From contig NZ_OEQB01000005.1 of NCBI RefSeq assembly GCF_900240295.1, positions 124,001-188,000 of the forward strand: a DNA stretch of 64,000 nucleotides. The letters are read 5' to 3'. How positions within the stretch are numbered: position 1 is the first letter of the stretch; the number at the start of each line of letters is the position of its first letter. Shown here piece after piece: positions 1 to 64,000 of the stretch. The stretch comes from Megasphaera vaginalis (ex Bordigoni et al. 2020) (GTDB lineage: Bacteria; Bacillota; Negativicutes; Veillonellales; Megasphaeraceae). Below the pieces are notes generated by a model. It worked only from the letters and a program-made list of their open reading frames with translations, searched no databases and was not told the DNA's origin. A program made the translations under genes and the position numbers.

Positions 1-529
1 TCAAAATGCGAATGCCGAAGTGGACAGGATATACCATATTCAGCGCGACGTCAGGCACGACGTTCAAGCCTTCGACCAGCTTCTGACCGACAGCCACGGT
101 ATAACTCCGGTTGATTTCCTGAGCCGAAGCCAAGGCGGCATTACTGAACATATTATTTACCGAGTTTACCGTTACCAATACGTTGCTCTGTTTACCGCTG
201 CGGATATCTTTCGAAAACCCTTTGGGAATCTCCAGCGTCACTAACGCGTCATATTGGTGAATTGCTTCTTCCAGCTGTCCTTCGCTGACGATCTGATCGA
301 CGACAGTGAAGCGTTCGGAATCGCTGTACATCTGTATCAACTTCCGACTGGCATTACTCTGATCCCGATCATAAATAGCCAAGGGGATGTGATTGACGGA
401 ATTTTCCATGTACACGAACCCGAAGAGGACCGTAAAGCCCAAAGGCACTAAGAGGATGAGCAGCGCCAACGGATAGCGGCCGCGCCATAAATCATGCCAA
501 GCATCGCAAAGTATGCTTTTTATCTTCAT
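1..529 (-). CDS. ABC-2 type transporter permease (3' part beyond window)
   Basis: The reading frame enters from the left edge, so only the N-terminal ~176 residues are visible. After a short basic start there is one hydrophobic helix (about residues 17-40). An extracytoplasmic stretch rich in beta-like segments follows, as in the YhhJ/YbhR class of ABC-2 permeases, whose long periplasmic loop sits between TM1 and TM2. The start ATG (529-527) overlaps the TGA of the upstream HlyD-type gene by 4 bp, so the two are translationally coupled. Family knowledge: such permeases work with an HlyD-like adaptor to export drugs or lipophilic compounds. The ATPase and a possible second permease would lie outside the window. 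Substrate unknown. Confidence 0.85.
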   Translation of the reverse strand, partial: MKIKSILCDAWHDLWRGRYPLALLILLVPLGFTVLFGFVYMENSVNHIPLAIYDRDQSNASRKLIQMYSDSERFTVVDQIVSEGQLEEAIHQYDALVTLEIPKGFSKDIRSGKQSNVLVTVNSVNNMFSNAALASAQEINRSYTVAVGQKLVEGLNVVPDVALNMVYPVHFGIRIL

Positions 530-1569
530 AATGAACCTTCATCTACCTTAAAGCGCATGCCCGGACGAAGCACTTCCGAATTGACTTGAACCTTGACATT
601 GAAACTGATTACGTCCGTATCGTCGCCTCGTTCACTCGTAGCACGCTGCGTCGCAAATTCTGCTTTCTTGCTGATATTGACAATTTCGCCTTCGACAGTC
701 GTTGTACCGTCACGACCGACTAAAGTTACGTTTTGGTTCAGCTTGATCTTCGCCAACGCCGTTTCCGGAACTTTGAAATCGACCCAGTTGTCCGTCGGAT
801 CCTGTACGGCTACAATCGGTGTTCCCTGCGAGATCATCGACCCTTCTTCGATGTATTTCGTCGTAATGATACCGTCATAAGGCGCTCTGATTTCCGTTTC
901 GCTCAAGGCAACATTGATTTGATCCAGTTTCGCCTGAGCCGAGACGATCTTTTGGGCGACAGCCGCTTCGTTGGCCTTGTTGACATCGGTCTGCTGCAAG
1001 GCTGCCGTCGCTTTTCCGGCACCGGCTACGGCTTGGTTGTACGTTTCCTGCGCGACTTTATACTTCGTCGAAATCGCATCGAAGCTCTGCGCCGAAACGG
1101 CGCCTTCATCAACGAGTTGTGCATAGCGATCGTAATCGGCCTTAGCGTTGTCTAAATTGGCCTGCGCCTGGCTGACCTGCGTATTGGCAGCCGTCACATC
1201 GGACCCTGTCGTCCCTTCCTGCATGGACGTTACCGATTGGGCCTGCGTTAACTGGGCCTGCAAGGCCATGATTTCCGCTTCGATCTGACTTTTTTGCGTC
1301 ATCAAATCCCGCTGATCAATAACGGCCATCAACTGACCAGCCTTGACTTGGTCGCCCTCTTTAACCAAAAGCCGGACAACACGACCGGGCACCTTGGCGT
1401 TGACGTCGATTTCTTTGGCATCGGCGCGCCCCCACGTATCAAACTTGACGGTATCTGATGAACCGCAGCCGGCCAACAAGCCTACCAAGAGCAGACTCGA
1501 CAAGGCCGCCGCCATGATCTTCCGCCAGCCAAAGGGCGATTTTCCCGTATTTTTCTTCGTAGTATACAT
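526..1569 (-). CDS. HlyD-family membrane fusion lipoprotein (efflux adaptor)
   Basis: 347 residues. A basic N-terminus and hydrophobic helix end in a lipobox LAGC with Cys35, so it is probably a lipoprotein anchored on the outer face of the inner membrane. A biotinyl-lipoyl half-motif (residues ~57-85) is followed by a long Gln/Ala-rich coiled coil (~86-215), the second lipoyl half and a beta-barrel with the usual closing LRPGMRFKV. This is the adaptor that links an inner-membrane pump to an outer-membrane channel. It sits between tetR (upstream, 30 bp gap) and the ABC-2 permease (4 bp overlap), which defines a TetR-controlled export operon. Substrate cannot be told. Confidence 0.9.
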   Translation of the reverse strand: MYTTKKNTGKSPFGWRKIMAAALSSLLLVGLLAGCGSSDTVKFDTWGRADAKEIDVNAKVPGRVVRLLVKEGDQVKAGQLMAVIDQRDLMTQKSQIEAEIMALQAQLTQAQSVTSMQEGTTGSDVTAANTQVSQAQANLDNAKADYDRYAQLVDEGAVSAQSFDAISTKYKVAQETYNQAVAGAGKATAALQQTDVNKANEAAVAQKIVSAQAKLDQINVALSETEIRAPYDGIITTKYIEEGSMISQGTPIVAVQDPTDNWVDFKVPETALAKIKLNQNVTLVGRDGTTTVEGEIVNISKKAEFATQRATSERGDDTDVISFNVKVQVNSEVLRPGMRFKVDEGSL

Positions 1570-1599
1570 TTCGAACTTCCTCCAACTCGATGATTTCGT

Positions 1600-2271
1600 T
1601 TACCTGACGGTAACGCGCGTAATGAGATCTTGCGTAACGTCGTGAATTTGCTGATGCAGCGCCTCAATGCGGGCGGTGATCACTGCGATCTCCGCCTCTT
1701 TGACGCCATACACGGGCAGCACCATGCGCAAAAAGAGGCCATAACTCAGCTTCGTCTGTACTTTCCGCGTAAAATAATACGACGTAATATAGCTTCGCAT
1801 CATACCGTGAATCAATAAGGTGCGCGCAAAGTAATCTTCATAGGCTAATGACGGCAGCAATTCCGCAAATAACTGCTGTGATAAATGGGAAATGCTGTCG
1901 ATTCGGTGCTCAAAAGCTTCTAACATCGCATACCCTTCGAAAAATGAATCGCGTACGTTCTTATTCGACTTGATCGCTTCAATTTCAATCAAAAAAATAA
2001 TGGCAATCTGAATCACAGCCGATTCTCTACCGAAGCGCTCTTTGACCAAGCGTGACGATTGATCGAGCATTTCCTGCATTAACGATTGGAAAATATCGGC
2101 TTTATTCTTAAAAAAATGATAAATGCTACCGATCATAATCCCTGAATCGTCAACGATCTGACGAATCGTCGTCTTTGCATAACCTTGCTCGATGAAGAGG
2201 CGTTTGGCACTCATCAAGACCTTGCGGCGAACTTCTTCATCGTGCTTTTCCTTAGCCGGTAATCTCGCCAT
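1600..2271 (-). CDS. TetR/AcrR-family transcriptional regulator
   Basis: 223 residues. The N-terminal helix-turn-helix spans about residues 17-60 (TTIRQIVDDSG, then SIYHFFKNKADI), followed by an all-helical ligand domain with no strong family match by eye. It is first in the operon with the HlyD adaptor and ABC permease, so it is most likely their ligand-released repressor. An in-frame TGA just upstream fixes the ATG at 2271. That ATG lacks its own good ribosome site: the AAAGGAGG at 2307-2314 stands before a 12-codon leader frame starting at 2290, out of frame, which overlaps the tetR start. Translation may therefore be coupled (inference). Confidence 0.9.
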   Translation of the reverse strand: MARLPAKEKHDEEVRRKVLMSAKRLFIEQGYAKTTIRQIVDDSGIMIGSIYHFFKNKADIFQSLMQEMLDQSSRLVKERFGRESAVIQIAIIFLIEIEAIKSNKNVRDSFFEGYAMLEAFEHRIDSISHLSQQLFAELLPSLAYEDYFARTLLIHGMMRSYITSYYFTRKVQTKLSYGLFLRMVLPVYGVKEAEIAVITARIEALHQQIHDVTQDLITRVTVR

Positions 2272-2353
2272 ACGAACAACTGGTAATCATAAAAATTATC
2301 AGTGTGCCTCCTTTCTACAAACTCAGCTATTCACACTAATACGATGATATATC

Positions 2354-2383
2354 AATTTAAACATGTTCAAATTAGTCTGTCAA
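2354..2383 (-). promoter_or_regulatory. tetR promoter with palindromic operator in the spacer
   Basis: Reading the minus strand, a TTGACA -35 box (2383-2378) and a TTAAAT -10 box (2360-2355) are 17 bp apart. A 20-bp palindrome with a single mismatched pair (2354-2373; half-site AATTTRAACA) fills the spacer and covers the -10 box. This is the classic position of an autoregulating TetR operator. A weaker inverted repeat (2279-2301) lies just before the coding region. Confidence 0.65.
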
Positions 2384-2665
2384 TTGATTTACGCCCTTTA
2401 GTATGCCTTTTTTACTCATTAAAGCCATTTGTAAATTTCCTTCTCCTATTTTCTGACCATTCGTACTACATATAGTATGCTGCTACTGCAGAAAATTTCA
2501 TGCACCCGCCGAAAGCCTACGCGTCTGCATAAAAAGGGAGGGCGCAGCTTGCCTTAGCCGTCTCATCCCTTTTCCTTTCCAATCTTCGTTTTATACATCT
2601 ATTATTGCCAACTGAAATCCATTACAGATAGTACACCTTATCGTTCGCGGCGCTGCCAAAGCAAA
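2384..2665. other. Intergenic region without recognised gene
   Basis: This is the rest of the 440-bp gap between tetR and the tRNA genes. There is no open frame with a ribosome binding site on either strand. A weak GC hairpin around 2531-2577 (AAAAGGGA and TCCCTTTT arms) is the only structure seen. No convincing promoter toward a gene was found here. Confidence 0.5.
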
Positions 2666-2666
2666 C

Positions 2667-2692
2667 AAAAAAAACACCTATCAACGATAGCT
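2667..2692 (-). terminator. Terminator of the tRNA transcript
   Basis: On the minus strand a short hairpin (CTATC-gtt-GATAG, 2690-2678) is followed by GTG and a run of eight T. It lies 18 bp downstream of tRNA-Leu. Confidence 0.6.
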
Positions 2693-2709
2693 GCTTCAAT
2701 TTCACTATG

Positions 2710-2795
2710 TGGTGCGGTCGATGGGACTTGAACCCATACGAACTTTCGTTCACTACCCCCTCAAAGTAGCGCGTCTGCCATTCCGCCACGACCGC
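2710..2795 (-). tRNA. tRNA-Leu (anticodon GAG)
   Basis: Full cloverleaf on the minus strand with a 7-bp acceptor stem GCGGTCG/CGACCGC, a long variable arm typical of class II tRNAs and encoded CCA. The anticodon loop TTGAGGG between CTACT and GGTAG gives anticodon GAG, which reads CUU/CUC leucine codons. It is the last of three tRNA genes in one transcript. Confidence 0.95.
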
Positions 2796-2807
2796 ATATG
2801 GAATTGT

Positions 2808-2883
2808 TGGTGCTCAGGGACGGAATTGAACCGCCGACACGGGGATTTTCAGTCCCCTGCTCTACCGACTGAGCTACCTGAGC
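2808..2883 (-). tRNA. tRNA-Phe (anticodon GAA)
   Basis: Cloverleaf on the minus strand with acceptor stem GCTCAGG/CCTGAGC and encoded CCA. The anticodon loop CTGAAAA between GGGGA and TCCCC gives anticodon GAA. It is the middle gene of the Asp-Phe-Leu tRNA cluster. Confidence 0.95.
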
Positions 2884-2888
2884 AAATA

Positions 2889-2965
2889 TGGCGACCCCGA
2901 TCAGATTTGAACTGACGATCTTCGCCGTGACAGGGCGACATGTTAAACCGCTACACCACGGGGCC
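2889..2965 (-). tRNA. tRNA-Asp (anticodon GTC)
   Basis: Cloverleaf on the minus strand with acceptor stem GGCCCCG/CGGGGTC, discriminator G and encoded CCA. The anticodon loop CTGTCAC between TCGCC and GGCGA gives anticodon GTC. It is the first gene of the tRNA cluster, 45 bp after its promoter. Confidence 0.95.
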
Positions 2966-3010
2966 GTTTCATACTCTCCTAAGGCGACTCAATCGCCTCG
3001 AACAAGAGAA

Positions 3011-3039
3011 ATTATACCATGTTGGCCATTTTTTGGCAA
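3011..3039 (-). promoter_or_regulatory. Promoter of the tRNA cluster
   Basis: Minus strand: TTGCCA (-35, 3039-3034), a 17-bp spacer and TATAAT (-10, 3016-3011), about 45 bp before tRNA-Asp. It is a near-consensus housekeeping promoter. Confidence 0.8.
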
Positions 3040-3169
3040 TAGGTAATTTCCCGAAAGACCCTGTAATATTTTTCCATACCTGTACTATATTTATCTAAAT
3101 CAGTTGATGTATAATAGGAAATGTATATATCATGTTATGTAAAATAACGGTAAAGAAAGGGTATATTTC

Positions 3170-5035
3170 ATGCCAAATTTCGGTCTCAGCGATATGCTCC
3201 GTTACATTCTGTCGCTCTTCAAACAGGCGCCTGGAGAAGGTAAGCGAAGGGGACATCGCATCGTGTATTTTCTCTTGACCTTCGTGGTCATTTATGTCCT
3301 CTGCTTCCAATGGCAGCTGCTCGTCTCGCTCGGCCTCGGCGCCGATAATCTGTCCGCCATGGCCTACGGCCTGATTCCGTCAGTCGGTTCCGTCGTACTG
3401 TCATTGGCGTTGTACCACCGCTGTCTCTCACCGTCAGCCATATTGCCGACAGCGTTCGTCGCCTTATCTTGGATCATCGTCGGTCCCCTGCTCAGTTACA
3501 CTTCGCTGGTAAACGGAAATACGATTTACCTGAATAATATTTACGACATTTACGTCGGTCTCTACGGCTTTGCGCTGTTGTTTTTGATAAACATGCTTGT
3601 CAACCAGTATTTGCCCCGCAAAATCGGGGCCGCTTTGATGACGGGCCTTCAACTTGCCGCCGCCTTCATCAATCTGCTGCAACTCATTTATTATTATCTG
3701 TACAGTTCGTCGATCACGACTTCCGGAGCGCTGATCATCTTCCAAACGGGACCTGCCGAAACGTTGGAATATCTTCATTCTCTCGGTGCTGCCATGATCT
3801 GCCTGGTAGTCTTTTTCCTGATCGTCTTGTTAGGAATCTTCTATGCCCTCAACTACAACCAGCCTCATTTACCGAAGACGAAGGCGTATCGCCTCGTCTT
3901 GCCGCTATTTTCTCTGCTCATCACCGTTCCTTGTCTTACTGCGCTGGGCGAAGAAATTTTTCCGCAGGCCTTTCCCGTACGCACCTTCATCGATACGCAC
4001 GATTATTTGAAAAGCGCTTTGCTGTACGCCGAAAACCACGATGAAAAATTCGCCGCGCTGCAAGCCGTTCAGCTGAATCCGGCGCCGTATCCGAATACGG
4101 TCATCGTAATTATCGGCGAATCGGAAACACGGACACTGATGAATGCGTACGATTCGACGCATGTCCCGAATACGCCGTGGCTGACGGCGGCAAAAGAAGA
4201 TCCCCATTTCACGTTGTTTACCAACGCCTACGCCTGCGTCTGGTACACGGTTCCCGTTTTGGAACATGCTTTGACGGAATCCAATTTCTATAATGATCTC
4301 CAGTTTAACCAGTCTATTTCCATTATCGATATGGCCAAAAAAGCCGGATACAAAACCTACTGGTTCAGCAACCAAGGCTCTGTAGGTGTCGCCGATACGC
4401 CGATTTCGCTCATTGCCAATACGGCCGACGTCGCCGAATGGGTCGATCGCGATCTGAAAGAATCCACGTTGGACGGAGCCCTGTTGAAATTTCTGGATCG
4501 CGTCAATCCGAATGAGAAGAATTTTATCGTTCTCCATATCATGGGCAGTCATATCGAATACCGCAACCGCTATCCTGCCGAATTTCAGCAGTTTAACGAC
4601 GGCAAGATCAATCAGGAAGCCGACTTCGATAATACCATCCTGTACACGGATTGGTTCCTGTCGCAGGTCTTCACGTATGCCGAGACGAATCTGAATCTTG
4701 ATGCCATGATCTACTTCTCCGATCACGGCTCCGATCCCGACATAGCCCGCCAGCCTGACGGAGCTAGCTTTAAGGTACTGCGCATCCCCATGTTCTGCTA
4801 CCTCTCCGACGATTATATGCGGCGGAACGGAGACGTTGCGGCGACGATCAAGTCTCACGCCAATTGTTATTTCACCAACGATCTGGAATATGAATTTATC
4901 TGCGGCGTCCTCAATATGCAGTCGCCCAATTATGATCCCACGTTCAGTCTCGCTTCGCCGCTCTGGCATATGGAACGAAAAGATCTCGTTACCCGCTTCG
5001 GCAGAACGAGCTTGCTTGAAGATACGGAGTATTGA
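3170..5035 (+). CDS. Sulfatase-fold envelope transferase (phosphoethanolamine transferase-like)
   Basis: 621 residues. About five to six membrane helices fill the N-terminal ~275 residues (starting near residue 28), followed by an outward-facing alkaline-phosphatase-fold domain. Visible metal and catalytic signatures are IIGESETR at ~318, a Thr-containing loop CVWYTVPV as the likely nucleophile site, HIMGSH near 462 and FSDHGSDPD near 525. The layout matches EptA/CptA/OpgE-type phosphoethanolamine transferases, and LtaS-like enzymes are related. In a diderm Firmicute the likely acceptor is lipid A or core LPS (inference). It has its own start after a weak TATAAT at ~3110 and stands alone. Confidence 0.8.
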   Translation: MPNFGLSDMLRYILSLFKQAPGEGKRRGHRIVYFLLTFVVIYVLCFQWQLLVSLGLGADNLSAMAYGLIPSVGSVVLSLALYHRCLSPSAILPTAFVALSWIIVGPLLSYTSLVNGNTIYLNNIYDIYVGLYGFALLFLINMLVNQYLPRKIGAALMTGLQLAAAFINLLQLIYYYLYSSSITTSGALIIFQTGPAETLEYLHSLGAAMICLVVFFLIVLLGIFYALNYNQPHLPKTKAYRLVLPLFSLLITVPCLTALGEEIFPQAFPVRTFIDTHDYLKSALLYAENHDEKFAALQAVQLNPAPYPNTVIVIIGESETRTLMNAYDSTHVPNTPWLTAAKEDPHFTLFTNAYACVWYTVPVLEHALTESNFYNDLQFNQSISIIDMAKKAGYKTYWFSNQGSVGVADTPISLIANTADVAEWVDRDLKESTLDGALLKFLDRVNPNEKNFIVLHIMGSHIEYRNRYPAEFQQFNDGKINQEADFDNTILYTDWFLSQVFTYAETNLNLDAMIYFSDHGSDPDIARQPDGASFKVLRIPMFCYLSDDYMRRNGDVAATIKSHANCYFTNDLEYEFICGVLNMQSPNYDPTFSLASPLWHMERKDLVTRFGRTSLLEDTEY

Positions 5036-5206
5036 GACCGCGCCGGATAAAACAGCCGGCCAGAAACATCCGTATACCCGTGGGCAACAATTTCTTACAG
5101 GGCAAAGCAAGGGCCGCCGCAACGATGGAAATGCGATTGTCCGATAGCTTTTTGCTCCAGCTGTATTATAATAAAGATGAAGAGTCGGTGAAATGAGGTG
5201 AGCAAC

Positions 5207-6082
5207 ATGGAACAGTCTTGCATTGCGGCGGCCTTTATGGCAGCGGCGCCGGCGGTACTGCCCGACGAGAAGCGCCGTTTTAACAAAACCAAAGCCGCAA
5301 TGGCGAAAACCGCTGCATTTCTGACCGATCAGAAGCCGGATACGCTGATTCTGATCGGCCGTCACGGCAATCTGTATCCGCAGGCGGCGACGGTCATAAC
5401 GGCGCCGTTCATTTCCGGCTGCCTGTCTTGTGCCGGCACGGCCGAAGCAACGGTAAAGACGACGACAGATACGCTTCTGGCCGAAACGGTTGCGGCACAA
5501 TCGGAAGCGCTGCCGCTGAATAATCACTGGAGCAGCGCCACCGGCATTCCGCTGCGCTTGGATACAGCCGCGCTGGTACCGCTCAGCTATCTGCAACACG
5601 CGGGGTTCTCCGGCTCCGTGGTCATCGTCTCTCCACAGGCAAACGCCTTGCAGGCGGCCTTTGCGCTCGGCCACGATATCTGCACCGCGATTGCCGGTCT
5701 GAATCGCAAAACGGCAATCATCGTCGCTGCCGATCTGTCGCAGCGTATCAACAGCAGGGATGCGGCCAACCGTTTTGACCGCGCAGTCATGGAAAGCTTG
5801 AAAAGCCAACGCCTTGCACACCTGCTCGACTTGCCGCGAGAGCTTTGCGCCGCTGCCGGCTCCTATGCGCTGACAGAGCTTTATGCCCTCTTCGGCGCCT
5901 TGGACGCGTTAAAAATGAAAACGGTTTTACATTCTTACGAAGCAGGCGCCTGCCTCTCTTTCGGTATCGCCTGTTATGAACGGGAAAACGAAAAAAATCC
6001 GGCGACAGACCATATTCTGCCCGAATTGCACCGAGAAGACCTTTGTGAGCGCCCGTCTTATTATGTCGATAATGGCAGATAA
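5207..6082 (+). CDS. LigB-fold (class III extradiol dioxygenase-like) protein, metal ligands lost
   Basis: About 291 residues, weakly similar along its length to the class III extradiol dioxygenase subunit B/Memo family. Family positions recognisable are the second-strand SPH site (here GRHG, His kept), the DHG..VPL site (here DTAALVPL, His replaced by Thr) and the SGDLSH site (here AADLSQ, His replaced by Gln). The N-terminal PHPP site reads AAAP. With three usual ligands gone it is probably not a dioxygenase. The ATG at 5207 is preferred over the GTG at 5198 because ATGAGGTG lies 6-7 bases before it. It is followed 48 bp later by the cupin gene, probably in one operon. Function unknown. Confidence 0.6.
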   Translation: MEQSCIAAAFMAAAPAVLPDEKRRFNKTKAAMAKTAAFLTDQKPDTLILIGRHGNLYPQAATVITAPFISGCLSCAGTAEATVKTTTDTLLAETVAAQSEALPLNNHWSSATGIPLRLDTAALVPLSYLQHAGFSGSVVIVSPQANALQAAFALGHDICTAIAGLNRKTAIIVAADLSQRINSRDAANRFDRAVMESLKSQRLAHLLDLPRELCAAAGSYALTELYALFGALDALKMKTVLHSYEAGACLSFGIACYERENEKNPATDHILPELHREDLCERPSYYVDNGR

Positions 6083-6130
6083 CAAGCAGCCGCTTGTCAT
6101 CCAATATATTTTTCCAAAGGGGGATCTGCA

Positions 6131-6457
6131 ATGGAAACGATCAGAGTAGACCATGCATCGGGCGGTAAAGGGTATATTTTAAAAAAGCCGCTCCTCAATG
6201 AGCAACAGCTCAACGGCAAATGTCGCTTATACGCCGAAGTCACCATCCCGCCGGACTGTTCCTTAGGGTATCATGAACATCACGGCGAAAGTGAAACGTA
6301 CTATATTCTTTCCGGTACGGGAGAATATGACGATAACGGCACTAAGCGAACCGTTACGACAGGAGACGTAACCTTCACGCCCGATAATTTCGGACACGGC
6401 ATTGTCAATATCGGTACGGATAATCTGGTTTTCATGGCATTGATCATCGTAGACTGA
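6131..6457 (+). CDS. Single-domain cupin protein
   Basis: 108 residues forming one conserved beta-barrel. Cupin motif 1 is G-YHEHHGESETYYILSGTGEY with His, His and Glu metal ligands. Motif 2 is PDNFGHGIVN with the fourth His. A good AAGGGGG ribosome site precedes the ATG. Small cupins of this kind bind a metal and act as isomerases, dioxygenases or sensors, and the sequence does not say which. It is probably co-transcribed with the LigB-fold gene and ends in a clear hairpin. Confidence 0.8.
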   Translation: METIRVDHASGGKGYILKKPLLNEQQLNGKCRLYAEVTIPPDCSLGYHEHHGESETYYILSGTGEYDDNGTKRTVTTGDVTFTPDNFGHGIVNIGTDNLVFMALIIVD

Positions 6458-6463
6458 GCGGAT

Positions 6464-6500
6464 AAACCTCATCGTTTTACAGATGAGGTTTATTTATTTT
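6464..6500 (+). terminator. Terminator after the cupin gene
   Basis: AAACCTCATC and GATGAGGTTT arms (6464-6491) are followed by TATTTATTTT. Confidence 0.8.
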
Positions 6501-6541
6501 ATATTATTCTTAAATATCATAACTATTTTCAAAAATAATAC

Positions 6542-6570
6542 GTGACAACATTATTTTTTAATGTTATACT
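6542..6570 (+). promoter_or_regulatory. Promoter before a 32-residue ORF
   Basis: GTGACA (-35), a 17-bp spacer and TATACT (-10), about 30 bp before a ribosome site and small open frame. Confidence 0.6.
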
Positions 6571-6601
6571 ATGAGTAGGAAATACGAAAGAGGTGAGTCC
6601 A

Positions 6602-6700
6602 ATGGGCACGGAGCCGGAAAATCATTACCAATGTACGATGATTCAAGTTCTTCCTTTGGATAACGACGACGCGGATACACGATTCTGTTCTAACCGCTGA
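6602..6700 (+). CDS. Small uncharacterised ORF (32 residues)
   Basis: The frame begins with ATG 8 bp after AAGAGGTGAG and encodes a 32-residue acidic peptide. It contains two cysteines, no hydrophobic helix and a central Asp-rich run (DNDDAD). The promoter and ribosome site look real, which argues that something is made here. About 200 bases of non-coding DNA follow before the trp terminator, so this could also be the intact start of a decayed longer gene. No family is recognised. Confidence 0.35.
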   Translation: MGTEPENHYQCTMIQVLPLDNDDADTRFCSNR

Positions 6701-6904
6701 AAGAAAAAAGGCGGCAGCTGATGGAGTTTGAACCGCAATGAACGTGTAATCACAAATACAGGCAGTCGGAAACAGCGGATGCGATGTCGTCGTGCCAACA
6801 GCAATTGCTGATTCGATAGATGAATGTACGGCAACTTAAATCATGTACTATCCGATTTCAGAGAGGTTAAAGAAAACGAAACCAGCAACAGAAAACTTCC
6901 ATAT

Positions 6905-6957
6905 ACGGAAAGACCCTCGGCAAGCATTTGTCTTTTGTTTACCGGGGGTCTTTCCGT
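6905..6957. terminator. Hairpin at the end of the trp operon
   Basis: Sixteen-base arms (ACGGAAAGACCC plus TCGG, against CCGG plus GGGTCTTTCCGT) are joined by a 21-base loop with one mismatch. The right arm reaches the trpA stop codon. There is no long T run on either side, so termination strength is uncertain. Confidence 0.6.
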
Positions 6958-7733
6958 TATGCCCGCAAAACGGCTTCTTTCATGGATCGAACGTACTCGT
7001 AAAGGTACGGGCCCGCCGCTTCTCCGTGTACAGCAATAATCCGGACGACAGCGCTGCCGACGATAACACCGTCAGCCAGCTTCGCCAGGGCTGTCGCCTG
7101 CTCCGGCGTATTGATGCCGAAACCGACGGCAGCCGGCACATCCGTTACATTGCGTATCGTTTTGATCATATCGTCGATACCCGTTTTTATATCACTGCGC
7201 ATGCCCGTAACGCCAAGGGAGGAAACGACATACAGAAATCCGCTGCCGACAGAAGCAATCGTTTTGATTCGTTCACGGGAAGTCGGCGCGATCATGGAAA
7301 TGATATCGATCCCATACGCCGCCGCGGCAGTTGCACATTCTCCCCGCTCTTCATAAGGCATATCGGGAACGATAACGCCGTCGACGCCGACGTCTGCGCA
7401 CGCCGAAAAAAAGTCCTCTGCACCATAGCGAAAAATCGGGTTGACGTATGTCAGAAAAACGAGCGGTATTTGTGATTTTTCCCGAACCATGCGAACCAGA
7501 CGAAAGACTTGCCCCAAATCGGTGTGAACAGAAAGAGCGCGGATATTGGCCGCTTGGATAACAGGGCCTTCGGCAATGGGATCGGAAAAGGGAATGCCTA
7601 TTTCCACCAAGTCGGCGCCGGCTCTCTCCATTTCCAGAATAAATTCACAACTTTTTTCAACGGAAGGATCTCCCGCTGTCAAGTACGGAATAAAGGCTTT
7701 CCCGCTTTTAAATGCGTTTCCGATCTTACTCAT
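6957..7733 (-). CDS. trpA: Tryptophan synthase alpha chain
   Basis: 258 residues from the ATG at 7733, which follows a strong AAAGGGAGG and overlaps the end of trpB by 8 bp. A longer in-frame start exists but has no ribosome site. TIM-barrel signatures are [10 protein letters not shown] near the N-terminus, the catalytic Glu in [17 protein letters not shown], the catalytic Asp in [14 protein letters not shown] and the phosphate loop GFGINTPEQ. It cleaves indole-3-glycerol phosphate to indole, which is channelled to TrpB. It is the last gene of the trp operon. Confidence 0.97.
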
Positions 7734-8910
7734 GCAAATCCCTCCCTTTATAGCGTGCAATAGCCGCAACATCTTTATCGCCGCGCCCGGAAACGCAAAC
7801 GATCAGCACATCATCTTTTTTCAATTTCGGCGCCTCCTGCATGGCGCCGTAGACGGCATGAGCACTTTCGATGGCACAGATGATCCCTTCCGTTTTCGCT
7901 AAATATTCAAAAGCCGCAACAGCTTCATCATCCTTTACCGGTATGTACGACGCGCGTCCCGTTTCCTTAAGATACGCATGTTCCGGCCCGATACCCGGAT
8001 AGTCAAGGCCGGCGGAAAGAGAATAAACTTCGTCAATCTGTCCCTCTTCATTCTGGCAAAAGAGAGATTTCATGCCATGAAAGATCCCGACTGTTCCTTT
8101 TGCCATCGTCGCCGCATGTAATTTTGTGTCAATTCCTTTACCGGCTGCTTCACAACCGATAAGTCGCACATCTTGATCGGCGATAAAATGGTAAAACATC
8201 CCCATCGCATTACTGCCGCCGCCGACGCAGGCCATGACGACAGTCGGCAATTTTCCTTCCCGTTCCAGAATCTGCTGCCGCGCTTCCTCACTGATGACGG
8301 ATTGAAAATCGCGGACCATCATCGGAAACGGATGGGGGCCCATCGTGGATCCGATGACGTAATGCGTATCGTCCACACGGCTGACCCACTCACGCATAGC
8401 TTCGTTGACAGCGTCTTTGAGCACTTTTGTTCCCGTCGTAACGGCGTGAACGGTGGCGCCGAGAAGTTCCATGCGGTACACGTTCAACGCCTGGCGGACC
8501 GTGTCCTCTTCTCCCATGAAGATCTCACATTCCAACCCGAGAAAGGCCGCTGCCGTTGCCGTCGCGACCCCGTGCTGGCCGGCGCCGGTCTCGGCAATGA
8601 CGCGGGTCTTTCCCATCTTCTTTGCCAACAGGCATTGGCCGAGGGCGTTGTTTATTTTATGCGCTCCCGTGTGGTTCAGATCCTCCCGTTTCAGATAAAT
8701 CTTGGCGCCGCCCAGATCCTTCGTCATCTTTTCGGCGTAATACAGTAATGACGGCCTGTTCGCATAAGACGTAAACAAGTTCTTCAACTCCGACTGAAAG
8801 GTCGGATCGTTTTTATAATACGCGTATTCTCTTTCCAAGCGATGGATCTCGTTCATTAACGTTTCCGGTATATACTGGCCGCCAAAAGATCCGTATCTTC
8901 CTGTTTTCAT
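7726..8910 (-). CDS. trpB: Tryptophan synthase beta chain
   Basis: 394 residues, the usual TrpB1 length. The PLP lysine lies in [15 protein letters not shown], the phosphate-binding loop is GGGSNAMG, and the catalytic Glu is in AETGAGQHG. It condenses indole with serine to make tryptophan and forms the alpha2-beta2 complex with TrpA. Its ATG shares one base with the trpF stop (TAATG), so it is translationally coupled. Confidence 0.98.
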
Positions 8911-9521
8911 TATAGTCCCTCCTGCCGCGCCGCCGCTCTGGCAAACGCCATAAATTCTTTCATTTTTGTTCTGCTTTTATGCCCGTCTCTTTCGATGCCG
9001 CTGCTCACATCGACAGCAAAGGGCCTGCGTCGAACCGCCTCCCGCACGTTATGTAAAGAAATACCGCCAGCTAAGAAAAAAGGCCGTTCCAAAGACGGTA
9101 ACAGCGACCAGTCAAAGGGTCGCCCCGTACCGCCGCTACCGCTGTCAAGCAGAATATAGTCTGCCGAACTGGCTTGTGCCCGCCGCAAATCCACAGGTGA
9201 GTTGACAGCGAACGCTTGTATTAGCGGCGCATCCGTTAAACGGCGCAAATTCTCGATGTACTTTTCATCTTCATGGCCGTGCAACTGTACCCATTGAATC
9301 GTTCCGTCCCGCACGAGAGCGGCGATCTCCGCTGCGGCGGCATCGGCGAAAACGCCGACAGCGGCAATGGATACATGCAGCTGTCGCCGCAGAATTCCCG
9401 CCAACTGCGGTGAAATACGCCGTTTCACGCCGGCAAAAACAAAGCCGGCAAAATCAGGCCGCGTTTCGTTTGCCCAAGCAACATCACAAGGTCTTGTCAA
9501 TCCGCACAGTTTGATCTTCAT
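8910..9521 (-). CDS. trpF: Phosphoribosylanthranilate isomerase
   Basis: 203 residues. It opens with the family signature KLCGLTR containing the catalytic Cys, has the active-site Asp in [13 protein letters not shown], and ends with the phosphate-binding FLAGGIS and AVDVSSGIE. It converts PRA to CdRP. It is a separate protein here rather than a fusion with TrpC. It overlaps trpC by 4 bp (ATGA) and trpB by 1 bp. Confidence 0.97.
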
Positions 9522-10306
9522 ACCCCCTCCCTGCCTGCCAACATGGCCAGGTCACGTTTTTTGTCCCGACTACGCATCAGCGTTTCTCCAATCAAGACGG
9601 CGTCGGCACCGGCAGCTTCCAGGCGTTGCACATCAGCCCGCGTCTTGATACCGCTTTCGGCGACAAAAAGCACGGACGGCGGCACGCGCTTACGCAATAT
9701 CAGACTGGTGTCAAGGGATACGCTAAAATCTCTCAAATTCCGATTATTGACACCGATAATAGTTGCGCCGCAGGCTAATGCCCGATCAATTTCCGCTTCA
9801 TCATGCGCTTCGACGAGAACAGACAGTCCCAACGCCGTTGCCAGCTCATGAAATGGCTGCAGTTCATCGTCACAAAGAACGGCGCAGATCAAGAGGATGG
9901 CAGACGCGCCGCAGGCCTTGGCCTCATATATCTGATAGGCATCGACGATAACGTCTTTTCGCAATACCGGAATGGAAACGGCGGCGGCGATTTCCCACAA
10001 ATGCGTCGTCGAGCCTTGAAAGTACTCTCGCTCTGTAAGGACAGAAACGGCGGCAGCACCGGCCGCCTCATACGCCGCCGCAATAGAGCGATAGGGAAAT
10101 TCTTCGGCAATAACGCCCTTTGAAGGCGAAGCCTTCTTTACTTCACAAATAAAGGACATGCCCGGCTGCGCTATGGCTTTCTGAAAGGGGAAGTCCCGTT
10201 GCGTGGGAAGCGACAAGGCCCGCGCTTTCATCACTTCCGCTGAAACAATCGCCCGATCGGCGGCAACATTATGTAAGGCCGCTGTCTTCAAATCATCCAA
10301 AATCAT
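9518..10306 (-). CDS. trpC: Indole-3-glycerol phosphate synthase
   Basis: 262 residues. Signatures are FICEVKKASPSKG (catalytic Lys), SVLTEREYFQGS, VLRKDVIVDAYQIYEA (catalytic Lys), VEAHDE, GVNNRNL and the final VAESGI and VLIGETLM loops. It closes the ring of CdRP to indole-3-glycerol phosphate. It starts 12 bp after trpD ends and overlaps trpF. Confidence 0.98.
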   Translation of the reverse strand: MILDDLKTAALHNVAADRAIVSAEVMKARALSLPTQRDFPFQKAIAQPGMSFICEVKKASPSKGVIAEEFPYRSIAAAYEAAGAAAVSVLTEREYFQGSTTHLWEIAAAVSIPVLRKDVIVDAYQIYEAKACGASAILLICAVLCDDELQPFHELATALGLSVLVEAHDEAEIDRALACGATIIGVNNRNLRDFSVSLDTSLILRKRVPPSVLFVAESGIKTRADVQRLEAAGADAVLIGETLMRSRDKKRDLAMLAGREGV

Positions 10307-10318
10307 ATTCGTACCTCC

Positions 10319-11329
10319 TCAAACGCAGTGGCTTAAGGTGATGAACCGTTGCAGCCGTTCCAATGCCGCGCCGCTGTCGATCAGTTCGCCGGCCAAACGG
10401 ATTCCGTCGGCCAGCGTCGCCGCCTTGCCGCTGACATAAAGGCCGGCCCCGGCGTTCATTGCCACGGCCGTACGGCGCGTCCCCTTTTCTCCGCCCAGAA
10501 CGGACAACGTAATTGTCGCATTTTCCGCCGGTGTACCGCCGATAATTTCCGCTTTCCGTCCCCGCTTTAATCCAAACCGTTCCGGCTCGATCGTATACGT
10601 CTGAAATGTATCGCCATTGAATTCGCAAACCTTCGTCACCGCCGAAGGCGAGATCTCATCCAGCCCGTCTGTCCCGAAAACTACCATGCCCCGTTTGACA
10701 TCCAAGCCCCGCAAAGCGCGCGCCATCGGTTCCAGAAGCGCTTCCTCGTACACGCCCAGGACCTGGTAAGCGGAACGTGCGGGATTGGTCAACGGTCCAA
10801 GCAAATTAAACACCGTCGGCGTATGCAGTTCCCTGCGTACAGGCGCGACATACTTCATTGCCCGATGATACGTTTGCGCGAAAAGAAAACAAAAGCCGAC
10901 TTCTTTAAGCAGCGTCAGACAAGCGGCCGGAGCGAGTGATATTCTCGCGCCCAACGCTTCCAACACATCGGCAGCGCCGCTCTTTGAGGTAGCTGCCCGA
11001 TTGCCGTGTTTAGCCACATAGCAGCCGCCGGCGGCGCAAACGAAGGCCGATGTCGAGGAAATGTTGAAAGACTGCGCATGATCGCCGCCGGTCCCGACAA
11101 TTTCCAACAACGGCAGCGGCGTTTTTACCGGTGTCGCATGATTGCGCATAGATCGGGCGCAGGCCATGATTTCTTCCGCCGTGGCTCCCTTCGCCTGCAA
11201 GGCGGTCAAAAACGCCGCCGTTTCCACAGCCATCGCCTTGCCTTCCATGATCTCGTCGATAACGGCGCCGGCTTCAGCTATACTCAAATTTTCATGATTG
11301 ATCAATCGTACCGTACTTTCCCCTATCAT
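10319..11329 (-). CDS. trpD: Anthranilate phosphoribosyltransferase
   Basis: 336 residues from the ATG at 11329, which has GGGGGAAC upstream; an ATG 11 codons earlier lacks a site. The PRPP loop GTGGD follows the helical N-domain. Other conserved stretches are KHGNRAATSKSGAADVLEALG, FNLLGPLTNPA and GLDEISP. It joins PRPP to anthranilate. About 40 bp separate it from trpG, the widest gap in the operon. Confidence 0.97.
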   Translation of the reverse strand: MIGESTVRLINHENLSIAEAGAVIDEIMEGKAMAVETAAFLTALQAKGATAEEIMACARSMRNHATPVKTPLPLLEIVGTGGDHAQSFNISSTSAFVCAAGGCYVAKHGNRAATSKSGAADVLEALGARISLAPAACLTLLKEVGFCFLFAQTYHRAMKYVAPVRRELHTPTVFNLLGPLTNPARSAYQVLGVYEEALLEPMARALRGLDVKRGMVVFGTDGLDEISPSAVTKVCEFNGDTFQTYTIEPERFGLKRGRKAEIIGGTPAENATITLSVLGGEKGTRRTAVAMNAGAGLYVSGKAATLADGIRLAGELIDSGAALERLQRFITLSHCV

Positions 11330-11369
11330 CCTATGTTCCCCCTTATTATGTATATGTAACAATAAAAAA

Positions 11370-11939
11370 TTATGCCTGGTTCAAAAAATTCCGTATCAGC
11401 AACGGTCCCTGCGGCGTCAATATGGATTCGGGGTGGAACTGCACTCCGTAAACAGGCGCTTTTTTATGACCGACAGCCATGATCTCTCCTGCCGCCGTCT
11501 CCGCTAAAATTTCCAACTCCGGCGGCAGCGTCATCCGTTCGGCCTGCAACGAATGATATCGGCCGACATCCATTTCCGGCCCGAGTCCATGGAATAACGG
11601 TTCTTCGCGCAAGATCCTGGCCACAGACTGTTTGCCGTGCATCAAGGTTCCTGCATAAGTCACGGTGCCGCCGAACGCTTCGCAAATAGCCTGATGTCCC
11701 AGACAAATGCCGAGAATCGGCACCTTTCCGCAGAAGTGGTGAACTACCTCTTCACAGATACCCGCCGCGGCAGGCCGTCCCGGACCTGGCGAAAGGACGA
11801 TGTGATCCGGTTTTCGCGCCGCCAACGCGGCGACGGACTCGGCGTCATTGCGGATAACGGCGATGTCCTCGTCGAATTGTCCCAAAAGCTGATAAACGTT
11901 GTATGAAAAGCTGTCGTAATTATCAATGAGCACGATCAT
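11370..11939 (-). CDS. trpG: Anthranilate synthase glutamine amidotransferase subunit
   Basis: 189 residues forming a class I amidotransferase. The oxyanion region is LSPGPGRP, the nucleophile Cys is in GICLGHQAI, and the His-Glu pair is in YGVQFHPESI. It supplies ammonia to TrpE. In many bacteria the same subunit also serves para-aminobenzoate synthesis; no pabB is in view. It overlaps trpE by 4 bp. Confidence 0.96.
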   Translation of the reverse strand: MIVLIDNYDSFSYNVYQLLGQFDEDIAVIRNDAESVAALAARKPDHIVLSPGPGRPAAAGICEEVVHHFCGKVPILGICLGHQAICEAFGGTVTYAGTLMHGKQSVARILREEPLFHGLGPEMDVGRYHSLQAERMTLPPELEILAETAAGEIMAVGHKKAPVYGVQFHPESILTPQGPLLIRNFLNQA

Positions 11940-13405
11940 CTGTCGATCCCTCCGTTCGCCGTTTCCAATGCCGTCACGATGGCCTGCGCCTTATGCACGC
12001 ATTCCTGATATTCCGCTTCCGGCCGACTGTCGGCCACGATACCGGCGCCGGCGCGAACATAAACGATGTCATCCTTTTTATAAGCCAACCGAATGGCAAT
12101 AGCCATATCCATATTTCCCGTAAAGTCGATATATCCGACGGCGCCACCGTAAATTCCGCGCTTGCAGTCTTCCAACTCGTCAATAATCTGGCAAGCCCTG
12201 ATCTTCGGAGCGCCCGACAAGGTTCCTGCCGGCAGAACGGCGCCGATCGCGTCGATTGCCGTCTTGCCGTCGCCTATCTCGCCGGTGACGGTAGAGCCAA
12301 GATGCATGACATGAGAAAAACGGAGAATATCAAGATATGTTTCGACGTGAACGGTGCCGAACTTACTGATACGTCCCAGATCATTGCGCCCCAGATCGAC
12401 CAACATGTTATGTTCGGCCAATTCCTTCGGATCGCGCACAAGTTCTGCCGCCAACGCTTCGTCTTCACGCGGCGTCCGGCCGCGGCGACGCGTGCCTGCC
12501 AGCGGAAATGTGGACAGCGCGCCATCTGTCAGACGAATCAGCGTTTCCGGTGAGGATCCGGCTATTTCTACCGTCTCGCTGCACAGGTAAAACAGATACG
12601 GCGACGGATTCAACGTTCGCAAAACGCGATAGGCATCAAAAAGACTGCCTTTCGCTCTCGCCTTCACCCGGTTGGAAAGAACAACTTGGAAAATCTCCCC
12701 TTCTTTGATATAGTGTTTTCCTCTTCGTACCATTGCACAGTATTCGTCTTTTGTAAAAAGAGGCTGAAACGATGTCTGCAGCCGTAACGACGCAGGATAT
12801 ACGCTTCTGCCGCGCCGCAGCGCACGCGCCATATCTGCCAATTCCCTCAACGCCTGCGAGTAATTTTTTTCAGCCTCGTCGAGACGAATATTGACAATCA
12901 AGACGATCTGTTGTCGCCAATGATCAAAAGCAACGACCTTATCAAACAGCATCAGCTCGAAATCGGCGAACCCGCCTTCATCCTCACCATGCAACTGCAA
13001 CGACCTTTCACTGCAAGCGACATAATCATAGGAAAAGTAGCCCGTAAAGCCGCCTGTAAAGGGCGGAAGATTCGCCAATCGCGGCGCTCGGTAATGTTGT
13101 AAAACCGTCTGCAACACCGCCACAGGGTCCTCTCTCGTCTCCGTAACGCCACCTGCATCCTTTATCTGTATGACGCCGTCTTTGCAACGCATCTCCATTG
13201 ACGGCGCAACGCCAATGAACGTATACCGCCCCCAACGCGTAGCATCCTCCATGCTTTCCAGCAGGCAACAGCGTTTACTTTCCCCTCGCAATCTGCATAA
13301 CGCCTCTACCGGCGTGCAGGTATCGGCATACAAGGTCGCCGCAACCGGCACAATATCGTACGACTTACGATATTGAAGAATCTCATTCAACGACATCGTT
13401 TCCAT
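11936..13405 (-). CDS. trpE: Anthranilate synthase component I
   Basis: 489 residues. The N-terminal tryptophan-sensing region contains LLES, the Ser-containing motif expected for feedback binding. The chorismate-binding core holds SPETLIRL, the TFPLAGTRRRG stretch, HNMLVDLGRNDLGR and LPAGTLSGAPKIRACQIID. It makes anthranilate from chorismate with TrpG. The ATG at 13405 has GGGGGAA at a good distance. It is the first structural gene after the T-box leader. Confidence 0.97.
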   Translation of the reverse strand: METMSLNEILQYRKSYDIVPVAATLYADTCTPVEALCRLRGESKRCCLLESMEDATRWGRYTFIGVAPSMEMRCKDGVIQIKDAGGVTETREDPVAVLQTVLQHYRAPRLANLPPFTGGFTGYFSYDYVACSERSLQLHGEDEGGFADFELMLFDKVVAFDHWRQQIVLIVNIRLDEAEKNYSQALRELADMARALRRGRSVYPASLRLQTSFQPLFTKDEYCAMVRRGKHYIKEGEIFQVVLSNRVKARAKGSLFDAYRVLRTLNPSPYLFYLCSETVEIAGSSPETLIRLTDGALSTFPLAGTRRRGRTPREDEALAAELVRDPKELAEHNMLVDLGRNDLGRISKFGTVHVETYLDILRFSHVMHLGSTVTGEIGDGKTAIDAIGAVLPAGTLSGAPKIRACQIIDELEDCKRGIYGGAVGYIDFTGNMDMAIAIRLAYKKDDIVYVRAGAGIVADSRPEAEYQECVHKAQAIVTALETANGGIDR

Positions 13406-13423
13406 TTTGCTTCCCCCATTAAC

Positions 13424-13709
13424 AAAAAAAATCCGTCCATGACAAATACCTTGTCAAGGACGGATACAGTTCCGCGGTGCCACCTTGTTTTAGGATATGA
13501 CTCCTACGCTCGACGGAATACCAACATATTCCCGGCAACTGACGTATGCCCTCACGTCGCAGAATACTCGGCCCCGGCCTTTCCCTGCGCCCTCAGCGGT
13601 CCATTTGACGAGCTGCGTTCTACCGGATCTCACCATCCCGATTCTCTGTAAGTGCACGACTTCGCCGTTACTTCCGCGTCTTAGGTTTTATAACCAATAT
13701 GTGTTGTTG
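13424..13709 (-). ncRNA. Tryptophan T-box leader riboswitch
   Basis: On the minus strand, about 285 nt upstream of trpE. It has a long stem I with an internal loop AAATGGACC whose TGG (13603-13601) is the Trp specifier codon, the conserved T-box AAGGTGGCACCGCGG (13485-13471 region) that pairs with the uncharged tRNA 3' end, and a terminator hairpin ATCCGTCC/GGACGGAT followed by eight T (13465-13424). Uncharged tRNA-Trp should stabilise the antiterminator and turn on trpEGDCFBA. Confidence 0.92.
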
Positions 13710-13715
13710 AACTAG

Positions 13716-13744
13716 ATAATACGCTTCACCATTTCATTTGTCAA
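13716..13744 (-). promoter_or_regulatory. trp operon promoter
   Basis: Minus strand TTGACA (13744-13739), a 17-bp spacer and TATTAT (13721-13716), placing the start about 300 nt before trpE and just before the T-box stem I. Confidence 0.85.
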
Positions 13745-13787
13745 CAACTTTTTATTTATACGGAAATATTTAGTTAAAATAGCGAAC

Positions 13788-13815
13788 AGGTGCGCCTTAG
13801 TATAAAGGCACACCT
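13788..13815 (-). terminator. Hairpin after the aminotransferase gene
   Basis: Arms AGGTGTGCCTT and AAGGCGCACCT with one mismatch, 17 bp past the aminotransferase stop on the minus strand. Only a short T-rich tail (TATTTT) follows, some bases later. Confidence 0.55.
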
Positions 13816-13831
13816 GTTTTACCGTTTAGGC

Positions 13832-15007
13832 TTATTTCTTATTCCTTTGGACAAACCGTTCCATCCGATTCAACGCTTCTTTGATCGTTTCCATCGAAGC
13901 GGCATAGGAAATACGGATAAAGCCTTCGCCACTGGCGCCGAAGGCCGATCCCGGCACGACAGCCACTTTTTCTTCCTTGACAAGACGTTCACAAAATTCC
14001 GCCGAAGTCATGCCTGTACTGCGGATATCGGGGAAAATATAGAAAGCGCCTTTCGGTTCAAAGACGTTCAGGCCTATCTTTTTCAAGCCTTCATAGATAA
14101 CCTTACGACGGCTGTCATATTCCTGACGCATGGCTTGAACTTCTTCGTCACAATCCCGCAACGCCGTAATCCCGCCTTGCTGCGCCTGCGTATTGGCACA
14201 CATGATGGCATATTGATGCAGCTTCGTAATAGCCGCCAATCCTTCCCGCGGCGCGCAGACATAACCGAGGCGCATGCCGGTCATGGCCCATGCCTTGGAG
14301 AAGCCGTTGAAAACGATCGTCCGTTCCCGCATGCCCGGTAATTTGGCGAAGGAGGTGAACTTCGTATCACCGTATACCAATTCACAGTAAATTTCATCGC
14401 TCAGAACAACGAGATCGTGTTCTTCTACAAACTTGGCAATCGGCATCAGTTCTTCCGCCGTCATTACCGTACCGGTCGGGTTGTTCGGATAGCCGATAAC
14501 CAGTGCTTTCGTCTTCGGCGTAACGACTTTTTCCAGATTTTCCACGGTCAGCTTGAAGTCGTCTTCCGGATAGGTCGGCACGAACACGGCTTTGCCGTGA
14601 GCCATTTCAACGGCTGCCGGATAGGCAACATAAGCCGGGTCCGGAATAATGACTTCATCTCCGGGCTCAACCAGGGAAATCAGCGCCATAGTCAGCGCTT
14701 CCGATACGCCGACGGTAACGAGGATTTCATCTTGCGGATCGTAAGTCACACCGTAATGAGCGGCAAAGTAATCGGCAATAGCCTGCCGCAGTTCCAGCAT
14801 GCCTGCATTAGCCGTATAACTCGTATCCTTGGCATCCAAGCTGGCCTTCATAGCATTCAAAACCTTATCAGGCGCGGCAAAATCAGGCTCCCCGATACTT
14901 AACGACAAAACGCCTTTCACCTGCGCGGCAATATCAAAGAATTTACGAATTCCCGACGGTTTCATATCCTGTACATTTTTTGCTACTTTCTGATCCCACT
15001 TCATCAT
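13832..15007 (-). CDS. PLP-dependent aminotransferase, aspartate aminotransferase-like (class I)
   Basis: 391 residues from the ATG at 15007 behind AAGGTGGT. The fold-type I markers are PNNPTG, VLSDEIYCELVY and the PLP lysine in NGFSKAWAMTGMRLGY. The arginine that binds the substrate carboxylate is in FIRISYA. The sequence looks like the I-gamma group that uses aspartate or aromatic and branched amino acids. It has its own promoter region and lies upstream of, but outside, the trp operon. A role in aromatic amino acid transamination is possible but not shown. Confidence 0.88.
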   Translation of the reverse strand: MMKWDQKVAKNVQDMKPSGIRKFFDIAAQVKGVLSLSIGEPDFAAPDKVLNAMKASLDAKDTSYTANAGMLELRQAIADYFAAHYGVTYDPQDEILVTVGVSEALTMALISLVEPGDEVIIPDPAYVAYPAAVEMAHGKAVFVPTYPEDDFKLTVENLEKVVTPKTKALVIGYPNNPTGTVMTAEELMPIAKFVEEHDLVVLSDEIYCELVYGDTKFTSFAKLPGMRERTIVFNGFSKAWAMTGMRLGYVCAPREGLAAITKLHQYAIMCANTQAQQGGITALRDCDEEVQAMRQEYDSRRKVIYEGLKKIGLNVFEPKGAFYIFPDIRSTGMTSAEFCERLVKEEKVAVVPGSAFGASGEGFIRISYAASMETIKEALNRMERFVQRNKK

Positions 15008-15049
15008 TCGCGCACCACCTTTTCTATAAGTTAATTGACACCAAAACAC

Positions 15050-15328
15050 GCGTTACCCCGTCTATAACACTATCCACTTCCCTTCTTATGTGCCGGCTGC
15101 CGACACAAGTGATATTAGCCATATCACTTTATGATGAGAATTTTATATACAGAATACATTCTGCGCTTACTACTTTTTCATCATACTCCATTTTATATAC
15201 CTTGTAAATTGTATTCATATCATAAATGCGTTTTTATCATTTTATTCTTATTTATCATGCTATTCATTTCTAAGTTGCACAGCACTTCCTTCTTCGTAGG
15301 CAAATCGCAACAGCTCCGTTTATACGCG
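15050..15328. other. AT-rich intergenic stretch
   Basis: This lies upstream of the aminotransferase gene. It carries several TATA-like runs but no open frame with a ribosome site. It probably holds the aminotransferase promoter, which could not be placed with confidence. Confidence 0.4.
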
Positions 15329-15574
15329 TCAAAACAACGCCGGCAACAGGTTACACTGCCGAAGTCCGTGCTGTCTCCTAAAAAGACGCGTGACTCGATT
15401 GTATCGCCAGGCACACCCCGGCAGAACCACCAACTGGCGACAAAACTGCACGGCAATTATGGCGAAAAAAAGCAGAGCGGTAATGTATAGTAACGTTACC
15501 GTTCTGCACGTCATGGCTATGCCTCGCGAACCGACAGTCGCACCGTTTCGCACGCTGCCATCTTCCCTTATCAA
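15329..15574 (-). CDS. Possible small membrane protein
   Basis: 81 codons starting with TTG that overlaps the stop of the upstream metallo-hydrolase (TTGA), with GATGAGG just before it. An alternative ATG lies 20 codons in. One hydrophobic helix (LLYITALLFFAIIAVQF) is followed by an Arg-rich C-terminus with scattered Cys. No family is recognised. The overlap with the preceding gene suggests translational coupling, but the frame could be chance. Confidence 0.3.
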   Translation of the reverse strand: MIREDGSVRNGATVGSRGIAMTCRTVTLLYITALLFFAIIAVQFCRQLVVLPGCAWRYNRVTRLFRRQHGLRQCNLLPALF

Positions 15575-16581
15575 GCCTCATCTCGCGGGGACCGATCAGC
15601 AATTAACGCATACTGTTTGACTCCGCTCTCCACCGTGTACGAAATACGTTGACGGCTGCACAGGTATTCCAGATGCGCCAACGTTTCACCTAAGGCGAAC
15701 CACTTCTGTGTCGGCGGAAAAGCAGGCCATTGTTTCCCGCGCATGGACCAAGTCATATGCGGCGCTATGGCAAATGCGGAAAGACGACCGTATCGTCGCA
15801 AAATCCCCTCCACTTCCAACAGCCGCCGCCGATGGTGGTCGTGAAGCTCGGCAATCCGCTCGACAATGGAGGTCCGCCCCTTGCGGTGACCCGGCAGTAC
15901 AAGGCGAACCGGAAGATTCCGCACCTTATCAAGGCTGTGCAGATATTGCGCCAGCGAATCCTTCATGTTGGACCAGACCTGAATATTCGGCGTAATATCA
16001 AAAAGGATGTGATCGCTCGTAAAAAAGATTTTCTCCTGCGGCAAATACAGACAGCAGAGCCCTTTCGTATGGCCCGGCGTATGAATGACTTGCACTTCCG
16101 TTCCAGCCAGTTGCAGGCGGTCGCCGTCTTCGACAAAATGAGCCGTGAAATTCGGATCAGGCGAATAAAGCCGGGCATGATTGGAAAATTGCAATTTAAT
16201 ATCCGCCTCCGGCATGCCTTCACGCATGAAATTTTCTTCTGTAAAGCGCCACGTAGAGCCGTCTTTTGAATCCTGCAAATACGTGTAATCGACGGCGTGC
16301 ATATAGATAGTGCTGCCGGCAGCCGCAAAATCACCGACCAAACCGGTATGATCGGCATGAAGGTGCGTCAAAAACAGATCCGACCGGCGCAGATCGATAT
16401 CCAATTCAGCCAAGGCGCCGAAAAGATCGCGCCGGCATTCAGGTCTGTTGAATCCCGTATCAACGATCAAGTTTCGCGTTTCACCTTTAATGACATAGGC
16501 GTTCAGATACCGCAGCGGATTGTCCGGCAGATTCACTTCAATCTGATAGATATGGGGATGAAAAAAAAGTCGTTTAATCAT
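15571..16581 (-). CDS. Metallo-beta-lactamase-fold hydrolase
   Basis: 336 residues from the ATG at 16581 after GGCGAGGAG. The metal motif HLHADHTG, the third His in HTPGHTKG, the bridging Asp in FTSDHILFD and the last His in LPGHRKG are all present, so a two-metal site is expected. A C-terminal helical region (after ~250) with a final winged-helix-like part resembles the LACTB2-type group. Substrate unknown. It sits back to back with the M48 protease gene and shares a short promoter region with it. Confidence 0.85.
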   Translation of the reverse strand: MIKRLFFHPHIYQIEVNLPDNPLRYLNAYVIKGETRNLIVDTGFNRPECRRDLFGALAELDIDLRRSDLFLTHLHADHTGLVGDFAAAGSTIYMHAVDYTYLQDSKDGSTWRFTEENFMREGMPEADIKLQFSNHARLYSPDPNFTAHFVEDGDRLQLAGTEVQVIHTPGHTKGLCCLYLPQEKIFFTSDHILFDITPNIQVWSNMKDSLAQYLHSLDKVRNLPVRLVLPGHRKGRTSIVERIAELHDHHRRRLLEVEGILRRYGRLSAFAIAPHMTWSMRGKQWPAFPPTQKWFALGETLAHLEYLCSRQRISYTVESGVKQYALIADRSPRDEA

Positions 16582-16699
16582 GGAATGCTCCTCGCCTATA
16601 GAAATACTCTCTGTTTTGTCATTATACCACACGCCTTTATGTTATAATATGATTAGTAGTTCACTTATCGTATCTATTTGCCAAGGAGGCATGATATTC

Positions 16700-17806
16700 A
16701 TGAAAACACCGGGAAAGAAAGTGAAAACGTCCCTTTTGGCCTGTCTTATTGCCGTCAGCTGCGGCGCCGCCGTTGTCCCGTCGACAACAGCCGAAGCCTT
16801 CAGCCTCGGAAATCTCGGTACCATCGGCACCTTGATTAATGCCGGCGCCGAATATATTTATCTCGACCAACAGTTACGTTATCTGGATAATGAAGGACGC
16901 GACGATTTTATGAAGCAGATCAAAAAAAAATACGGCGTCAGCACCGATGAGCGCGCCAATGCCATGCTGACCCGGATCGTGACCAATCTCTCCGCTTCCA
17001 TTGCCCAGACGGATCCGTCAATTACGAAAAAGCCGTACAACTATTTTGTCAACGAGGACAAGGACTTCAACGCGTTCTGTACCATAGGCCACAACTTAAG
17101 CGTCAATATCGGACTCTTCGAGCCGTTGAATTATAATGAAAATGAAATTGCCTTCATCGTCGCCCACGAAATGGGACACGGTCAAAAAGGACACCCCATC
17201 AGCGGGATCAAAAAAACGATGCCGATTTCTCTCATCGCTTCCATTGCCGGCGCCAACGGCGGCGCTGCCGAAGTCGGATCAGCCATCCTCTCCCAAATCG
17301 GTACGGCCAAACTCATCACAAAGCCGATGGAAATAGAGGCTGACGCACTCGCCTTCACCTACGCCGTCAACGCCGGTTATAATATCGGCGGCGGCGCCGC
17401 CGTATGGCAGCGCGTCCTCGATCACGCCGACGGCAAGACGAAGAGTAGCGGGGTAATGGAACTGTTTAACGACCATCCGACAAATATCAACCGCCTGAAG
17501 ACCTACAGCGAAGACATTACGAAATGGAGCAACGGCGTTGTCAAGGTTAACGGAGACAGCGGTATGATTTCGCTGCACGACAAGGATTGGTACAAACCGG
17601 AAACGATTGATTCCATGTCGGGAAAAGAACGGGCGTATTTAATCGCCGGCAATTTGTCCGCCGTGTACCACAACGATAAAACAACGACAGAAAAAGCCTA
17701 CAGAGGCGAAGACAATATCCTTTACGTCGGCAAACAGCCGATCATGGATCTGGCGCCGGAAAAGGCCCCCGAAGAAGTTACGGCATCTTTACAGAAACTG
17801 CTGTAA
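16700..17806 (+). CDS. Secreted M48-family metalloprotease
   Basis: 368 residues from the ATG at 16700, 12 bases after AAGGAGG. A signal peptide with Ala-rich cleavage region (near TAEAF) precedes the mature part. The zinc site is HEMGHG at about residue 158, and the third ligand Glu lies in EIEADALAFTYA. This is the BepA/LoiP-like arrangement without a membrane-spanning CAAX domain. Such enzymes degrade or chaperone outer-membrane and periplasmic proteins. It is monocistronic with a strong terminator. Confidence 0.88.
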   Translation: MKTPGKKVKTSLLACLIAVSCGAAVVPSTTAEAFSLGNLGTIGTLINAGAEYIYLDQQLRYLDNEGRDDFMKQIKKKYGVSTDERANAMLTRIVTNLSASIAQTDPSITKKPYNYFVNEDKDFNAFCTIGHNLSVNIGLFEPLNYNENEIAFIVAHEMGHGQKGHPISGIKKTMPISLIASIAGANGGAAEVGSAILSQIGTAKLITKPMEIEADALAFTYAVNAGYNIGGGAAVWQRVLDHADGKTKSSGVMELFNDHPTNINRLKTYSEDITKWSNGVVKVNGDSGMISLHDKDWYKPETIDSMSGKERAYLIAGNLSAVYHNDKTTTEKAYRGEDNILYVGKQPIMDLAPEKAPEEVTASLQKLL

Positions 17807-17813
17807 ACAACGG

Positions 17814-17858
17814 TACCATAAAACCCGATTCATTTCGTATGAATCGGGTTTTATGGTA
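17814..17858. terminator. Bidirectional hairpin between M48 and NYN genes
   Basis: Perfect 20-bp arms with a 5-base loop (left arm 17814-17833, right arm 17839-17858). The right arm runs into a TACAAT that may be the -10 box of the next gene. Confidence 0.8.
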
Positions 17859-17891
17859 CAATAGGAAAGGGAAAGGAGGAATGTGTAACGT

Positions 17892-18749
17892 ATGACCCAG
17901 GAAAAAGAAATGAAACTGGCCGTCTTAATCGATGCCGAGAATATATCGAACAAATACATCAACATCATCATTTCCGAAGCAAATAATTTGGGAAATGTCG
18001 TGTATAAGAGAATTTACGGCAATTGGACAACACCGCAGATGGCTTCATGGAAAAACATCATCCTTGACAACGCCATCCAGCCGATACAGCAATACAGCAA
18101 TACGATCGGCAAGAATTCATCCGATTCGGCGCTGATTATTGACACCATGGACCTGCTCTATCAGAGCAGTCTCGATGCCTTCTGCATCATTTCATCGGAC
18201 AGCGATTTCACGCGTCTCGCCTCACGGCTGCGCGAATCACAGAAATATGTCATCGGTATGGGCGAGAGCAAAACGCCTCGATCCTTTATTTCTGCTTGCA
18301 ATCGTTTTCTCTACCTCGATGTGCTGTGGTCCGAAGCCCACGAAGAGGAACATGCGGCCCCGCCGGCCCGACAGGAAACGCACGGCACTACCGCCGTTTT
18401 GCCGCCTGTCACGGAAGTGACAACGTCATGTCCCTTAAAAGAAGAAACGACTTCGGGTAAAGATTTTATGACGATCAAACAGGCGCTGATCAAGTTGGCG
18501 GAAGAAAATTCCGATGATACGGGCTGGATTTTTTCCGGCACCTTAGGAAATCTGCTGAACAAGCAATTCTCAGACTTTGATGTCCGCAATTTCGGTTACA
18601 AAAAATTTGTTCCCTTCATTGAATCATTGAATCTCTTTGAAGTCAGCACGACGACAGATGAAAAAAACAAAACGGTTAAACACAATTATTTCAAATTGAA
18701 TCCCCATCGGCCGATACAACATCACCGCACACCGCATCGCCGCAAATAA
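17892..18749 (+). CDS. NYN-domain nuclease-like protein with OST-HTH (LOTUS) domain
   Basis: 285 residues. The N-terminal NYN/PIN-like domain (~8-150) has the acidic residues expected for a metal-dependent RNase: AVLIDAEN, SSDSALIIDTMDLL and ISSDSDFTRLASRLRE. A low-complexity linker (~155-195) is followed by an OST-HTH/LOTUS winged helix (~196-280; TIKQALIKLAEE, then FGYKKFVPFIESL). The LabA/YaaR-like pairing suggests RNA binding and cleavage. AAGGAGGA lies before the start. It stands alone between two terminators. Target RNA unknown. Confidence 0.85.
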   Translation: MTQEKEMKLAVLIDAENISNKYINIIISEANNLGNVVYKRIYGNWTTPQMASWKNIILDNAIQPIQQYSNTIGKNSSDSALIIDTMDLLYQSSLDAFCIISSDSDFTRLASRLRESQKYVIGMGESKTPRSFISACNRFLYLDVLWSEAHEEEHAAPPARQETHGTTAVLPPVTEVTTSCPLKEETTSGKDFMTIKQALIKLAEENSDDTGWIFSGTLGNLLNKQFSDFDVRNFGYKKFVPFIESLNLFEVSTTTDEKNKTVKHNYFKLNPHRPIQHHRTPHRRK

Positions 18750-18786
18750 AAACGAACCGGGCCTGTAGTAGGTCCGGTTCGTTTTT
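18748..18786. terminator. Bidirectional terminator between convergent genes
   Basis: AAAAACGAACCGG and CCGGTTCGTTTTT arms serve the NYN gene (plus) and the CpXC gene (minus). Confidence 0.85.
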
Positions 18787-19579
18787 ATGTTTCCTTCATG
18801 ATCTCGTTGTTAAAAATTTCCTTTCCCAGCGTTTGGATCCAGAATCCGATAAGCTGTCCGTATGCGCCGTTGCCGTCTTCGGAAACGGACTGCAACAGCT
18901 GCGTCATGAATTGCTGCGCCCAGGTGTACCCGTAGCGCTCAAATACGCCCTTCCCGGATAAAGCGGGAACTCTTTCGATGAGCGGCAGAAAAACATCCTG
19001 CGTCACGTCGAGAAGCCGCGCCGTAATCGGGTAAACGTAACCGGAACCGGCCTTGCCCTCTTCCATGAACACCAATGCCAAGGAATCGGACCGGCCGGCG
19101 CCGTCAGCATAATCGAGATGATACGCTGCTAACGGCAGTTTCTGCCGGTCGGCTTCTTTGATAAGACGGTACGCGCCGTACTTGATCAGTTCATAGAGCC
19201 TGTCGTCATAACCGGACTCCATTTCGATGAGCTTCTCGCGCCATTCGCCCCACGTTAAAACGGCCCGGCAACGATAGTCGTCGAAAGATGCTTCACCGGT
19301 GAAGGCCTGAACGGCAGCGGCGCTGACTTCCAGTTTCGGTTCCGGAATGTGCCAAATCAACAGTTTTTGGTCCCTGTCACCGTAAAGACACTGCGACTCC
19401 ACCTGTACGGCAGCGTCACAGTGAGGACAAGTATAAAAAAACAGGCCTTCGTCCGTCAGCACACGGCGGCGCAGCGCGCCGTCGGCGGCATCAATATAAT
19501 CCCAAGTGGCAAAAGTTCCGTCTGTCCCGCAAGCGGGGCAGCGCAAAGATAACGTTACGGCATGACTCTTCGTTTCCAT
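18785..19579 (-). CDS. CpXC-domain protein
   Basis: 264 residues. Two CPxC pairs (CPACGTDGTF near residue 14 and CPHCDAAV near 51) form a zinc-ribbon-like knuckle typical of the CpXC family. The helical C-terminal part has no recognised signature. The family role is unknown. The ATG shares one base with the stop of the upstream macro-domain gene, so the two are coupled, and a joint role with an ADP-ribose-binding protein is possible (inference). Confidence 0.75.
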   Translation of the reverse strand: METKSHAVTLSLRCPACGTDGTFATWDYIDAADGALRRRVLTDEGLFFYTCPHCDAAVQVESQCLYGDRDQKLLIWHIPEPKLEVSAAAVQAFTGEASFDDYRCRAVLTWGEWREKLIEMESGYDDRLYELIKYGAYRLIKEADRQKLPLAAYHLDYADGAGRSDSLALVFMEEGKAGSGYVYPITARLLDVTQDVFLPLIERVPALSGKGVFERYGYTWAQQFMTQLLQSVSEDGNGAYGQLIGFWIQTLGKEIFNNEIMKET

Positions 19580-20300
19580 CAGTTGCTCTCCTCATATACT
19601 TGTAAGATCGAATCGGCAAGTACGTTCAGTGTCATAAAATTCCAATCTTCGGCCTCCCTTGAAGCAGCCCGGATAACAGGGTTGATCGCTTTCATGTTCG
19701 CGGCAAACCGAGACGGCTCCGGCAGCGGTTCCGCCGTCAACAACAACGCCAAGGCGGCAACCGTTTCCGCCGTCGTCCGGCCGCGATGCCAAGCCTGCAA
19801 AAGAAGCAGGGTGAGCTGCCGCACCACGGCAGCGCAGGCAGTCGCGTCAGCACAGACGAAATCAATCTGCTCGGCAAAAGCACCGCCGCGCAAGACGGCA
19901 GGCGCCAAAAGAGCCACAGCTTTCTGCAAGGGGAAACGTTTATCTTCCACGCTGATAAGCGAAACCGCCAGGTGCAGGAGTGTATTCTCCCGAGCCAGCC
20001 GCAAAGCCGCTTCACAGGCGCTGACCAAAAGGGCCGCTTCATTTTCCGTGCCGCCGCGCCAAAACGGTCCGCGACGGCATGAATGACATAACGCGCCGGC
20101 AGTTTGTATCCATACGTTATTTTGGCCTCTCCCTGCCGGCATCCTTGCAAAGACCGGCAGGCCGCGGTCAGAGAAATGCCGCCTTTGCGATGGACGGCAG
20201 CTGCCACCGTGCCGCCGCCGAGTAAGGTCGTACCGGCGGAAATGATGATCCCTGCCGCTTTCGAATCCGTTATATCGCCTTTAAAAACACGCAGCCGCAT
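19579..20300 (-). pseudogene. Macro-domain protein, frameshifted
   Basis: The N-terminal frame (20300 downward) encodes a clear macro (ADP-ribose-binding) domain start: VFKGDITD, IISAGTTLLGGGTVAAAVH and YKLPARYVIHAVADRF. The family then continues in another frame with WRGGTENEAALLVSACEAALRLARE. The shift lies in a run of four T (complement of 20061-20064). One extra T restores a single ~240-residue protein. The usual STGVYGFP loop reads SVEDKRFP, so the catalytic loop is also unusual. The downstream part (~100 residues) has no recognised domain. This may be a true pseudogene, a programmed shift or a sequence error. It is coupled to the CpXC gene. Confidence 0.75.
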
Positions 20301-20354
20301 CGTCCCCTCCTGAAGCGTTCCGCTTTCATTATACCATACACGTTGAACCCAAAT

Positions 20355-21266
20355 TTATTTGACAAAGATCGTAATCGCCTGCTTCAACCGTTCGACGGCT
20401 CCCAAATCATTCTGTTTGACCGCTTCGACAAGGCAATGATCGATATGATCCTTCAAAATGACTTTGCTGACGCTGACGACGGCCGAATCGACGGCTGCCA
20501 GCTGAATCAACACATCACTGCAATCTCTGCCGCCCTCAATCATGCGCTTGACCGCTTCCAAATGACCGCTGATACGGGCCAAGCGATTGATGACAATTTT
20601 TTCCTGCTGATGATATCGGCCGCAGTGAGCGGACTGCGGCTGGTCTCCGGCAGCAGTCGGTACAGACAATTCCAAACAGCGTCTGGCTTTGACAAAATAG
20701 ATCGTCCCGTCATCAACGGCAGCCGTTACAACAAACCCTGCGCCGGTCAGCAACGTGCTCATGACATCGATCGCCGGCAAGGCTGCCTCTCCCTCCGCCA
20801 GGTGTCCCGGATTCATGGCATTGACCTTTTGCCGCCCCTGATCATGCATAATAATCAAATCGCCGCCGTCTCTGACGGCAGAACCGATCTGTTTAATGAA
20901 CCGGTGCGTATTCTTGCTCATGTGCGGGTAAAAGTCAAAGCATAAAACCGTATCGTACGTTCCCGGCGGCACATCATATTTTAAAATATCTTTTTCGATA
21001 AAAGAAATCCCCTCCAAGGCGCCGTACTTTTCCTTCGCCTTGGTCAACATCGCTTTAGAATAATCGAGAGCGTCAATACGGCCGCCGCCGAGGCGCGCAT
21101 GCAAATAGGGCAGCAAGACGCCGGTGCCGCAACCGACGTCGAGAACGACGGCCGCCGCCGGTATGTCGGCAAGGTCAAGGAGCCGACCGATCAGCGCCGC
21201 GTCTTCTTTCCTGTCACGATCCCAATTAGCCGCGTAATTATCAAAAAACATATGTTCTTTATCCAT
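20355..21266 (-). CDS. SAM-dependent methyltransferase fused to CsoR/RcnR-family metal-sensing repressor domain
   Basis: 303 residues from the ATG at 21266 behind GAGGAGGAA. Residues ~1-205 are a class I methyltransferase: VLDVGCGTGVLLPYL (SAM loop), DALDYSKAML (acidic loop) and DTVLCFDFYPHM. After a short linker, residues ~215-303 match the CsoR/RcnR/FrmR all-helical repressor: INRLARISGHLEAVKRMIEGG, then RDC and DHIDHC, giving the Cys-His-Cys metal ligand pattern of CsoR. Methyltransferases and metal-responsive repressors are normally separate proteins. The fusion suggests methylation of a metal or metalloid, or of a metal-linked substrate, sensed in the same chain (inference). No CopA or other metal gene adjoins it. 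Confidence 0.88.
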   Translation of the reverse strand: MDKEHMFFDNYAANWDRDRKEDAALIGRLLDLADIPAAAVVLDVGCGTGVLLPYLHARLGGGRIDALDYSKAMLTKAKEKYGALEGISFIEKDILKYDVPPGTYDTVLCFDFYPHMSKNTHRFIKQIGSAVRDGGDLIIMHDQGRQKVNAMNPGHLAEGEAALPAIDVMSTLLTGAGFVVTAAVDDGTIYFVKARRCLELSVPTAAGDQPQSAHCGRYHQQEKIVINRLARISGHLEAVKRMIEGGRDCSDVLIQLAAVDSAVVSVSKVILKDHIDHCLVEAVKQNDLGAVERLKQAITIFVK

Positions 21267-21547
21267 GCCAAGATTCCTCCTCTTCGTTCCCCTCAAAAGC
21301 GGCGCCTCTCAACGGGCCGTTTTCGTCAGCAGCCGCCCGTCAAAGCCGGTTTATCCCGCAAATACGCCGCAATCCCGCTTCTCCCGCTATGTACTCTTCT
21401 TAGTATACAATCATATGCGACCGTTTCCTATCCCTCCCCCGTGGTTTAAGGGATAAAAAACGCAGCCGCTTCTCATAAAGTGTACAGCAAGAAACGTATC
21501 CTTGCGTTTTACCGGATAAATGTCTTTCTTGGATGATTCGGGACCGC
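21267..21547. other. Intergenic region upstream of the methyltransferase-CsoR gene
   Basis: No gene is seen. A TATACT facing the methyltransferase (complement of ~21402-21407) may be its -10 box, but no good -35 box stands before it. No CsoR-type GC-rich palindrome was found by eye. Confidence 0.4.
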
Positions 21548-21579
21548 AAAAAAGGCATGAGCTAAAAGCCCATGCCTTT
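21548..21579 (-). terminator. Terminator of the acyl-CoA dehydrogenase gene
   Basis: Minus strand AAAGGCATG and CATGCCTTT arms followed by TTTTTT. Confidence 0.8.
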
Positions 21580-21657
21580 GACAATATGACCGATTGCCGG
21601 CTGTACGGCAACGAAGTTGCTTTATAGGAACTCGCATTTCTGCAGGAGCAAAAGCTC

Positions 21658-22800
21658 TTAGCGGAAGAGACCGCCGGAAATGACGAGCTTCTGAATTTCA
21701 TTCGTGCCTTCGTAGATCTGTGTGATCTTGGCGTCGCGCATCATGCGTTCTACGTGATATTCTTTCATATAGCCGTTACCGCCGAGCATCTGCACGCATT
21801 CCGTCGTAACCTTCATCGCCACATCGGTGCAAGTCATTTTAGCAATGGCAGCAGCCGTCGTAAACGGTTTTCCCGCTTCTTTCAATTTCGCTGCTTTATA
21901 AAGAACCAATTTGGCTTTTTCAATATCAGCATACAATTCAGCCATCTTGAAGGCCAGATACTGCTGCTTGAAGAGCGGTTTGCCGAACTGTTCACGCTGT
22001 TTCAGGTAATCTCTGGCAATTTCAAATGCTCCTTCAGCGATACCGAGAGCCTGCGCACCGACACCGATACGGCCGCCGTCCAACGTCTTCATCGCCAACT
22101 TAAAGCCTTCGCCCGGTTTGGCAATCATTTGATCGGCAGATACCTTCACGTTGCTCAAGACCATTTCAGATACTTGCGCCGAGCGAATCCCCATTTTGTT
22201 TTCGATCTTGCCGACATGGAAGCCGGGCGTGCCTTTTTCGACAACGAAAGCTGCCATGCTCTTTGTTCCTACAGAAGGATCGAGGAGGCAATATACGACA
22301 GTGTAATCGGCCAGAGGACCATTGGTATTGAAAATCTTCGTGCCGTTCAATACATAACCGTCACCGTCCGGAGTGGCGATCGTCTGCTGCCCTGCAGCAT
22401 CGGAACCGGCACTGGCTTCTGTCAGCCCGAAAGAGCCGATAGCTTTACCGCTGGCAATAGGCGAGAGAAAACGTTTTTTCTGTTCGTCTGTGGCATTGGA
22501 GTACATGACACTGCCACCGTAAAGAGAGGTATTGACAGAGAACCCGATACCAAAAGACGCATCAACTTTGGAAACTTCTTCTACTGCAAGAATATATGCG
22601 AGATATCCCGTATCAGTGCCGCCGAATTCCTGTGGATAGCAGAGACCGTACATCCCCATGTTGCCGAATTCCTTGAACGCTTCAAGGGGGAATTCCGATT
22701 TTTCATCGCGTTCAACAACACCGGGAGCCAATCGTTTTTGTGTGAATTCACGAACCTGATTTACGATTTCCTGTTCTTGTGCACTGAGTTCAAAATCCAT
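21658..22800 (-). CDS. Acyl-CoA dehydrogenase, butyryl-CoA type
   Basis: 380 residues, the standard length. Signatures are FGLTEASAGSD (flavin and substrate binding), the FAD region FGKPLFKQQYLAFKMAEL, QMLGGNGYMKEYHVER and the catalytic base Glu in IYEGTNEIQ. It oxidises or, in fermenters, reduces short-chain acyl/enoyl-CoA. No etfAB or crotonase genes adjoin, so it is a stand-alone copy. It has its own promoter and terminator. Confidence 0.92.
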   Translation of the reverse strand: MDFELSAQEQEIVNQVREFTQKRLAPGVVERDEKSEFPLEAFKEFGNMGMYGLCYPQEFGGTDTGYLAYILAVEEVSKVDASFGIGFSVNTSLYGGSVMYSNATDEQKKRFLSPIASGKAIGSFGLTEASAGSDAAGQQTIATPDGDGYVLNGTKIFNTNGPLADYTVVYCLLDPSVGTKSMAAFVVEKGTPGFHVGKIENKMGIRSAQVSEMVLSNVKVSADQMIAKPGEGFKLAMKTLDGGRIGVGAQALGIAEGAFEIARDYLKQREQFGKPLFKQQYLAFKMAELYADIEKAKLVLYKAAKLKEAGKPFTTAAAIAKMTCTDVAMKVTTECVQMLGGNGYMKEYHVERMMRDAKITQIYEGTNEIQKLVISGGLFR

Positions 22801-22876
22801 TCTGCATCTCTCCTCTTAATTCAAAATATAAAATTTACCCTTAGAAACTTTTCGCAATAAGAAATATTACACTTGC

Positions 22877-22918
22877 ATAATATCATAGGTAAAATGCAGC
22901 AGTCAATACATATGTATT
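22877..22918 (-). promoter_or_regulatory. Acyl-CoA dehydrogenase promoter with palindrome over the -35 box
   Basis: Minus strand TTGACT (22906-22901), an 18-bp spacer and TATTAT (22882-22877). A perfect 14-bp palindrome AATACATATGTATT (22905-22918) abuts and overlaps the -35 box and could bind a regulator such as the MarR protein encoded 400 bp away. Confidence 0.65.
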
Positions 22919-22944
22919 AATAGTATGATAGAAAAATTTTAATG

Positions 22945-22981
22945 AAAAAAACGCAACCCCTTATCAGAGGTTGCGTTTTTT
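22945..22981. terminator. Terminator after the 50-residue ORF
   Basis: AAAAACGCAACC and GGTTGCGTTTTT arms, 5 bp past the stop of the small minus-strand gene. Confidence 0.85.
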
Positions 22982-22985
22982 ATGC

Positions 22986-23138
22986 TTAAATACTATTTGT
23001 ATTAATATCTATTTTTCCAAACTCTTTATTAGCTGCGATAAACAGATCGACGGCATCATAACGATTTATCTGCGGAACGAGAAAGCGTTTAGCCAAACTT
23101 TGTTTTTCTTCATGTACGGCTGAATTAACATATCTCAT
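22986..23138 (-). CDS. Small conserved-looking protein of 50 residues
   Basis: A 50-codon frame starting with ATG eight bases after GAAGGAG on the minus strand. It has a consensus promoter about 75 bp upstream and a perfect terminator directly behind, so it is a complete transcription unit. The product is soluble and charged, with a helical middle (HEEKQSLAKRFLVPQINRY) and a DAVDLFIAANKEF stretch. No family is recognised. The inverted repeat in its leader suggests control. Confidence 0.7.
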   Translation of the reverse strand: MRYVNSAVHEEKQSLAKRFLVPQINRYDAVDLFIAANKEFGKIDINTNSI

Positions 23139-23177
23139 AAGTTTCACTCCTTCTATCGTTTTTTTATATTTGTATAA

Positions 23178-23239
23178 AGGATATTTCGTATTAAGAAATA
23201 TCCTGGTTAAATAATATCATGAGTAGTCGACTATGTCAA
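23178..23239 (-). promoter_or_regulatory. Promoter with palindromic spacer and leader inverted repeat
   Basis: Minus strand TTGACA (23239-23234), a 17-bp spacer and TATTAT (23216-23211). The spacer holds TAGTCGACTA, a perfect 10-bp palindrome. Just past the start lies a second inverted repeat with 10-bp arms AGGATATTTC/GAAATATCCT and a 7-base centre (23178-23204), either an operator or an RNA hairpin in the leader. Confidence 0.7.
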
Positions 23240-23281
23240 TAGATTTCTCATACAGTATCTCCATTAACTTTCTAGATACAC

Positions 23282-23309
23282 AAAAGGCTTTCCCGCAGGA
23301 AAGCCTTTT
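23282..23309 (-). terminator. Terminator of the marR-family gene
   Basis: AAAGGCTTTCC and GGAAAGCCTTT arms with a CGCA/TGCG loop, 8 bp past the stop. Confidence 0.75.
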
Positions 23310-23316
23310 ATATCCC

Positions 23317-23751
23317 TTATTCCGCCTTAAAAGAAACGGCCGCATTGCCGACACGACTAAGCAACTCAACCAATTTCTCACGATCTTCAACAGAAAAATC
23401 TTTTAATACGTCATCATTCAATTCTTCAATACACTGCAATACTGCATCCTTGATCTTTAATCCTTCCGGCGTCACTTCAACGCGAATACTCCTTCTGTTA
23501 TTCGGATCCAACACCCGATCGATCAGCCCCCGCTTCTGCATTCTGTCCAGAACGCCGGATATGGTTGAGTTTTCCACACGCAGGTTCTGCGCGATTTCTT
23601 TAGGAGTTAACGAACCATCACGCCAAAGACAGGCCAACACGCCGTATTGTCCCGGCGTGATACCGAAATGCGACAAATTTTCCGAGAAGGTTAAGAAAAC
23701 TTCATGCTGCGCCACTGTCAGCAGAAAGTTTATACATTGATTATAGTCCAC
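23317..23751 (-). CDS. MarR-family transcriptional regulator
   Basis: 144 residues if started at the GTG at 23751, which follows AGAGGAAGGA; an ATG 20 codons earlier has no site. The winged helix-turn-helix lies at ~40-100 (LTPKEIAQNLRVENSTISGVLDRMQKRGLI, then the wing DPNNRRS). Dimerisation helices lie at both ends. It is monocistronic and close to the 50-residue gene and the acyl-CoA dehydrogenase gene, both of which have palindromes at their promoters. It may control one of them (inference). Confidence 0.88.
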   Translation of the reverse strand: MDYNQCINFLLTVAQHEVFLTFSENLSHFGITPGQYGVLACLWRDGSLTPKEIAQNLRVENSTISGVLDRMQKRGLIDRVLDPNNRRSIRVEVTPEGLKIKDAVLQCIEELNDDVLKDFSVEDREKLVELLSRVGNAAVSFKAE

Positions 23752-23864
23752 GACTCTCGTCCTTCCTCTAAGTAAGATAAAATATTCACGTACTTTTATA
23801 TAGTTTATCATAAATAAAGGAAGATTACCAGAAAAGCCGCTCTTTCCGCATAACCTCGTTTTTC

Positions 23865-24878
23865 CTATAAACGGACTTTTTTATTTTCCCTTATTCCCAG
23901 CGCTCGGCCGTTGACACAGTCCCGCACGCCCTGTCCGTTGCAGAAAGAAATAATATTGGCCGCCGTTCCGTTTCCCTTAGCCGCCCATGACTGCCGCGTC
24001 ATGCCGCCGATATGAGGCGTAATAATGACATTGTCCATTTGGTACAACGCATGCTGCGGCGGCAGCGGTTCGATGTCAATGACGTCAAGTGCCGCCTTGG
24101 CAATTTCCCCCGTCCTGAGGGCTTCCGTCAAGGCCGTCGTATCAACGGTATCCCCGCGGCCGATGTTCAGAAAGAGTGCGCTGTCCTTCATTTTTCGAAA
24201 AGCTGCTCTATCGACGAAATGTTTCGTTTCCGCCGTCAACGGCAAGACATCGGCAACGATATCGGCCGCTTTGTACAGCTCATCTGTCGTGACCCAAGTC
24301 ATACCGGCCGATTCTGCCGCTTCATGGCGGCGTCGATTATGATAAAGAACGGTCATGCCGCACCCTTGCGCCAACTCGGCCAGCCGAAGCCCGATATGTC
24401 CCAGTCCCAGGATGCCCATAACGGAACCGCCGACAGTCTGTCCGAAGAGGAACGGCGCCGCCCCGCGGCGCTGCCAGCCGCCGCTCTTGGCATAAGCGCA
24501 GTTCTGCGGCAAATTGCGATATGCGGCGAAAACCAACGCCATGCCCAATTCGGCAACAGCTTCCGTACCGATAGACGCCGTATTACAAAAGGGGATCCCC
24601 AACGCGGTACAAGCGTCTACGTCAACATTTTCATAGCCGACAAAGGGCTGTATGACAAGGCCCAGCCTTTCTCCTGCCGACAGTATCTCCCTTGTAATCA
24701 CGCTTTGATAGGCAACGATAAGTATCTGCGCATCGCTGATCTTGCTTTTCAACTCTTCCGCTGTAAAATGCAGTCCCTTTTCCGGCTTTCTGATCTCAAA
24801 CCTGCCATCCCGTTCCAATGGCGGTAATACGTGTTTATTGATCGGACCGCTTATTAGGACGATCGTTTTATCTGTCAT
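23865..24878 (-). CDS. D-isomer-specific 2-hydroxyacid dehydrogenase
   Basis: 337 residues. The NAD-binding loop is GILGLGHIG. The catalytic Arg is in LNIGRGDTVD, the Glu lies in DVIDIEPLPPQH and the His is in NVIITPHIGG. It reduces 2-keto acids or oxidises D-2-hydroxyacids such as glycerate, lactate or phosphoglycerate-like substrates. Length and lack of ACT or ASB domains argue against SerA proper. Single gene; substrate not assigned. Confidence 0.88.
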   Translation of the reverse strand: MTDKTIVLISGPINKHVLPPLERDGRFEIRKPEKGLHFTAEELKSKISDAQILIVAYQSVITREILSAGERLGLVIQPFVGYENVDVDACTALGIPFCNTASIGTEAVAELGMALVFAAYRNLPQNCAYAKSGGWQRRGAAPFLFGQTVGGSVMGILGLGHIGLRLAELAQGCGMTVLYHNRRRHEAAESAGMTWVTTDELYKAADIVADVLPLTAETKHFVDRAAFRKMKDSALFLNIGRGDTVDTTALTEALRTGEIAKAALDVIDIEPLPPQHALYQMDNVIITPHIGGMTRQSWAAKGNGTAANIISFCNGQGVRDCVNGRALGIRENKKVRL

Positions 24879-24964
24879 ATATCCCCTCTTCTTCCCTGAA
24901 ATCGGACAACGCCATGCTTTCGCACCGAAAAAAACAGTTCCCCTGCTTCGGTGGACGACGGCCC

Positions 24965-25417
24965 TTATCTGCGGCTCCTCGCAGTCAGAAAATCAATGGT
25001 AATCTTGTAAACGCCCGTTGCCGCTGCAGCCTTCTCGATATAGCGGGCGCCTTCTTCCCGAAAAGCGGGACTGTATTTTGCGACAAACAACTGCAATGCT
25101 TTTCGTTTTTCTTCTCCTTCTATCCGCGTTGCCCGTCCGAAAACGATCACGCTGCTATAGTTCGTACTGAAAGCAGCCGGTAATACCTCCGTTGCTCCGA
25201 CAACGGTAAATGACACCGTTTCATGAGCTTCCATATTGCGTGACCGCAGCCCCCTCGCCGCGGCGCCGTGCAGGTAGATGGCCTTGCCGTCTGTAACGTA
25301 ACTCATAGGTACGCCGTAAGGATATTTGTCTCCCTGCGTCGACAGAACGCCGTATTCGCCGTCCCGTAAAATAGCCATTCCTTCTTCAGCAGATAATTCT
25401 CTATCTTTTCTGCGCAT
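24965..25417 (-). CDS. Pyridoxamine 5'-phosphate oxidase-fold flavoprotein (NimA-like)
   Basis: 150 residues. It has the NimA/PNPOx split-barrel pattern: Met-rich start, EYGVLSTQGDKYPYGVPMSYV, the HGA near 50 and the C-terminal GVYKITIDFLTARS. Members bind flavin or heme and include nitroimidazole reductases. It follows a second gene of the same family with only 2 bp between them, an evident tandem duplication. Confidence 0.82.
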   Translation of the reverse strand: MRRKDRELSAEEGMAILRDGEYGVLSTQGDKYPYGVPMSYVTDGKAIYLHGAAARGLRSRNMEAHETVSFTVVGATEVLPAAFSTNYSSVIVFGRATRIEGEEKRKALQLFVAKYSPAFREEGARYIEKAAAATGVYKITIDFLTARSRR

Positions 25418-25419
25418 GA

Positions 25420-25926
25420 TTATCGCCCCTTCGCCGCTTTGGCGCGAACCAATTCGATCGCTTCCTTGCCGCTCAGTTTCTCAACAGTCATCGCCAAAAT
25501 CGTCACTGCCGCCAGCGATTTCTCGACAGACTGCATCACCCGTACCGGGTCAGACGGCAAATATTTCGCGCCGAGCAGCTTAAGTGCCGCAACTTTTGCC
25601 GCCTCATCGGTTACCGCATATATTTCTCCAAAGGCAATGGCGCTGCGAAAATAGGTCGTTAATTCTTCCGGAACGATCTGATCCTGATCAATGACACAGA
25701 AGGAAACCTTCTGATGGTGAGCAATAGCCTCCAGCTTATGGCCGGATGTAGCCGAATGAAAAAAAATCCGCTTTTCCGCACGGTTATAGACATAGCTGAG
25801 CGGTACGGCATAGGTATATCCGTCCTGATCAAGAAGCGCCAGCACACCGGCAGTGCCGCGCTCCATTACGGCAACCGTTTCCGCCTCACTCAACAGTTGC
25901 CGCTTCCTTCTCATTTCTCTGAACAT
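25420..25926 (-). CDS. Pyridoxamine 5'-phosphate oxidase-fold flavoprotein (NimA-like), paralogue
   Basis: 168 residues with the same fold as the next gene: MERGTAGVLALLDQDGYTYAVPLSYVY, FFHSATSGHKLEA and a C-terminal TILAMTVEKLSGKEA. The two products differ strongly in sequence, so the duplication is old or the pair is a conserved heteromer. They probably share one transcript. The gene lies 35 bp downstream of the GlcD-type oxidoreductase on the same strand. Confidence 0.8.
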   Translation of the reverse strand: MFREMRRKRQLLSEAETVAVMERGTAGVLALLDQDGYTYAVPLSYVYNRAEKRIFFHSATSGHKLEAIAHHQKVSFCVIDQDQIVPEELTTYFRSAIAFGEIYAVTDEAAKVAALKLLGAKYLPSDPVRVMQSVEKSLAAVTILAMTVEKLSGKEAIELVRAKAAKGR

Positions 25927-25960
25927 GTTGTCGCCCCCTCATCACACCGTACACGCAACG

Positions 25961-27367
25961 CTATATATCCAAATCAAATATCTTCCCCGGATTCAGAATA
26001 TAATTGGGATCCAATGCGCGCTTAACCGCTTTCATCATATCCAGTTCATCGGGGTTTGTAAATGCTTTCATCAAGTGTTTGCGTTTAAAGCCGATGCCGT
26101 GTTCGCCGGAAAGTCGACCGCCAAGACGATATATGGCGGTATACAGTTCTTGCTGATTCTTTTCAACCTGTTCGTTCCATTGGTCGTAGCTTAATTCTTC
26201 ATTTTTCAGGATATTTAAATGAATATTGCCGTCACCGACATGACTGGCGATCCGCGTTATCAGACCGTATTTCCGCGCCAGCTTCAAGATCGTTGCCAGC
26301 AGCGCCGGTTCCTGATCGACAGGCACCACAACATCTTCTTTGCAAACGTTCCGGCTTTCGGCGCGGACGGCTTCGGCAAAGGCTTTGCGCGCCTTCCAGA
26401 TACGGGCCGAATCGGCAACGAGAACAGCCGAAGCCCCGTTTTCACTGCAGAGCGCATCAAGGAAAAGAGCCTTGTCATCCAAGTCGTCTTCATCTTTCCC
26501 TTCCACTTCAATGATCAGATAATTTCCCTGCGCACTCCCCTGCAGCGGTTCCCCGAGAAAGCGCTCCACCGACTTGATTGTAATATTGTCCATAAATTCC
26601 ACACATGTCGGCGTTATCCCTGCTTTATCAATTTTGCTGACAATGCCGATAGCAGCATCGACGCTGTCGAAAACCGCCAAGATATCGAGCGTATATTTCG
26701 GCTTCGGCAACAGCTTGAGCGTAGCCTTCGTGATAATTCCCAGAGTCCCTTCCGAACCGATGATCAGCTGATCGAGGCAGTAACCGGTCGACTGCTTCTT
26801 CAAACGGGCGCCGAGCTCCACGATCTTCCCCAAGGGGGTCACGACTTCAACGGCATATACCTGATGACGCGTCGTGCCGTATTTTACAGCCCGATTGCCG
26901 CCGGCGTTCGTTGCAATATTGCCGCCGATCTGGCAAGAGTCGCCACTACAGGGATCGCCGGCATAAAAGAGTCCTTTTTCCTCAGCAGCGCGCTGCAAAT
27001 CGGCTGTACGCACGCCGGGCTGAACAACGGCATACAACGCGTCCTCATTGATCTCTTCAATGGCATTCATCTTCTCCAGGGACAAAACGATGCCGCCGCA
27101 ACTGGGAACGGCGCCGCACGCCAGCCCCGTACCTGCGCCGCGCGGCACGATAGGGAAATGATGCTCATTGGCTAAGATGACAACTGCCGCCACTTCTTCC
27201 GTCGTCTGCGGAAACACCACCGCCTCCGGCAAATGATGGTACGCCGGATCCGTAACCTCATCGTGCCCGTAAGGCTGCATCGCCTCAACGTCGGTCCAGA
27301 CATTCTTCTCTCCGACAATAGTCCGGAGCTGCGCCGCAATATTTTCAGTTACCTTAGTATAGTTCAT
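25961..27367 (-). CDS. FAD-linked 2-hydroxyacid oxidoreductase (GlcD/D-lactate dehydrogenase family)
   Basis: 468 residues from the ATG at 27367 behind GGGAGTGAAGGA; the longer frame upstream lacks a site. The FAD-binding PCMH domain shows VPRGAGTGLACGAVP and GDPCSGDSCQIGGNIATNAGG. The C-terminal FAD-oxidase domain ends with SGEHGIGFKRKHLM and LDPNYILNPGKIF. It oxidises D-lactate or a related 2-hydroxyacid, commonly with EtfAB or LarM-type partners, which are absent here. Substrate not certain. Confidence 0.88.
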   Translation of the reverse strand: MNYTKVTENIAAQLRTIVGEKNVWTDVEAMQPYGHDEVTDPAYHHLPEAVVFPQTTEEVAAVVILANEHHFPIVPRGAGTGLACGAVPSCGGIVLSLEKMNAIEEINEDALYAVVQPGVRTADLQRAAEEKGLFYAGDPCSGDSCQIGGNIATNAGGNRAVKYGTTRHQVYAVEVVTPLGKIVELGARLKKQSTGYCLDQLIIGSEGTLGIITKATLKLLPKPKYTLDILAVFDSVDAAIGIVSKIDKAGITPTCVEFMDNITIKSVERFLGEPLQGSAQGNYLIIEVEGKDEDDLDDKALFLDALCSENGASAVLVADSARIWKARKAFAEAVRAESRNVCKEDVVVPVDQEPALLATILKLARKYGLITRIASHVGDGNIHLNILKNEELSYDQWNEQVEKNQQELYTAIYRLGGRLSGEHGIGFKRKHLMKAFTNPDELDMMKAVKRALDPNYILNPGKIFDLDI

Positions 27368-27655
27368 TTCCTTCACTCCCATATGCAGAAACCCACTTCT
27401 GCTATTTACCCATTTACATGCTATCATTGTATCAATTTCCGCATAAAAGATAAAGCAGCGGAAAACAGACGGCGGCAACGTAAATCCTCTGTTATCGCTC
27501 CGATCACCATTCCGTTCTTTTTTCTCCCGTCCTTAAAGCGATCTTTTTCGGCAAAACGATTTTTTGCTCGCCAAGAATACACGTTATTTCTTTGAAAATA
27601 CGCTGACGCACTGACTTTAATCCGTTACGGGCCTTGAGACTACACGTATGACAAA
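27368..27655. other. Intergenic region upstream of the GlcD-type gene
   Basis: No open frame with a ribosome site was seen. It should contain the promoter of the minus-strand oxidoreductase, which was not placed with confidence. Confidence 0.4.
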
Positions 27656-27680
27656 AGGAGAGGCCTCTTCAGCCTCTCCC
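27656..27680 (-). terminator. Terminator after the CyuA-type gene
   Basis: Arms GGAGAGGC and GCCTCTCC are followed on the minus strand by TTTTG, 40 bp past the stop. Confidence 0.6.
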
Positions 27681-27720
27681 AAAATGATGCTATCTCGTAT
27701 CTATCTTCTGCCATACAGCG

Positions 27721-29040
27721 CTATTGGCGACGGTCGCCTTGATTCTTGTGCAGCATAATATCCAGCACTTCATCATCTGTCTGCTGCATCCCCTTGGACG
27801 CCAGGAGTCCGATATTGCGAATCGATTCCTCCACATCATTGGCAACGAGTCCGTCGTCGCCGCTGACACGCGTCCCGTTCAACGCTAATACCGTCGCCTT
27901 ATAAGCCGCACTGACAGCCGTTGATACCTTCATAGAGCAGCTGTTGGCAGCGCCGTCACAGATCATTCCCGCAACGTCGCCGGTCATCGAGCAGATAACC
28001 TGGCCGATCCGCTCCAGCCCATGTTCCCTGTCGAGCAACCAGGCCATTCCGGCTGCAGCCCCCATGGCGGCTGTAACGGTAGCACAAAAAGCGGAAAGCT
28101 TCGGCAAGTACCCGTGAATATAAATCGCCGTCATGCTCGCCAAAATCAGCGCGCGAAGCCGCGTTTCCTCATCGGCATGAAGATAATCGGCGACAACGGT
28201 AACCGGTTCCGTCACGGCTATTCCCTGATTCCCTGATCCCGAATTCGTCATGGCCGGATACGCAGCACCGCCCATGCGGGCGTCAGAGGCCGCCACCGTG
28301 CGAATCAGGATCTCATTCTGCAAATCTTTCCCCGTCATACCCGACTCCTGAGCATCCTGCAACGTACGTCCTATCTTCAATCCGTACTTGCCGGTCAACC
28401 CTTCCTTCGAAAGCGCGTCATTCAGGTCCTCCGCTTCTTTGATAAAACGGATCTCTTCAAGCGGCGCCTGTTCGGCAAAAGCAAGTATTTCCTTTACGGA
28501 AAGCGTATGAAGAAAGGCCTTTTTGTCGTCACCTTCGCCGTTATCTTGCGCCGCTGCCGAAAAAATAACTTCGCCGTCTTTTTCAATAGAAAGGATATTC
28601 GTATGATCATCGACGATAACGGCTTTAACATAATGCTTTTCACCGTACACGCAAGCTTCGGCATAAAGGACGTGATCCGTTTCCTTATTGACTCCGACGG
28701 TAACCGCGCCGTTATCAACCATCATCATGCCCTGCTCCACAACGCTTGCGGACAACTGCCGCAGAACCTGAAGGCCGGCGTCGGCATCGCCGCCGAGAGC
28801 CCCGACAGCAGCGGCGATCACGAGCCCGGGACGCCCCGTACCGGGAACCATGACGCCCATGCCGTTCTTCATCAAATTGGCCGAAACACGAGCTTTTACG
28901 GAAATAACGTCTTCGCCCAAATAACGGGCCGCCGTTGCCGCCGCAAAGGCTAACGAGATCGGTTCCGTACACCCCGTTGCCGGTACGACATCGCTTTTGA
29001 TGACAGCAATCATCTTCTGCCACCGTTCATTCGTCATCAT
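27721..29040 (-). CDS. L-cysteine desulfidase/UPF0597 family (CyuA-like)
   Basis: 439 residues from the ATG at 29040, which has CTGGAGGAGG upstream. The conserved GCTEP motif near the N-terminus and the C-terminal Cys set (SAFCATVTAAMG and the DGAANSC loop) are those of the iron-sulfur desulfidase/serine-dehydratase-alpha-like UPF0597 family. Members degrade L-cysteine to pyruvate, ammonia and sulfide. It lies directly after a YheO-like regulator in one operon. In enterics CyuA pairs with the cysteine transporter CyuP; here a different transporter is divergent. Serine or another amino acid is possible. Confidence 0.85.
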   Translation of the reverse strand: MMTNERWQKMIAVIKSDVVPATGCTEPISLAFAAATAARYLGEDVISVKARVSANLMKNGMGVMVPGTGRPGLVIAAAVGALGGDADAGLQVLRQLSASVVEQGMMMVDNGAVTVGVNKETDHVLYAEACVYGEKHYVKAVIVDDHTNILSIEKDGEVIFSAAAQDNGEGDDKKAFLHTLSVKEILAFAEQAPLEEIRFIKEAEDLNDALSKEGLTGKYGLKIGRTLQDAQESGMTGKDLQNEILIRTVAASDARMGGAAYPAMTNSGSGNQGIAVTEPVTVVADYLHADEETRLRALILASMTAIYIHGYLPKLSAFCATVTAAMGAAAGMAWLLDREHGLERIGQVICSMTGDVAGMICDGAANSCSMKVSTAVSAAYKATVLALNGTRVSGDDGLVANDVEESIRNIGLLASKGMQQTDDEVLDIMLHKNQGDRRQ

Positions 29041-29066
29041 TGCACATTCCTCCTCCAGCGTAATCA

Positions 29067-29753
29067 TTATCCATTTTTTACAGTATTGATATATCGGTAC
29101 ACCGTCGGCTCAGAAACGCCAAGCCTCTTTGCCAACGCTCCAATCCCGCCTTTCAATAAAAACAATCCATTGTCATATAAATTTTTTACTACTGCCAGTC
29201 GTTCTTTTTGTGAAAACCGTTTCGGATCAACAGCATACTGCATGAGTTCTTTACTAATAATGCTATCAATTGTTTCATCTGCAGTCTGAGACAGATTTTC
29301 CGATATTACGGTTAAAAGATTGTTCTCACTTGCCGAATGAATGACCATTTTGCTTTGTTTGTCCCTTTTCAACAGAAATGCATTATCCAACGCATCTCTC
29401 ACTCGCAAATATTCCTGAAGATTATAATTAATACAAAGAACACCAAGTACCTTCCCGGCATCGTCATGAATAAAATAAGACGACGATCGCAAAATCTGTC
29501 CATCCTTATTTTTTCCGAAATAATTGGTAATATATTCCGCCCTTTTATCTTTTCCTAATTGCAACAGTTTTAATACGAAATCCGTCGCAGGACATCCTAC
29601 TTCCCTGCCGCTAACCTGCCCATTGGCAATCGCAATGACGGAGTGCTCCAAATTCCGCATATCATGCAGCACAACTTCGCATTGATCGCCTAACACCTCC
29701 CCAAGAAAAGCTACCAATTTTTCGTACATGACTAATGTATTATTGGTGTCCAT
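29067..29753 (-). CDS. YheO/DauR-like PAS-HTH transcriptional regulator
   Basis: 228 residues. The YheO-type PAS domain (~10-115) contains the typical LGDQCEVVLHDM, the conserved RSSSYFIHDDAGKVLGVLCIN and Cys54/Cys108. A C-terminal helix-turn-helix (~195-225) reads GALAKRLGVSEPTVYRYI. It lies upstream of the desulfidase with 26 bp between them and divergent from the transporter-amidohydrolase operon, so it may control both sides in response to an amino acid (inference). Confidence 0.88.
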   Translation of the reverse strand: MDTNNTLVMYEKLVAFLGEVLGDQCEVVLHDMRNLEHSVIAIANGQVSGREVGCPATDFVLKLLQLGKDKRAEYITNYFGKNKDGQILRSSSYFIHDDAGKVLGVLCINYNLQEYLRVRDALDNAFLLKRDKQSKMVIHSASENNLLTVISENLSQTADETIDSIISKELMQYAVDPKRFSQKERLAVVKNLYDNGLFLLKGGIGALAKRLGVSEPTVYRYINTVKNG

Positions 29754-30059
29754 TTACTATTTCCCTCTTTTCAAATTACAAAAGCCATTTTTTATTATTT
29801 TATTATAACGATAATATATTTTCAAGTTAATACTCTGCATTATTTTTCAAAATTATTTTAGATAAAAGCCCAGTTATATGTTTGTTAAATTAATTTAAAT
29901 CGGTAATATGTTAAATTTTATTGTATTTTTAGATTGTTATTTTATTATTAATATGATAACATATTATTATGAGGTTGGCTTTATATATATTGTATGTTAT
30001 TTTTTATCCCCTACCAACCATCTGTTTTTTTTAGTTTATTTTTAAGGAGGGATTTAACT
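29754..30059. promoter_or_regulatory. AT-rich divergent control region
   Basis: 306 bp between the regulator and the transporter. A perfect 7-bp inverted repeat TAATATG-ataa-CATATTA lies at 29949-29966, and another TAATATG sits at ~29902. A possible plus-strand promoter (TTGTTA, 17 bp, TAACAT) overlaps the repeat. AAGGAGG stands 9 bp before the transporter ATG. Confidence 0.5.
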
Positions 30060-31319
30060 ATGGAAGGGTTTCAAGCGTTTTTGACCACTACTCCTGTTTT
30101 CGCTCTATTTGTTCTCTGTGCCGTCTATGCTATCGGTGAATTTGTAGGCACTTTCACTAAGGCATGGATACCTTCCGTGTTTGTTGTCGCCATTTTATTT
30201 TTAATAGGCTATTGGACAGTCTTTCCTAAAAACATCGTTACGCTTGGCGGGTTAGGCGCTCCTTTAGGAGGAATCATCGCTATTCTGTTGTGTGTAACGC
30301 ATATGGGGACTGCGATCAGCCTTAAAGAACTGGCCGGTCAATGGAAAATTATTTTAGTCTGCCTCGCAGGTCTTGCAGGGATGATCATCCTTTGTCTCGC
30401 ATTGGCCGTATTTAACCTCGTTGATTTCAACTATATCGTCGCCGGTCTGCCCCCGCTTACGGGAGGTATTGTTGCCGCTACCATGATGCAAACTGCCGCA
30501 CAAGAGCTGGGCTTAGAAAAAGCGGCCATTTTAGCAATTTGCATGTACGTATGCCAAGGTTTTGCCGGCTATCCTTTAACCGCCGTAATGTTGAAAAAAG
30601 AAGGAAAGCGTTTGCTAAAGGGATATAGAAACGGCGAAATCACCGCAGCAACCACGATTGGCAATATCGACGAAACGAATGGTAAGTTTTCCGTCACTGA
30701 AGAAATGACTCACAAAAAGCTCTTCCCCTCTATTCCGGACAAATACTATTCCGTCACCTATTCCTTAGCTACCATGTGCCTGATCGCTACACTCTCCATC
30801 GTAGTGAGTGCCTGGACAAGGACATTTATGGGAGCCTATGCCATTAACGCGGCTGTATTAGCGTTAGTATTCGGCATTTTGGCAACGGAATTAGGATTTT
30901 TGCGTCCCAATATTTTAATGAAAAACGGATGTTTTAATTTCCTTATGTTCGCTTTAATGATTTTTATATTCTCAGGATTAAGCGGAGCTACGCCTGAACT
31001 TTTATCCGAAATTTTAGGACCAATGGTCACCATCATTGTCGTCGGCGTAATTGGCATGATCATACTTTCCGTTCTTGCAAGCAGGTTTTTAAAGATCAGC
31101 CCATATATCGCCGTAGCAACAAGTTTAACGGCGTTATATGGCTTCCCGCCAAACTATGTATTAACAGATGAATGCACTACTGCACTGGCTGAAACGCCTG
31201 AAGAAAAAGCATTCTTGATGGACAAAATGTTACCTCAGATGATTGTCGGCGGGTTCGTAACGGTTACAATCACGTCCGTAATCATTGCCTCCATTTTTAT
31301 TCCCTTGTTGCAAAAATAA
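30060..31319 (+). CDS. Multi-pass membrane transporter, family not assigned
   Basis: 419 residues from the ATG at 30060 behind AAGGAGG. About ten to eleven hydrophobic helices are visible, with Gly-rich re-entrant-like stretches (LGGLGAPLGGIIAILL, then GLPPLTGGIVAATMMQTAAQELGL) that are repeated in style in the second half (GFPPNYVLTDECTTALAETP). A secondary carrier is likely. The two downstream M20 amidohydrolases on the same transcript suggest import of an N-acylated amino acid or small peptide that they hydrolyse (inference). It is not an ABC or MFS protein by eye. Confidence 0.65.
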   Translation: MEGFQAFLTTTPVFALFVLCAVYAIGEFVGTFTKAWIPSVFVVAILFLIGYWTVFPKNIVTLGGLGAPLGGIIAILLCVTHMGTAISLKELAGQWKIILVCLAGLAGMIILCLALAVFNLVDFNYIVAGLPPLTGGIVAATMMQTAAQELGLEKAAILAICMYVCQGFAGYPLTAVMLKKEGKRLLKGYRNGEITAATTIGNIDETNGKFSVTEEMTHKKLFPSIPDKYYSVTYSLATMCLIATLSIVVSAWTRTFMGAYAINAAVLALVFGILATELGFLRPNILMKNGCFNFLMFALMIFIFSGLSGATPELLSEILGPMVTIIVVGVIGMIILSVLASRFLKISPYIAVATSLTALYGFPPNYVLTDECTTALAETPEEKAFLMDKMLPQMIVGGFVTVTITSVIIASIFIPLLQK

Positions 31320-31349
31320 AATACGTACGCTTGAAAGGAGTGCTTCTCG

Positions 31350-32546
31350 ATGAATTTCAAAGATCTATCCGAACAGTTGGAACAATACATTATCGAAAGG
31401 CGCCGATATTTCCATGCTCACCCCGAACTTTCTTTCGAAGAAGTAAATACGACAAAAGAAATTGCTAAAGAGTTGACAGCCATGGGATTGGACGTTCACG
31501 TCTATCCAGATTACCCCGGTTGCTGGGCTCTGATTAAGGGCGGTAAAGCGACGCCAAAGAGCAAGACGGTCGCTTTACGTGCCGATATTGATGCGTTGCC
31601 GGTAGAAGAACATACAGGACTTCCCTTTGCAAGTGAAAACAAAGGGGTCATGCATGCTTGCGGGCACGATTGCCACATAGCCATGTTACTCGGCGGAGTC
31701 AAAATGTTACTGTCGCATAAAGCTGAATTGGCCGGCAATGTGAAAATTATTTTCCAAGCTGCAGAAGAATCCTGCTATGGCGCTCGATACTACATAGAAA
31801 ACGGATTTCTGGACGACGTGGACGCAATATACGGAACACATATATGGGGAGATTTTGATTCACCGTATATGAATTTCGACAACGGCCCGAGAATGGCCAG
31901 TTGCGACAATTTCCAAATTATCGTTGAAGGAAAGTCCGCACATGGTTCCGCGCCTCATCAAGGAACAGATGCAATTGTAACGGCTGCCGACATTATCAGC
32001 CAAATACAAACTCTGGTGGCAAGGAAAAACAATCCCATTAATCCCCTGGTTATCACTATCGGAGAGATTACCGGCGGACAACGTTTCAATATTATTGCTA
32101 ACAAAGTAACCATGAAAGGAACGATCCGTACACATTCAAAAGAAGTGCGCGAAAGCGTTGAAGGCTGGATTCGCAACTTGATCGAAAATATTGCCAAAGC
32201 CCATGAAGCAAAGGCGACATTGCTATACGAACCATATTTAATTCCTGTCATTAATGAACACGAAATGTTAAACGGTATTGCAGAAAAAGCGGCCATTAAA
32301 TTATTCGGAAAAGAAGCCCTAGGCCCTCTCGCCAAAATGATGGGAAGCGAAGATTTCGCCCTTTACATGGAAAAGGTCCCGGGAATATTCGGCTTCGTCG
32401 GCGCCAGAAACGCCGCTTTGGGAATTGTTGAAAAGAATCATAACGACCGCTTCACCGTTGATGAAAGCGTGCTCAAACGAGGAGCCGCCATGTACGCCCA
32501 ATTCGCCTATGACTATTTGGAAGCGATGACATCATCCAACTTATAA
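31350..32546 (+). CDS. M20-family amidohydrolase (first copy)
   Basis: 398 residues. The metal and catalytic residues of the HipO/AmaA-type M20D group are visible: ALRADIDALPV, GVMHACGHDCHIAML, FQAAEESCYGA, the dimerisation domain (~190-300) and MGSEDFALYMEKVPG. These enzymes release acyl groups from N-acyl amino acids or open small peptides. It has its own ribosome site (AAAGGAGTG) 30 bp after the transporter. It shares roughly half its residues, by eye, with the next gene. Confidence 0.9.
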   Translation: MNFKDLSEQLEQYIIERRRYFHAHPELSFEEVNTTKEIAKELTAMGLDVHVYPDYPGCWALIKGGKATPKSKTVALRADIDALPVEEHTGLPFASENKGVMHACGHDCHIAMLLGGVKMLLSHKAELAGNVKIIFQAAEESCYGARYYIENGFLDDVDAIYGTHIWGDFDSPYMNFDNGPRMASCDNFQIIVEGKSAHGSAPHQGTDAIVTAADIISQIQTLVARKNNPINPLVITIGEITGGQRFNIIANKVTMKGTIRTHSKEVRESVEGWIRNLIENIAKAHEAKATLLYEPYLIPVINEHEMLNGIAEKAAIKLFGKEALGPLAKMMGSEDFALYMEKVPGIFGFVGARNAALGIVEKNHNDRFTVDESVLKRGAAMYAQFAYDYLEAMTSSNL

Positions 32547-32576
32547 AACGGTATCTATTCAGAAGGGAGGCATTCG

Positions 32577-33746
32577 ATGTCCTTAAAAGACACTTTGGGA
32601 GATTACTCAGCGTATATTCAAAACATAAGAAGGGAGTTTCATCAATATCCCGAGTTAAGCATGCAAGAAGTGAAAACGACAAAGAGGATCGCGGAAAAAC
32701 TCGAAGAATTGAAAATTCCCCATGAAATCACGCCTAGCGGTATTGGCGTAATAGGAATCATTAACGGCAACCGTCCAGGACAATCGGTTGCTCTGCGGGC
32801 CGACATTGACGCACTCCCGGTAACAGAAAAAACAGGCCTGCCGTTTTGTTCTAAAAACCAAGGAATCATGCATGCTTGCGGACATGATACGCACATCGCA
32901 ATGCTGTTAGGCGCCGCTAAAATGCTTGCAGATAATCGCGATCAAGTCCAAGGACGCGTTTACCTGATTTTTCAACCGGCAGAAGAAATCGGCAAAGGCG
33001 CTACGTATATGATGTCTGTCGGAGATTGGTATGAAAAAATCAGCGCTATTTTTGGAGCACATATTTGGACAGATATTCCGGCAGGAAAATTCAGCGTTAA
33101 AGCAGGACCGGCAATGGCGGCAACCGACAGGTTTGTAATCAAAGTACATGGAAAGCAATCCCACGGCTCCCAACCTCATGCAGGAATTGATGCCGTTCTC
33201 ACTGCAGCCGCTATTGCGGTAAATTTACAATCAATCATTTCCCGTCAAATAAATGCGCTGGATACAGCCGTTCTCACAATAGGAACGATACATGGCGGAG
33301 ATCGCTGGAATATTGTAGGCGGAGAAGCTTCCCTGGAAGGAACCACTCGATACTTTGATCCCTCTATAGGCGCGTTACTGGAAGAAAGAATGAATAGGAT
33401 CATCAATTCTACAGCCGAAGCGTATGGCGCCACTGCCGAAATTGAATATCTCCATGTCGTCCCTCCCACTGTCAATGACCCAACCTGCTCAGAAATGGTG
33501 GCTCATACGATTTCCGACTTGCTGGGAAACGAAGCGTTATTAAACTACGAAAAGGTTATGGGCAGTGAAGATTTCGCATTTTATCAAAAAGAAAAAGCCG
33601 GCGGTTTTTTCTTCATTGGTGCGCGGAACCCTGATATAGGGGCTGTTTATTCTAATCACAGCGATCACTTCACGATAGATGAATCCGTACTTCCGTACGG
33701 GGCTTTGATCTACGCTCAACTCGCCATCAATTGGTTAAACGGGTGA
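32577..33746 (+). CDS. M20-family amidohydrolase (second copy)
   Basis: 389 residues with the same motif set: ALRADIDALPV, GIMHACGHDTHIAML, FQPAEEIGKGA and MGSEDFAFYQKEKAG. It follows the first copy after 30 bp and a GAAGGGAGG site, ending the operon before a long hairpin. Two copies beside one transporter suggest either different specificities or successive steps on one imported compound (inference). Confidence 0.9.
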   Translation: MSLKDTLGDYSAYIQNIRREFHQYPELSMQEVKTTKRIAEKLEELKIPHEITPSGIGVIGIINGNRPGQSVALRADIDALPVTEKTGLPFCSKNQGIMHACGHDTHIAMLLGAAKMLADNRDQVQGRVYLIFQPAEEIGKGATYMMSVGDWYEKISAIFGAHIWTDIPAGKFSVKAGPAMAATDRFVIKVHGKQSHGSQPHAGIDAVLTAAAIAVNLQSIISRQINALDTAVLTIGTIHGGDRWNIVGGEASLEGTTRYFDPSIGALLEERMNRIINSTAEAYGATAEIEYLHVVPPTVNDPTCSEMVAHTISDLLGNEALLNYEKVMGSEDFAFYQKEKAGGFFFIGARNPDIGAVYSNHSDHFTIDESVLPYGALIYAQLAINWLNG

Positions 33747-33821
33747 TTTTTTCCTTATGGCCTATACTGATTCTCTACCTGTATTCAAAAGCTTTCGTAC
33801 CGGAATAAGGTTAAAGAATCC

Positions 33822-33859
33822 ACAAAGAGGTATGCAACGTAAGTTGCATACCTCTTTGT
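33822..33859 (+). terminator. Terminator of the transporter/amidohydrolase operon
   Basis: Perfect 17-bp arms (ACAAAGAGGTATGCAAC and its complement) with a GTAA loop. Confidence 0.85.
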
Positions 33860-33903
33860 ATGTATCGGTCCCGCAAGATGATCATCGGCAATTTTTCGCA
33901 AAG

Positions 33904-33943
33904 AAACAGGCACCCCGGCTTCCGCCTAAAGGGGTGCCTGTTT
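33904..33943. terminator. Second hairpin in series
   Basis: AAACAGGCACCCC and GGGGTGCCTGTTT arms with a 14-base loop. Confidence 0.6.
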
Positions 33944-33959
33944 ATCTTTCCAAAAACAA

Positions 33960-33991
33960 AAAACCTGAACCGGCACATCGATTCAGGTTTT
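33960..33991. terminator. Third hairpin in series
   Basis: AAAACCTGAA and TTCAGGTTTT arms with a 12-base loop. No gene lies between the three hairpins. Confidence 0.6.
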
Positions 33992-34130
33992 GATTGAAAC
34001 TGCAATTATGTCCGGCCTATGCCGGCATCTTTTCTCCAGGCTGATGTCTCCATTACTCTATTTTAACGCACTGTTTCTCGAAATAAACCTTATTTTCACA
34101 GTTTTTAGAAAAAATAAGGCCATATGCGTA

Positions 34131-34329
34131 TCACACCCGGCTCCCTTTGCGAGGCGTCTCTACGTGTTGGAGACAGCCTTTTTCTTGAAGCATCTTTGTA
34201 TAATACTCGATAGCGCCAAGAGGCAGTACCAGTTGCCGCGGCAGTTTCCTGCTAAGTGCTGTCAGGTCTTTTTTTGAGATATGCTGGAATTGCTTCTTCC
34301 TTATCATTTAATTTTATGATCTGCTCCAT
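34131..34329 (-). pseudogene. Small gene with a frameshift in an A7 run
   Basis: On the minus strand an ATG (34329) opens a frame that stops after 25 codons. Deleting one base of the seven-A run (complement of 34269-34275) joins it to a second open frame. The joined product is a smooth 65-residue basic protein (begins MEQIIKLNDKEE, middle LPRQLVLPLGAIEYYTKML) ending at 34131. The combined sequence reads like real protein on both sides of the run. No family is recognised. It may be a pseudogene, a slippage-controlled gene or a sequence error. Only a poor ribosome site (AAGGA) is present. Confidence 0.45.
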
Positions 34330-34378
34330 CCCGGTTTGATCAGTCCTTAGTCTTGTTTTTTCAGTCTTGTCAGTTAAA

Positions 34379-34423
34379 CAAAAAAGCTCTGCAAATCGCA
34401 TATTCATACGGTTTGCAGAGCTT
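34379..34423 (-). terminator. Terminator of rplJL
   Basis: Minus strand AAGCTCTGCAAA and TTTGCAGAGCTT arms followed by TTTTTT. Confidence 0.85.
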
Positions 34424-34441
34424 GTAATTTCAAGAATGAAA

Positions 34442-34810
34442 TTATTTCAGTTCTACAGAAGCACCGGCTTCTTCCAATTTAGCCTTAAGAGCTTCAGCGT
34501 CAGCTTTCGGCATTGCTTCTTTAACGGTCTTAGGAGCGCCGTCAACTAAATCTTTGGCATCTTTCAAGCCGAGGCCGGTCACTTCACGGACGACTTTGAT
34601 GACGCCGATTTTCTTTTCGCCTGCAGATTTGAGGATAACGTCAAATTCATCTTTTTCTTCAACTTCGGCAGCACCGGCAGCAGGAGCGGCAGCTACGGCA
34701 ACAGGAGCAGCAGCGGATACGCCGAATTTTTCTTCCATGTCTTTTACGAGTTCGGAAAGTTCCAAAACAGTCATCTGTTCAATGGCTTGTAAAATTTCTT
34801 CTTTTGTCAT
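34442..34810 (-). CDS. rplL: 50S ribosomal protein L7/L12
   Basis: 122 residues. An N-terminal dimerisation helix ([30 protein letters not shown]) precedes an Ala/Val-rich hinge and the C-terminal factor-binding domain with [20 protein letters not shown]. It forms the ribosomal stalk that recruits translation GTPases, anchored by L10. It follows rplJ and ends with a strong terminator. Confidence 0.98.
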
Positions 34811-34867
34811 GTTAAATTCCCTCCATAGGTGTTAATCAGTGTTAACGGAATAAATTGCAGAAAGAGC

Positions 34868-35425
34868 TTACGCACTTTCCTGTTCAGCTTTTTTGGCGCG
34901 AACGGCTTCAAGCGCATACACAACGTTGCGAATATTTCCCTGCAGTACGTTGACCAGGCCGGTAATCGGCGCATTCATGCTGCCAAGCAATTTGGCAAGC
35001 AATTCTTCGCGGCTCGGCAAGCTGGCCAAAGCGTCAACGGCAGTGGCATCAATGACCTTACCGTCAGCCAGACCGGCCTTGACAGTCAAGGTTTCGGTCT
35101 TCGTTTCTTTGATGAATTGCTTCAGGATCTTGGCCGGAGCAATGACGTCTTCCGTAGAATAAGCAAGCGCCGTCGTCCCTTCCAGGAACGGATCCAAATC
35201 GTTATAGCCGAGTTCATTGGCGGCAATACGGGTCAATGTATTCTTGATGACCTTGTATTCAACACCGCCTTCACGGAATTTACGGCGAAGCTTGGTAACG
35301 TCAGCAACGCTCTGGCCGTTAAAGCCGACCAGAACAGCGCCCTGTGCGCTTTGAAGCTTTTCCTTCATTTCCGCAACAACTGCGACTTTAGCCGGTGATA
35401 CGGCTTTCTTTTCAGGCATAGACAT
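34868..35425 (-). CDS. rplJ: 50S ribosomal protein L10
   Basis: 185 residues. The rRNA-binding domain (~1-135) includes the typical LVGFNGQSVADVTKLRRKFRE and KVIKNTLTRIA. The C-terminal helix that carries L7/L12 dimers ends in an acidic-basic tail. AAGGAGGTG precedes the start. Translation of the rplJL messenger is expected to be repressed by L10-L12 binding to the leader described next. Confidence 0.97.
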   Translation of the reverse strand: MSMPEKKAVSPAKVAVVAEMKEKLQSAQGAVLVGFNGQSVADVTKLRRKFREGGVEYKVIKNTLTRIAANELGYNDLDPFLEGTTALAYSTEDVIAPAKILKQFIKETKTETLTVKAGLADGKVIDATAVDALASLPSREELLAKLLGSMNAPITGLVNVLQGNIRNVVYALEAVRAKKAEQESA

Positions 35426-35429
35426 TCTT

Positions 35430-35570
35430 TCGATACACCTCCTTAATGTGAGATCGATATCGCCTTAGCAATACAACAGGCCTCATACATACAGTACGAG
35501 GCCCGAACTAGTCTTTCACATATCTAGTTTCATAGCCTCAGATGGCGGACTTACGTCCATTATACATACC
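35430..35570 (-). ncRNA. Ribosomal protein L10 leader RNA
   Basis: About 140 nt upstream of rplJ on the minus strand. It has the paired arms of the Firmicute L10 leader, including a long GGCCTC hairpin (35479-35503) and the AAGACTAG region before it. This structure mimics the L10 site on 23S rRNA and mediates autoregulation. Confidence 0.75.
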
Positions 35571-35596
35571 TTCAGTCTACAGCTAAGAGAGATATT

Positions 35597-36310
35597 TTAT
35601 TCTTCCGTTTTGACGGCACTCTTTACGCTGAAAGGATTAATGTGCACGCCAGGTCCCATCGTGGAACTAACCGTGATGGATTTGATGTACTGACCCTTGG
35701 CTCCCGACGGTTTGACCTTGATCAGGGTATCGACGAGAACAGTGAGGTTTTCGATCAATTTATTTGCTTCGAAAGACTTTTTGCCGATAGGAGAATGAAT
35801 ATTGCCGGCCTTATCCGTACGATATTCAACCTTACCTGCTTTGCTTTCGGAAACAGCTTTAGCCACATCCATCGTTACCGTACCGACTTTCGGGTTCGGC
35901 ATCAGGCCTTTCGGCCCGAGGATCTTACCCAAGCGGCCTACTTTACCCATCATGTTCGGCGTAGCGATAGCCACGTCAAATTCGAGCCAGCCGCCCTGGA
36001 TTTTTTCCACCATGTCGTCTGCACCGACATAATCGGCGCCGGCTTCAAGGGCTTCTTTTTCCTTATCGCCTTGAGCAAATACGAGGACGCGCTTCGTCTT
36101 GCCGATACCATTCGGCAGCACGATCGCACCACGGACCTGCTGATCGGCATATTTCGGGTCAACGTTCAAGTTGACGGCCAATTCAACGGTTTCGTCGAAT
36201 TTGGCAGTATCCATCTTTTTCAAGATGTCAATAGCTTCTGCCGGATCGTACAACGTGGCTTTATCAAAAAGCTTTACGGCTTCAGCATATTTCTTACCTA
36301 CTTTTGCCAT
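35597..36310 (-). CDS. rplA: 50S ribosomal protein L1
   Basis: 237 residues. Family markers are [60 protein letters not shown] and the C-terminal [12 protein letters not shown]. It binds 23S rRNA at the L1 stalk and its own mRNA. It follows rplK after ~60 bp. Confidence 0.98.
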
Positions 36311-36370
36311 CTTATTTCCTCCTTATGTGGTCTAACGGGGATATCCCCTTCCACGGGCCGATAGTGTCAA

Positions 36371-36796
36371 TCAGTCGACAATATCGATGCCCATGCTGCG
36401 GGCAGTACCTTCAATCATCTTCATAGCCTGTTCAACGTCGTTAGCGTTGAGGTCGGGCATCTTTGTCGTGGCGATTTCACGGACCTTATCGCGGCCCAAT
36501 TTCGCAACTTTCTTTTTATTCGGTTCGCCCGAAGCTTTGTCCAAGCCCGCGGCTTTCTTCAGCAAGACAGCTGCCGGCGGGGTTTTGGTAATGAACGTGA
36601 AAGAACGATCTTCATAAACGGTAATTTCAACAGGGATGATGAAACCGGCCTGCTTTGCAGTCCGTTCATTGAATTCCTTGACGAAAGCCATAATGTTGAC
36701 GCCAGCCTGACCTAATGCAGGGCCAATCGGAGGCGCCGGCGTTGCTTTACCGGCTTCGCATTGAAGTTTTACCATTCTAGCTACTTTTTTTGCCAT
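36371..36796 (-). CDS. rplK: 50S ribosomal protein L11
   Basis: 141 residues, standard length. It begins with the conserved [23 protein letters not shown]-type stretch, which binds the GTPase centre rRNA, and ends with the C-terminal RNA-binding domain ([19 protein letters not shown], then ARSMGI). It lies between nusG and rplA. Confidence 0.98.
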
Positions 36797-36887
36797 GGTG
36801 AGTTACACCTCCTTACATTACAAGATGTGGTACGGCGAATCGCGATGATTCTCCCACTCGCGGCAGAACGCCGCAGGTTAGAAGTTT

Positions 36888-37427
36888 TTATTCCAGACTT
36901 TTCTCAATTTGAGAATAGTCGACTTCTACTGAAGTTTCACGGCCAAACATATTGATCAGGCCTTTGAGCGTACTCTTTTCTTCATTAATCTCCGTAATTG
37001 TCGCAATGAAATCTTCGAACGGCCCCGATATGATCCGAACCTGTTCGCCTATTGCCACGGTAATCTGCGGTTTCTGCCGCGTATCCAGTCCCTGGGATTT
37101 CAGTATGCGTTCCACTTCATGCGCTTCCAAAGGAATCGGCTTCGTCGCCGAACCGACAAAGCCGGTAACACCCGGCGTATTGCGGACAACATACCAGGAC
37201 CGGTCATTGACTTCCATTTCAACGAGAACATATCCGGGGAAAACCTTACGTTTTACCGTGCGCTTCTGTCCGTCTTTAATGTCAACTTCATCTTCCATCG
37301 GTACAAGGATGCGATTGATAACATTTTCAAGGCTCATAGACTTGACCTTGCGTTCCAACGTCGCCATGACTTTATTTTCATAGCCGGAATACGTATGAAT
37401 GACGTACCATTTCTTTTCAGATTCCAC
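36888..37427 (-). CDS. nusG: Transcription termination/antitermination protein NusG
   Basis: 179 residues. The NGN domain begins with KKWYVIHTYSGYENKV and contains FPGYVLVEM and VRNTPGVTGFVG. The C-terminal KOW domain has GEQVRIISGPFED and VDYSQIEK. It binds RNA polymerase and links it to ribosome or Rho. It starts 14 bp after secE ends. Confidence 0.98.
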   Translation of the reverse strand: MESEKKWYVIHTYSGYENKVMATLERKVKSMSLENVINRILVPMEDEVDIKDGQKRTVKRKVFPGYVLVEMEVNDRSWYVVRNTPGVTGFVGSATKPIPLEAHEVERILKSQGLDTRQKPQITVAIGEQVRIISGPFEDFIATITEINEEKSTLKGLINMFGRETSVEVDYSQIEKSLE

Positions 37428-37441
37428 CTAGCACACGCCTC

Positions 37442-37678
37442 CTAACCGATTGCGGCGCGAAGCAGCCGGAAAAGCTGCGAAAAAACGCCGTCTGAAACGG
37501 CAATGATCGCCATGACTACGATAGTTGCCACAATGACCATAACCGTATAATTGATCAGCTCTTTTTTCGTCGGCCAGATAACTTTCTTCATTTCCGCCTT
37601 AACGCCCTGGAGGAATCGACCTGAATCCTTTTTTCGTTTATTCTTTTGTACTGCTTTTTCTGACGCTGAAAGTGACAT
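37442..37678 (-). CDS. secE: Preprotein translocase subunit SecE
   Basis: 78 residues from the ATG at 37678, which follows GAGAGGAT. A basic amphipathic segment (FLQGVKAEMKKVIWPTKKEL) precedes the single membrane helix near the C-terminus, as in all short SecE proteins. Order rpmG-secE-nusG is the standard one. Confidence 0.95.
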   Translation of the reverse strand: MSLSASEKAVQKNKRKKDSGRFLQGVKAEMKKVIWPTKKELINYTVMVIVATIVVMAIIAVSDGVFSQLFRLLRAAIG

Positions 37679-37728
37679 ATATCCTCTCACTGGCAACAGA
37701 GATTCCGGAGAATCTCTTCTACAACCGA

Positions 37729-37878
37729 TTATTTCGTTTCCTTATGCAACGTTTCTTTTTTGCAGAACGGGCAATATTTCTTCAATTCCAAACGGTCGGG
37801 ATTGTTTTTCTTGTTCTTGTTGGTTCGGTAGTTACGCTGTTTGCATTCCGTGCATGCCAATGTAATCGCTGTACGCAT
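37729..37878 (-). CDS. rpmG: 50S ribosomal protein L33
   Basis: 49 residues. It is the zinc-binding form with CTECKQRNY and [10 protein letters not shown], beginning MRTAITLAC. It is first in the secE-nusG-rplKA operon. Confidence 0.97.
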
Positions 37879-37934
37879 TCCTTACACCTCACTTCGTAAT
37901 AGTTAACCTGCTTTTTGCGCAAGACTGCTTATAT

Positions 37935-37963
37935 AATGTATCACAAGAACGGCCTCACGTCAA
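37935..37963 (-). promoter_or_regulatory. Promoter of rpmG-secE-nusG-rplKA
   Basis: Minus strand TTGACG (37963-37958), a 17-bp spacer and TACATT (37940-37935), about 60 bp before rpmG. Confidence 0.7.
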
Positions 37964-38043
37964 GGCGAATGGGTCAACTTAAAAAAAGCTAGGGCCACAA
38001 AGCTCCTAACTACTCTTAATCATACAGGATGTGCACGGTCCTG

Positions 38044-38427
38044 TCAATCATACATTTTTTTAGTCGCTTCCGCCGCCAGGAGCTGCAGCGCCGGCACGTA
38101 CACGGAAAAAATGCGCCATACGACTGCACTGTCGGGCTCTTGCCGATTTCTGCCGGCACGGTCTTCCAGCATCGCCAGCCATACGTCCTCTTCGACAAAA
38201 GAATAGCTGTCATACGCGGCCATAATGACTTCCTTCGCCGTTCCCATAACGGTCGGTGCGTCGCCGTCCTGCCGCAGCATACTGCGAAACAGGTCGCAGG
38301 CGGCGTCAAACTGCCTGCAGAACAGACGGATAATTCCGTTACGAATATACAGATTATTCAGATCTTCGTCAGCACCTTGTGCCAGAACGGCCAAACTCGC
38401 ATTGAACGCTTCAAACGACATCCCCAT
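38044..38427 (-). CDS. Orphan HI0074-type nucleotidyltransferase-substrate-binding protein (HEPN fold)
   Basis: 127 residues, all helical. It follows the HI0074/HepT pattern: RNGIIRLFCRQFDAACDLFRSML, then AKEVIMAAYDSYSF and EDVWLAMLEDR. The HEPN active motif of relatives (R, four residues, H, e.g. RNLTSH) reads RAGRNR here, so the His is lost. Family members are normally encoded next to a minimal nucleotidyltransferase (MntA-like); none is present on either side. It may be a decayed antitoxin-toxin half or a recruited binding protein. Confidence 0.75.
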   Translation of the reverse strand: MGMSFEAFNASLAVLAQGADEDLNNLYIRNGIIRLFCRQFDAACDLFRSMLRQDGDAPTVMGTAKEVIMAAYDSYSFVEEDVWLAMLEDRAGRNRQEPDSAVVWRIFSVYVPALQLLAAEATKKMYD

Positions 38428-38539
38428 AGCGACACCTCCATTTCTATCATATACCGATTTGAAGCGTCCGACAATAGCCTCCTTTCTTACTGTCCGTCAG
38501 CGCCGCTATTCCGGACGATGCCATCTGTCGATTTCGAAA

Positions 38540-38572
38540 AAAAGAACGCGCAGATTACTGCGCGCTCTTTTT
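38540..38572. terminator. Bidirectional terminator after ktrA
   Basis: Arms around GCGCAG/CTGCGC with A and T runs on both sides (AAAAAAAGAACGCGC and GCGCTCTTTTTT). Confidence 0.75.
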
Positions 38573-38612
38573 TCAGGTTCCGACGCCGCTTCAGTCGGCG
38601 CCGTTCTCGTCT

Positions 38613-39266
38613 CTATGTATTTTCCAGCCTGTGGATATCGTCATCTCTGCCGATAATGATCAGTTTATCTTCAGCCGCCAGGGGAATATCCGGGTCAGGC
38701 GCTACGATCAGATTTTCATCGTGCCGGATAGCGGCAACGATAAGCCTGTACTTTTCACGAAGCCCCGATGTTTTCAACGTTTTTCCGACGAGAAACTCAG
38801 GCGTCTCCATTTCTACCAGACCGGCTTGGGCTGAAAGCTGCAGGTAATCGACAACATGCCGGCGCGTCAGCATCTGCGCCAATCGCATCGCCATATCCGA
38901 CTCCGGGTAAATGACGGTGTCGACGCCTATTTTTTCCAGTAATCGGCCTTGCAGTTCATCTTGCGCTTTCGCGATAACGCGTCGGACGCCTTGTTCTTCA
39001 ACGAGCATGGCCGTCATCAGATTGGCCTGTTTATTGGCGCCGATAGCGACAACAACTGCATCGAACTGATTCAGGCTGAGCGACTGCAACGCCGCTTCAT
39101 CTGTGCTGTCGGCAATGACGGCATGCGTCACGTAAGGGCTGATCTTCTGTACTCTGTCGGGATCGACATCGACGGCCAGCACTTCGTGCCCCAAATCGGC
39201 AACGGCTTTGGCGACGGTTGTCCCGAAACGCCCCAAACCGATAACGGCAATAACTCTTTTATTCAT
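38613..39266 (-). CDS. ktrA: Potassium uptake regulatory subunit, KtrA/TrkA family
   Basis: 217 residues from the ATG at 39266 after GAAGGGAAC. One RCK_N domain (AVIGLGRFGTTVAKAVADLGHEVLAVD, i.e. a Rossmann nucleotide site) and one RCK_C domain fill the chain, the single-copy KtrA form rather than the double TrkA. It binds ATP/ADP or NAD and gates KtrB. It lies 14 bp after ktrB. Confidence 0.92.
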   Translation of the reverse strand: MNKRVIAVIGLGRFGTTVAKAVADLGHEVLAVDVDPDRVQKISPYVTHAVIADSTDEAALQSLSLNQFDAVVVAIGANKQANLMTAMLVEEQGVRRVIAKAQDELQGRLLEKIGVDTVIYPESDMAMRLAQMLTRRHVVDYLQLSAQAGLVEMETPEFLVGKTLKTSGLREKYRLIVAAIRHDENLIVAPDPDIPLAAEDKLIIIGRDDDIHRLENT

Positions 39267-39280
39267 ACTGTTCCCTTCTT

Positions 39281-40648
39281 TTACAATAAAATGTCGCTTT
39301 CCGGGTATCGGATCGGCTTCGGCGCCTGCCGCTTCAGTGCGACAATGCCGACCAGCGTCAGCACGCCTATACGCCCGGTATACATGACAAAGATCAGAAT
39401 CCATTTGCTTAGCGGCTGCAACGTCGGAGTAATGCCCGTAGTCAAGCCGACGGTACCGAAGGCAGACGTCGTTTCAAAGAGAAGCTGCAAAAATGTCGCC
39501 GGCTCGTACAGTGTCAATAAAAAGACGGCCGTAAGCACCAGAAACAGCGAGAGAAAGAAAATACTGAAAGCACGCCGAACCTGCACCTCCGCAATGCGCC
39601 GCTCCAATAGTTCAACGTCCGCTTTATTGCTGAAAATGGAACGGGCCGCCGCCAGCATGACAGCTGCCGTCGTAATCTTGATACCGCCGCCCGTCGAATT
39701 CGGCCCGGCGCCGATAAACATCAGCATCACCGTCAGAAACAGCATTGCCGGCCGCATGGCGCCATAATCCAAGGTGGCGACACCGGCCGTACGCGGCGTC
39801 ACGGCTTGCAGAAAGGACGCGACGACCTTATGCCCCGTATCGAGGGGCCCCAAAGTAGCGCCATTGCCCCATTCCAGGATTAAGATCAACACGGTGCCGC
39901 CAATCACTAAGCACGCCGTCCCCAAGAGCATGATCTTCGTATTGACGGACACTGCCTTCACGCCGTACCGTCTGCCCGTATCCCAAAGCTCGAAAATAGC
40001 CATATAGCCGAAACCGCCAAGCATGATCAGCACGCTCGTCGTCAGGGAAAAGAGAACGTCTCCGGCCATCGCATAGGGCAAGTCATTGTCAAAAAAGACG
40101 AAACCGGCATTGCAAAAAGTGGAAACGGCTTGATAAATCCCGCTGCGAATGGCCGCCGTTCCGAGGTAAGGATATAAGGCGACAATGTAGACCGCTGCGC
40201 CTGCGGCTTCAACGGCAAAGATCAGGAAAGCGACATGCTTCGTAATGCGCAGCAATCCCCGCATACTGCCGTTTCCCATATCATCGCGCAGCAGCAGCCG
40301 TCGTTGCAGGCCGATATGCTGCCCAAAGACGAGAGCCAGTAACGTCGTCGAAGTCATGATTCCCAGACCGCCCAGCTGAATCAGCAGGACCATAACGGAT
40401 TGGCCGAAAAGAGACCAGTGACGATAGGTGTCGACAGTCGCCAGCCCGGTGACGGAGACACAGGATACAGCCGTGAACGCCGCATCGACAAGATCTGTTG
40501 TTTCGCCATCGGCAGCGGCAAAGGGCAACGACAAAAGAGCCGTTCCCAAGAGCATGGCAAGAAGAAAACTGAGTGCCAACAACGTATACGGATTTTGGGT
40601 GCGAACCCGTTCCTTCGCTTTTACTTTATAGCTGTCCCGTTGAAACAT
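39281..40648 (-). CDS. ktrB: Potassium uptake membrane subunit, KtrB/TrkH family
   Basis: 455 residues from the ATG at 40648. Four pore loops are visible, each ending in the selectivity Gly region: SCVSVTGL, STFCNAGF, TPRTAGV and SAFGTVGLTTG. About ten membrane helices are present. It forms a Na+- or H+-linked K+ channel with KtrA. A weak GGGGTG precedes the chosen start; a longer frame begins 13 codons earlier. Confidence 0.93.
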   Translation of the reverse strand: MFQRDSYKVKAKERVRTQNPYTLLALSFLLAMLLGTALLSLPFAAADGETTDLVDAAFTAVSCVSVTGLATVDTYRHWSLFGQSVMVLLIQLGGLGIMTSTTLLALVFGQHIGLQRRLLLRDDMGNGSMRGLLRITKHVAFLIFAVEAAGAAVYIVALYPYLGTAAIRSGIYQAVSTFCNAGFVFFDNDLPYAMAGDVLFSLTTSVLIMLGGFGYMAIFELWDTGRRYGVKAVSVNTKIMLLGTACLVIGGTVLILILEWGNGATLGPLDTGHKVVASFLQAVTPRTAGVATLDYGAMRPAMLFLTVMLMFIGAGPNSTGGGIKITTAAVMLAAARSIFSNKADVELLERRIAEVQVRRAFSIFFLSLFLVLTAVFLLTLYEPATFLQLLFETTSAFGTVGLTTGITPTLQPLSKWILIFVMYTGRIGVLTLVGIVALKRQAPKPIRYPESDILL

Positions 40649-40763
40649 GAATAACACCCCAAAAAGAATACAGGCCGCGAAAAACATCGCCGCGCCCTTT
40701 CTTCTCCCTCCGCCGCGCCTGACGACAGAAGGGAAAAGCGCCGCAGCGTCTCAAAGCTGACTA

Positions 40764-40792
40764 AGTATAGCACAGCAAACGCCAGCGTACAA
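40764..40792 (-). promoter_or_regulatory. ktrBA promoter
   Basis: Minus strand TTGTAC (40792-40787), a 17-bp spacer and TATACT (40769-40764), about 115 bp before ktrB. Confidence 0.65.
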
Positions 40793-40846
40793 TATGGGCG
40801 GCGGATTTTACATAAACGGCCCCTTTCACCGGCTGACAGAAAGGAA

Positions 40847-40888
40847 GCAAAAAGCTGCCGCAGAAAAATTCTGTCGGCAGCTTTTTGC
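40847..40888 (-). terminator. Terminator of the hydrogenase gene
   Basis: Perfect 14-bp arms (GCAAAAAGCTGCCG and complement) adjoining the hydrogenase stop codon. Confidence 0.85.
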
Positions 40889-40889
40889 T

Positions 40890-42125
40890 TTATCCATCCA
40901 GATTCCGATCGTAAAGATCACTCTTGGTCAGGAATTCTTCAATCGTTGTAAAACCCAATCGTTTCAGCATTTCAATGACGTACGGATTATCCATCGGCGT
41001 TTCATAATGAGACGAATCGCCATACGCCTGTACATGCTCTTTCCCTTCATCTTTCCCGATGATAGCTCTCGGACCGCCGACGCATCCGCCGATGCATCCC
41101 ATCCCTTCAAAAAAATTGCCGTCCCGCTTGCCGGCGAGAATATCATTAATCATGGCTTTGCAGGCCGGTACGCCGTCGGCGCGACGCGTCCGAATGGTAA
41201 CGGCGCGTTGCGGATTCAGTTTTTCCAGTGTCGTCTTCACAGCTGCGGCAACGCCGCCGGCATAGGCATAACAAATACCGGTTTTCGACGCGTGGGGGAG
41301 CGAATCTTCCGGCAACGAGGCCATATCAATATCCGTTACGGTTAAAAGATCGCGCAGTTCCTGATAGGTTAATACATAATCGATAGCACCAGCCAGATCG
41401 GGTTCATTCTTTTCCGACTTTTTCGCCATGCAGGGGCCGATGAAAACGGTCTTGGCTTGCGGGTGCAAAGCTTTTACCGTCCTGCCGCCGGCAATCATCG
41501 GCGAAACCGAGCCGGGAACATTCGGCAAAAGCTGATGATATAACTTTTTGATCATGGCGATCCACATGGGACAGCAACAGCTGGTCAGCTGAAAATCATT
41601 TTCGTCATGAATGTTGCGATCAAATTCCAGCGCTTCTTTTAAGGTCAGGATATCGGCAAAGGCGGCCACTTCCAAAACGCCGGTAAAGCCCAACTTCTTC
41701 AACGCCGTCCGCACTTTGCCGAGCGTAACCGCAGGACCGAACTGACCGGAAATAGCCGGAGCCACGAGGGCATACACCGGTCCGTCATACTCGTGCAGCT
41801 CCCGGACGACGGGAATAATATCTTTTTTCGTCTTCAGCGCGTCAAGAGCGCAGACATCGACACAGGCCTGGCAACCGACACATTGCGTCTGATCGATCGT
41901 GACCCCGTTCTCGCCGTCGGCTTTGACAGCATCCCAGGCGCAAGCGTCGATACAGGGCCTGTCATCGGGCGGACAGAGGCACGGCTTCGTTCGAAAAATC
42001 AAGGTGTTGTCGGACTTAGCCAGACAATCAACCATATGCGGATCGGCATCTTCCGGCGCAATCTCTTTCTTATTGTCCGCCGCATTTTTTAACATCGTAT
42101 AATATAATTCGTCTAAGGAATCCAT
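40890..42125 (-). CDS. Monomeric [FeFe] hydrogenase, group B-like
   Basis: 411 residues from the ATG at 42125 after AAAGGGGC. The N-terminal part carries a two-cluster ferredoxin domain (CLCPPDDRPCIDACAWDAV and CVGCQACVDVCALDAL). The H-cluster motifs are TSCCCPMW (L1), GPCMAKKSE (L2) and EGMGCIGGCVGG (L3), which differ from the group A forms (TSCCPxW, MPCxxKxxE) and fit the poorly studied group B. It makes or uses H2 with ferredoxin. Maturation genes hydEFG are not in the window. It is monocistronic with a consensus promoter. Confidence 0.9.
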   Translation of the reverse strand: MDSLDELYYTMLKNAADNKKEIAPEDADPHMVDCLAKSDNTLIFRTKPCLCPPDDRPCIDACAWDAVKADGENGVTIDQTQCVGCQACVDVCALDALKTKKDIIPVVRELHEYDGPVYALVAPAISGQFGPAVTLGKVRTALKKLGFTGVLEVAAFADILTLKEALEFDRNIHDENDFQLTSCCCPMWIAMIKKLYHQLLPNVPGSVSPMIAGGRTVKALHPQAKTVFIGPCMAKKSEKNEPDLAGAIDYVLTYQELRDLLTVTDIDMASLPEDSLPHASKTGICYAYAGGVAAAVKTTLEKLNPQRAVTIRTRRADGVPACKAMINDILAGKRDGNFFEGMGCIGGCVGGPRAIIGKDEGKEHVQAYGDSSHYETPMDNPYVIEMLKRLGFTTIEEFLTKSDLYDRNLDG

Positions 42126-42176
42126 TGGACAGCCCCTTTCTGCAACGCACACGCTGACAGTTTACGTTATAAGAAA

Positions 42177-42205
42177 ATTATAGGGCTATTCATTTCATTT
42201 TGCAA
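42177..42205 (-). promoter_or_regulatory. Hydrogenase promoter
   Basis: Minus strand TTGCAA (42205-42200), a 17-bp spacer and TATAAT (42182-42177), about 50 bp before the start. Confidence 0.8.
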
Positions 42206-42293
42206 GAATAGTTAGCTTTTTTGTTTATTTATGAAAACTGTTTTCATTTTTACAGCCGTCCGTGCTCGTCTCCTCTGCGCTCGCCGCCGGCCG

Positions 42294-42893
42294 TCATCTT
42301 CCGAAAAAATGAATCATGAGCCAGGCTTTGACACGGGCCGGAACCTCGCGCAAATCCCATATCCATTGATCGTGGTACCGAACGCCCGGCGGCACATAGC
42401 CGATAACGTCCAGCCCGAGATGATCCGCCAAATAAATGGCTCTGGCCATATGATAAGCCTGCGTAACGGCAATAACGCGGCGGTAACCGTAGACGTCATG
42501 TGCGCGGCGCATACTTTCATACGTAATCGTACCCGCCTCATCAATAATCAAATCACGTCGATCAATGCCGGCCGCCGTGACATAAGCCGCCATTACCTCC
42601 GTTTGATTAGCACCAGCTTCGTTCACGCCTGACAAAATTAATTTTTTTACTTTCTGCCGCTCATACAGGGCAATGCCGCCGTCAAGCCGTTCTTTCAGCA
42701 AAGGCATGGGATAATTATGTTGTACGCCGGCGCCCAAAATGACGGCCGCTTCATAAGTGTCATCCGGAATGGTCGCCATATTCGTCACTTCTTTCGGCGC
42801 CGCTTGCCGCATCATGTCATAATTCACACCGCCGCTAAACACAGCGGCTCCCGCCAACAGGCAAAGACACAGGCCAAACAATCGTTTTTTCAT
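42294..42893 (-). CDS. SanA/YdcF-like DUF218 protein
   Basis: 199 residues. One N-terminal membrane anchor or signal helix precedes a DUF218 Rossmann-like domain: AAVILGAGVQ, ERLDGGIALY, KLILSGVN and VIAVTQAYHMARAIYLADHLGLDVIGY. This is the SanA type, linked in enterics to envelope barrier function. AAAAGGAGAAT precedes the ATG. It is monocistronic. Confidence 0.88.
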   Translation of the reverse strand: MKKRLFGLCLCLLAGAAVFSGGVNYDMMRQAAPKEVTNMATIPDDTYEAAVILGAGVQHNYPMPLLKERLDGGIALYERQKVKKLILSGVNEAGANQTEVMAAYVTAAGIDRRDLIIDEAGTITYESMRRAHDVYGYRRVIAVTQAYHMARAIYLADHLGLDVIGYVPPGVRYHDQWIWDLREVPARVKAWLMIHFFGR

Positions 42894-42966
42894 GGATTCT
42901 CCTTTTGGGGCGCCGCTCCCGCCTCCCTATTGATACGATCAGTGTAGCATAATTGTATATCAAAAA

Positions 42967-42995
42967 ACACCCGATTTGCAACGGCAAATCGGGTG
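42967..42995 (-). terminator. Terminator of trxAB
   Basis: CACCCGATTTGC and GCAAATCGGGTG arms with a short loop. The minus-strand tail is TTTTTTG. Confidence 0.8.
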
Positions 42996-43072
42996 AGAAC
43001 CCTGTCAACTATATGTATATACCGAAACCAAGTCGGTCATAATCAAAAAGCGCGTCCCTTTATCGGCGGTGA

Positions 43073-43996
43073 TTATTCAACCGGCTGCGCAACGTAACCG
43101 GCGGCGTCAAGAGCGGCCATAGCGCCGCTTCCAGCCGCCGTGACGGCCTGTTGGTAACGACTATCCTGTACATCGCCGGCAGCAAAAATCCCTGCCGTCG
43201 ACGTTGCCGTCGATTTATCCTTCGTAAGGATATACCCCTGCGAATCGAGGGCCACGACTCCCGCCAGAAAGCCGGTGTTCGGCTGATGTCCGACAGCGAC
43301 GAAAATACCGCTTGCAGACAACGTCTCCTGCGCGCCGGTCTTATTGTTCCTGAGCGCCAGTCCGGAGACTCCCGCTCCGTCGCTCAACACTTCCAACGGC
43401 GTATAATCAAGCTTCCAATGAATCTTATCGTTCGCCTGCGCCCGCTGTACCATAATTTGCGCAGCCCGCAAACTGTCGCGACGATGAACAACGGTGACAC
43501 GAGCGGCAAACTTCGTCAAAAACAGCGCTTCTTCCATGGCTGCGTCACCGCCGCCGAGAACAACGACCTCCTGACCCTTGTAGAAAAAACCGTCGCATGT
43601 GGCACAAGCACTGACGCCGCGGCCGATATTTTCCTTTTCGCCGGGAAGTCCCAAATACCTGGCACTGGCCCCCGTCGCCAGAATCAGCGCCGTTGCTTCC
43701 AGGCTATCGCCGTTTTCCAAGGTCAGACGGATCGGTCTGCCTGCCGCTACGGCGGTCACCTTCGTCAGCAAAAATTCCGTACCGAATCTCCGTGCCTGCG
43801 CCTCCATTTTTTCCATCATTTCCTGTCCCCAGACGCCGTCAGGAAAGGCCGGATAATTCTCGACGACACTGGTCGTCATCAACTGGCCGCCAGGCTGCGG
43901 TCCCTGTATCACAACATGCTTCAAACCGGCACGTCCCAAATAAATAGCGGCAGTCAACCCCGCCGGTCCGGAGCCGATAACGGCAACATCATACAT
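43073..43996 (-). CDS. trxB: Thioredoxin reductase
   Basis: 307 residues from the ATG at 43996 behind AAGGATGGG. FAD site VIGSGPAGLTAAIYLGRA, redox pair CATCDG at ~135, NADPH loop GGGDAAMEEA and C-terminal GIFAAGDVQDSRYQQAVTAAGSG are all canonical for the low-Mr enzyme. It reduces TrxA encoded 13 bp upstream. Both lie behind an ArsR-rhodanese regulator. Confidence 0.96.
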   Translation of the reverse strand: MYDVAVIGSGPAGLTAAIYLGRAGLKHVVIQGPQPGGQLMTTSVVENYPAFPDGVWGQEMMEKMEAQARRFGTEFLLTKVTAVAAGRPIRLTLENGDSLEATALILATGASARYLGLPGEKENIGRGVSACATCDGFFYKGQEVVVLGGGDAAMEEALFLTKFAARVTVVHRRDSLRAAQIMVQRAQANDKIHWKLDYTPLEVLSDGAGVSGLALRNNKTGAQETLSASGIFVAVGHQPNTGFLAGVVALDSQGYILTKDKSTATSTAGIFAAGDVQDSRYQQAVTAAGSGAMAALDAAGYVAQPVE

Positions 43997-44009
43997 CTGT
44001 ATCCCATCC

Positions 44010-44327
44010 TTATTGCAATATGGCATCAATCTTGGCGCGCAGCACTTCTTTGCTCTGCAGCCCTACGGAAATATCGGCCAGTTGACCGTCTTTGAAGATA
44101 GCCAGCGTCGGAATGCTGCGAATATTGAACCGGCCGGCCAAAGCGGCTTCATCATCGACATTTACCTTGCCGATAGTAACGGCATCCCCCAAATCGGCGG
44201 CCAACGCATCCAAAATAGGCCCCTGCATCTTGCACGGCCCGCACCAAGCGGCCCAAAAATCAACCAGCGTTACACCTTTGGCAATTTGATCGGCAAACGT
44301 AGCTTCTTTCAATTCGATCGGTTTCAT
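44010..44327 (-). CDS. trxA: Thioredoxin
   Basis: 105 residues. Active site WCGPCK at ~28-33, cis-Pro in RSIPTLAIF and the usual thioredoxin fold. It is co-transcribed with trxB from a consensus promoter that carries a predicted ArsR-type operator just downstream of the start point. Confidence 0.96.
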   Translation of the reverse strand: MKPIELKEATFADQIAKGVTLVDFWAAWCGPCKMQGPILDALAADLGDAVTIGKVNVDDEAALAGRFNIRSIPTLAIFKDGQLADISVGLQSKEVLRAKIDAILQ

Positions 44328-44357
44328 ATATATCGACTCCTTTTGTTAATAACCATT

Positions 44358-44409
44358 CAATTAATTCATTGATCGGTTAAATTATACCTTTCTTGTCCTT
44401 ATTTGTCAA
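44358..44409 (-). promoter_or_regulatory. trxAB promoter and predicted ArsR-type operator
   Basis: Minus strand TTGACA (44409-44404), a 17-bp spacer and TATAAT (44386-44381). Directly after the start point lies CAATGAATTAATTG (44371-44358), an inverted repeat of TCAAT/ATTGA halves. The same site occurs at the regulator gene. Confidence 0.75.
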
Positions 44410-44430
44410 GAACCGCGTCCTTGGGCCGAA

Positions 44431-45099
44431 TCAGTGCTTATTGACGCCGCGAAATGCCTGCCAATCCGCATAGCTCCGATTCAAACTGTAGGCCTTGAAT
44501 CCCTGTTCGGTCAAAAAATGCGCGGCCAAATCAGCATATGCACACAGGCGGCCGCGGCAGTACACGACAATATCCTTCTGCCGCGACAGGCCGGACAGTC
44601 TGCTTTCCAGTTCCGACAAGGGGATACTTTCGGCTTTTTCCATGTGTCCAGCGCGATATTCGTCGCCAGGCCGGAGATCGACGAGCGTGATCTCATCCCG
44701 TTGCAATCGTCGCCACGCTTCTTCCAGTGTAATCGTGTATACGTCGCTCGTCCGAACGGAGTATTGTTCCCTGATCCTGGTGATTTCCGAAAGCTGTGTC
44801 TCACCGACGACACAAAGGGCACGTACCAGGGCGCGCACCTTATCGCCGGCAACAGTATAAACGACATAGTTCCCCCGTTTTTCGGAAATGACGAGACGGC
44901 CTTCCTTGAGTACCTGCAAATGCCGTGACGTGTTGGCCGCGCTCATCCCCGTTTCACGCGAGAGCGTTTCCACCGTTTTCGGCCCTTGAGAAAGAATATG
45001 CAACACCTCTAACCGTTTTTCGCTGGAAAAACATTTTCCTATCTTGGCAAGTTCATTATAAAATTCCGTCTTATATGTCGCCGCTATTTCTTGTAACAT
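44431..45099 (-). CDS. ArsR-family repressor fused to a rhodanese domain
   Basis: 222 residues. The N-terminal winged helix (~20-85) reads KTVETLSRETGMSAANTSRHLQVLKEGRLV. A C-terminal rhodanese domain (~125-220) has the active loop CRGRLC (Cys181). Two more Cys, 23 and 96, lie in the ArsR part at positions that could form a persulfide or disulfide switch, as in SqrR/BigR sensors (inference). It is upstream of trxAB on the same strand and divergent from the hemerythrin cluster. Its own promoter carries the site seen at trxA. Confidence 0.9.
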   Translation of the reverse strand: MLQEIAATYKTEFYNELAKIGKCFSSEKRLEVLHILSQGPKTVETLSRETGMSAANTSRHLQVLKEGRLVISEKRGNYVVYTVAGDKVRALVRALCVVGETQLSEITRIREQYSVRTSDVYTITLEEAWRRLQRDEITLVDLRPGDEYRAGHMEKAESIPLSELESRLSGLSRQKDIVVYCRGRLCAYADLAAHFLTEQGFKAYSLNRSYADWQAFRGVNKH

Positions 45100-45122
45100 C
45101 GTATGACCTCGCTGTAACTATT

Positions 45123-45180
45123 CAATTAATTTATTGTATTATTTCCTCTTTAACTATAACAGAATGGTTCATTTCGTCAA
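45123..45180 (-). promoter_or_regulatory. Promoter and operator of the ArsR-rhodanese gene
   Basis: Minus strand TTGACG (45180-45175), a 16-bp spacer and TATAGT (45158-45153). CAATAAATTAATTG (45136-45123) lies past the start point, matching the trxA site at 13 of 14 bases. Confidence 0.72.
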
Positions 45181-45309
45181 GAATAACGACATTTTTACAT
45201 TCGTTGGAAAAACAACTGATTAATGCATACCGTTAACGTATACTATGCACAGAAAGTGAAACTATTCGTTACAACGATCATCTATATGAAACCACAGGAG
45301 GTATACATC

Positions 45310-45555
45310 ATGTTAAAATCCATTCTTAACAAATTTGAAGCTATGAACAACACGGTAACGCCGGATATGCTCGTCGGCGATATCGTCCGCCTTCATCCGG
45401 AAGTCGTCGATACGCTCTTGGCCAACGGCATGCACTGCCTCGGCTGCCCTTCATCGCAGCAGGAAAGCTTAACCAACGCCTGCATGGTTCACGGCCTCGA
45501 CCCGGAACAAGTAACGAAAGCGGTTAACGTAGCAATTCAAGCCAAAAAACAATAG
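45310..45555 (+). CDS. DUF1858 domain protein
   Basis: 81 residues from the ATG at 45310 behind ACAGGAGG. The DUF1858 core (residues ~15-75) has TPDMLVGDIVRLHPEVVDTLLANGM and the Cys pair GMHCLGCPSS. Proteins of this kind occur with hybrid cluster proteins and hemerythrin-like stress proteins and probably use the Cys pair for redox or metal chemistry (inference). It is first of three genes with gaps of 11 and 27 bp. Confidence 0.8.
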   Translation: MLKSILNKFEAMNNTVTPDMLVGDIVRLHPEVVDTLLANGMHCLGCPSSQQESLTNACMVHGLDPEQVTKAVNVAIQAKKQ

Positions 45556-45566
45556 GAGGACAGACG

Positions 45567-46157
45567 ATGAGCGCATTTTTGGGACCGATCCATTTTTGGT
45601 TATATAAAAAGATTCAATTTCAAGAAGAATTAATCGACGCCGTCATCGCTTACAGCCGCCAGCAAGGCTGGGCCGAAGGCGACTGGGAAGATACGTTTGC
45701 CACGAATGACCGCCGCGCCTTGGAAGACGTCGTCGACGAAGGTAATATTCACGGCTGGCTGCAGAACCGCATTCACGACGCCGAAGGCCGCTACGCCAGC
45801 CTCGTCTTGACGATTGTCGGTGCCGACGAAAGCCGCCTCGGCAAATTGACGGAAGGCGTTTACACCTTCGGCGCGCAGCACCGGCCGGAAAGCGTCGCGA
45901 CGGCGCCGGAAGCTTTCCACCATTTGGACAACAGCTTGCTCAACGGCATGCCGTGCGATCAAGTCAATAAAGTGACGGACAGCGATCCGAATAAGATCTG
46001 TTGGGAAGAAACGCAAGATTTGCACAGCCAATTCTGGAACGGCCGCGGCGAACTGTACACGACGCTCCGCAGCGCCCTGATCAGCGGCATGTTAGCCGAT
46101 TCTTCCTTTGCTTTTACCGTCCCGTCTGCCAACCACTACGAAATTACGAAAAACTGA
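45567..46157 (+). CDS. Uncharacterised protein of the DUF1858-hemerythrin cluster
   Basis: 196 residues. The start MSAFLGPIHFWLYKKIQFQEELIDAV is amphipathic and followed by a soluble helical protein with several His (GNIHGWLQ, HHLDNSLLNGMPCDQVNKV) and two Cys. No signal peptide. I do not recognise a named family. Its tight position between a DUF1858 protein and a hemerythrin suggests a shared redox or nitrosative stress role. GGAGGACAG precedes the ATG. Confidence 0.8.
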   Translation: MSAFLGPIHFWLYKKIQFQEELIDAVIAYSRQQGWAEGDWEDTFATNDRRALEDVVDEGNIHGWLQNRIHDAEGRYASLVLTIVGADESRLGKLTEGVYTFGAQHRPESVATAPEAFHHLDNSLLNGMPCDQVNKVTDSDPNKICWEETQDLHSQFWNGRGELYTTLRSALISGMLADSSFAFTVPSANHYEITKN

Positions 46158-46184
46158 TTTTCACCGGAGAAAAGAGGAACCGTC

Positions 46185-46778
46185 ATGTATAGCACCGATA
46201 TTATGGTAGAAGAACACGCCAATATTTCGCGCATGCTCAGAGTGATCAAAAACATGTGCTGCGCCATTTTGGAAGGCGCTCCTGTCGACCAAAACGATTT
46301 CGCCGATATTATCGACTTTATCCGCAACTACGCCGACGTCAATCACCACCAGAAGGAAGAACACGTTCTCTTCCCGCAAATGGTCGAACATTTGGGTGAG
46401 CTAGCCAACACCATCGTCACCCACGGCATGCTCGTCGAACACGACTTGATCCGCAGCCACGTCCGCAGCCTCGATGAAGCCTTGAAGCTGTACGCCAAAG
46501 ACGGCCGCACGGAACATAAGTTGGATATCCTGACAGAGATTATGGCTTACACAAACAGGCTGCAGGTTCACGTCGAAAAGGAAAACAACGTCGTCTATCC
46601 CTTTGCCGAACGCGGTTTTTCTGATGAAATCAAAGCCAAAGTCGACGCCGGCGTCCGCGCCATTGCCGAAGAAAATGAAAAGACCGATTTTAACGCCAAA
46701 TATTTCGCCATACTGGATCGTTTGGAAAAGAAATACTCGGCCCTCCATTTAGTCACCACTACGGCTGACAAGCAATAA
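46185..46778 (+). CDS. Hemerythrin-like (HHE) cation-binding protein
   Basis: 197 residues. The four-helix di-iron ligands are visible: EEHANISRML, NHHQKEEHVLFP, HGMLVEHDLIRSHV and HVEKENNVVYPFAERGF. Members bind O2, NO or repair iron centres (YtfE-like). It is last in the cluster and followed by a strong terminator. Family and context both point to oxygen or NO stress in an anaerobe (inference). Confidence 0.88.
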   Translation: MYSTDIMVEEHANISRMLRVIKNMCCAILEGAPVDQNDFADIIDFIRNYADVNHHQKEEHVLFPQMVEHLGELANTIVTHGMLVEHDLIRSHVRSLDEALKLYAKDGRTEHKLDILTEIMAYTNRLQVHVEKENNVVYPFAERGFSDEIKAKVDAGVRAIAEENEKTDFNAKYFAILDRLEKKYSALHLVTTTADKQ

Positions 46779-46838
46779 CCCAATATCACCACTTTTCCTA
46801 TAAAAAGGGAACCGTAACGAAACAGTCCTTTGAAAACG

Positions 46839-46884
46839 AATAATGGGGATTGTAGACACTGCAGTGGCTACAATCCCCATTATT
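46839..46884 (+). terminator. Terminator of the hemerythrin cluster
   Basis: Perfect 17-bp arms AATAATGGGGATTGTAG and complement with a 12-base loop. Confidence 0.85.
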
Positions 46885-47387
46885 GCTATATTTATCTCAG
46901 GAAAGCGTCCTCCAAAGGGCCTCGCCAAAGCGGATCCCCCTTAGACCAGGGTCTGCAGTGTGCTTCTTCTAAAGAAAGCAAAGTTGCAGTGCCACTTGGA
47001 CGTTTCTTTAAAATCCATGTATTGTCCATGGGATAAGGCGTTTTTACTGTTCGAAAAACAGCCGGTTAATGTCCAATGCAATGGCTTTAGAAGATATAAA
47101 GCGCCCAGCCGTATGGCGCTTCGACGCTTTGAGCTAACGTAAATCTAACGATCTGACATACGCTCTTTGCTCAGGTCATCGAAGGACTATCGTTACGCGA
47201 TTCCCTTACGTTTAATGGACGTATTCATTGATGGTACTAAGTTTACAGCCTACGCGTCTGTTTGGCGTAAGGTATCTCGCATCTTTTTATTTATATTCTT
47301 CATATTTGTATTTATGGCTATTGGTACACGTTGTATTGGCAGTTAATGTCACCTTTTATAGTTAGTAACGCGTAAAGATCCTTAAGT
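46885..47387. other. Gene-poor region with possible coding remnants
   Basis: 500 bp without a complete gene. One plus-strand open stretch (~47160-47345, after an in-frame stop) reads protein-like at its start (DYRYAIPLRLMDVFIDGTKF), faintly like transposase remnants, but lacks a start and its end is low-complexity. No functional gene is claimed. Confidence 0.3.
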
Positions 47388-49214
47388 TTAGCCTTCAGCA
47401 ACAACTTTATCAATCCAGTCAAACATATTTTTCAAATCATAGTCACTCTTATGATCTACGCCCCAAGGTAAAGCAAAATCTACATCGTAGCCAAGGTTAG
47501 CCGCTTTGACAGCTACCATAAGCGGAATGCTGAAGGACGTATTGCTGTCGGCTTCACCATAACGGATTCTCCAATGTTTTGCATTGGTAGCGCCACTGTT
47601 ACCAAGGTAGTACATGGCATTCATCATATTAACGATGTGCTGATCTGCGCGAGCCGGTGACGTATCGGTGGCGTACAGGGCAGCTGTATCGGTAAAGTGT
47701 AAGTTGTTCATAGTAGTAGTGCCGAACTCGTTGTTTTCGCCAGTACTGTTATCGCGACTGTCAAAAGCGCCAGGCGTCTTCATACGACCTACGGATTTAT
47801 TATATTTTAACCAGTCCACATCTACCATCTTACTGGGATCATTTTTATCATACATTAAGAAGTTTGCCTTAGAAATATCGATGCCGTCTTGTCTGGCTGC
47901 TTCTGCACTTTTAATGATAAGCGATTTAGCATAGTCAAAGAATGTGCCAGTGCCGTCCGTATTTAAGGTCAGGAGCTGTCCGTTTGCATCTTTAAGTTGA
48001 AGGCTATTTACATACGACGCATAAGCTGTTTTTAACATCTTGGAATACGCCATCTGATCTTTTGTAAGTGCTACTTTTTTAGCAGTATTGCGGTTCTTGT
48101 TTCCCATAATTTTCGGTTCGGCAGTTGTACTCTCAGCGGTAGTTTGGCCAGGAGTAATTACCGCTGTCGCGGATCCATTATTAATTTTCGGAAGTTGCGG
48201 CACTGTAGCCGTCGTCTTAGAAGGATTATTATTGATAAGCGGTAACTGTCCCTGTGCCATCATCATGCCGCCGGCGTATTCATTCACGCCATTATAAGAC
48301 CATTCATACGCCATATCCGCATGATCCAGATTCGTAATGGGACAGAAAGCAGACACTGCAAAGATATCGGTACGGTCATTAGCTGCGCCGAGCGCTTCTA
48401 AATAAGGTTTCATATCTTGACTGTTTCCGGCTGCGCCGACCAGCAGAGAATAAGCGCCACCGGCGCTGCCACCATTTGATACGATGCGATCTGCGTTACC
48501 GGGCATGACCGCATCATTGGCGTGTAAGTACGCAACGGCTGCTTGTAAATCTACAATACCTGCCGGAGCCTTACCGGTATACCTACCGTCATCGCCGATA
48601 AGGGAGCGACCACGTGCACCCGGAGCGGCTATGATATAGCCACGACATAGGGCGTAGGCTTCTGCGCTTTCCGTATTGCCCCAACGCGCTTCTAAGGTAC
48701 CTGCTTCTCCGGGCATATACCCGCCAACAGTGTTGGGGAAAAAGATAGGGGCTGTGTCTTTGGTATAGTTGCCTACGGGCTTATTGTGAAAATAATTTTC
48801 CGGAATATAGATATTCATATTTTCGTATTTAGCGTCAACGGGATTCGCTACATAAGGTACAGCCTTATACGCTCGGTAAGCTACCGTTTGATTGTTGACG
48901 GTAACAGCACCTGTTGTATAGCCCGTATTCGGGGTAAATATCAGGGAGTTGTTCGTAGTCGTTTTAGCTGCTAACGGTGCATCGGCAGGGACAACGTTAA
49001 TTTTACCGGAAGCGGCCTCTCTACTAGCTGTTTTTGTTGAAGTGGATAGTTGGATCGCCGCAGTATGTCGGTCTTGATGTACAGCAGTTGTATGCACTTG
49101 CGTAGCCGTTGAGGCTTGCCCTTGATCAGTCGCCGGCGCATTGGCCTGTATGGCTATAGATGTCGCCAGATTTAAGGATAAAGCAAAGAGAGCCGTTAAT
49201 TTCATTTTACTCAT
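47388..49214 (-). CDS. Secreted alpha/beta hydrolase, subtype B tannase-like
   Basis: 608 residues. A signal peptide ends near residue 25 (IQANA). A Thr/Ala-rich linker of ~50 residues and an N-terminal beta region precede the hydrolase core. The nucleophile elbow reads SNGGSAGGAYS, and the substrate region GYIIAAPGARGRS fits tannases and feruloyl esterases. The C-terminus has HWRIRYGEADSNTSF and the catalytic His in GVDHKSDYDL, as in subtype B tannases. A long low-complexity insert (~335-385) divides the core. It probably acts on plant phenolic esters outside the cytoplasm. Its codon use looks less GC-rich than its neighbours. Confidence 0.7.
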   Translation of the reverse strand: MSKMKLTALFALSLNLATSIAIQANAPATDQGQASTATQVHTTAVHQDRHTAAIQLSTSTKTASREAASGKINVVPADAPLAAKTTTNNSLIFTPNTGYTTGAVTVNNQTVAYRAYKAVPYVANPVDAKYENMNIYIPENYFHNKPVGNYTKDTAPIFFPNTVGGYMPGEAGTLEARWGNTESAEAYALCRGYIIAAPGARGRSLIGDDGRYTGKAPAGIVDLQAAVAYLHANDAVMPGNADRIVSNGGSAGGAYSLLVGAAGNSQDMKPYLEALGAANDRTDIFAVSAFCPITNLDHADMAYEWSYNGVNEYAGGMMMAQGQLPLINNNPSKTTATVPQLPKINNGSATAVITPGQTTAESTTAEPKIMGNKNRNTAKKVALTKDQMAYSKMLKTAYASYVNSLQLKDANGQLLTLNTDGTGTFFDYAKSLIIKSAEAARQDGIDISKANFLMYDKNDPSKMVDVDWLKYNKSVGRMKTPGAFDSRDNSTGENNEFGTTTMNNLHFTDTAALYATDTSPARADQHIVNMMNAMYYLGNSGATNAKHWRIRYGEADSNTSFSIPLMVAVKAANLGYDVDFALPWGVDHKSDYDLKNMFDWIDKVVAEG

Positions 49215-49314
49215 TGTGAATCTCCCCTTTCTTTTTCAATGTGAAAATTAATTAAAGTATATCCAATTAACGTGTAGATATCAAATCAGTATCAACTATC
49301 TGTTCATCATATGA

Positions 49315-49587
49315 ATAAATAATGGTGTAAAAATAGGAGCCGCAATTAAACCAAGCGGTTATGAATGCCGTAAGCCTGACAAGTACAAAGACGATATTAG
49401 CAGTCCTGCAAATGTGCCCTATGACGCGGTCACAGATAAATATCTTTTTGCGAACAGGCGTAAACACATATACAGCGGCGTAAAAAGGAAAAACGCCGCT
49501 CCGGATAAATTTACGAGCGACGACGTTACCAGCGTAAAACCCGTAACCATTGTTTGCTTCATACAAAGTGTCTCCACTCAAAATTAG
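49315..49587 (+). pseudogene. Open coding-like remnant without start
   Basis: A 91-codon frame opens after TGA and has no start codon with a ribosome site. Its product (NNGVKIGAAIKPSGYEC, later NVPYDAVTDKYLFANRRKH) is not low-complexity and looks like a fragment of a surface protein. It stands between the tannase-like gene and the AAA ATPase gene. It could also be chance. Confidence 0.25.
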
Positions 49588-49602
49588 TAAAGTGCGACTA
49601 AA

Positions 49603-49650
49603 AAAAGACTGTAACGAAATGAGATTTCCAGTCTCGTTACAGCCCTTTTT
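49603..49650. terminator. Hairpin between convergent units
   Basis: CTGTAACGA and TCGTTACAG arms with T runs on both strands. It serves the minus-strand AAA gene, which ends at 49666. Confidence 0.65.
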
Positions 49651-49665
49651 ATCAGTGTTATCTAG

Positions 49666-50493
49666 TTATTTTCGGCCGGCACCGTTTGCCTTTTTCCCAG
49701 CAATCGCGTTCTCAATCATTTCCCGCACATAGGCCTCCGTAACTTGACTGTCGTGCTGCCGGGCCGCCTTAAAAGCGCTCATCAGCACGGCGTTGGCAAT
49801 ATCACCGCCGGAAATACCGGCGTAATCGTTGGCCAAGGCATCGATATTGATATCGTTAGGCATTTCGTCGGGAATATAGCGCCGCCATAACAGCTTCCGC
49901 TGTCCTTCGTCAGGCAGATCGAAGCGGACGTGAACGGGAATACGACGCATAAAGGCCGAGTCGAAGCTTTCGATGAAATTCGTCGCAAAGATGATGAAAT
50001 CTTCATATTCGTTCATTTCCATAAGCATGACCGACCGCGTCTGATTGACGCTGACGTCGGAAGCACTGGCCATGTGCGTCACGCGATGCCCCAAAATGGC
50101 ATCGGCTTCATCGAAGAAGAGAATGCTGTCCGTATTGGTTGCCGCATAAAAGGCTTTCTTGATGTTCTTCGGCGTCTCGCCGACGAATTTTGACTCCAAT
50201 TCGGCGTAGTTGATCGTAATCAGCTTACGTCCCAGATAGTCGGCAATGGCATGGGCGGCCATCGTCTTGCCCGTCCCCGACGGCCCGTACAGATTAATCC
50301 CGAGACTTTTAGCGTGCTTGTGCGTCTTCCCTAGGCCCCAGGTCTTAAACACGATATCGCCGTAACGAACCGAATCGGCGACATCCATGATCCGACTGCG
50401 CACATAATCGGGCAAAATAATATCATCAAAGGTGTACCGCGGCTTTTCCGGTATGAAATTGATGACCGGATTTTCTTCTTTTTTCGTTTCCAT
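49666..50493 (-). CDS. AAA+ ATPase, single domain
   Basis: 275 residues. Walker A GPSGTGKT (~91-98), Walker B ILFFDEAD, sensor 1 IIFATN and the arginine-finger region AFMRRIPVHVRFDLP define a classic AAA module of the FtsH/spastin/ClpX-adaptor style. The last ~70 residues form the helical lid. There is no membrane or protease domain. It is monocistronic with a good ribosome site (AGGAGGACAT). Target unknown. Confidence 0.85.
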   Translation of the reverse strand: METKKEENPVINFIPEKPRYTFDDIILPDYVRSRIMDVADSVRYGDIVFKTWGLGKTHKHAKSLGINLYGPSGTGKTMAAHAIADYLGRKLITINYAELESKFVGETPKNIKKAFYAATNTDSILFFDEADAILGHRVTHMASASDVSVNQTRSVMLMEMNEYEDFIIFATNFIESFDSAFMRRIPVHVRFDLPDEGQRKLLWRRYIPDEMPNDINIDALANDYAGISGGDIANAVLMSAFKAARQHDSQVTEAYVREMIENAIAGKKANGAGRK

Positions 50494-50661
50494 GGCTATG
50501 TCCTCCTGCTTGATCCTATATCGAAAAGCGGTCTGTCATTGCCGCTCGATTTCACATAGGTCAATCATATCACACATAGCCGGCATAAGACCAGTAAAAA
50601 GAGCAACTGCCGCCCCTTCGCAAACGCGGTCCGGACCGGCAGCGGGACGCCTGCCCGCGCT

Positions 50662-51426
50662 TTATTGCGGGTACACATAGCCCGGTACCCTTTTGGCCGG
50701 CACAATTTTTTCCACTTGAATCGTCGGCTGCGGCCTGCTATGGTATGTCCGGCTCGTAACCGTTCCTTTGACGGCGACCCACTGATTTTCAGGCCAACGT
50801 TTATTGCCCGTGTACAGGCAATCCAACCCAAACGGCGACAGGTCGTTGACACAGCAGAACATGAGATACCGGGCCAGAACGAAACTGTTGTCTTTAAGAC
50901 GACCGTCAGAGTAGGAAACGAATCCGATCATATAGATATCATAGCCTTCATAGGCCTTGATATCCTTCGTCAACGTGAGAATGACGGAATAATAATTTGC
51001 CGTCGTTAAGATGATCCGCTTGCCCTCGTTGTCGATGCCGCTACCGTGATCGGCATCAAAATCAATCCCGTAGGGCTTCTCCGCCACGTCGTCCGCCGTC
51101 TCCGCGGCAGCCGCGCTTACGGCGCCGATACCAGGCGAATACGCCGTACCCAGCAACAGGGGACCGGCGAAAAGGAGTACGGGAATAAGCAGCGTCAGAC
51201 AATGACCATAGGAAAAACGATAAACGGGCCGGCCCATCTGTCTCAACGATACGCCCCCCCAGACGGTCATGACGGCCGCCATCAGGCACAGACAGGGGAA
51301 GAGGCGCGGCGCGACAAAGGAAAGGTAGCGTCCCGTTGCCAGCATGGCCGCCGTTACGCCGCCGGCCGCCAGAAAGCTGACGCCTTCCAGCAGCGCCTGT
51401 AAGTTGACCGATGTATAGCGTATCAA
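50662..51426 (-). CDS. TIGR03943-family putative permease subunit
   Basis: 254 residues if started at TTG 51426, which overlaps the upstream stop as TTGA and has GGGGAGG at the right distance; ATG options lie 6 and 12 codons earlier inside the upstream gene. Three to four N-terminal helices precede an outward domain with KDIKAYEGYDIYMIGFV, CVNDLSPFGLDC and KGTVTSRTYHSRPQPTI, matching the TIGR03943/YcgQ type. Members accompany DUF318 (YraQ-type) permeases, as here. The pair is thought to move metal or a small solute. Last gene of the three-gene operon. Confidence 0.78.
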   Translation of the reverse strand: MIRYTSVNLQALLEGVSFLAAGGVTAAMLATGRYLSFVAPRLFPCLCLMAAVMTVWGGVSLRQMGRPVYRFSYGHCLTLLIPVLLFAGPLLLGTAYSPGIGAVSAAAAETADDVAEKPYGIDFDADHGSGIDNEGKRIILTTANYYSVILTLTKDIKAYEGYDIYMIGFVSYSDGRLKDNSFVLARYLMFCCVNDLSPFGLDCLYTGNKRWPENQWVAVKGTVTSRTYHSRPQPTIQVEKIVPAKRVPGYVYPQ

Positions 51427-52988
51427 AGGGATCCGCCTCCCCATAAAAGCGCATAAAGCCAAGCCATAACAAAAGAAACAAAAATGATCGTCGCCGTCAG
51501 CCTGTAGACGAAGGCTTTCGGAAAGAGCGCTGAAAGGATGAGAAAGTTCTTCACATCCAACATGGGTCCCATGATCAGGAATCCCATGACCGCCGGCAGC
51601 GGCACACGGGTACTCAGGTTGCGGGCAATCATCGCGTCTGACGTCGAACAGAGGGACAAGAGAAAGGCCAATGCCAAAAGCAGCACAATCGCCACCGGCA
51701 CATGTTCCTGCAAGTCGTAGAGGAAAAAAGCCCCTTCGCCGTATACCTGAAACAGCGACGACAAGACGGTGCCGATAAGCAAATACGGCGCCATGCGGAA
51801 AAAGTCGCTCCGCGCGTGAAGCAGAAACTGCATGCCCTTGCCGTATGGCGCGCCGGAAGTCGCGTCAAAGCCGCAAAATTCCAGCGGAACCTGCTGCCGG
51901 AAATCCTCCCGCTCCAAGCCTTTGTAGCCGAGAAAAGAGAGACTGACGGTGACGGCCGCAACCGTTCCGAGGACGAGCCGGGCCAGGACGACGCTGTTTA
52001 CGCCCATAAATGCATAGTACGTCGATAAAATGACGATCGGATTGAGCAGCGGCCCTGCCAGCATAAAAAGCATGGCCGTCGGCACCGGCACCTTGCGGCT
52101 CACGAGTCCGCGAAAAACAGGAATGGCCGCACAGTCACAGACGGGAAAGAGAACTGCGCCAACCAATGCGCTGACCATGCCCTGCAAGAGATTTCCTCTT
52201 AAAAAGGTTTCGATGAAAGAGGCCGACAAAAAGAGCTGCAAGGCCGATGAACACAGAATTCCCAGCACGAGAAACGGCAGTCCTTGAAGCAGCGTCGCCA
52301 TAGAATACGTCAAAACCGTATTGAGCGAATCGTAATCAGGATCGCCGGCTGTCGCAAAAAAGCCGTAGAGACCGGCAAGACAGAGAAAAAGCACGAAAAA
52401 CCGGACCAGCGATGTCTTCCTCACAGGCCGGCAAAGTCGGTTCGTCCGCTGCGCCGACGACAACTCTCCGAAACATGTTATCCCTATATCGGGACGCAGG
52501 GTTTTTACAATATGCCCGGCAGCATGCACCGTTTCCCCCTCCGTCAGCGCCGGCGGCTCGAACATAACGACTTTATCGGCATTGCGAAGCTGACTGACAA
52601 CGGCAGTACCGGTCTTGCCCAATCGGTGCAGGCAAAATGCCGCCGTCGTAACGAAAAAAACGGTCTTTATCTCGATGAGATTCCGCAGATCACGATGAAA
52701 AAAGAGCGCCTCCGCCAGGCGGAAAGGCACCATGCCGTTCCACTCTACCCAAAGCTCGCCGACAGGATGTTCTCGCAAATAACGGCGCAGCAAATAAGCG
52801 ATGCCGCGTATATTTCCGTCAGCCGCCAACGGTACGGTCAGCACATGATCGCAAGCCGGCGCCGTCATTCCCTCTTCCATCAAAACGACACCGGCCGTCG
52901 TCTCGCGCCACGGTAAAACGTGATTGATGAAACGCGTCTTACCGGTACTGAGAAAACCGGTAACAATATACACGGGAATTCGTTTCAT
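51423..52988 (-). CDS. G3E (CobW-like) GTPase domain fused to a DUF318/YraQ-type permease
   Basis: 521 residues. Residues 1-~185 resemble a G3E P-loop protein: IVTGFLSTGKTRFINHVL (Walker A) and QLRNADKVVMFEPP where the family has NKxD, here lost. The metal motif CxCC of true CobW proteins is absent. Residues ~193-521 are a multi-helix DUF318 permease with FPVCDCAAIPVFRGLVSRKVP and SLCSTSDAMIARN. It lies 1 bp after the His-rich CobW gene and overlaps the TIGR03943 gene. The fusion ties a probably weak or inactive GTPase head to a transporter. Metal transport is likely by context. Confidence 0.82.
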   Translation of the reverse strand: MKRIPVYIVTGFLSTGKTRFINHVLPWRETTAGVVLMEEGMTAPACDHVLTVPLAADGNIRGIAYLLRRYLREHPVGELWVEWNGMVPFRLAEALFFHRDLRNLIEIKTVFFVTTAAFCLHRLGKTGTAVVSQLRNADKVVMFEPPALTEGETVHAAGHIVKTLRPDIGITCFGELSSAQRTNRLCRPVRKTSLVRFFVLFLCLAGLYGFFATAGDPDYDSLNTVLTYSMATLLQGLPFLVLGILCSSALQLFLSASFIETFLRGNLLQGMVSALVGAVLFPVCDCAAIPVFRGLVSRKVPVPTAMLFMLAGPLLNPIVILSTYYAFMGVNSVVLARLVLGTVAAVTVSLSFLGYKGLEREDFRQQVPLEFCGFDATSGAPYGKGMQFLLHARSDFFRMAPYLLIGTVLSSLFQVYGEGAFFLYDLQEHVPVAIVLLLALAFLLSLCSTSDAMIARNLSTRVPLPAVMGFLIMGPMLDVKNFLILSALFPKAFVYRLTATIIFVSFVMAWLYALLWGGGSL

Positions 52989-52989
52989 C

Positions 52990-54030
52990 TTACGCCTCCC
53001 ACAACGCTTTGAGGGCTCCCTCCTGTAAATGGGAGCCGATGATCGTCAACGTCGACGGCTCCAGCGTCGTTTCGTCCAAACGGACGGGGCCGCCGCTGTA
53101 TTGAAGGATCACGGCGCCTGACGGCACGGCCGCCACCCCTTTCAGCCGCAAGACCGTACCGTAAGCGCCGTCGAGCGTGACTGCTGCCAGCTCTTTCCAA
53201 TCATCTACCGGGCGCTGCCGGGAAACGTCGACAGTAACAGCCGTAAAAACATCGGCGGCACCGTGGTGATGATGATCATGGCCGTGGTGATCGTGATCAT
53301 GGTGGTCGTGGTCATGGTGGTCGTGGTGATCGTGGCCGTGGTGATCGTGGCCGTGATCATGGTGATCGTGACTGCCGTCGTGTGTCTGTTCCAACCGGCC
53401 ATGTCCGTCCGAATCGGGTGCGACGACGCCGTCAGCCGTCTTTCGCCGCGTCAAAAGCAACTCCCTCAGATTCAACTCGCTCCAAGGCTGCGTATAAACC
53501 GGCGCCACCGAATTCAGTTCGCCAATTGCCGCCAGCGTCCTTTCCGTCCGCTTTTTATCTTCATCGGTATGACTGATAAAAATTGCATCGCCGTTGACGA
53601 TCTGATCGGTAAAAAATTCCCCGAAATTCCGCAGATAAAGCAAGCTCTGCTGCCCGTCGGCAATCGTAACGGCGCGGACGAGGAGCAATTTGTCCCTCAG
53701 TTCCTCGCTGTCGCAAATAGCTATAATATCAGAAAGCTTGGCAACGCCGGACGGTTCGATGATGATCAGGTCGACATCGGCCTTGCAGAGCACCTGCCGC
53801 AGCGAGCTGCGAAAATCGCCGGCAAGACTGCAGCAAATACAGCCCGACGTCAGCTCCTGTATGCGAATACCGTCATTGGCCAATACTGCGGCATCGAAAT
53901 TAACGGTACCGAAATCGTTTTCAATGACCATAATCCGTTCCGTATTGCCGAATTCCGTTAAAAGCTGCCGGATAAATGTTGTTTTTCCCGTTCCTAAAAA
54001 GCCGGAAATGATAATTACTGGTATTTTCAT
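52990..54030 (-). CDS. CobW/ZNG1-type G3E metallochaperone with His-rich loop
   Basis: 346 residues. Walker A GFLGTGKTTF (~11-20), the metal motif GCICC (63-67), EPSGVAKL and a SHTD (NKxD-like) site are intact. A 40-residue run made almost only of His, Asp and Gly (~217-256) should hold several zinc or nickel ions. The C-terminal CobW domain ends at 346. AAAGGAGAA precedes the ATG. First gene of the metal operon. No Zur or other known metal box was found by eye in the 220-bp divergent region upstream. Confidence 0.9.
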   Translation of the reverse strand: MKIPVIIISGFLGTGKTTFIRQLLTEFGNTERIMVIENDFGTVNFDAAVLANDGIRIQELTSGCICCSLAGDFRSSLRQVLCKADVDLIIIEPSGVAKLSDIIAICDSEELRDKLLLVRAVTIADGQQSLLYLRNFGEFFTDQIVNGDAIFISHTDEDKKRTERTLAAIGELNSVAPVYTQPWSELNLRELLLTRRKTADGVVAPDSDGHGRLEQTHDGSHDHHDHGHDHHGHDHHDHHDHDHHDHDHHGHDHHHHGAADVFTAVTVDVSRQRPVDDWKELAAVTLDGAYGTVLRLKGVAAVPSGAVILQYSGGPVRLDETTLEPSTLTIIGSHLQEGALKALWEA

Positions 54031-54250
54031 TCCTTATTTCTCCTTTATAATATCTTCCAATCACTACATGATAGCAGTATTTAAACGGATTTTAAAGAGG
54101 TGAAAAATTAAATTTATTTTAATAATTTATCTCATTTATATGTTTCTTTATTCATTTGTTTGCTCCAGAAAAAGGACTTTACCGCTTTACAGCCAATTAT
54201 ATTAAGTAAGAACAGTTGACCCGTTTTATTTTCGCAGCGGAGGTGACGCA

Positions 54251-55789
54251 ATGAGTACCTATATAAAAGAACTTTCCAGAAAGGAGAAAAAAAGTCTGGC
54301 CGTATTGGGAGAAGAATTGGCCGTCTTACAGCGCAGCATTATCGCCGAAAAGGGATCGGTCTGCATCCTCATCGACGGCTGGGAAAATTCCGGCAAAGGC
54401 GAAGTGATCTCGCGATTGACGCAGGAATTGGATCCTCGGTATTATGAAGTCGTGGAGATGCCTTCTCACTGGGAAGCCAAACACAGCCACCGGCTTTTCC
54501 GTTCGTTCTGGGCCGCCCTGCCGCGCAAGGGACATATTACCATCTTCGACCGCTCTATTTACAACGGCATTCTCCACAATCCGGAGATTTCCGAAAAAAC
54601 GCTGGACGGACGGCTCGAAGACTTGACGGCTTTTATTCGCATGCTTACCGATGACGGCATGATCGTGATCAAGCTGTTTCTCCAAATCAGTCACGACGAA
54701 CAGAAAAATCGGATCCGCGCCATTGAAAAGACGGAATTTAAAAAAGAAATCCTGTCGACGCTGGATTATGACCAGGAAAAGCGATACGCCGACTTCGCCG
54801 ATCACTTCGCCGAAATTATCAGCCGCACAAACCGCCTTTACAGCCAATGGCACATGATTGCGATGGATGATATGAAAGACGGCTGCCGCGCAGCCATGTC
54901 CATCGTCAAAGACGAGCTGACAGCCGGCCTTGACGCCTTCCGCAGCCTGCAGGCGCTGAATGCCGCATCGCGGGAAGAAAAAACGACGGCCGAAATCGCG
55001 TCCTATCCCAGCGCCTTCCCAGCGAACCTGACGCTGGAAGTTGCAGAACAGGACTACCGGCAACGCTTGAAAGAGCTGCAGGAAAAAGCCCGTCGTCTTG
55101 CATATATGATGTATATTTGCCATATCCCGACGATCTGTGTCTTTGAAGGCATGGACGCCGCCGGCAAAGGCGGCAGCATCAAACGGCTGACAAAGGAAAT
55201 CGATCCGCGCAGCTATACGATCGCTACCACGGCGGCGCCGACGGCGGAAGAATTAAGTTTTCACTATCTGCGGCGCTTCATGACGAAAATACCGGAACCG
55301 GGAAAAATCACGATATTTGACCGTTCCTGGTACGGCCGCGTCATGGTCGAACGCGTGGAAAGGCTGGCCGCTCCCCGCGAATGGCGGCGCGCCTACGAAG
55401 AGATCAACGCCATGGAACGGTTCTTAAAGCACATTGGCGTCAACTTTATGAAATTTTTCCTGGTTATCGATAGCGAAGAGCAGCTGCGCCGCTTCAACGA
55501 TCGGCAAAATACACCGGAAAAGCAATGGAAAATCACCGACGAAGATTGGCGCAATCGCGATAAATGGGATCTGTACAACGATGCTTATCAGGAAATGTTT
55601 TACCGCACATCGACATCGACGGCGCCGTGGATAATCGTAGAGGGAAACGTCAAATACCATGCCCGTCTGAAAGTTCTCCATACCTTTGTCACGCAAAGCG
55701 AACGGAAACTGCGCAGCTACGAAGAAAACCATGCGAAAGAGTTTAACTGGAAAAATCTCTGGAACGAATATGAAACGATCGGCACGTAA
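54251..55789 (+). CDS. pap: Polyphosphate:AMP phosphotransferase (two-domain PPK2)
   Basis: 512 residues made of two PPK2 kinase domains. Domain 1 (~10-230) has GWENSGKGEVI and FDRSIYN. Domain 2 (~255-500) has GMDAAGKGGSIKRL, the lid Arg region and FDRSWYGRVMVERVE. The double arrangement is that of class II enzymes, which phosphorylate AMP to ADP with polyphosphate; domain 1 usually lacks activity and its Walker loop (ENSGKG) is the atypical one. Good site CGGAGGTGA. It is divergent from the metal operon. Confidence 0.9.
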   Translation: MSTYIKELSRKEKKSLAVLGEELAVLQRSIIAEKGSVCILIDGWENSGKGEVISRLTQELDPRYYEVVEMPSHWEAKHSHRLFRSFWAALPRKGHITIFDRSIYNGILHNPEISEKTLDGRLEDLTAFIRMLTDDGMIVIKLFLQISHDEQKNRIRAIEKTEFKKEILSTLDYDQEKRYADFADHFAEIISRTNRLYSQWHMIAMDDMKDGCRAAMSIVKDELTAGLDAFRSLQALNAASREEKTTAEIASYPSAFPANLTLEVAEQDYRQRLKELQEKARRLAYMMYICHIPTICVFEGMDAAGKGGSIKRLTKEIDPRSYTIATTAAPTAEELSFHYLRRFMTKIPEPGKITIFDRSWYGRVMVERVERLAAPREWRRAYEEINAMERFLKHIGVNFMKFFLVIDSEEQLRRFNDRQNTPEKQWKITDEDWRNRDKWDLYNDAYQEMFYRTSTSTAPWIIVEGNVKYHARLKVLHTFVTQSERKLRSYEENHAKEFNWKNLWNEYETIGT

Positions 55790-55814
55790 GACCGCCATTA
55801 TCGGTAACAACCGC

Positions 55815-55850
55815 AACGAAGGGGCTTCCGAAAACGGGAGCCCCTTCGTT
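55815..55850. terminator. Terminator after the PPK2 gene
   Basis: AACGAAGGGGCT and AGCCCCTTCGTT arms with a 12-base loop. Confidence 0.75.
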
Positions 55851-55950
55851 ATCTTTGCCGGTCATGCGCGCACTCGTCTCGCTGTCTAGCCGTCTTGTGC
55901 CGGCACGACGCCTCTATCGCCTCGCGACGCCGTAACCGGCGATGCAGATA

Positions 55951-57171
55951 CTACGCTTTTTCCGCGCCCTTCTGCTGTATTTTCTCTTTCAAATCGATGC
56001 GCTTCGTCTTCTCCTTTACGGTATCGTTAACCGGGGCTTTGACCGTTTCCTTTACCGGCATTTTATCGCGGACCTTACCGGCCTCTTGCCCGGCTGCCGG
56101 CGCCGGCGACACCGCCTCCTTGATCGACATCAGGGAATAGGTCAATTCCGGCGTCAATCCGCCGTCAAGATGGAACATGCATTTGGCATCAGCCGCTTCG
56201 ACATAAACGACATCGCTGTGCACGCTCCCCGGCACTGCGGCATAAGGGCCCGTCAACATCTTCTCAGCAGCGTTCCAGGTTAAATTGGCCCGCAGAGCTG
56301 TCGCAACGGCAACGGCCGGCAAATAGACCTTGCCGTTCTTGCCCAAAGCGCGAAGCGGCAGCTTCCGGCCGTTCACCAAAAGATCATAGGCTTTAGCAAC
56401 ATACGTCGGCTTGCCGTCGGAAGCGGCGATTTTCGCCTGAATAGCTTCAGCCGATTCGAAATTATCCACACCGTAGCCGGCTAACGCCTTTTTCACGGCC
56501 TCCACCTCCAATGGCTGCCGCTCGTAACCGTCGGGGTAAATGTAATAAGACACCGTATGATCAGGCGCGCTGTCAATGACGATGCGATCATAAAAAATTT
56601 CTACCGGCGTCCCTACCGGCGTGTGGTCGTACAGGTCTTCTATATCCTTTTCCAGGAGACGAATACAGCCGTTAGATACGTAGCCGCCAATGGACTCCGG
56701 CCGATTAGTCCCGTGAATCCCGTAATTTCCGTGTATTCCCATCCAGCGGTACCCCAGGGGGTTTGTCGGCCCCGATTCAATCTCCGTCCGGCTGTCGGGA
56801 TCAATCCATGTCGGATTCACTTCTTTCACCTGCACGGAATAATACCCGATCGGCGTAGGCGTCGCATACTTGCCGACGCCTACGGGATACATGCGAATCT
56901 TCACCTTCCCCTCATAAAGCGTTAACATCCGACTTGCCAGATTCAGGACTATCTTCTTTTCCTGCGACTGCTTCCGCACCGTTGCCGGCGCAGTCGCAGG
57001 ATTATCGGCATGAATGGAAACACTGGCAACAGGTGCAGCTTTCGCCGCTGGCGCAACCGTCGCCGCCGGCGTTGCAGCCACAGCCGTTCCGACAGTCAAT
57101 GCGGCCAGAGCGGCAATCAAAAAACTGCGGCGCCGGGCAAAAAGGGATCGTTTTCTCCTATTCATTTTCAA
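55951..57171 (-). CDS. Secreted L,D-transpeptidase (YkuD domain) with stalk domain
   Basis: 406 residues. A signal peptide with Ala-rich cleavage region precedes a ~35-residue Ala/Pro linker. The YkuD domain (~70-205) has the active motif HGTNRPESIGGYVSNGCIRL, Cys in SNGCIRL. The C-terminal part (~245-350) resembles a copper-amine-oxidase-N or stalk domain, with NGRKLPLRALGKNGKVYLPAVAVA. The last 50 residues are Lys/Val-rich repeats. It cross-links peptidoglycan or attaches lipoprotein. Monocistronic. Confidence 0.9.
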   Translation of the reverse strand: MKMNRRKRSLFARRRSFLIAALAALTVGTAVAATPAATVAPAAKAAPVASVSIHADNPATAPATVRKQSQEKKIVLNLASRMLTLYEGKVKIRMYPVGVGKYATPTPIGYYSVQVKEVNPTWIDPDSRTEIESGPTNPLGYRWMGIHGNYGIHGTNRPESIGGYVSNGCIRLLEKDIEDLYDHTPVGTPVEIFYDRIVIDSAPDHTVSYYIYPDGYERQPLEVEAVKKALAGYGVDNFESAEAIQAKIAASDGKPTYVAKAYDLLVNGRKLPLRALGKNGKVYLPAVAVATALRANLTWNAAEKMLTGPYAAVPGSVHSDVVYVEAADAKCMFHLDGGLTPELTYSLMSIKEAVSPAPAAGQEAGKVRDKMPVKETVKAPVNDTVKEKTKRIDLKEKIQQKGAEKA

Positions 57172-57271
57172 TCTCCAACTCTGATAGTAAACTGTTTATC
57201 ATCGATAATATAAATCTAACGGTACGGCAACGAAAAAGCTGCCGTCACGCGCTTCTCCAAAGGTATCGTTT

Positions 57272-58231
57272 TTAATGCGGCAACGCTTCGGCGCGGTCGA
57301 GGAAACTGCGCAAAACATCGCAGGAATCATGAAATTGCCGCTGTTCCGACTCCGTCAATTCCATTTCCAAAACGCCTTCCATGCCGTTTTTGCCGATAAT
57401 GCAGGGAACGCCGGCGGCGACATTGCGTTCTCCGTATTCGCCATCCAACGCCGTCGAACAAGGCCAAACCAACTTCTGATCCTGGAATATCGCCGTAATC
57501 AACATACAGGCCACGTTGGCAATGCCGAATTCCGTGCACCCCTTACCATCTACTTCCACATCACCGGCCTGTTTTACGGAACGCTGCAACGCGTCGAGCG
57601 TCGTCGCTGCCAACGCCGCCCGTTCTTTCCGCAGCTCCAAATACGATTTGCCGTTGATCAAGACGCGAGACCATACGACAAAGCTCGAGTTGCCATGTTC
57701 GCCCATGCAAAATCCCTGAATCGAACGGCGGGAGACCCCGGTTTCCCCGGCAATGACCCGCAGCAGCCGGTACGTTTCCAAACTCGTACCGGTGCAAAAA
57801 CACCGATTCCGCTGCCAGCCCATGCGCCGACGAATATACTCGCAAATAATATCGGCAGGGTTGGAAATGCTGACCATGATCCCCCGGAAATCAACCTTTT
57901 TTAACTCGCCGATAACGTCATTGGCCATACGAATGGAGTCATCAAACATATCCAGCCGTGTCTCACCGGGACGGCGGCTTCTGCCGAAAGCCATAACCAG
58001 CACATCGGCATCTTGAAGCTCGCCGTATTCGCCGGCGCGGACCTGCGTGTCGCGGCCGCAAAGGCTGCCGCTGACAGCATCATCCAGGTCAAGAGCCTGT
58101 CCAAATGCCTTTTCCCGATCCTTATCAATCAACACGATATCATTAGCCTGGCCTGCCTGGAGCAGAGCCAGCGCCACATGGGAACCGACGTGCCCGGCCC
58201 CTATAATCACCACTTTACGTGTCTGCATCAT
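57272..58231 (-). CDS. L-lactate dehydrogenase-like 2-hydroxyacid dehydrogenase
   Basis: 319 residues. NAD loop VVIIGAGHVGSHVALALLQAG, Arg loop AFGRSRRPGETR, active His in FCMGEHGNSSFVVWS and final ELTESEQ are those of the LDH/MDH superfamily. The catalytic Asp of GTSLDTARxR is a Glu here (GTSLETYR), a rare change in the Asp-His relay. It may act on L-2-hydroxy acids other than lactate. AAGAGGAGG precedes the start. Single gene. Confidence 0.85.
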   Translation of the reverse strand: MMQTRKVVIIGAGHVGSHVALALLQAGQANDIVLIDKDREKAFGQALDLDDAVSGSLCGRDTQVRAGEYGELQDADVLVMAFGRSRRPGETRLDMFDDSIRMANDVIGELKKVDFRGIMVSISNPADIICEYIRRRMGWQRNRCFCTGTSLETYRLLRVIAGETGVSRRSIQGFCMGEHGNSSFVVWSRVLINGKSYLELRKERAALAATTLDALQRSVKQAGDVEVDGKGCTEFGIANVACMLITAIFQDQKLVWPCSTALDGEYGERNVAAGVPCIIGKNGMEGVLEMELTESEQRQFHDSCDVLRSFLDRAEALPH

Positions 58232-58327
58232 TACAAATCCTCCTCTTAATTATCATTCTGATTTTATTATAACATAACCGGCTGCCGAAACAGAGGTGAT
58301 GCAAAAGATCGTAAAAAAGATTTTACC

Positions 58328-58369
58328 GTTGTATATACAACAGACGGGTTCGACAATTCACCGTATACT
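58328..58369 (+). promoter_or_regulatory. Cupin-hcp promoter with palindrome near -41.5
   Basis: A perfect 14-bp palindrome GTTGTATATACAAC (58328-58341) lies 22 bp before a TATACT -10 box (58364-58369). No good -35 box is present. Its centre would be at about -41.5 from the likely start, the place used by Crp/Fnr-type activators. Confidence 0.65.
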
Positions 58370-58421
58370 GAAGAAGTAAAACGACGAAAGTTTACGAAAT
58401 TTCCAGTAAGGAGGGTTTTCT

Positions 58422-58778
58422 ATGGCAGAAGTGCAGATCAAGAATATGGAGCACAAAAAAGTTCTGGCCTTGGCCAGTCTTGTAACCGTCGTGCCGGGAC
58501 AAGTCGTCAGCCGGACGCTGGCGCAGAATGACGCCGTCAGCCTGACGCTCTTCGCCTTTTCCAAAGGAGAAGAAATCAGCACGCACGAATCAAAAGGCGA
58601 CGCCCTGGTCACCGTTCTTGAAGGGACTGGAAAAATAACGATCAGCGGTGTAGACTATACAGTAGAAAGCGGTCAGTCTCTGGTCATGCCGGCAGAACAG
58701 CCTCACGCCGTTTTTGCCTTAAATGACTTCAAGATGCTTCTTACTGTCGTCTTTCCTCATAAACAGGAAATTAATTAA
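58422..58778 (+). CDS. Cupin-domain protein upstream of hcp
   Basis: 118 residues. Single cupin with motif 1 around EEISTHESKGDALVTVLEG and motif 2 PAEQPHAVFAL. The first metal-site His is reduced to one, so metal binding is uncertain. AAGGAGGG precedes the ATG. It is 18 bp before hcp and shares its transcript. Similar cupins often precede hcp in anaerobes and may sense or bind the same stress signal (inference). Confidence 0.8.
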   Translation: MAEVQIKNMEHKKVLALASLVTVVPGQVVSRTLAQNDAVSLTLFAFSKGEEISTHESKGDALVTVLEGTGKITISGVDYTVESGQSLVMPAEQPHAVFALNDFKMLLTVVFPHKQEIN

Positions 58779-58796
58779 AGCTTAGGAGGTATTTTC

Positions 58797-60422
58797 ATGG
58801 ATCAGAAAATGTTTTGCTTTCAATGTGAACAAACAATGGGCGGTACAGGCTGTACAGGCGGCACAGGAGTCTGCGGCAAATCGTCGGCGGCAGCAAACTT
58901 GCAGGACGAATTGACCGGCGCCCTGATCGGTCTTGCCCGTACCTGTCAATCAGTTCCGGCCACGGCGCACACGTACCGTGTCATCTTGGAAGGTCTGTTC
59001 ACGACAATCACCAACGTTGACTTTAACGTCGACACGATTCAGGCCATGACCGATAAAGTCAACGCCGAAAAGGCGGCGCTCATTGCCGGCAACGAAGGCG
59101 CTTTCGACAAAGTGCGCAAGCTTTTCGGCGGCTCTTCCGCGGCAGACAAAGCCGCCGCCAACTACAACATCCAGCAAGTATGGAGCGGCAACGAAGACGT
59201 TCGTTCATTGAAATCCCTGATCCTTTTCGGCATGCGCGGCATGGCTGCCTACGCATATCACGCGCTGATGCTCGGTCACTCCAGCGATGAAGTAAATCAG
59301 TTCTTCGTCAAAGGACTCCACGCGCTCGGCGAAGACTGGGGCATGGATGAACTCTTGCCGATCGTACTGGAAACAGGTAAAGCCAACTTCGCCTGCATGG
59401 AAATGCTCGATCGCGCCAACACGACGACATACGGCACGCCGACGCCGACGACTGTTCCCCTGACAATTGAAAAAGGACCGTTCATCGTCGTGACCGGCCA
59501 CGATTTGAAAGACCTCGAATTGCTTCTGAAACAGACAGAAGGCAAAGGCGTCAACATTTATACGCACGGGGAAATGTTACCAGCCCACGGCTATCCTGAA
59601 TTGAAGAAATATAAACACCTCAAAGGCAACTTCGGCACCGCCTGGCAGAACCAACAAAAGGAATTCGACAATGTGCCGGCAGCCTTCCTCTTTACGACGA
59701 ACTGTCTGATGCCGCCGCGCAAATCGTACAGCGACCGCGTCTTCACTACGGAAGTCGTCTCCTTCCCCGGTCTCGTGCATATTGATGACAATAAAGACTT
59801 CACGCCAGTTATCAACAAAGCTCTCGAACTCGGCGGCTATGCGGAAGATCATGAAATGACCGGCATCAACGGCGGCAAAACGGTCATGACGGGCTTTGGC
59901 CACGGTACCGTTCTCGGTGTCGCCGATAAAGTTATCGACGCCGTTAAAGCCGGCGCCATCAAACACTTCTTCCTCGTCGGCGGCTGCGACGGCGCCCGTC
60001 CGGGTCGTAACTATTACACCGAATTCGTGCAGAAAGCGCCTCAAGACTCCGTTATCCTCGCCTTGGCCTGCGGTAAATACCGCTTCAACGACCTGGATCT
60101 CGGCACCATCGGCGGACTCCCCCGCATCATGGATATGGGCCAGTGTAACGACGCCTTCAGCGCTATCAAAGTGGCTCTTGCCCTTGCGGAAGCCTTCGAA
60201 TGCGGCGTAAACGAACTGCCCCTCAGCCTCGTCCTCTCTTGGTATGAACAGAAAGCCGTCTGTATTCTCCTGACGCTCCTCTACTTGGGCATCAAGAACA
60301 TCTACCTCGGACCTACACTTCCCGCCTTCGTATCTCCCAATGTGCTGAACTACCTCGTAGAAAACTACAACATCAGCCCGCTCAGCACACCGGAAGAAGA
60401 CTTGAAGAAAATCTTAGGATAA
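58797..60422 (+). CDS. hcp: Hydroxylamine reductase (hybrid cluster protein)
   Basis: 541 residues. The N-terminal cluster ligands follow C-x2-C-x8-C-x5-C (Cys7, 10, 19, 25), the class I spacing of strict anaerobes. Hybrid cluster ligands appear in TTNCLMPP, GGCDGARPGRNYY and LACGKYRFN. It reduces hydroxylamine and acts in NO metabolism and S-nitrosylation in other bacteria. TAGGAGG precedes the ATG. Confidence 0.96.
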   Translation: MDQKMFCFQCEQTMGGTGCTGGTGVCGKSSAAANLQDELTGALIGLARTCQSVPATAHTYRVILEGLFTTITNVDFNVDTIQAMTDKVNAEKAALIAGNEGAFDKVRKLFGGSSAADKAAANYNIQQVWSGNEDVRSLKSLILFGMRGMAAYAYHALMLGHSSDEVNQFFVKGLHALGEDWGMDELLPIVLETGKANFACMEMLDRANTTTYGTPTPTTVPLTIEKGPFIVVTGHDLKDLELLLKQTEGKGVNIYTHGEMLPAHGYPELKKYKHLKGNFGTAWQNQQKEFDNVPAAFLFTTNCLMPPRKSYSDRVFTTEVVSFPGLVHIDDNKDFTPVINKALELGGYAEDHEMTGINGGKTVMTGFGHGTVLGVADKVIDAVKAGAIKHFFLVGGCDGARPGRNYYTEFVQKAPQDSVILALACGKYRFNDLDLGTIGGLPRIMDMGQCNDAFSAIKVALALAEAFECGVNELPLSLVLSWYEQKAVCILLTLLYLGIKNIYLGPTLPAFVSPNVLNYLVENYNISPLSTPEEDLKKILG

Positions 60423-60449
60423 ATTAAAAACATATGAGATATCATAAGA

Positions 60450-60488
60450 TTAGCCTAAAGCCAGAGATGGCCTTTAGGCTAATTTTTC
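60450..60488 (+). terminator. Terminator of cupin-hcp
   Basis: ATTAGCCTAAAGCC and GGCCTTTAGGCTAAT arms with one bulge and a TTTTT tail. Confidence 0.8.
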
Positions 60489-60605
60489 TCTATCTATTTT
60501 TTCTCTATCTATTTAATAAAGAATTACTTAGAAATACGTTTAAATCTATTTTTATAATCTTAAATATACTAACCAATAAATTTTATACTACGAATACTCT
60601 TAATT

Positions 60606-61970
60606 GATAAGGTATAATAAGTTTCGCAAATTCAATTTCATAAAAAATAGACATAGTCTATTGCCGTCGGTAAAATTAAGTTACCAAACAAAACCCACCG
60701 AGGAGGCACTAGCTATGTCTGATAACATTATACAGCTCAATGAGGATCTGATAAAGAACAATCTCAAAGATCTGGTGCGCAGCAGCGTCGAGGAAACCCT
60801 CAATGCTCTGCTTGATCATGAGGCTGATGAGCTTGTGAACGCTGGTAAATACGGGCGTTCCGGTGAACGGAAGGGCTACCGCTCCGGTCATTATGAGAGA
60901 AATTTCTCCACCACATCCGGTGATGTGATGCGCAGAGTTCCCAAACTCAAGGGCATTCAGTTTGAAACCGCTATCATCGAACGTTACAAGCGTCGCGAAT
61001 GTTCCGTCGAAGAAGCCCTGATTGAGATGTACCTGGCCGGCGTCTCCGTTCGTCGTGTTGAAGACATCACGGAAGCACTCTGGGGAAGCAAAGTGTCCCC
61101 CGGAACCATCAGCAACCTCAATAAGAAAGCATATGAACACATTGAGGAATGGCGTTCTCGTCCCCTTACTGAGGAGTACCCTTACGTTTACGTTGACGGT
61201 GTTTACTTTAAACGCAGCTGGGGCGGAGAAATCCAGAATGTCGCTGTCCTTGTGGCCATCGGTGTGAACAATGAAGGGTATCGCGAAATCCTTGGAGCTG
61301 CTGAAGGTATGAAAGAAGATCACGAAAGCTGGAAAAACTTCTTTGTATGGTTGAAAGAGCGTGGGCTTAAAGGGGTTCGTCTCATCATTGGAGATAAGTG
61401 TCTTGGAATGCTCGAGAGTATTCCTGAAGTCTTTCCGGAAGCCCGCTATCAGCGCTGTACAGTACATTTCTACCGAAATGTATTCACCGTTACACCAAGA
61501 ACAAAGATGCGAACCGTCGCAATGATGCTGAAAGCCATCCATGCCCAGGAAAGCAAAAAGGCTGCCAGAGAAAAAGCAGCTTCTGCAGCACAGCAACTCC
61601 GCGAAATGAAGCTGTCCGCTGCCGCCCGGAAAGTGGAGGAAAGCATCGAAGAGACGCTCACATATATGGACTATCCAACGGAACACTGGAACCGGATCCG
61701 GACCAACAACACCACTGAACGCGTCAACAGGGAGATCAAACGCCGAACAAAAGCGATTGGAGCATTCCCTGATGGTCAAAGTGCTTTGATGCTAGTCTGT
61801 GCCCGACTGCGCCATGTAGCAGCGTCGGAATGGGGATCCAAGCGGTATCTCAACATGAATCACCTGTTTGATCTGGAACTCCAGCGCAAGGTTGACGATC
61901 AGTCTGCAACCAGTTAACTATGGTACACCGGTGGCTGAAAATGAATTTGCGAAAGATTATTGACACTATC
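60606..61970 (+). mobile_element. IS256-family insertion sequence, complete
   Basis: 1365 bp. Imperfect terminal inverted repeats begin GATA and share TTTCGCAAATTCA near 60622-60634 and its complement near 61942-61954. Both ends are flanked by the 8-bp direct repeat TCTTAATT (60598-60605 and 61971-61978), the target duplication expected for IS256. One transposase gene fills the element. It landed in an AT-rich stretch between hcp and the two-component genes. Confidence 0.92.
60715..61917 (+). CDS. IS256-family (mutator-type) transposase
   Basis: 400 residues from the ATG at 60715 behind GAGGAGG. DDE catalytic residues are expected in YVYVDGVYFK, LIIGDKCLGM and NNTTERVNREIKRR. The N-terminal DNA-binding part and the RYQRCTVHFYRNVF stretch are also typical. 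Full length with no frameshift, so the copy may be active. Confidence 0.95.
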   Translation: MSDNIIQLNEDLIKNNLKDLVRSSVEETLNALLDHEADELVNAGKYGRSGERKGYRSGHYERNFSTTSGDVMRRVPKLKGIQFETAIIERYKRRECSVEEALIEMYLAGVSVRRVEDITEALWGSKVSPGTISNLNKKAYEHIEEWRSRPLTEEYPYVYVDGVYFKRSWGGEIQNVAVLVAIGVNNEGYREILGAAEGMKEDHESWKNFFVWLKERGLKGVRLIIGDKCLGMLESIPEVFPEARYQRCTVHFYRNVFTVTPRTKMRTVAMMLKAIHAQESKKAAREKAASAAQQLREMKLSAAARKVEESIEETLTYMDYPTEHWNRIRTNNTTERVNREIKRRTKAIGAFPDGQSALMLVCARLRHVAASEWGSKRYLNMNHLFDLELQRKVDDQSATS

Positions 61971-61978
61971 TCTTAATT

Positions 61979-62253
61979 ATTTTTTTGCTAACAATTAAAA
62001 AACGATCGATAATTAATTCTCAATCTTATTTTAACAATCAATATCATCTACAAATATTCCGATAAATTTATCTCTTCTCAGTCATTTTATCTCTCAAACT
62101 ATTAATTTATCAATTAAAGCTTCTCACTTTCCGATTGGGTGATAATATTTTAAAACATTATATAATTTTAGAAAAATCATAATAAATTACAATTATTTAA
62201 TTTATCTTCATATTATTCACATACATCAAATTAGCATATATTATGTTTTTTTC
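61979..62253. other. Very AT-rich spacer
   Basis: No gene. The base composition resembles the following two-component genes rather than the main part of the window. Confidence 0.5.
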
Positions 62254-63807
62254 TTACTTCCTATCTCTTTTTTTAAGGTTAATTAATTCACTAGGGGTAC
62301 ATGTATAATATTTCTTAAAAACTGTACTAAAATAACTTGTATCATTAAAACCAACTTGATGAGCTATTTCGGTTACCGTAAATTTATCTTTCTCTAATAA
62401 TATTTTTGCCTCTTTCATTCGAACTTCTGTTAGATATTCTACAAATCGTTTTCCTACATATTTCTTGAAAATCCTACTAAGATACGCGCTACTCACAAAA
62501 TATTTCTTTGCAACCCCTTCTAAAGTGATGTTATTTCGATAATTATTATTAATATAAGTCATCGCTAATCCAACAATTTGTTCTGCATTATTTTGAGTCA
62601 TAGACAATTTAGATATAATACTATTTATTATAATATAAATCTCATCAAATAATACCTCTACAAAATTAGCTTCGTTAATTCTATAAACAAAACGTTTTCT
62701 ATAACTTATTTTTTCGTTATCTTCTATATATTCTCCATATCCATCAATTAATGCACTCCCCAATCGAATAATTATTAATTTAGCCAAGCCTGGCTTATAC
62801 TCGAGGTCTTCCATCTCATTAAATAATTGCTTAACAATATTATTAGCCTGTATCACATCATATTCCTTAACAGCTTTATCAATTAATCGAAATATACTAT
62901 CAAATGCTATCTCCTTATCTTTTTGTTCGCTCTTACTAAGGTATGAGAGATTATGAGGTTTCCGCCAAAATAAATTAAAATCAATCCTATCTTGCAATTG
63001 ATGATAACTATCAAAAATGGATTTGTTTTTATCTATAAAGATCACCGCAGTACAAAAATGTATGTCATATGTTTTTTCGTCTTTTATAAGACTATCATTC
63101 AATGTTTTTAGAATGTCCAAATTCCAGCGTTCTGAAAATATAAAAATCCTATACTCGTCCATCAATATGATCCCATATTTTTTCAATATAGATAGTTTGA
63201 GATCTTTAATATCATTAAATTTATTAGTACCTTCCTTATTCCACGGTTCAACTCCAATAATAGCAATAGGGGAGAAGTTTTTTTTATGACTAATCTTATA
63301 AAAAAGATTGTACACAGCTTTTTCTTCTGCCCCATTTCTTAACAGTTCCAATAATTGCCTGTTCATTACTATTGCGGATTTTTCCTGCAATTGCTGCTCC
63401 ACTCTTTTTTTCTTTGACTGCTCTATTCTTTTTTTCAAAACGATTGTAATGCCTTTCTTCAAAATTTTTACAAGTTCTAATGGTCGTATAGGCTTAACAA
63501 GATAATCATTTACATCTACATGCATAGCTGTATGTATATAGTCAAATTCTTTATAAGCAGTTAATATATATATAATTATATCTGTGTTAATTTTTCGAAT
63601 CTCTTTGGCTACCTCTAAACCATTAATTTCCGGCATATTAATATCTAAAATAATAAAATCCGGGGCACATTTTTTAACTAAAGCCAACGTCTCTTCTCCA
63701 CTCTTAGCCGTGCCACAAATTTCGAATGGCAAATGATATTTTTTTATAACATACTCTATAAATTGATGAACAATGTACTCATCATCAGCGACAATTAATT
63801 TATACAT
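62254..63807 (-). CDS. YesN-type response regulator with AraC-family DNA-binding domain
   Basis: 517 residues from the ATG at 63807 with GAGGGATCC before it; an ATG 5 codons earlier is inside the kinase gene end. Receiver domain (~1-120): acidic DDEY, phospho-Asp in IILDINMPEING, Thr in LTAYKEF and Lys in LVKPIRPLEL. A coiled linker and middle domain of ~270 residues follow, then two AraC helix-turn-helix units (~410-510; YFVSSAYLSRIFKKYVGKRFVEYL and VTEIAHQVGFNDTSYFSTVFKKYY parts). It is AT-rich compared with the rest of the window, a sign of transfer. It usually controls sugar or peptide transport. Confidence 0.9.
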   Translation of the reverse strand: MYKLIVADDEYIVHQFIEYVIKKYHLPFEICGTAKSGEETLALVKKCAPDFIILDINMPEINGLEVAKEIRKINTDIIIYILTAYKEFDYIHTAMHVDVNDYLVKPIRPLELVKILKKGITIVLKKRIEQSKKKRVEQQLQEKSAIVMNRQLLELLRNGAEEKAVYNLFYKISHKKNFSPIAIIGVEPWNKEGTNKFNDIKDLKLSILKKYGIILMDEYRIFIFSERWNLDILKTLNDSLIKDEKTYDIHFCTAVIFIDKNKSIFDSYHQLQDRIDFNLFWRKPHNLSYLSKSEQKDKEIAFDSIFRLIDKAVKEYDVIQANNIVKQLFNEMEDLEYKPGLAKLIIIRLGSALIDGYGEYIEDNEKISYRKRFVYRINEANFVEVLFDEIYIIINSIISKLSMTQNNAEQIVGLAMTYINNNYRNNITLEGVAKKYFVSSAYLSRIFKKYVGKRFVEYLTEVRMKEAKILLEKDKFTVTEIAHQVGFNDTSYFSTVFKKYYTCTPSELINLKKRDRK

Positions 63808-63814
63808 GGATCCC

Positions 63815-64000
63815 TCATTCATTATTTTTATATGGAATTGTTATTTTCGCTATAGTTCCTCCACCAGTACGATGATTAAATTCCAATTTAAACTGTCCAT
63901 CAAAATAATGTTTTAGTCTAAAATAAATATTATTGATTCCGAGTCCACTAGAATTATTTTGATTTATCGCTTTTTTATCTAAATGTTTTAGTCGATACAT
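63815..64000 (-). CDS. YesM/LytS-type sensor histidine kinase, C-terminal end (partial)
   Basis: The last 61 residues are visible and the rest lies beyond the right edge. GLGINNIYFRLKHYF (G2-like ATP loop) and the closing GGGTIAKITIPY are the HATPase end of a YesM-type kinase. It lies 7 bp before the response regulator gene, its expected partner. Confidence 0.82.
   Translation of the reverse strand: MYRLKHLDKKAINQNNSSGLGINNIYFRLKHYFDGQFKLEFNHRTGGGTIAKITIPYKNNE

Follow-up and report, generated by a model that had tools for sequence, protein, structure and literature searches.

A class I SAM methyltransferase and a metal-sensor domain of the CsoR/RcnR family are joined in one chain encoded in the window, the 64,000-nucleotide stretch of Megasphaera vaginalis DNA analysed here. 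The fusion is real and represents a new layout for the CsoR/RcnR protein family; no description of it was found in a literature search, for which subscription papers were mostly out of reach. With a probability of about two in three, the protein is a nickel-responsive CsoR/RcnR factor with an N-terminal methyltransferase that controls nickel import, replaces NikR and acts as an activator in its apo form. Regulators of this family are usually regarded as small repressors of efflux, whereas one branch of it appears here to run nickel import throughout a bacterial class, at promoters apparently built for activation and in genomes without detected NikR.

Structure of the fused gene

The minus-strand frame of the fusion (Table 1) begins with an ATG (MDKEHMFF), preceded by AGGAGG, and contains no internal stops. 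Only two Pfam domains were found in the 303-aa product, both above cut-off: Methyltransf_25 (residues 41–135, E 1.8e-18) and PF02583 Trns_repr_metal (residues 223–298, E 6.1e-25), the latter scoring 87.9 bits against a gathering cut-off of 22.8 and covering profile positions 3–76 of 78. In the predicted structure the methyltransferase fold is confident, the linker at residues 200–218 is unstructured, and the CsoR half, modelled as a single chain, comprises three predicted helices (217–244, 249–284, and 288–302). The initial annotation had described a class I methyltransferase with a GCGTG loop, joined in an unusual architecture to a CsoR-like domain with the Cys-His-Cys ligands RDC...DHIDHC, and all of this was borne out. 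A metal response of the CsoR-like half is probable.

Table 1. Features of the fused gene and its promoter, in window coordinates.
Feature	Position	Strand	Basis or remark
Fused methyltransferase-CsoR gene, 303 aa	20355..21266	-	Stop codon included; open frame and full-length orthologues
Class I SAM methyltransferase half, residues 1–197, GCGTG loop at 45–49	20676..21266	-	Pfam, stand-alone orthologues, omega, confident predicted fold
Flexible linker with candidate ligand His219	20601..20675	-	pLDDT <50 at 200–218; His-rich in several relatives; InrS alignment
CsoR/RcnR-family domain, residues 223–298, Cys249/His274/Cys278	20373..20600	-	PF02583; invariant ligands; three predicted helices
Operator-like inverted repeat TATCCC-N15-GGGATA	21429..21455	-	Fusion's own promoter; candidate for autoregulation
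Candidate -10 box TATACT	21402..21407	-	21 nt after the repeat; read from sequence

Distribution and origin of the fusion

Of the 15 genomes of the genus, 11 carry the full-length fusion, counting that of the window, and the other ten proteins are stop-free and share 48–58% identity with it. These full-length frames in other genomes rule out a frameshift or assembly artefact at the junction. A search of 380 genomes of the class with the methyltransferase profile revealed four further fusions in other genera (G065, G067, G109, and G283) and many stand-alone methyltransferase orthologues of about 200 aa; a scan of genome contigs recovered only distant methyltransferases, which had no more than about 33% identity across most of the query.

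Split versions of the two halves are known. In G015, from a second genus of the family, the methyltransferase gene is located in a TonB operon and the CsoR gene beside a gene recognised by eye as LarA-like, while in genus g7 the nearest stand-alone CsoR relatives (about 61% identity), carrying His-rich N-terminal tails, are encoded at the end of nik operons. Yet all 15 fusions form a single clade in the maximum-likelihood tree (support 100/98), adjoining the stand-alone enzymes; the fusion is thus old and has a single origin, and its methyltransferase half descends from the stand-alone methyltransferases encoded at the ends of ECF-S/TonB-receptor operons. In close pairs omega is 0.08–0.11 for the methyltransferase half and 0.01–0.22 for the CsoR half, and these low values indicate that both halves are kept by selection, which is purifying in the methyltransferase half. 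Each genome of the genus also encodes a second, more distant CsoR paralogue (33–36% identity).

Metal ligands and relation to known sensors

Cys249, His274, and Cys278 are invariant in the 11 fusions of the genus, and His219 is nearly so (10 of 11). The four residues align with His21, Cys53, His78, and Cys82 of InrS, the Synechocystis nickel sensor of the CsoR/RcnR family, which were identified as nickel ligands by XAS (PMC7055735); His21 was non-essential in mutagenesis (PMC4235346). Judged by this alignment, the His-Cys-His-Cys set of the fusion is InrS-like and not like that of copper-sensing CsoR.

InrS (PDB 5fmn) is the second-best solved match to the CsoR half (E 4.6e-15), the best in sequence being 6ahx (E 2.7e-19), a CsoR-like "putative cytosolic protein" that, unlike the fusion, is a stand-alone chain of 101 aa. 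InrS has in common with the fusion a link to nik import, which it enhances (PMC7055735), but it is a stand-alone protein without a methyltransferase, is best known for repression of nrsD efflux and has another operator context. RcnR, the Ni/Co sensor and efflux repressor of Escherichia coli, belongs to the same family; however, its last ligand is His where the fusion has Cys, it controls efflux, and its NCBIfam model gives 31 of 138 bits on the fusion, far below cut-off. NikR resembles the fusion in the role proposed here, control of nickel import, but it belongs to an unrelated family, with a ribbon-helix-helix and a NikR_C domain. No NikR_C domain was found in the 19 genomes tested, among them the window's genome and the tested fusion genomes, while the controls were positive, and NikR-type regulation was rejected for this reason.

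Gene neighbourhoods

Five fusion genes (L033, L128, L129, L130, and L131) are divergent to an operon for a NikABC-type importer, which encodes a solute-binding protein together with two permeases and two ATPases. The highest score of the binding protein is with a nickel SBP family and that of the permease with nickel permeases, but neither reaches its curated cut-off. In most cases the fusion gene is not adjacent to the importer, and the nik binding protein was not found in the window's genome. The CsoR genes that adjoin nik operons belong to the CsoR subclade of the fusion, whether fused or not. LarC is encoded in all fusion genomes, and two genomes of the same genus without the fusion are also without LarC.

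Most stand-alone methyltransferase orthologues are encoded after an ECF S component (PF12822) and a TonB-dependent receptor, and several have ExbB/ExbD close by. This operon of S component, receptor and methyltransferase is conserved across the class (L132–L138, L144–L146, L148, L149, L151, and L152), and genes recognised by eye as CobN-like chelatases occur near some of its copies. It is possible that the operon serves as an uptake route for a metal-ligand complex.

A second methyltransferase family, of about 250 aa, is encoded divergent to or within nik operons across the class (L033:7906–8649, L131:8720–9472, and L043:6907–7614) and also carries the operator described below in several genomes. 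Two methyltransferase families are therefore tied to nickel import.

The operator and its targets

A de novo motif search of nik promoters yielded a 19-bp operator with the consensus TATCCCC-N5-GGGCTTA in one orientation (log-likelihood 148.6 versus 60–71 in shuffled sets). To judge from its sequence, the site preceding the linked genes is a G-tract pseudopalindrome of the kind expected of CsoR/RcnR operators. Over 729 kb, all matches of at least 21.9 bits fell in nik promoters or, outside the motif training set, at the ECF-S/TonB/methyltransferase operon of G283. Other targets outside this set were larC of G001, the NikB-type permease of G007, and the CbiM/NikM-type operons of G000, G002, G006, G009, G011, G012, and G013. 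A looser pattern matched exactly upstream of the G007 permease and, in G001, 68 bp ahead of larC, where the identity of LarC was confirmed; sites upstream of larC were found only in G001, and a coding frame extends as far as larC in several of the other genomes. In the window's genome a mismatch-tolerant search located ATCCCCCCTATGGGCTTA directly upstream of the CbiM-type ECF operon. The CbiM/NikM-type promoter reads TATCCCCCCTATGGGCTTA, and the site of the window's genome, or a variant of it, stands ahead of this operon in the last six of the genomes listed.

Taken together, all 15 fusion genomes have the operator ahead of a nickel/cobalt importer; the importers are of two unrelated types. 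The pattern TATCCCCNNNNNGGGCTTA was matched 78 times in the 380 genomes of the class, against a single match for its reversed control, and almost all of the 78 sites adjoin nik or CbiM/NikM genes. Many genomes of the class carry the operator without the fusion, and these class-wide matches indicate that it is probably older than the fusion. The nik operons of G015 and G016 (L182 and L183) are without it, and their promoters are of the canonical TTGACA/TATGAT form; G015 keeps its split stand-alone CsoR even so. The ECF importer is named CbiM by NCBIfam, a cobalt assignment, and cobalt could be the metal of this importer. No Rfam riboswitch was found around the fusion gene or at the importer promoters, and no cobalamin riboswitch at the ECF importer; riboswitch control was rejected on this ground.

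Another protein, for instance the second CsoR paralogue, could recognise the operator, with the fusion a bystander that has a different regulon. The many genomes with an operator and no fusion, and the very presence of the paralogue, agree with this, but the CsoR genes next to nik operons are those of the fusion's own subclade, and the operator stands at an importer in every fusion genome although the 15 fusions span several genera, which makes the proposal improbable.

The linked and operator-bearing genes also bear on the role that the initial annotation had suggested, a sensing and modification protein for a metal or metalloid, on the pattern of stand-alone repressors of metal efflux. A copper or metalloid sensor controlling efflux would agree with the Cys-His-Cys core, common to Cu(I)-sensing CsoR, and with the occurrence of ArsM among class I methyltransferases. 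However, both the neighbours of the fusion and the genes that carry the operator are nickel/cobalt importers and nickel-cofactor genes, so the classic efflux-repressor role does not apply; His219 is nearly invariant, and the ArsM NCBIfam models give only 32.1 of 510 and 23.1 of 575 bits on the fusion, far below cut-off, which leaves metalloid modification without support as well. Such a function is highly improbable, and arsenic or metalloid methylation and copper efflux were rejected for want of supporting context or family score.

Two groups of further sites were observed. The operator lies 35–36 bp upstream of genes for a MATE-family exporter (PF01554; L306:7442 and L314:5134). Two more sites (L277:1501 and L319:6278) precede a HypE-like gene, whose product has AIR synthase-related domains, and a short frame without a family match that looks HypB-like by eye; these are possible hydrogenase-maturation targets.

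Promoter layout and proposed regulation

In 51 of the 63 distinct sites the -10 box begins 19–21 nt past the operator, and in 42 of them at exactly 20 nt, versus 2.25 sites on average and at most 8 in the shuffled control. The -35 position is occupied by the 3' end of the operator, where the match to TTGACA is 2.69 of 6 versus 2.43 for random sequence. The fixed -10 spacing and the lack of a recognisable -35 box place the operator centre near -42, the classic position of a class II activator. This arrangement would fit an activator, in line with the behaviour of InrS at import genes.

The DNA affinity of RcnR/CsoR nickel sensors falls on nickel binding, and InrS, besides repressing efflux, boosts expression of the nik operon for import (PMC7055735). 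Since nickel weakens DNA binding in this family, InrS raises nik expression and the operator is centred near -42, an apo-activator is the simplest homeostatic scheme. The CsoR domain of the fusion would bind the 19-bp operator at low nickel, and the apo-protein near -42 would activate promoters that have no -35 box, namely those of NikABC-type ABC or ECF CbiM/NikM-type importers and, in some genomes, of larC and the TonB/ECF-S operon. Binding of Ni(II) to His219, Cys249, His274, and Cys278 would release the fusion from the operator and shut import down. Both steps are proposed from the promoter layout and the InrS precedent.

The same regulon could obey the opposite logic if the fusion were a nickel-loaded repressor that blocks RNA polymerase, as nickel-bound NikR represses import operons elsewhere (PMC7055735), and the overlap of the operator with the -35 region suits such a mechanism. 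The near-random -35 score speaks against it, while the operator-free nik promoters of G015 and G016 do have TTGACA, and the characterised nickel sensors of the CsoR/RcnR family lose DNA affinity with nickel; this alternative is rather unlikely but deserves some weight.

If the apo-activator scheme is correct, the use of a CsoR-family protein throughout a bacterial class to activate nickel import in the class II manner would on its own be a novelty. No description of a nickel regulon in this class was found in the literature search, which covered few subscription papers, and the operator pattern makes this regulon directly testable.

The methyltransferase half

Structural matches of the predicted structure support a Rossmann-like class I fold. 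D43, G45, G47, T48, G49, and D68, corresponding to the SAM loop GxGxG and the acidic ribose ligand, are invariant, and the candidate active-site residues P114, H115, H141, D142, and R145 are, together with the SAM loop, invariant in the fusions of the genus and in the split G015 orthologue. For METHYLTRANSFERASE, membership in the ArsM, DVU_1556 or CpaM families is unsupported by family scores, the NCBIfam models of the latter two giving 46.4 of 155 and 45.9 of 180 bits on the fusion.

The nearest solved relatives are small-molecule methyltransferases, among them, by sequence and fold, the O-methyltransferases CysG/BelI (PDB 9fcd and 9fce; PMC11408123), at about 20% identity. His115 aligns with the second His of the CysG His-His-Asp metal site, but the first His is Pro in the fusion and the match of the Asp is not established, so no common mechanism is claimed.

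The methyltransferase half may be active as an enzyme, and, given the position of its kin in TonB/ECF uptake operons, its substrate may be taken up along with the metal. Most tentatively of all the steps proposed, it would work on a small molecule travelling with nickel, and the fusion would keep enzyme and regulator in step. By linking the regulator to a methyltransferase family of TonB-receptor uptake operons, the fusion points to an organic nickel carrier. The more specific idea that the methyltransferase processes an imported nickel-carrying ligand while the CsoR domain senses the freed nickel and switches the importer is doubtful; if true, one protein would unload the cargo and switch its own importer.

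The methyltransferase half could instead have ceased to be an enzyme and become a sensory or structural domain, binding SAM, SAH or a nickel ligand and feeding the CsoR domain. Its tethering to a DNA-binding domain would suit such a role, which we nonetheless consider unlikely in view of the invariant SAM loop and candidate active-site residues and of the omega of about 0.1; these observations are compatible with either catalysis or ligand sensing.

The fusion promoter and downstream genes

The pattern TATCCCN{3,16}GGGATA occurs once in the window's genome, as the inverted repeat in the fusion's own promoter (Table 1), and the chance expectation of the repeat in the window is 0.11 at one mismatch. 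The candidate -10 box follows at the 20–21 nt spacing of the importer promoters. The repeat is termed operator-like only, because it exceeds the nik operator in length and misfits the nik PWM. As a general operator the pattern was rejected, since its matches in other genomes are scattered, one of them lying in a mobile-element-like region; a pattern modelled on the window's own repeat gave no matches.

Directly downstream of the fusion is a macro-domain gene (19579-20300, minus strand), frameshifted near 20070 in the window's genome, where the N- and C-terminal parts of intact relatives correspond to two separate but overlapping frames. A gene for a CpXC-domain protein (PF14353; 18785-19579, minus strand) follows the fusion and the macro-domain gene in most genomes of the genus.
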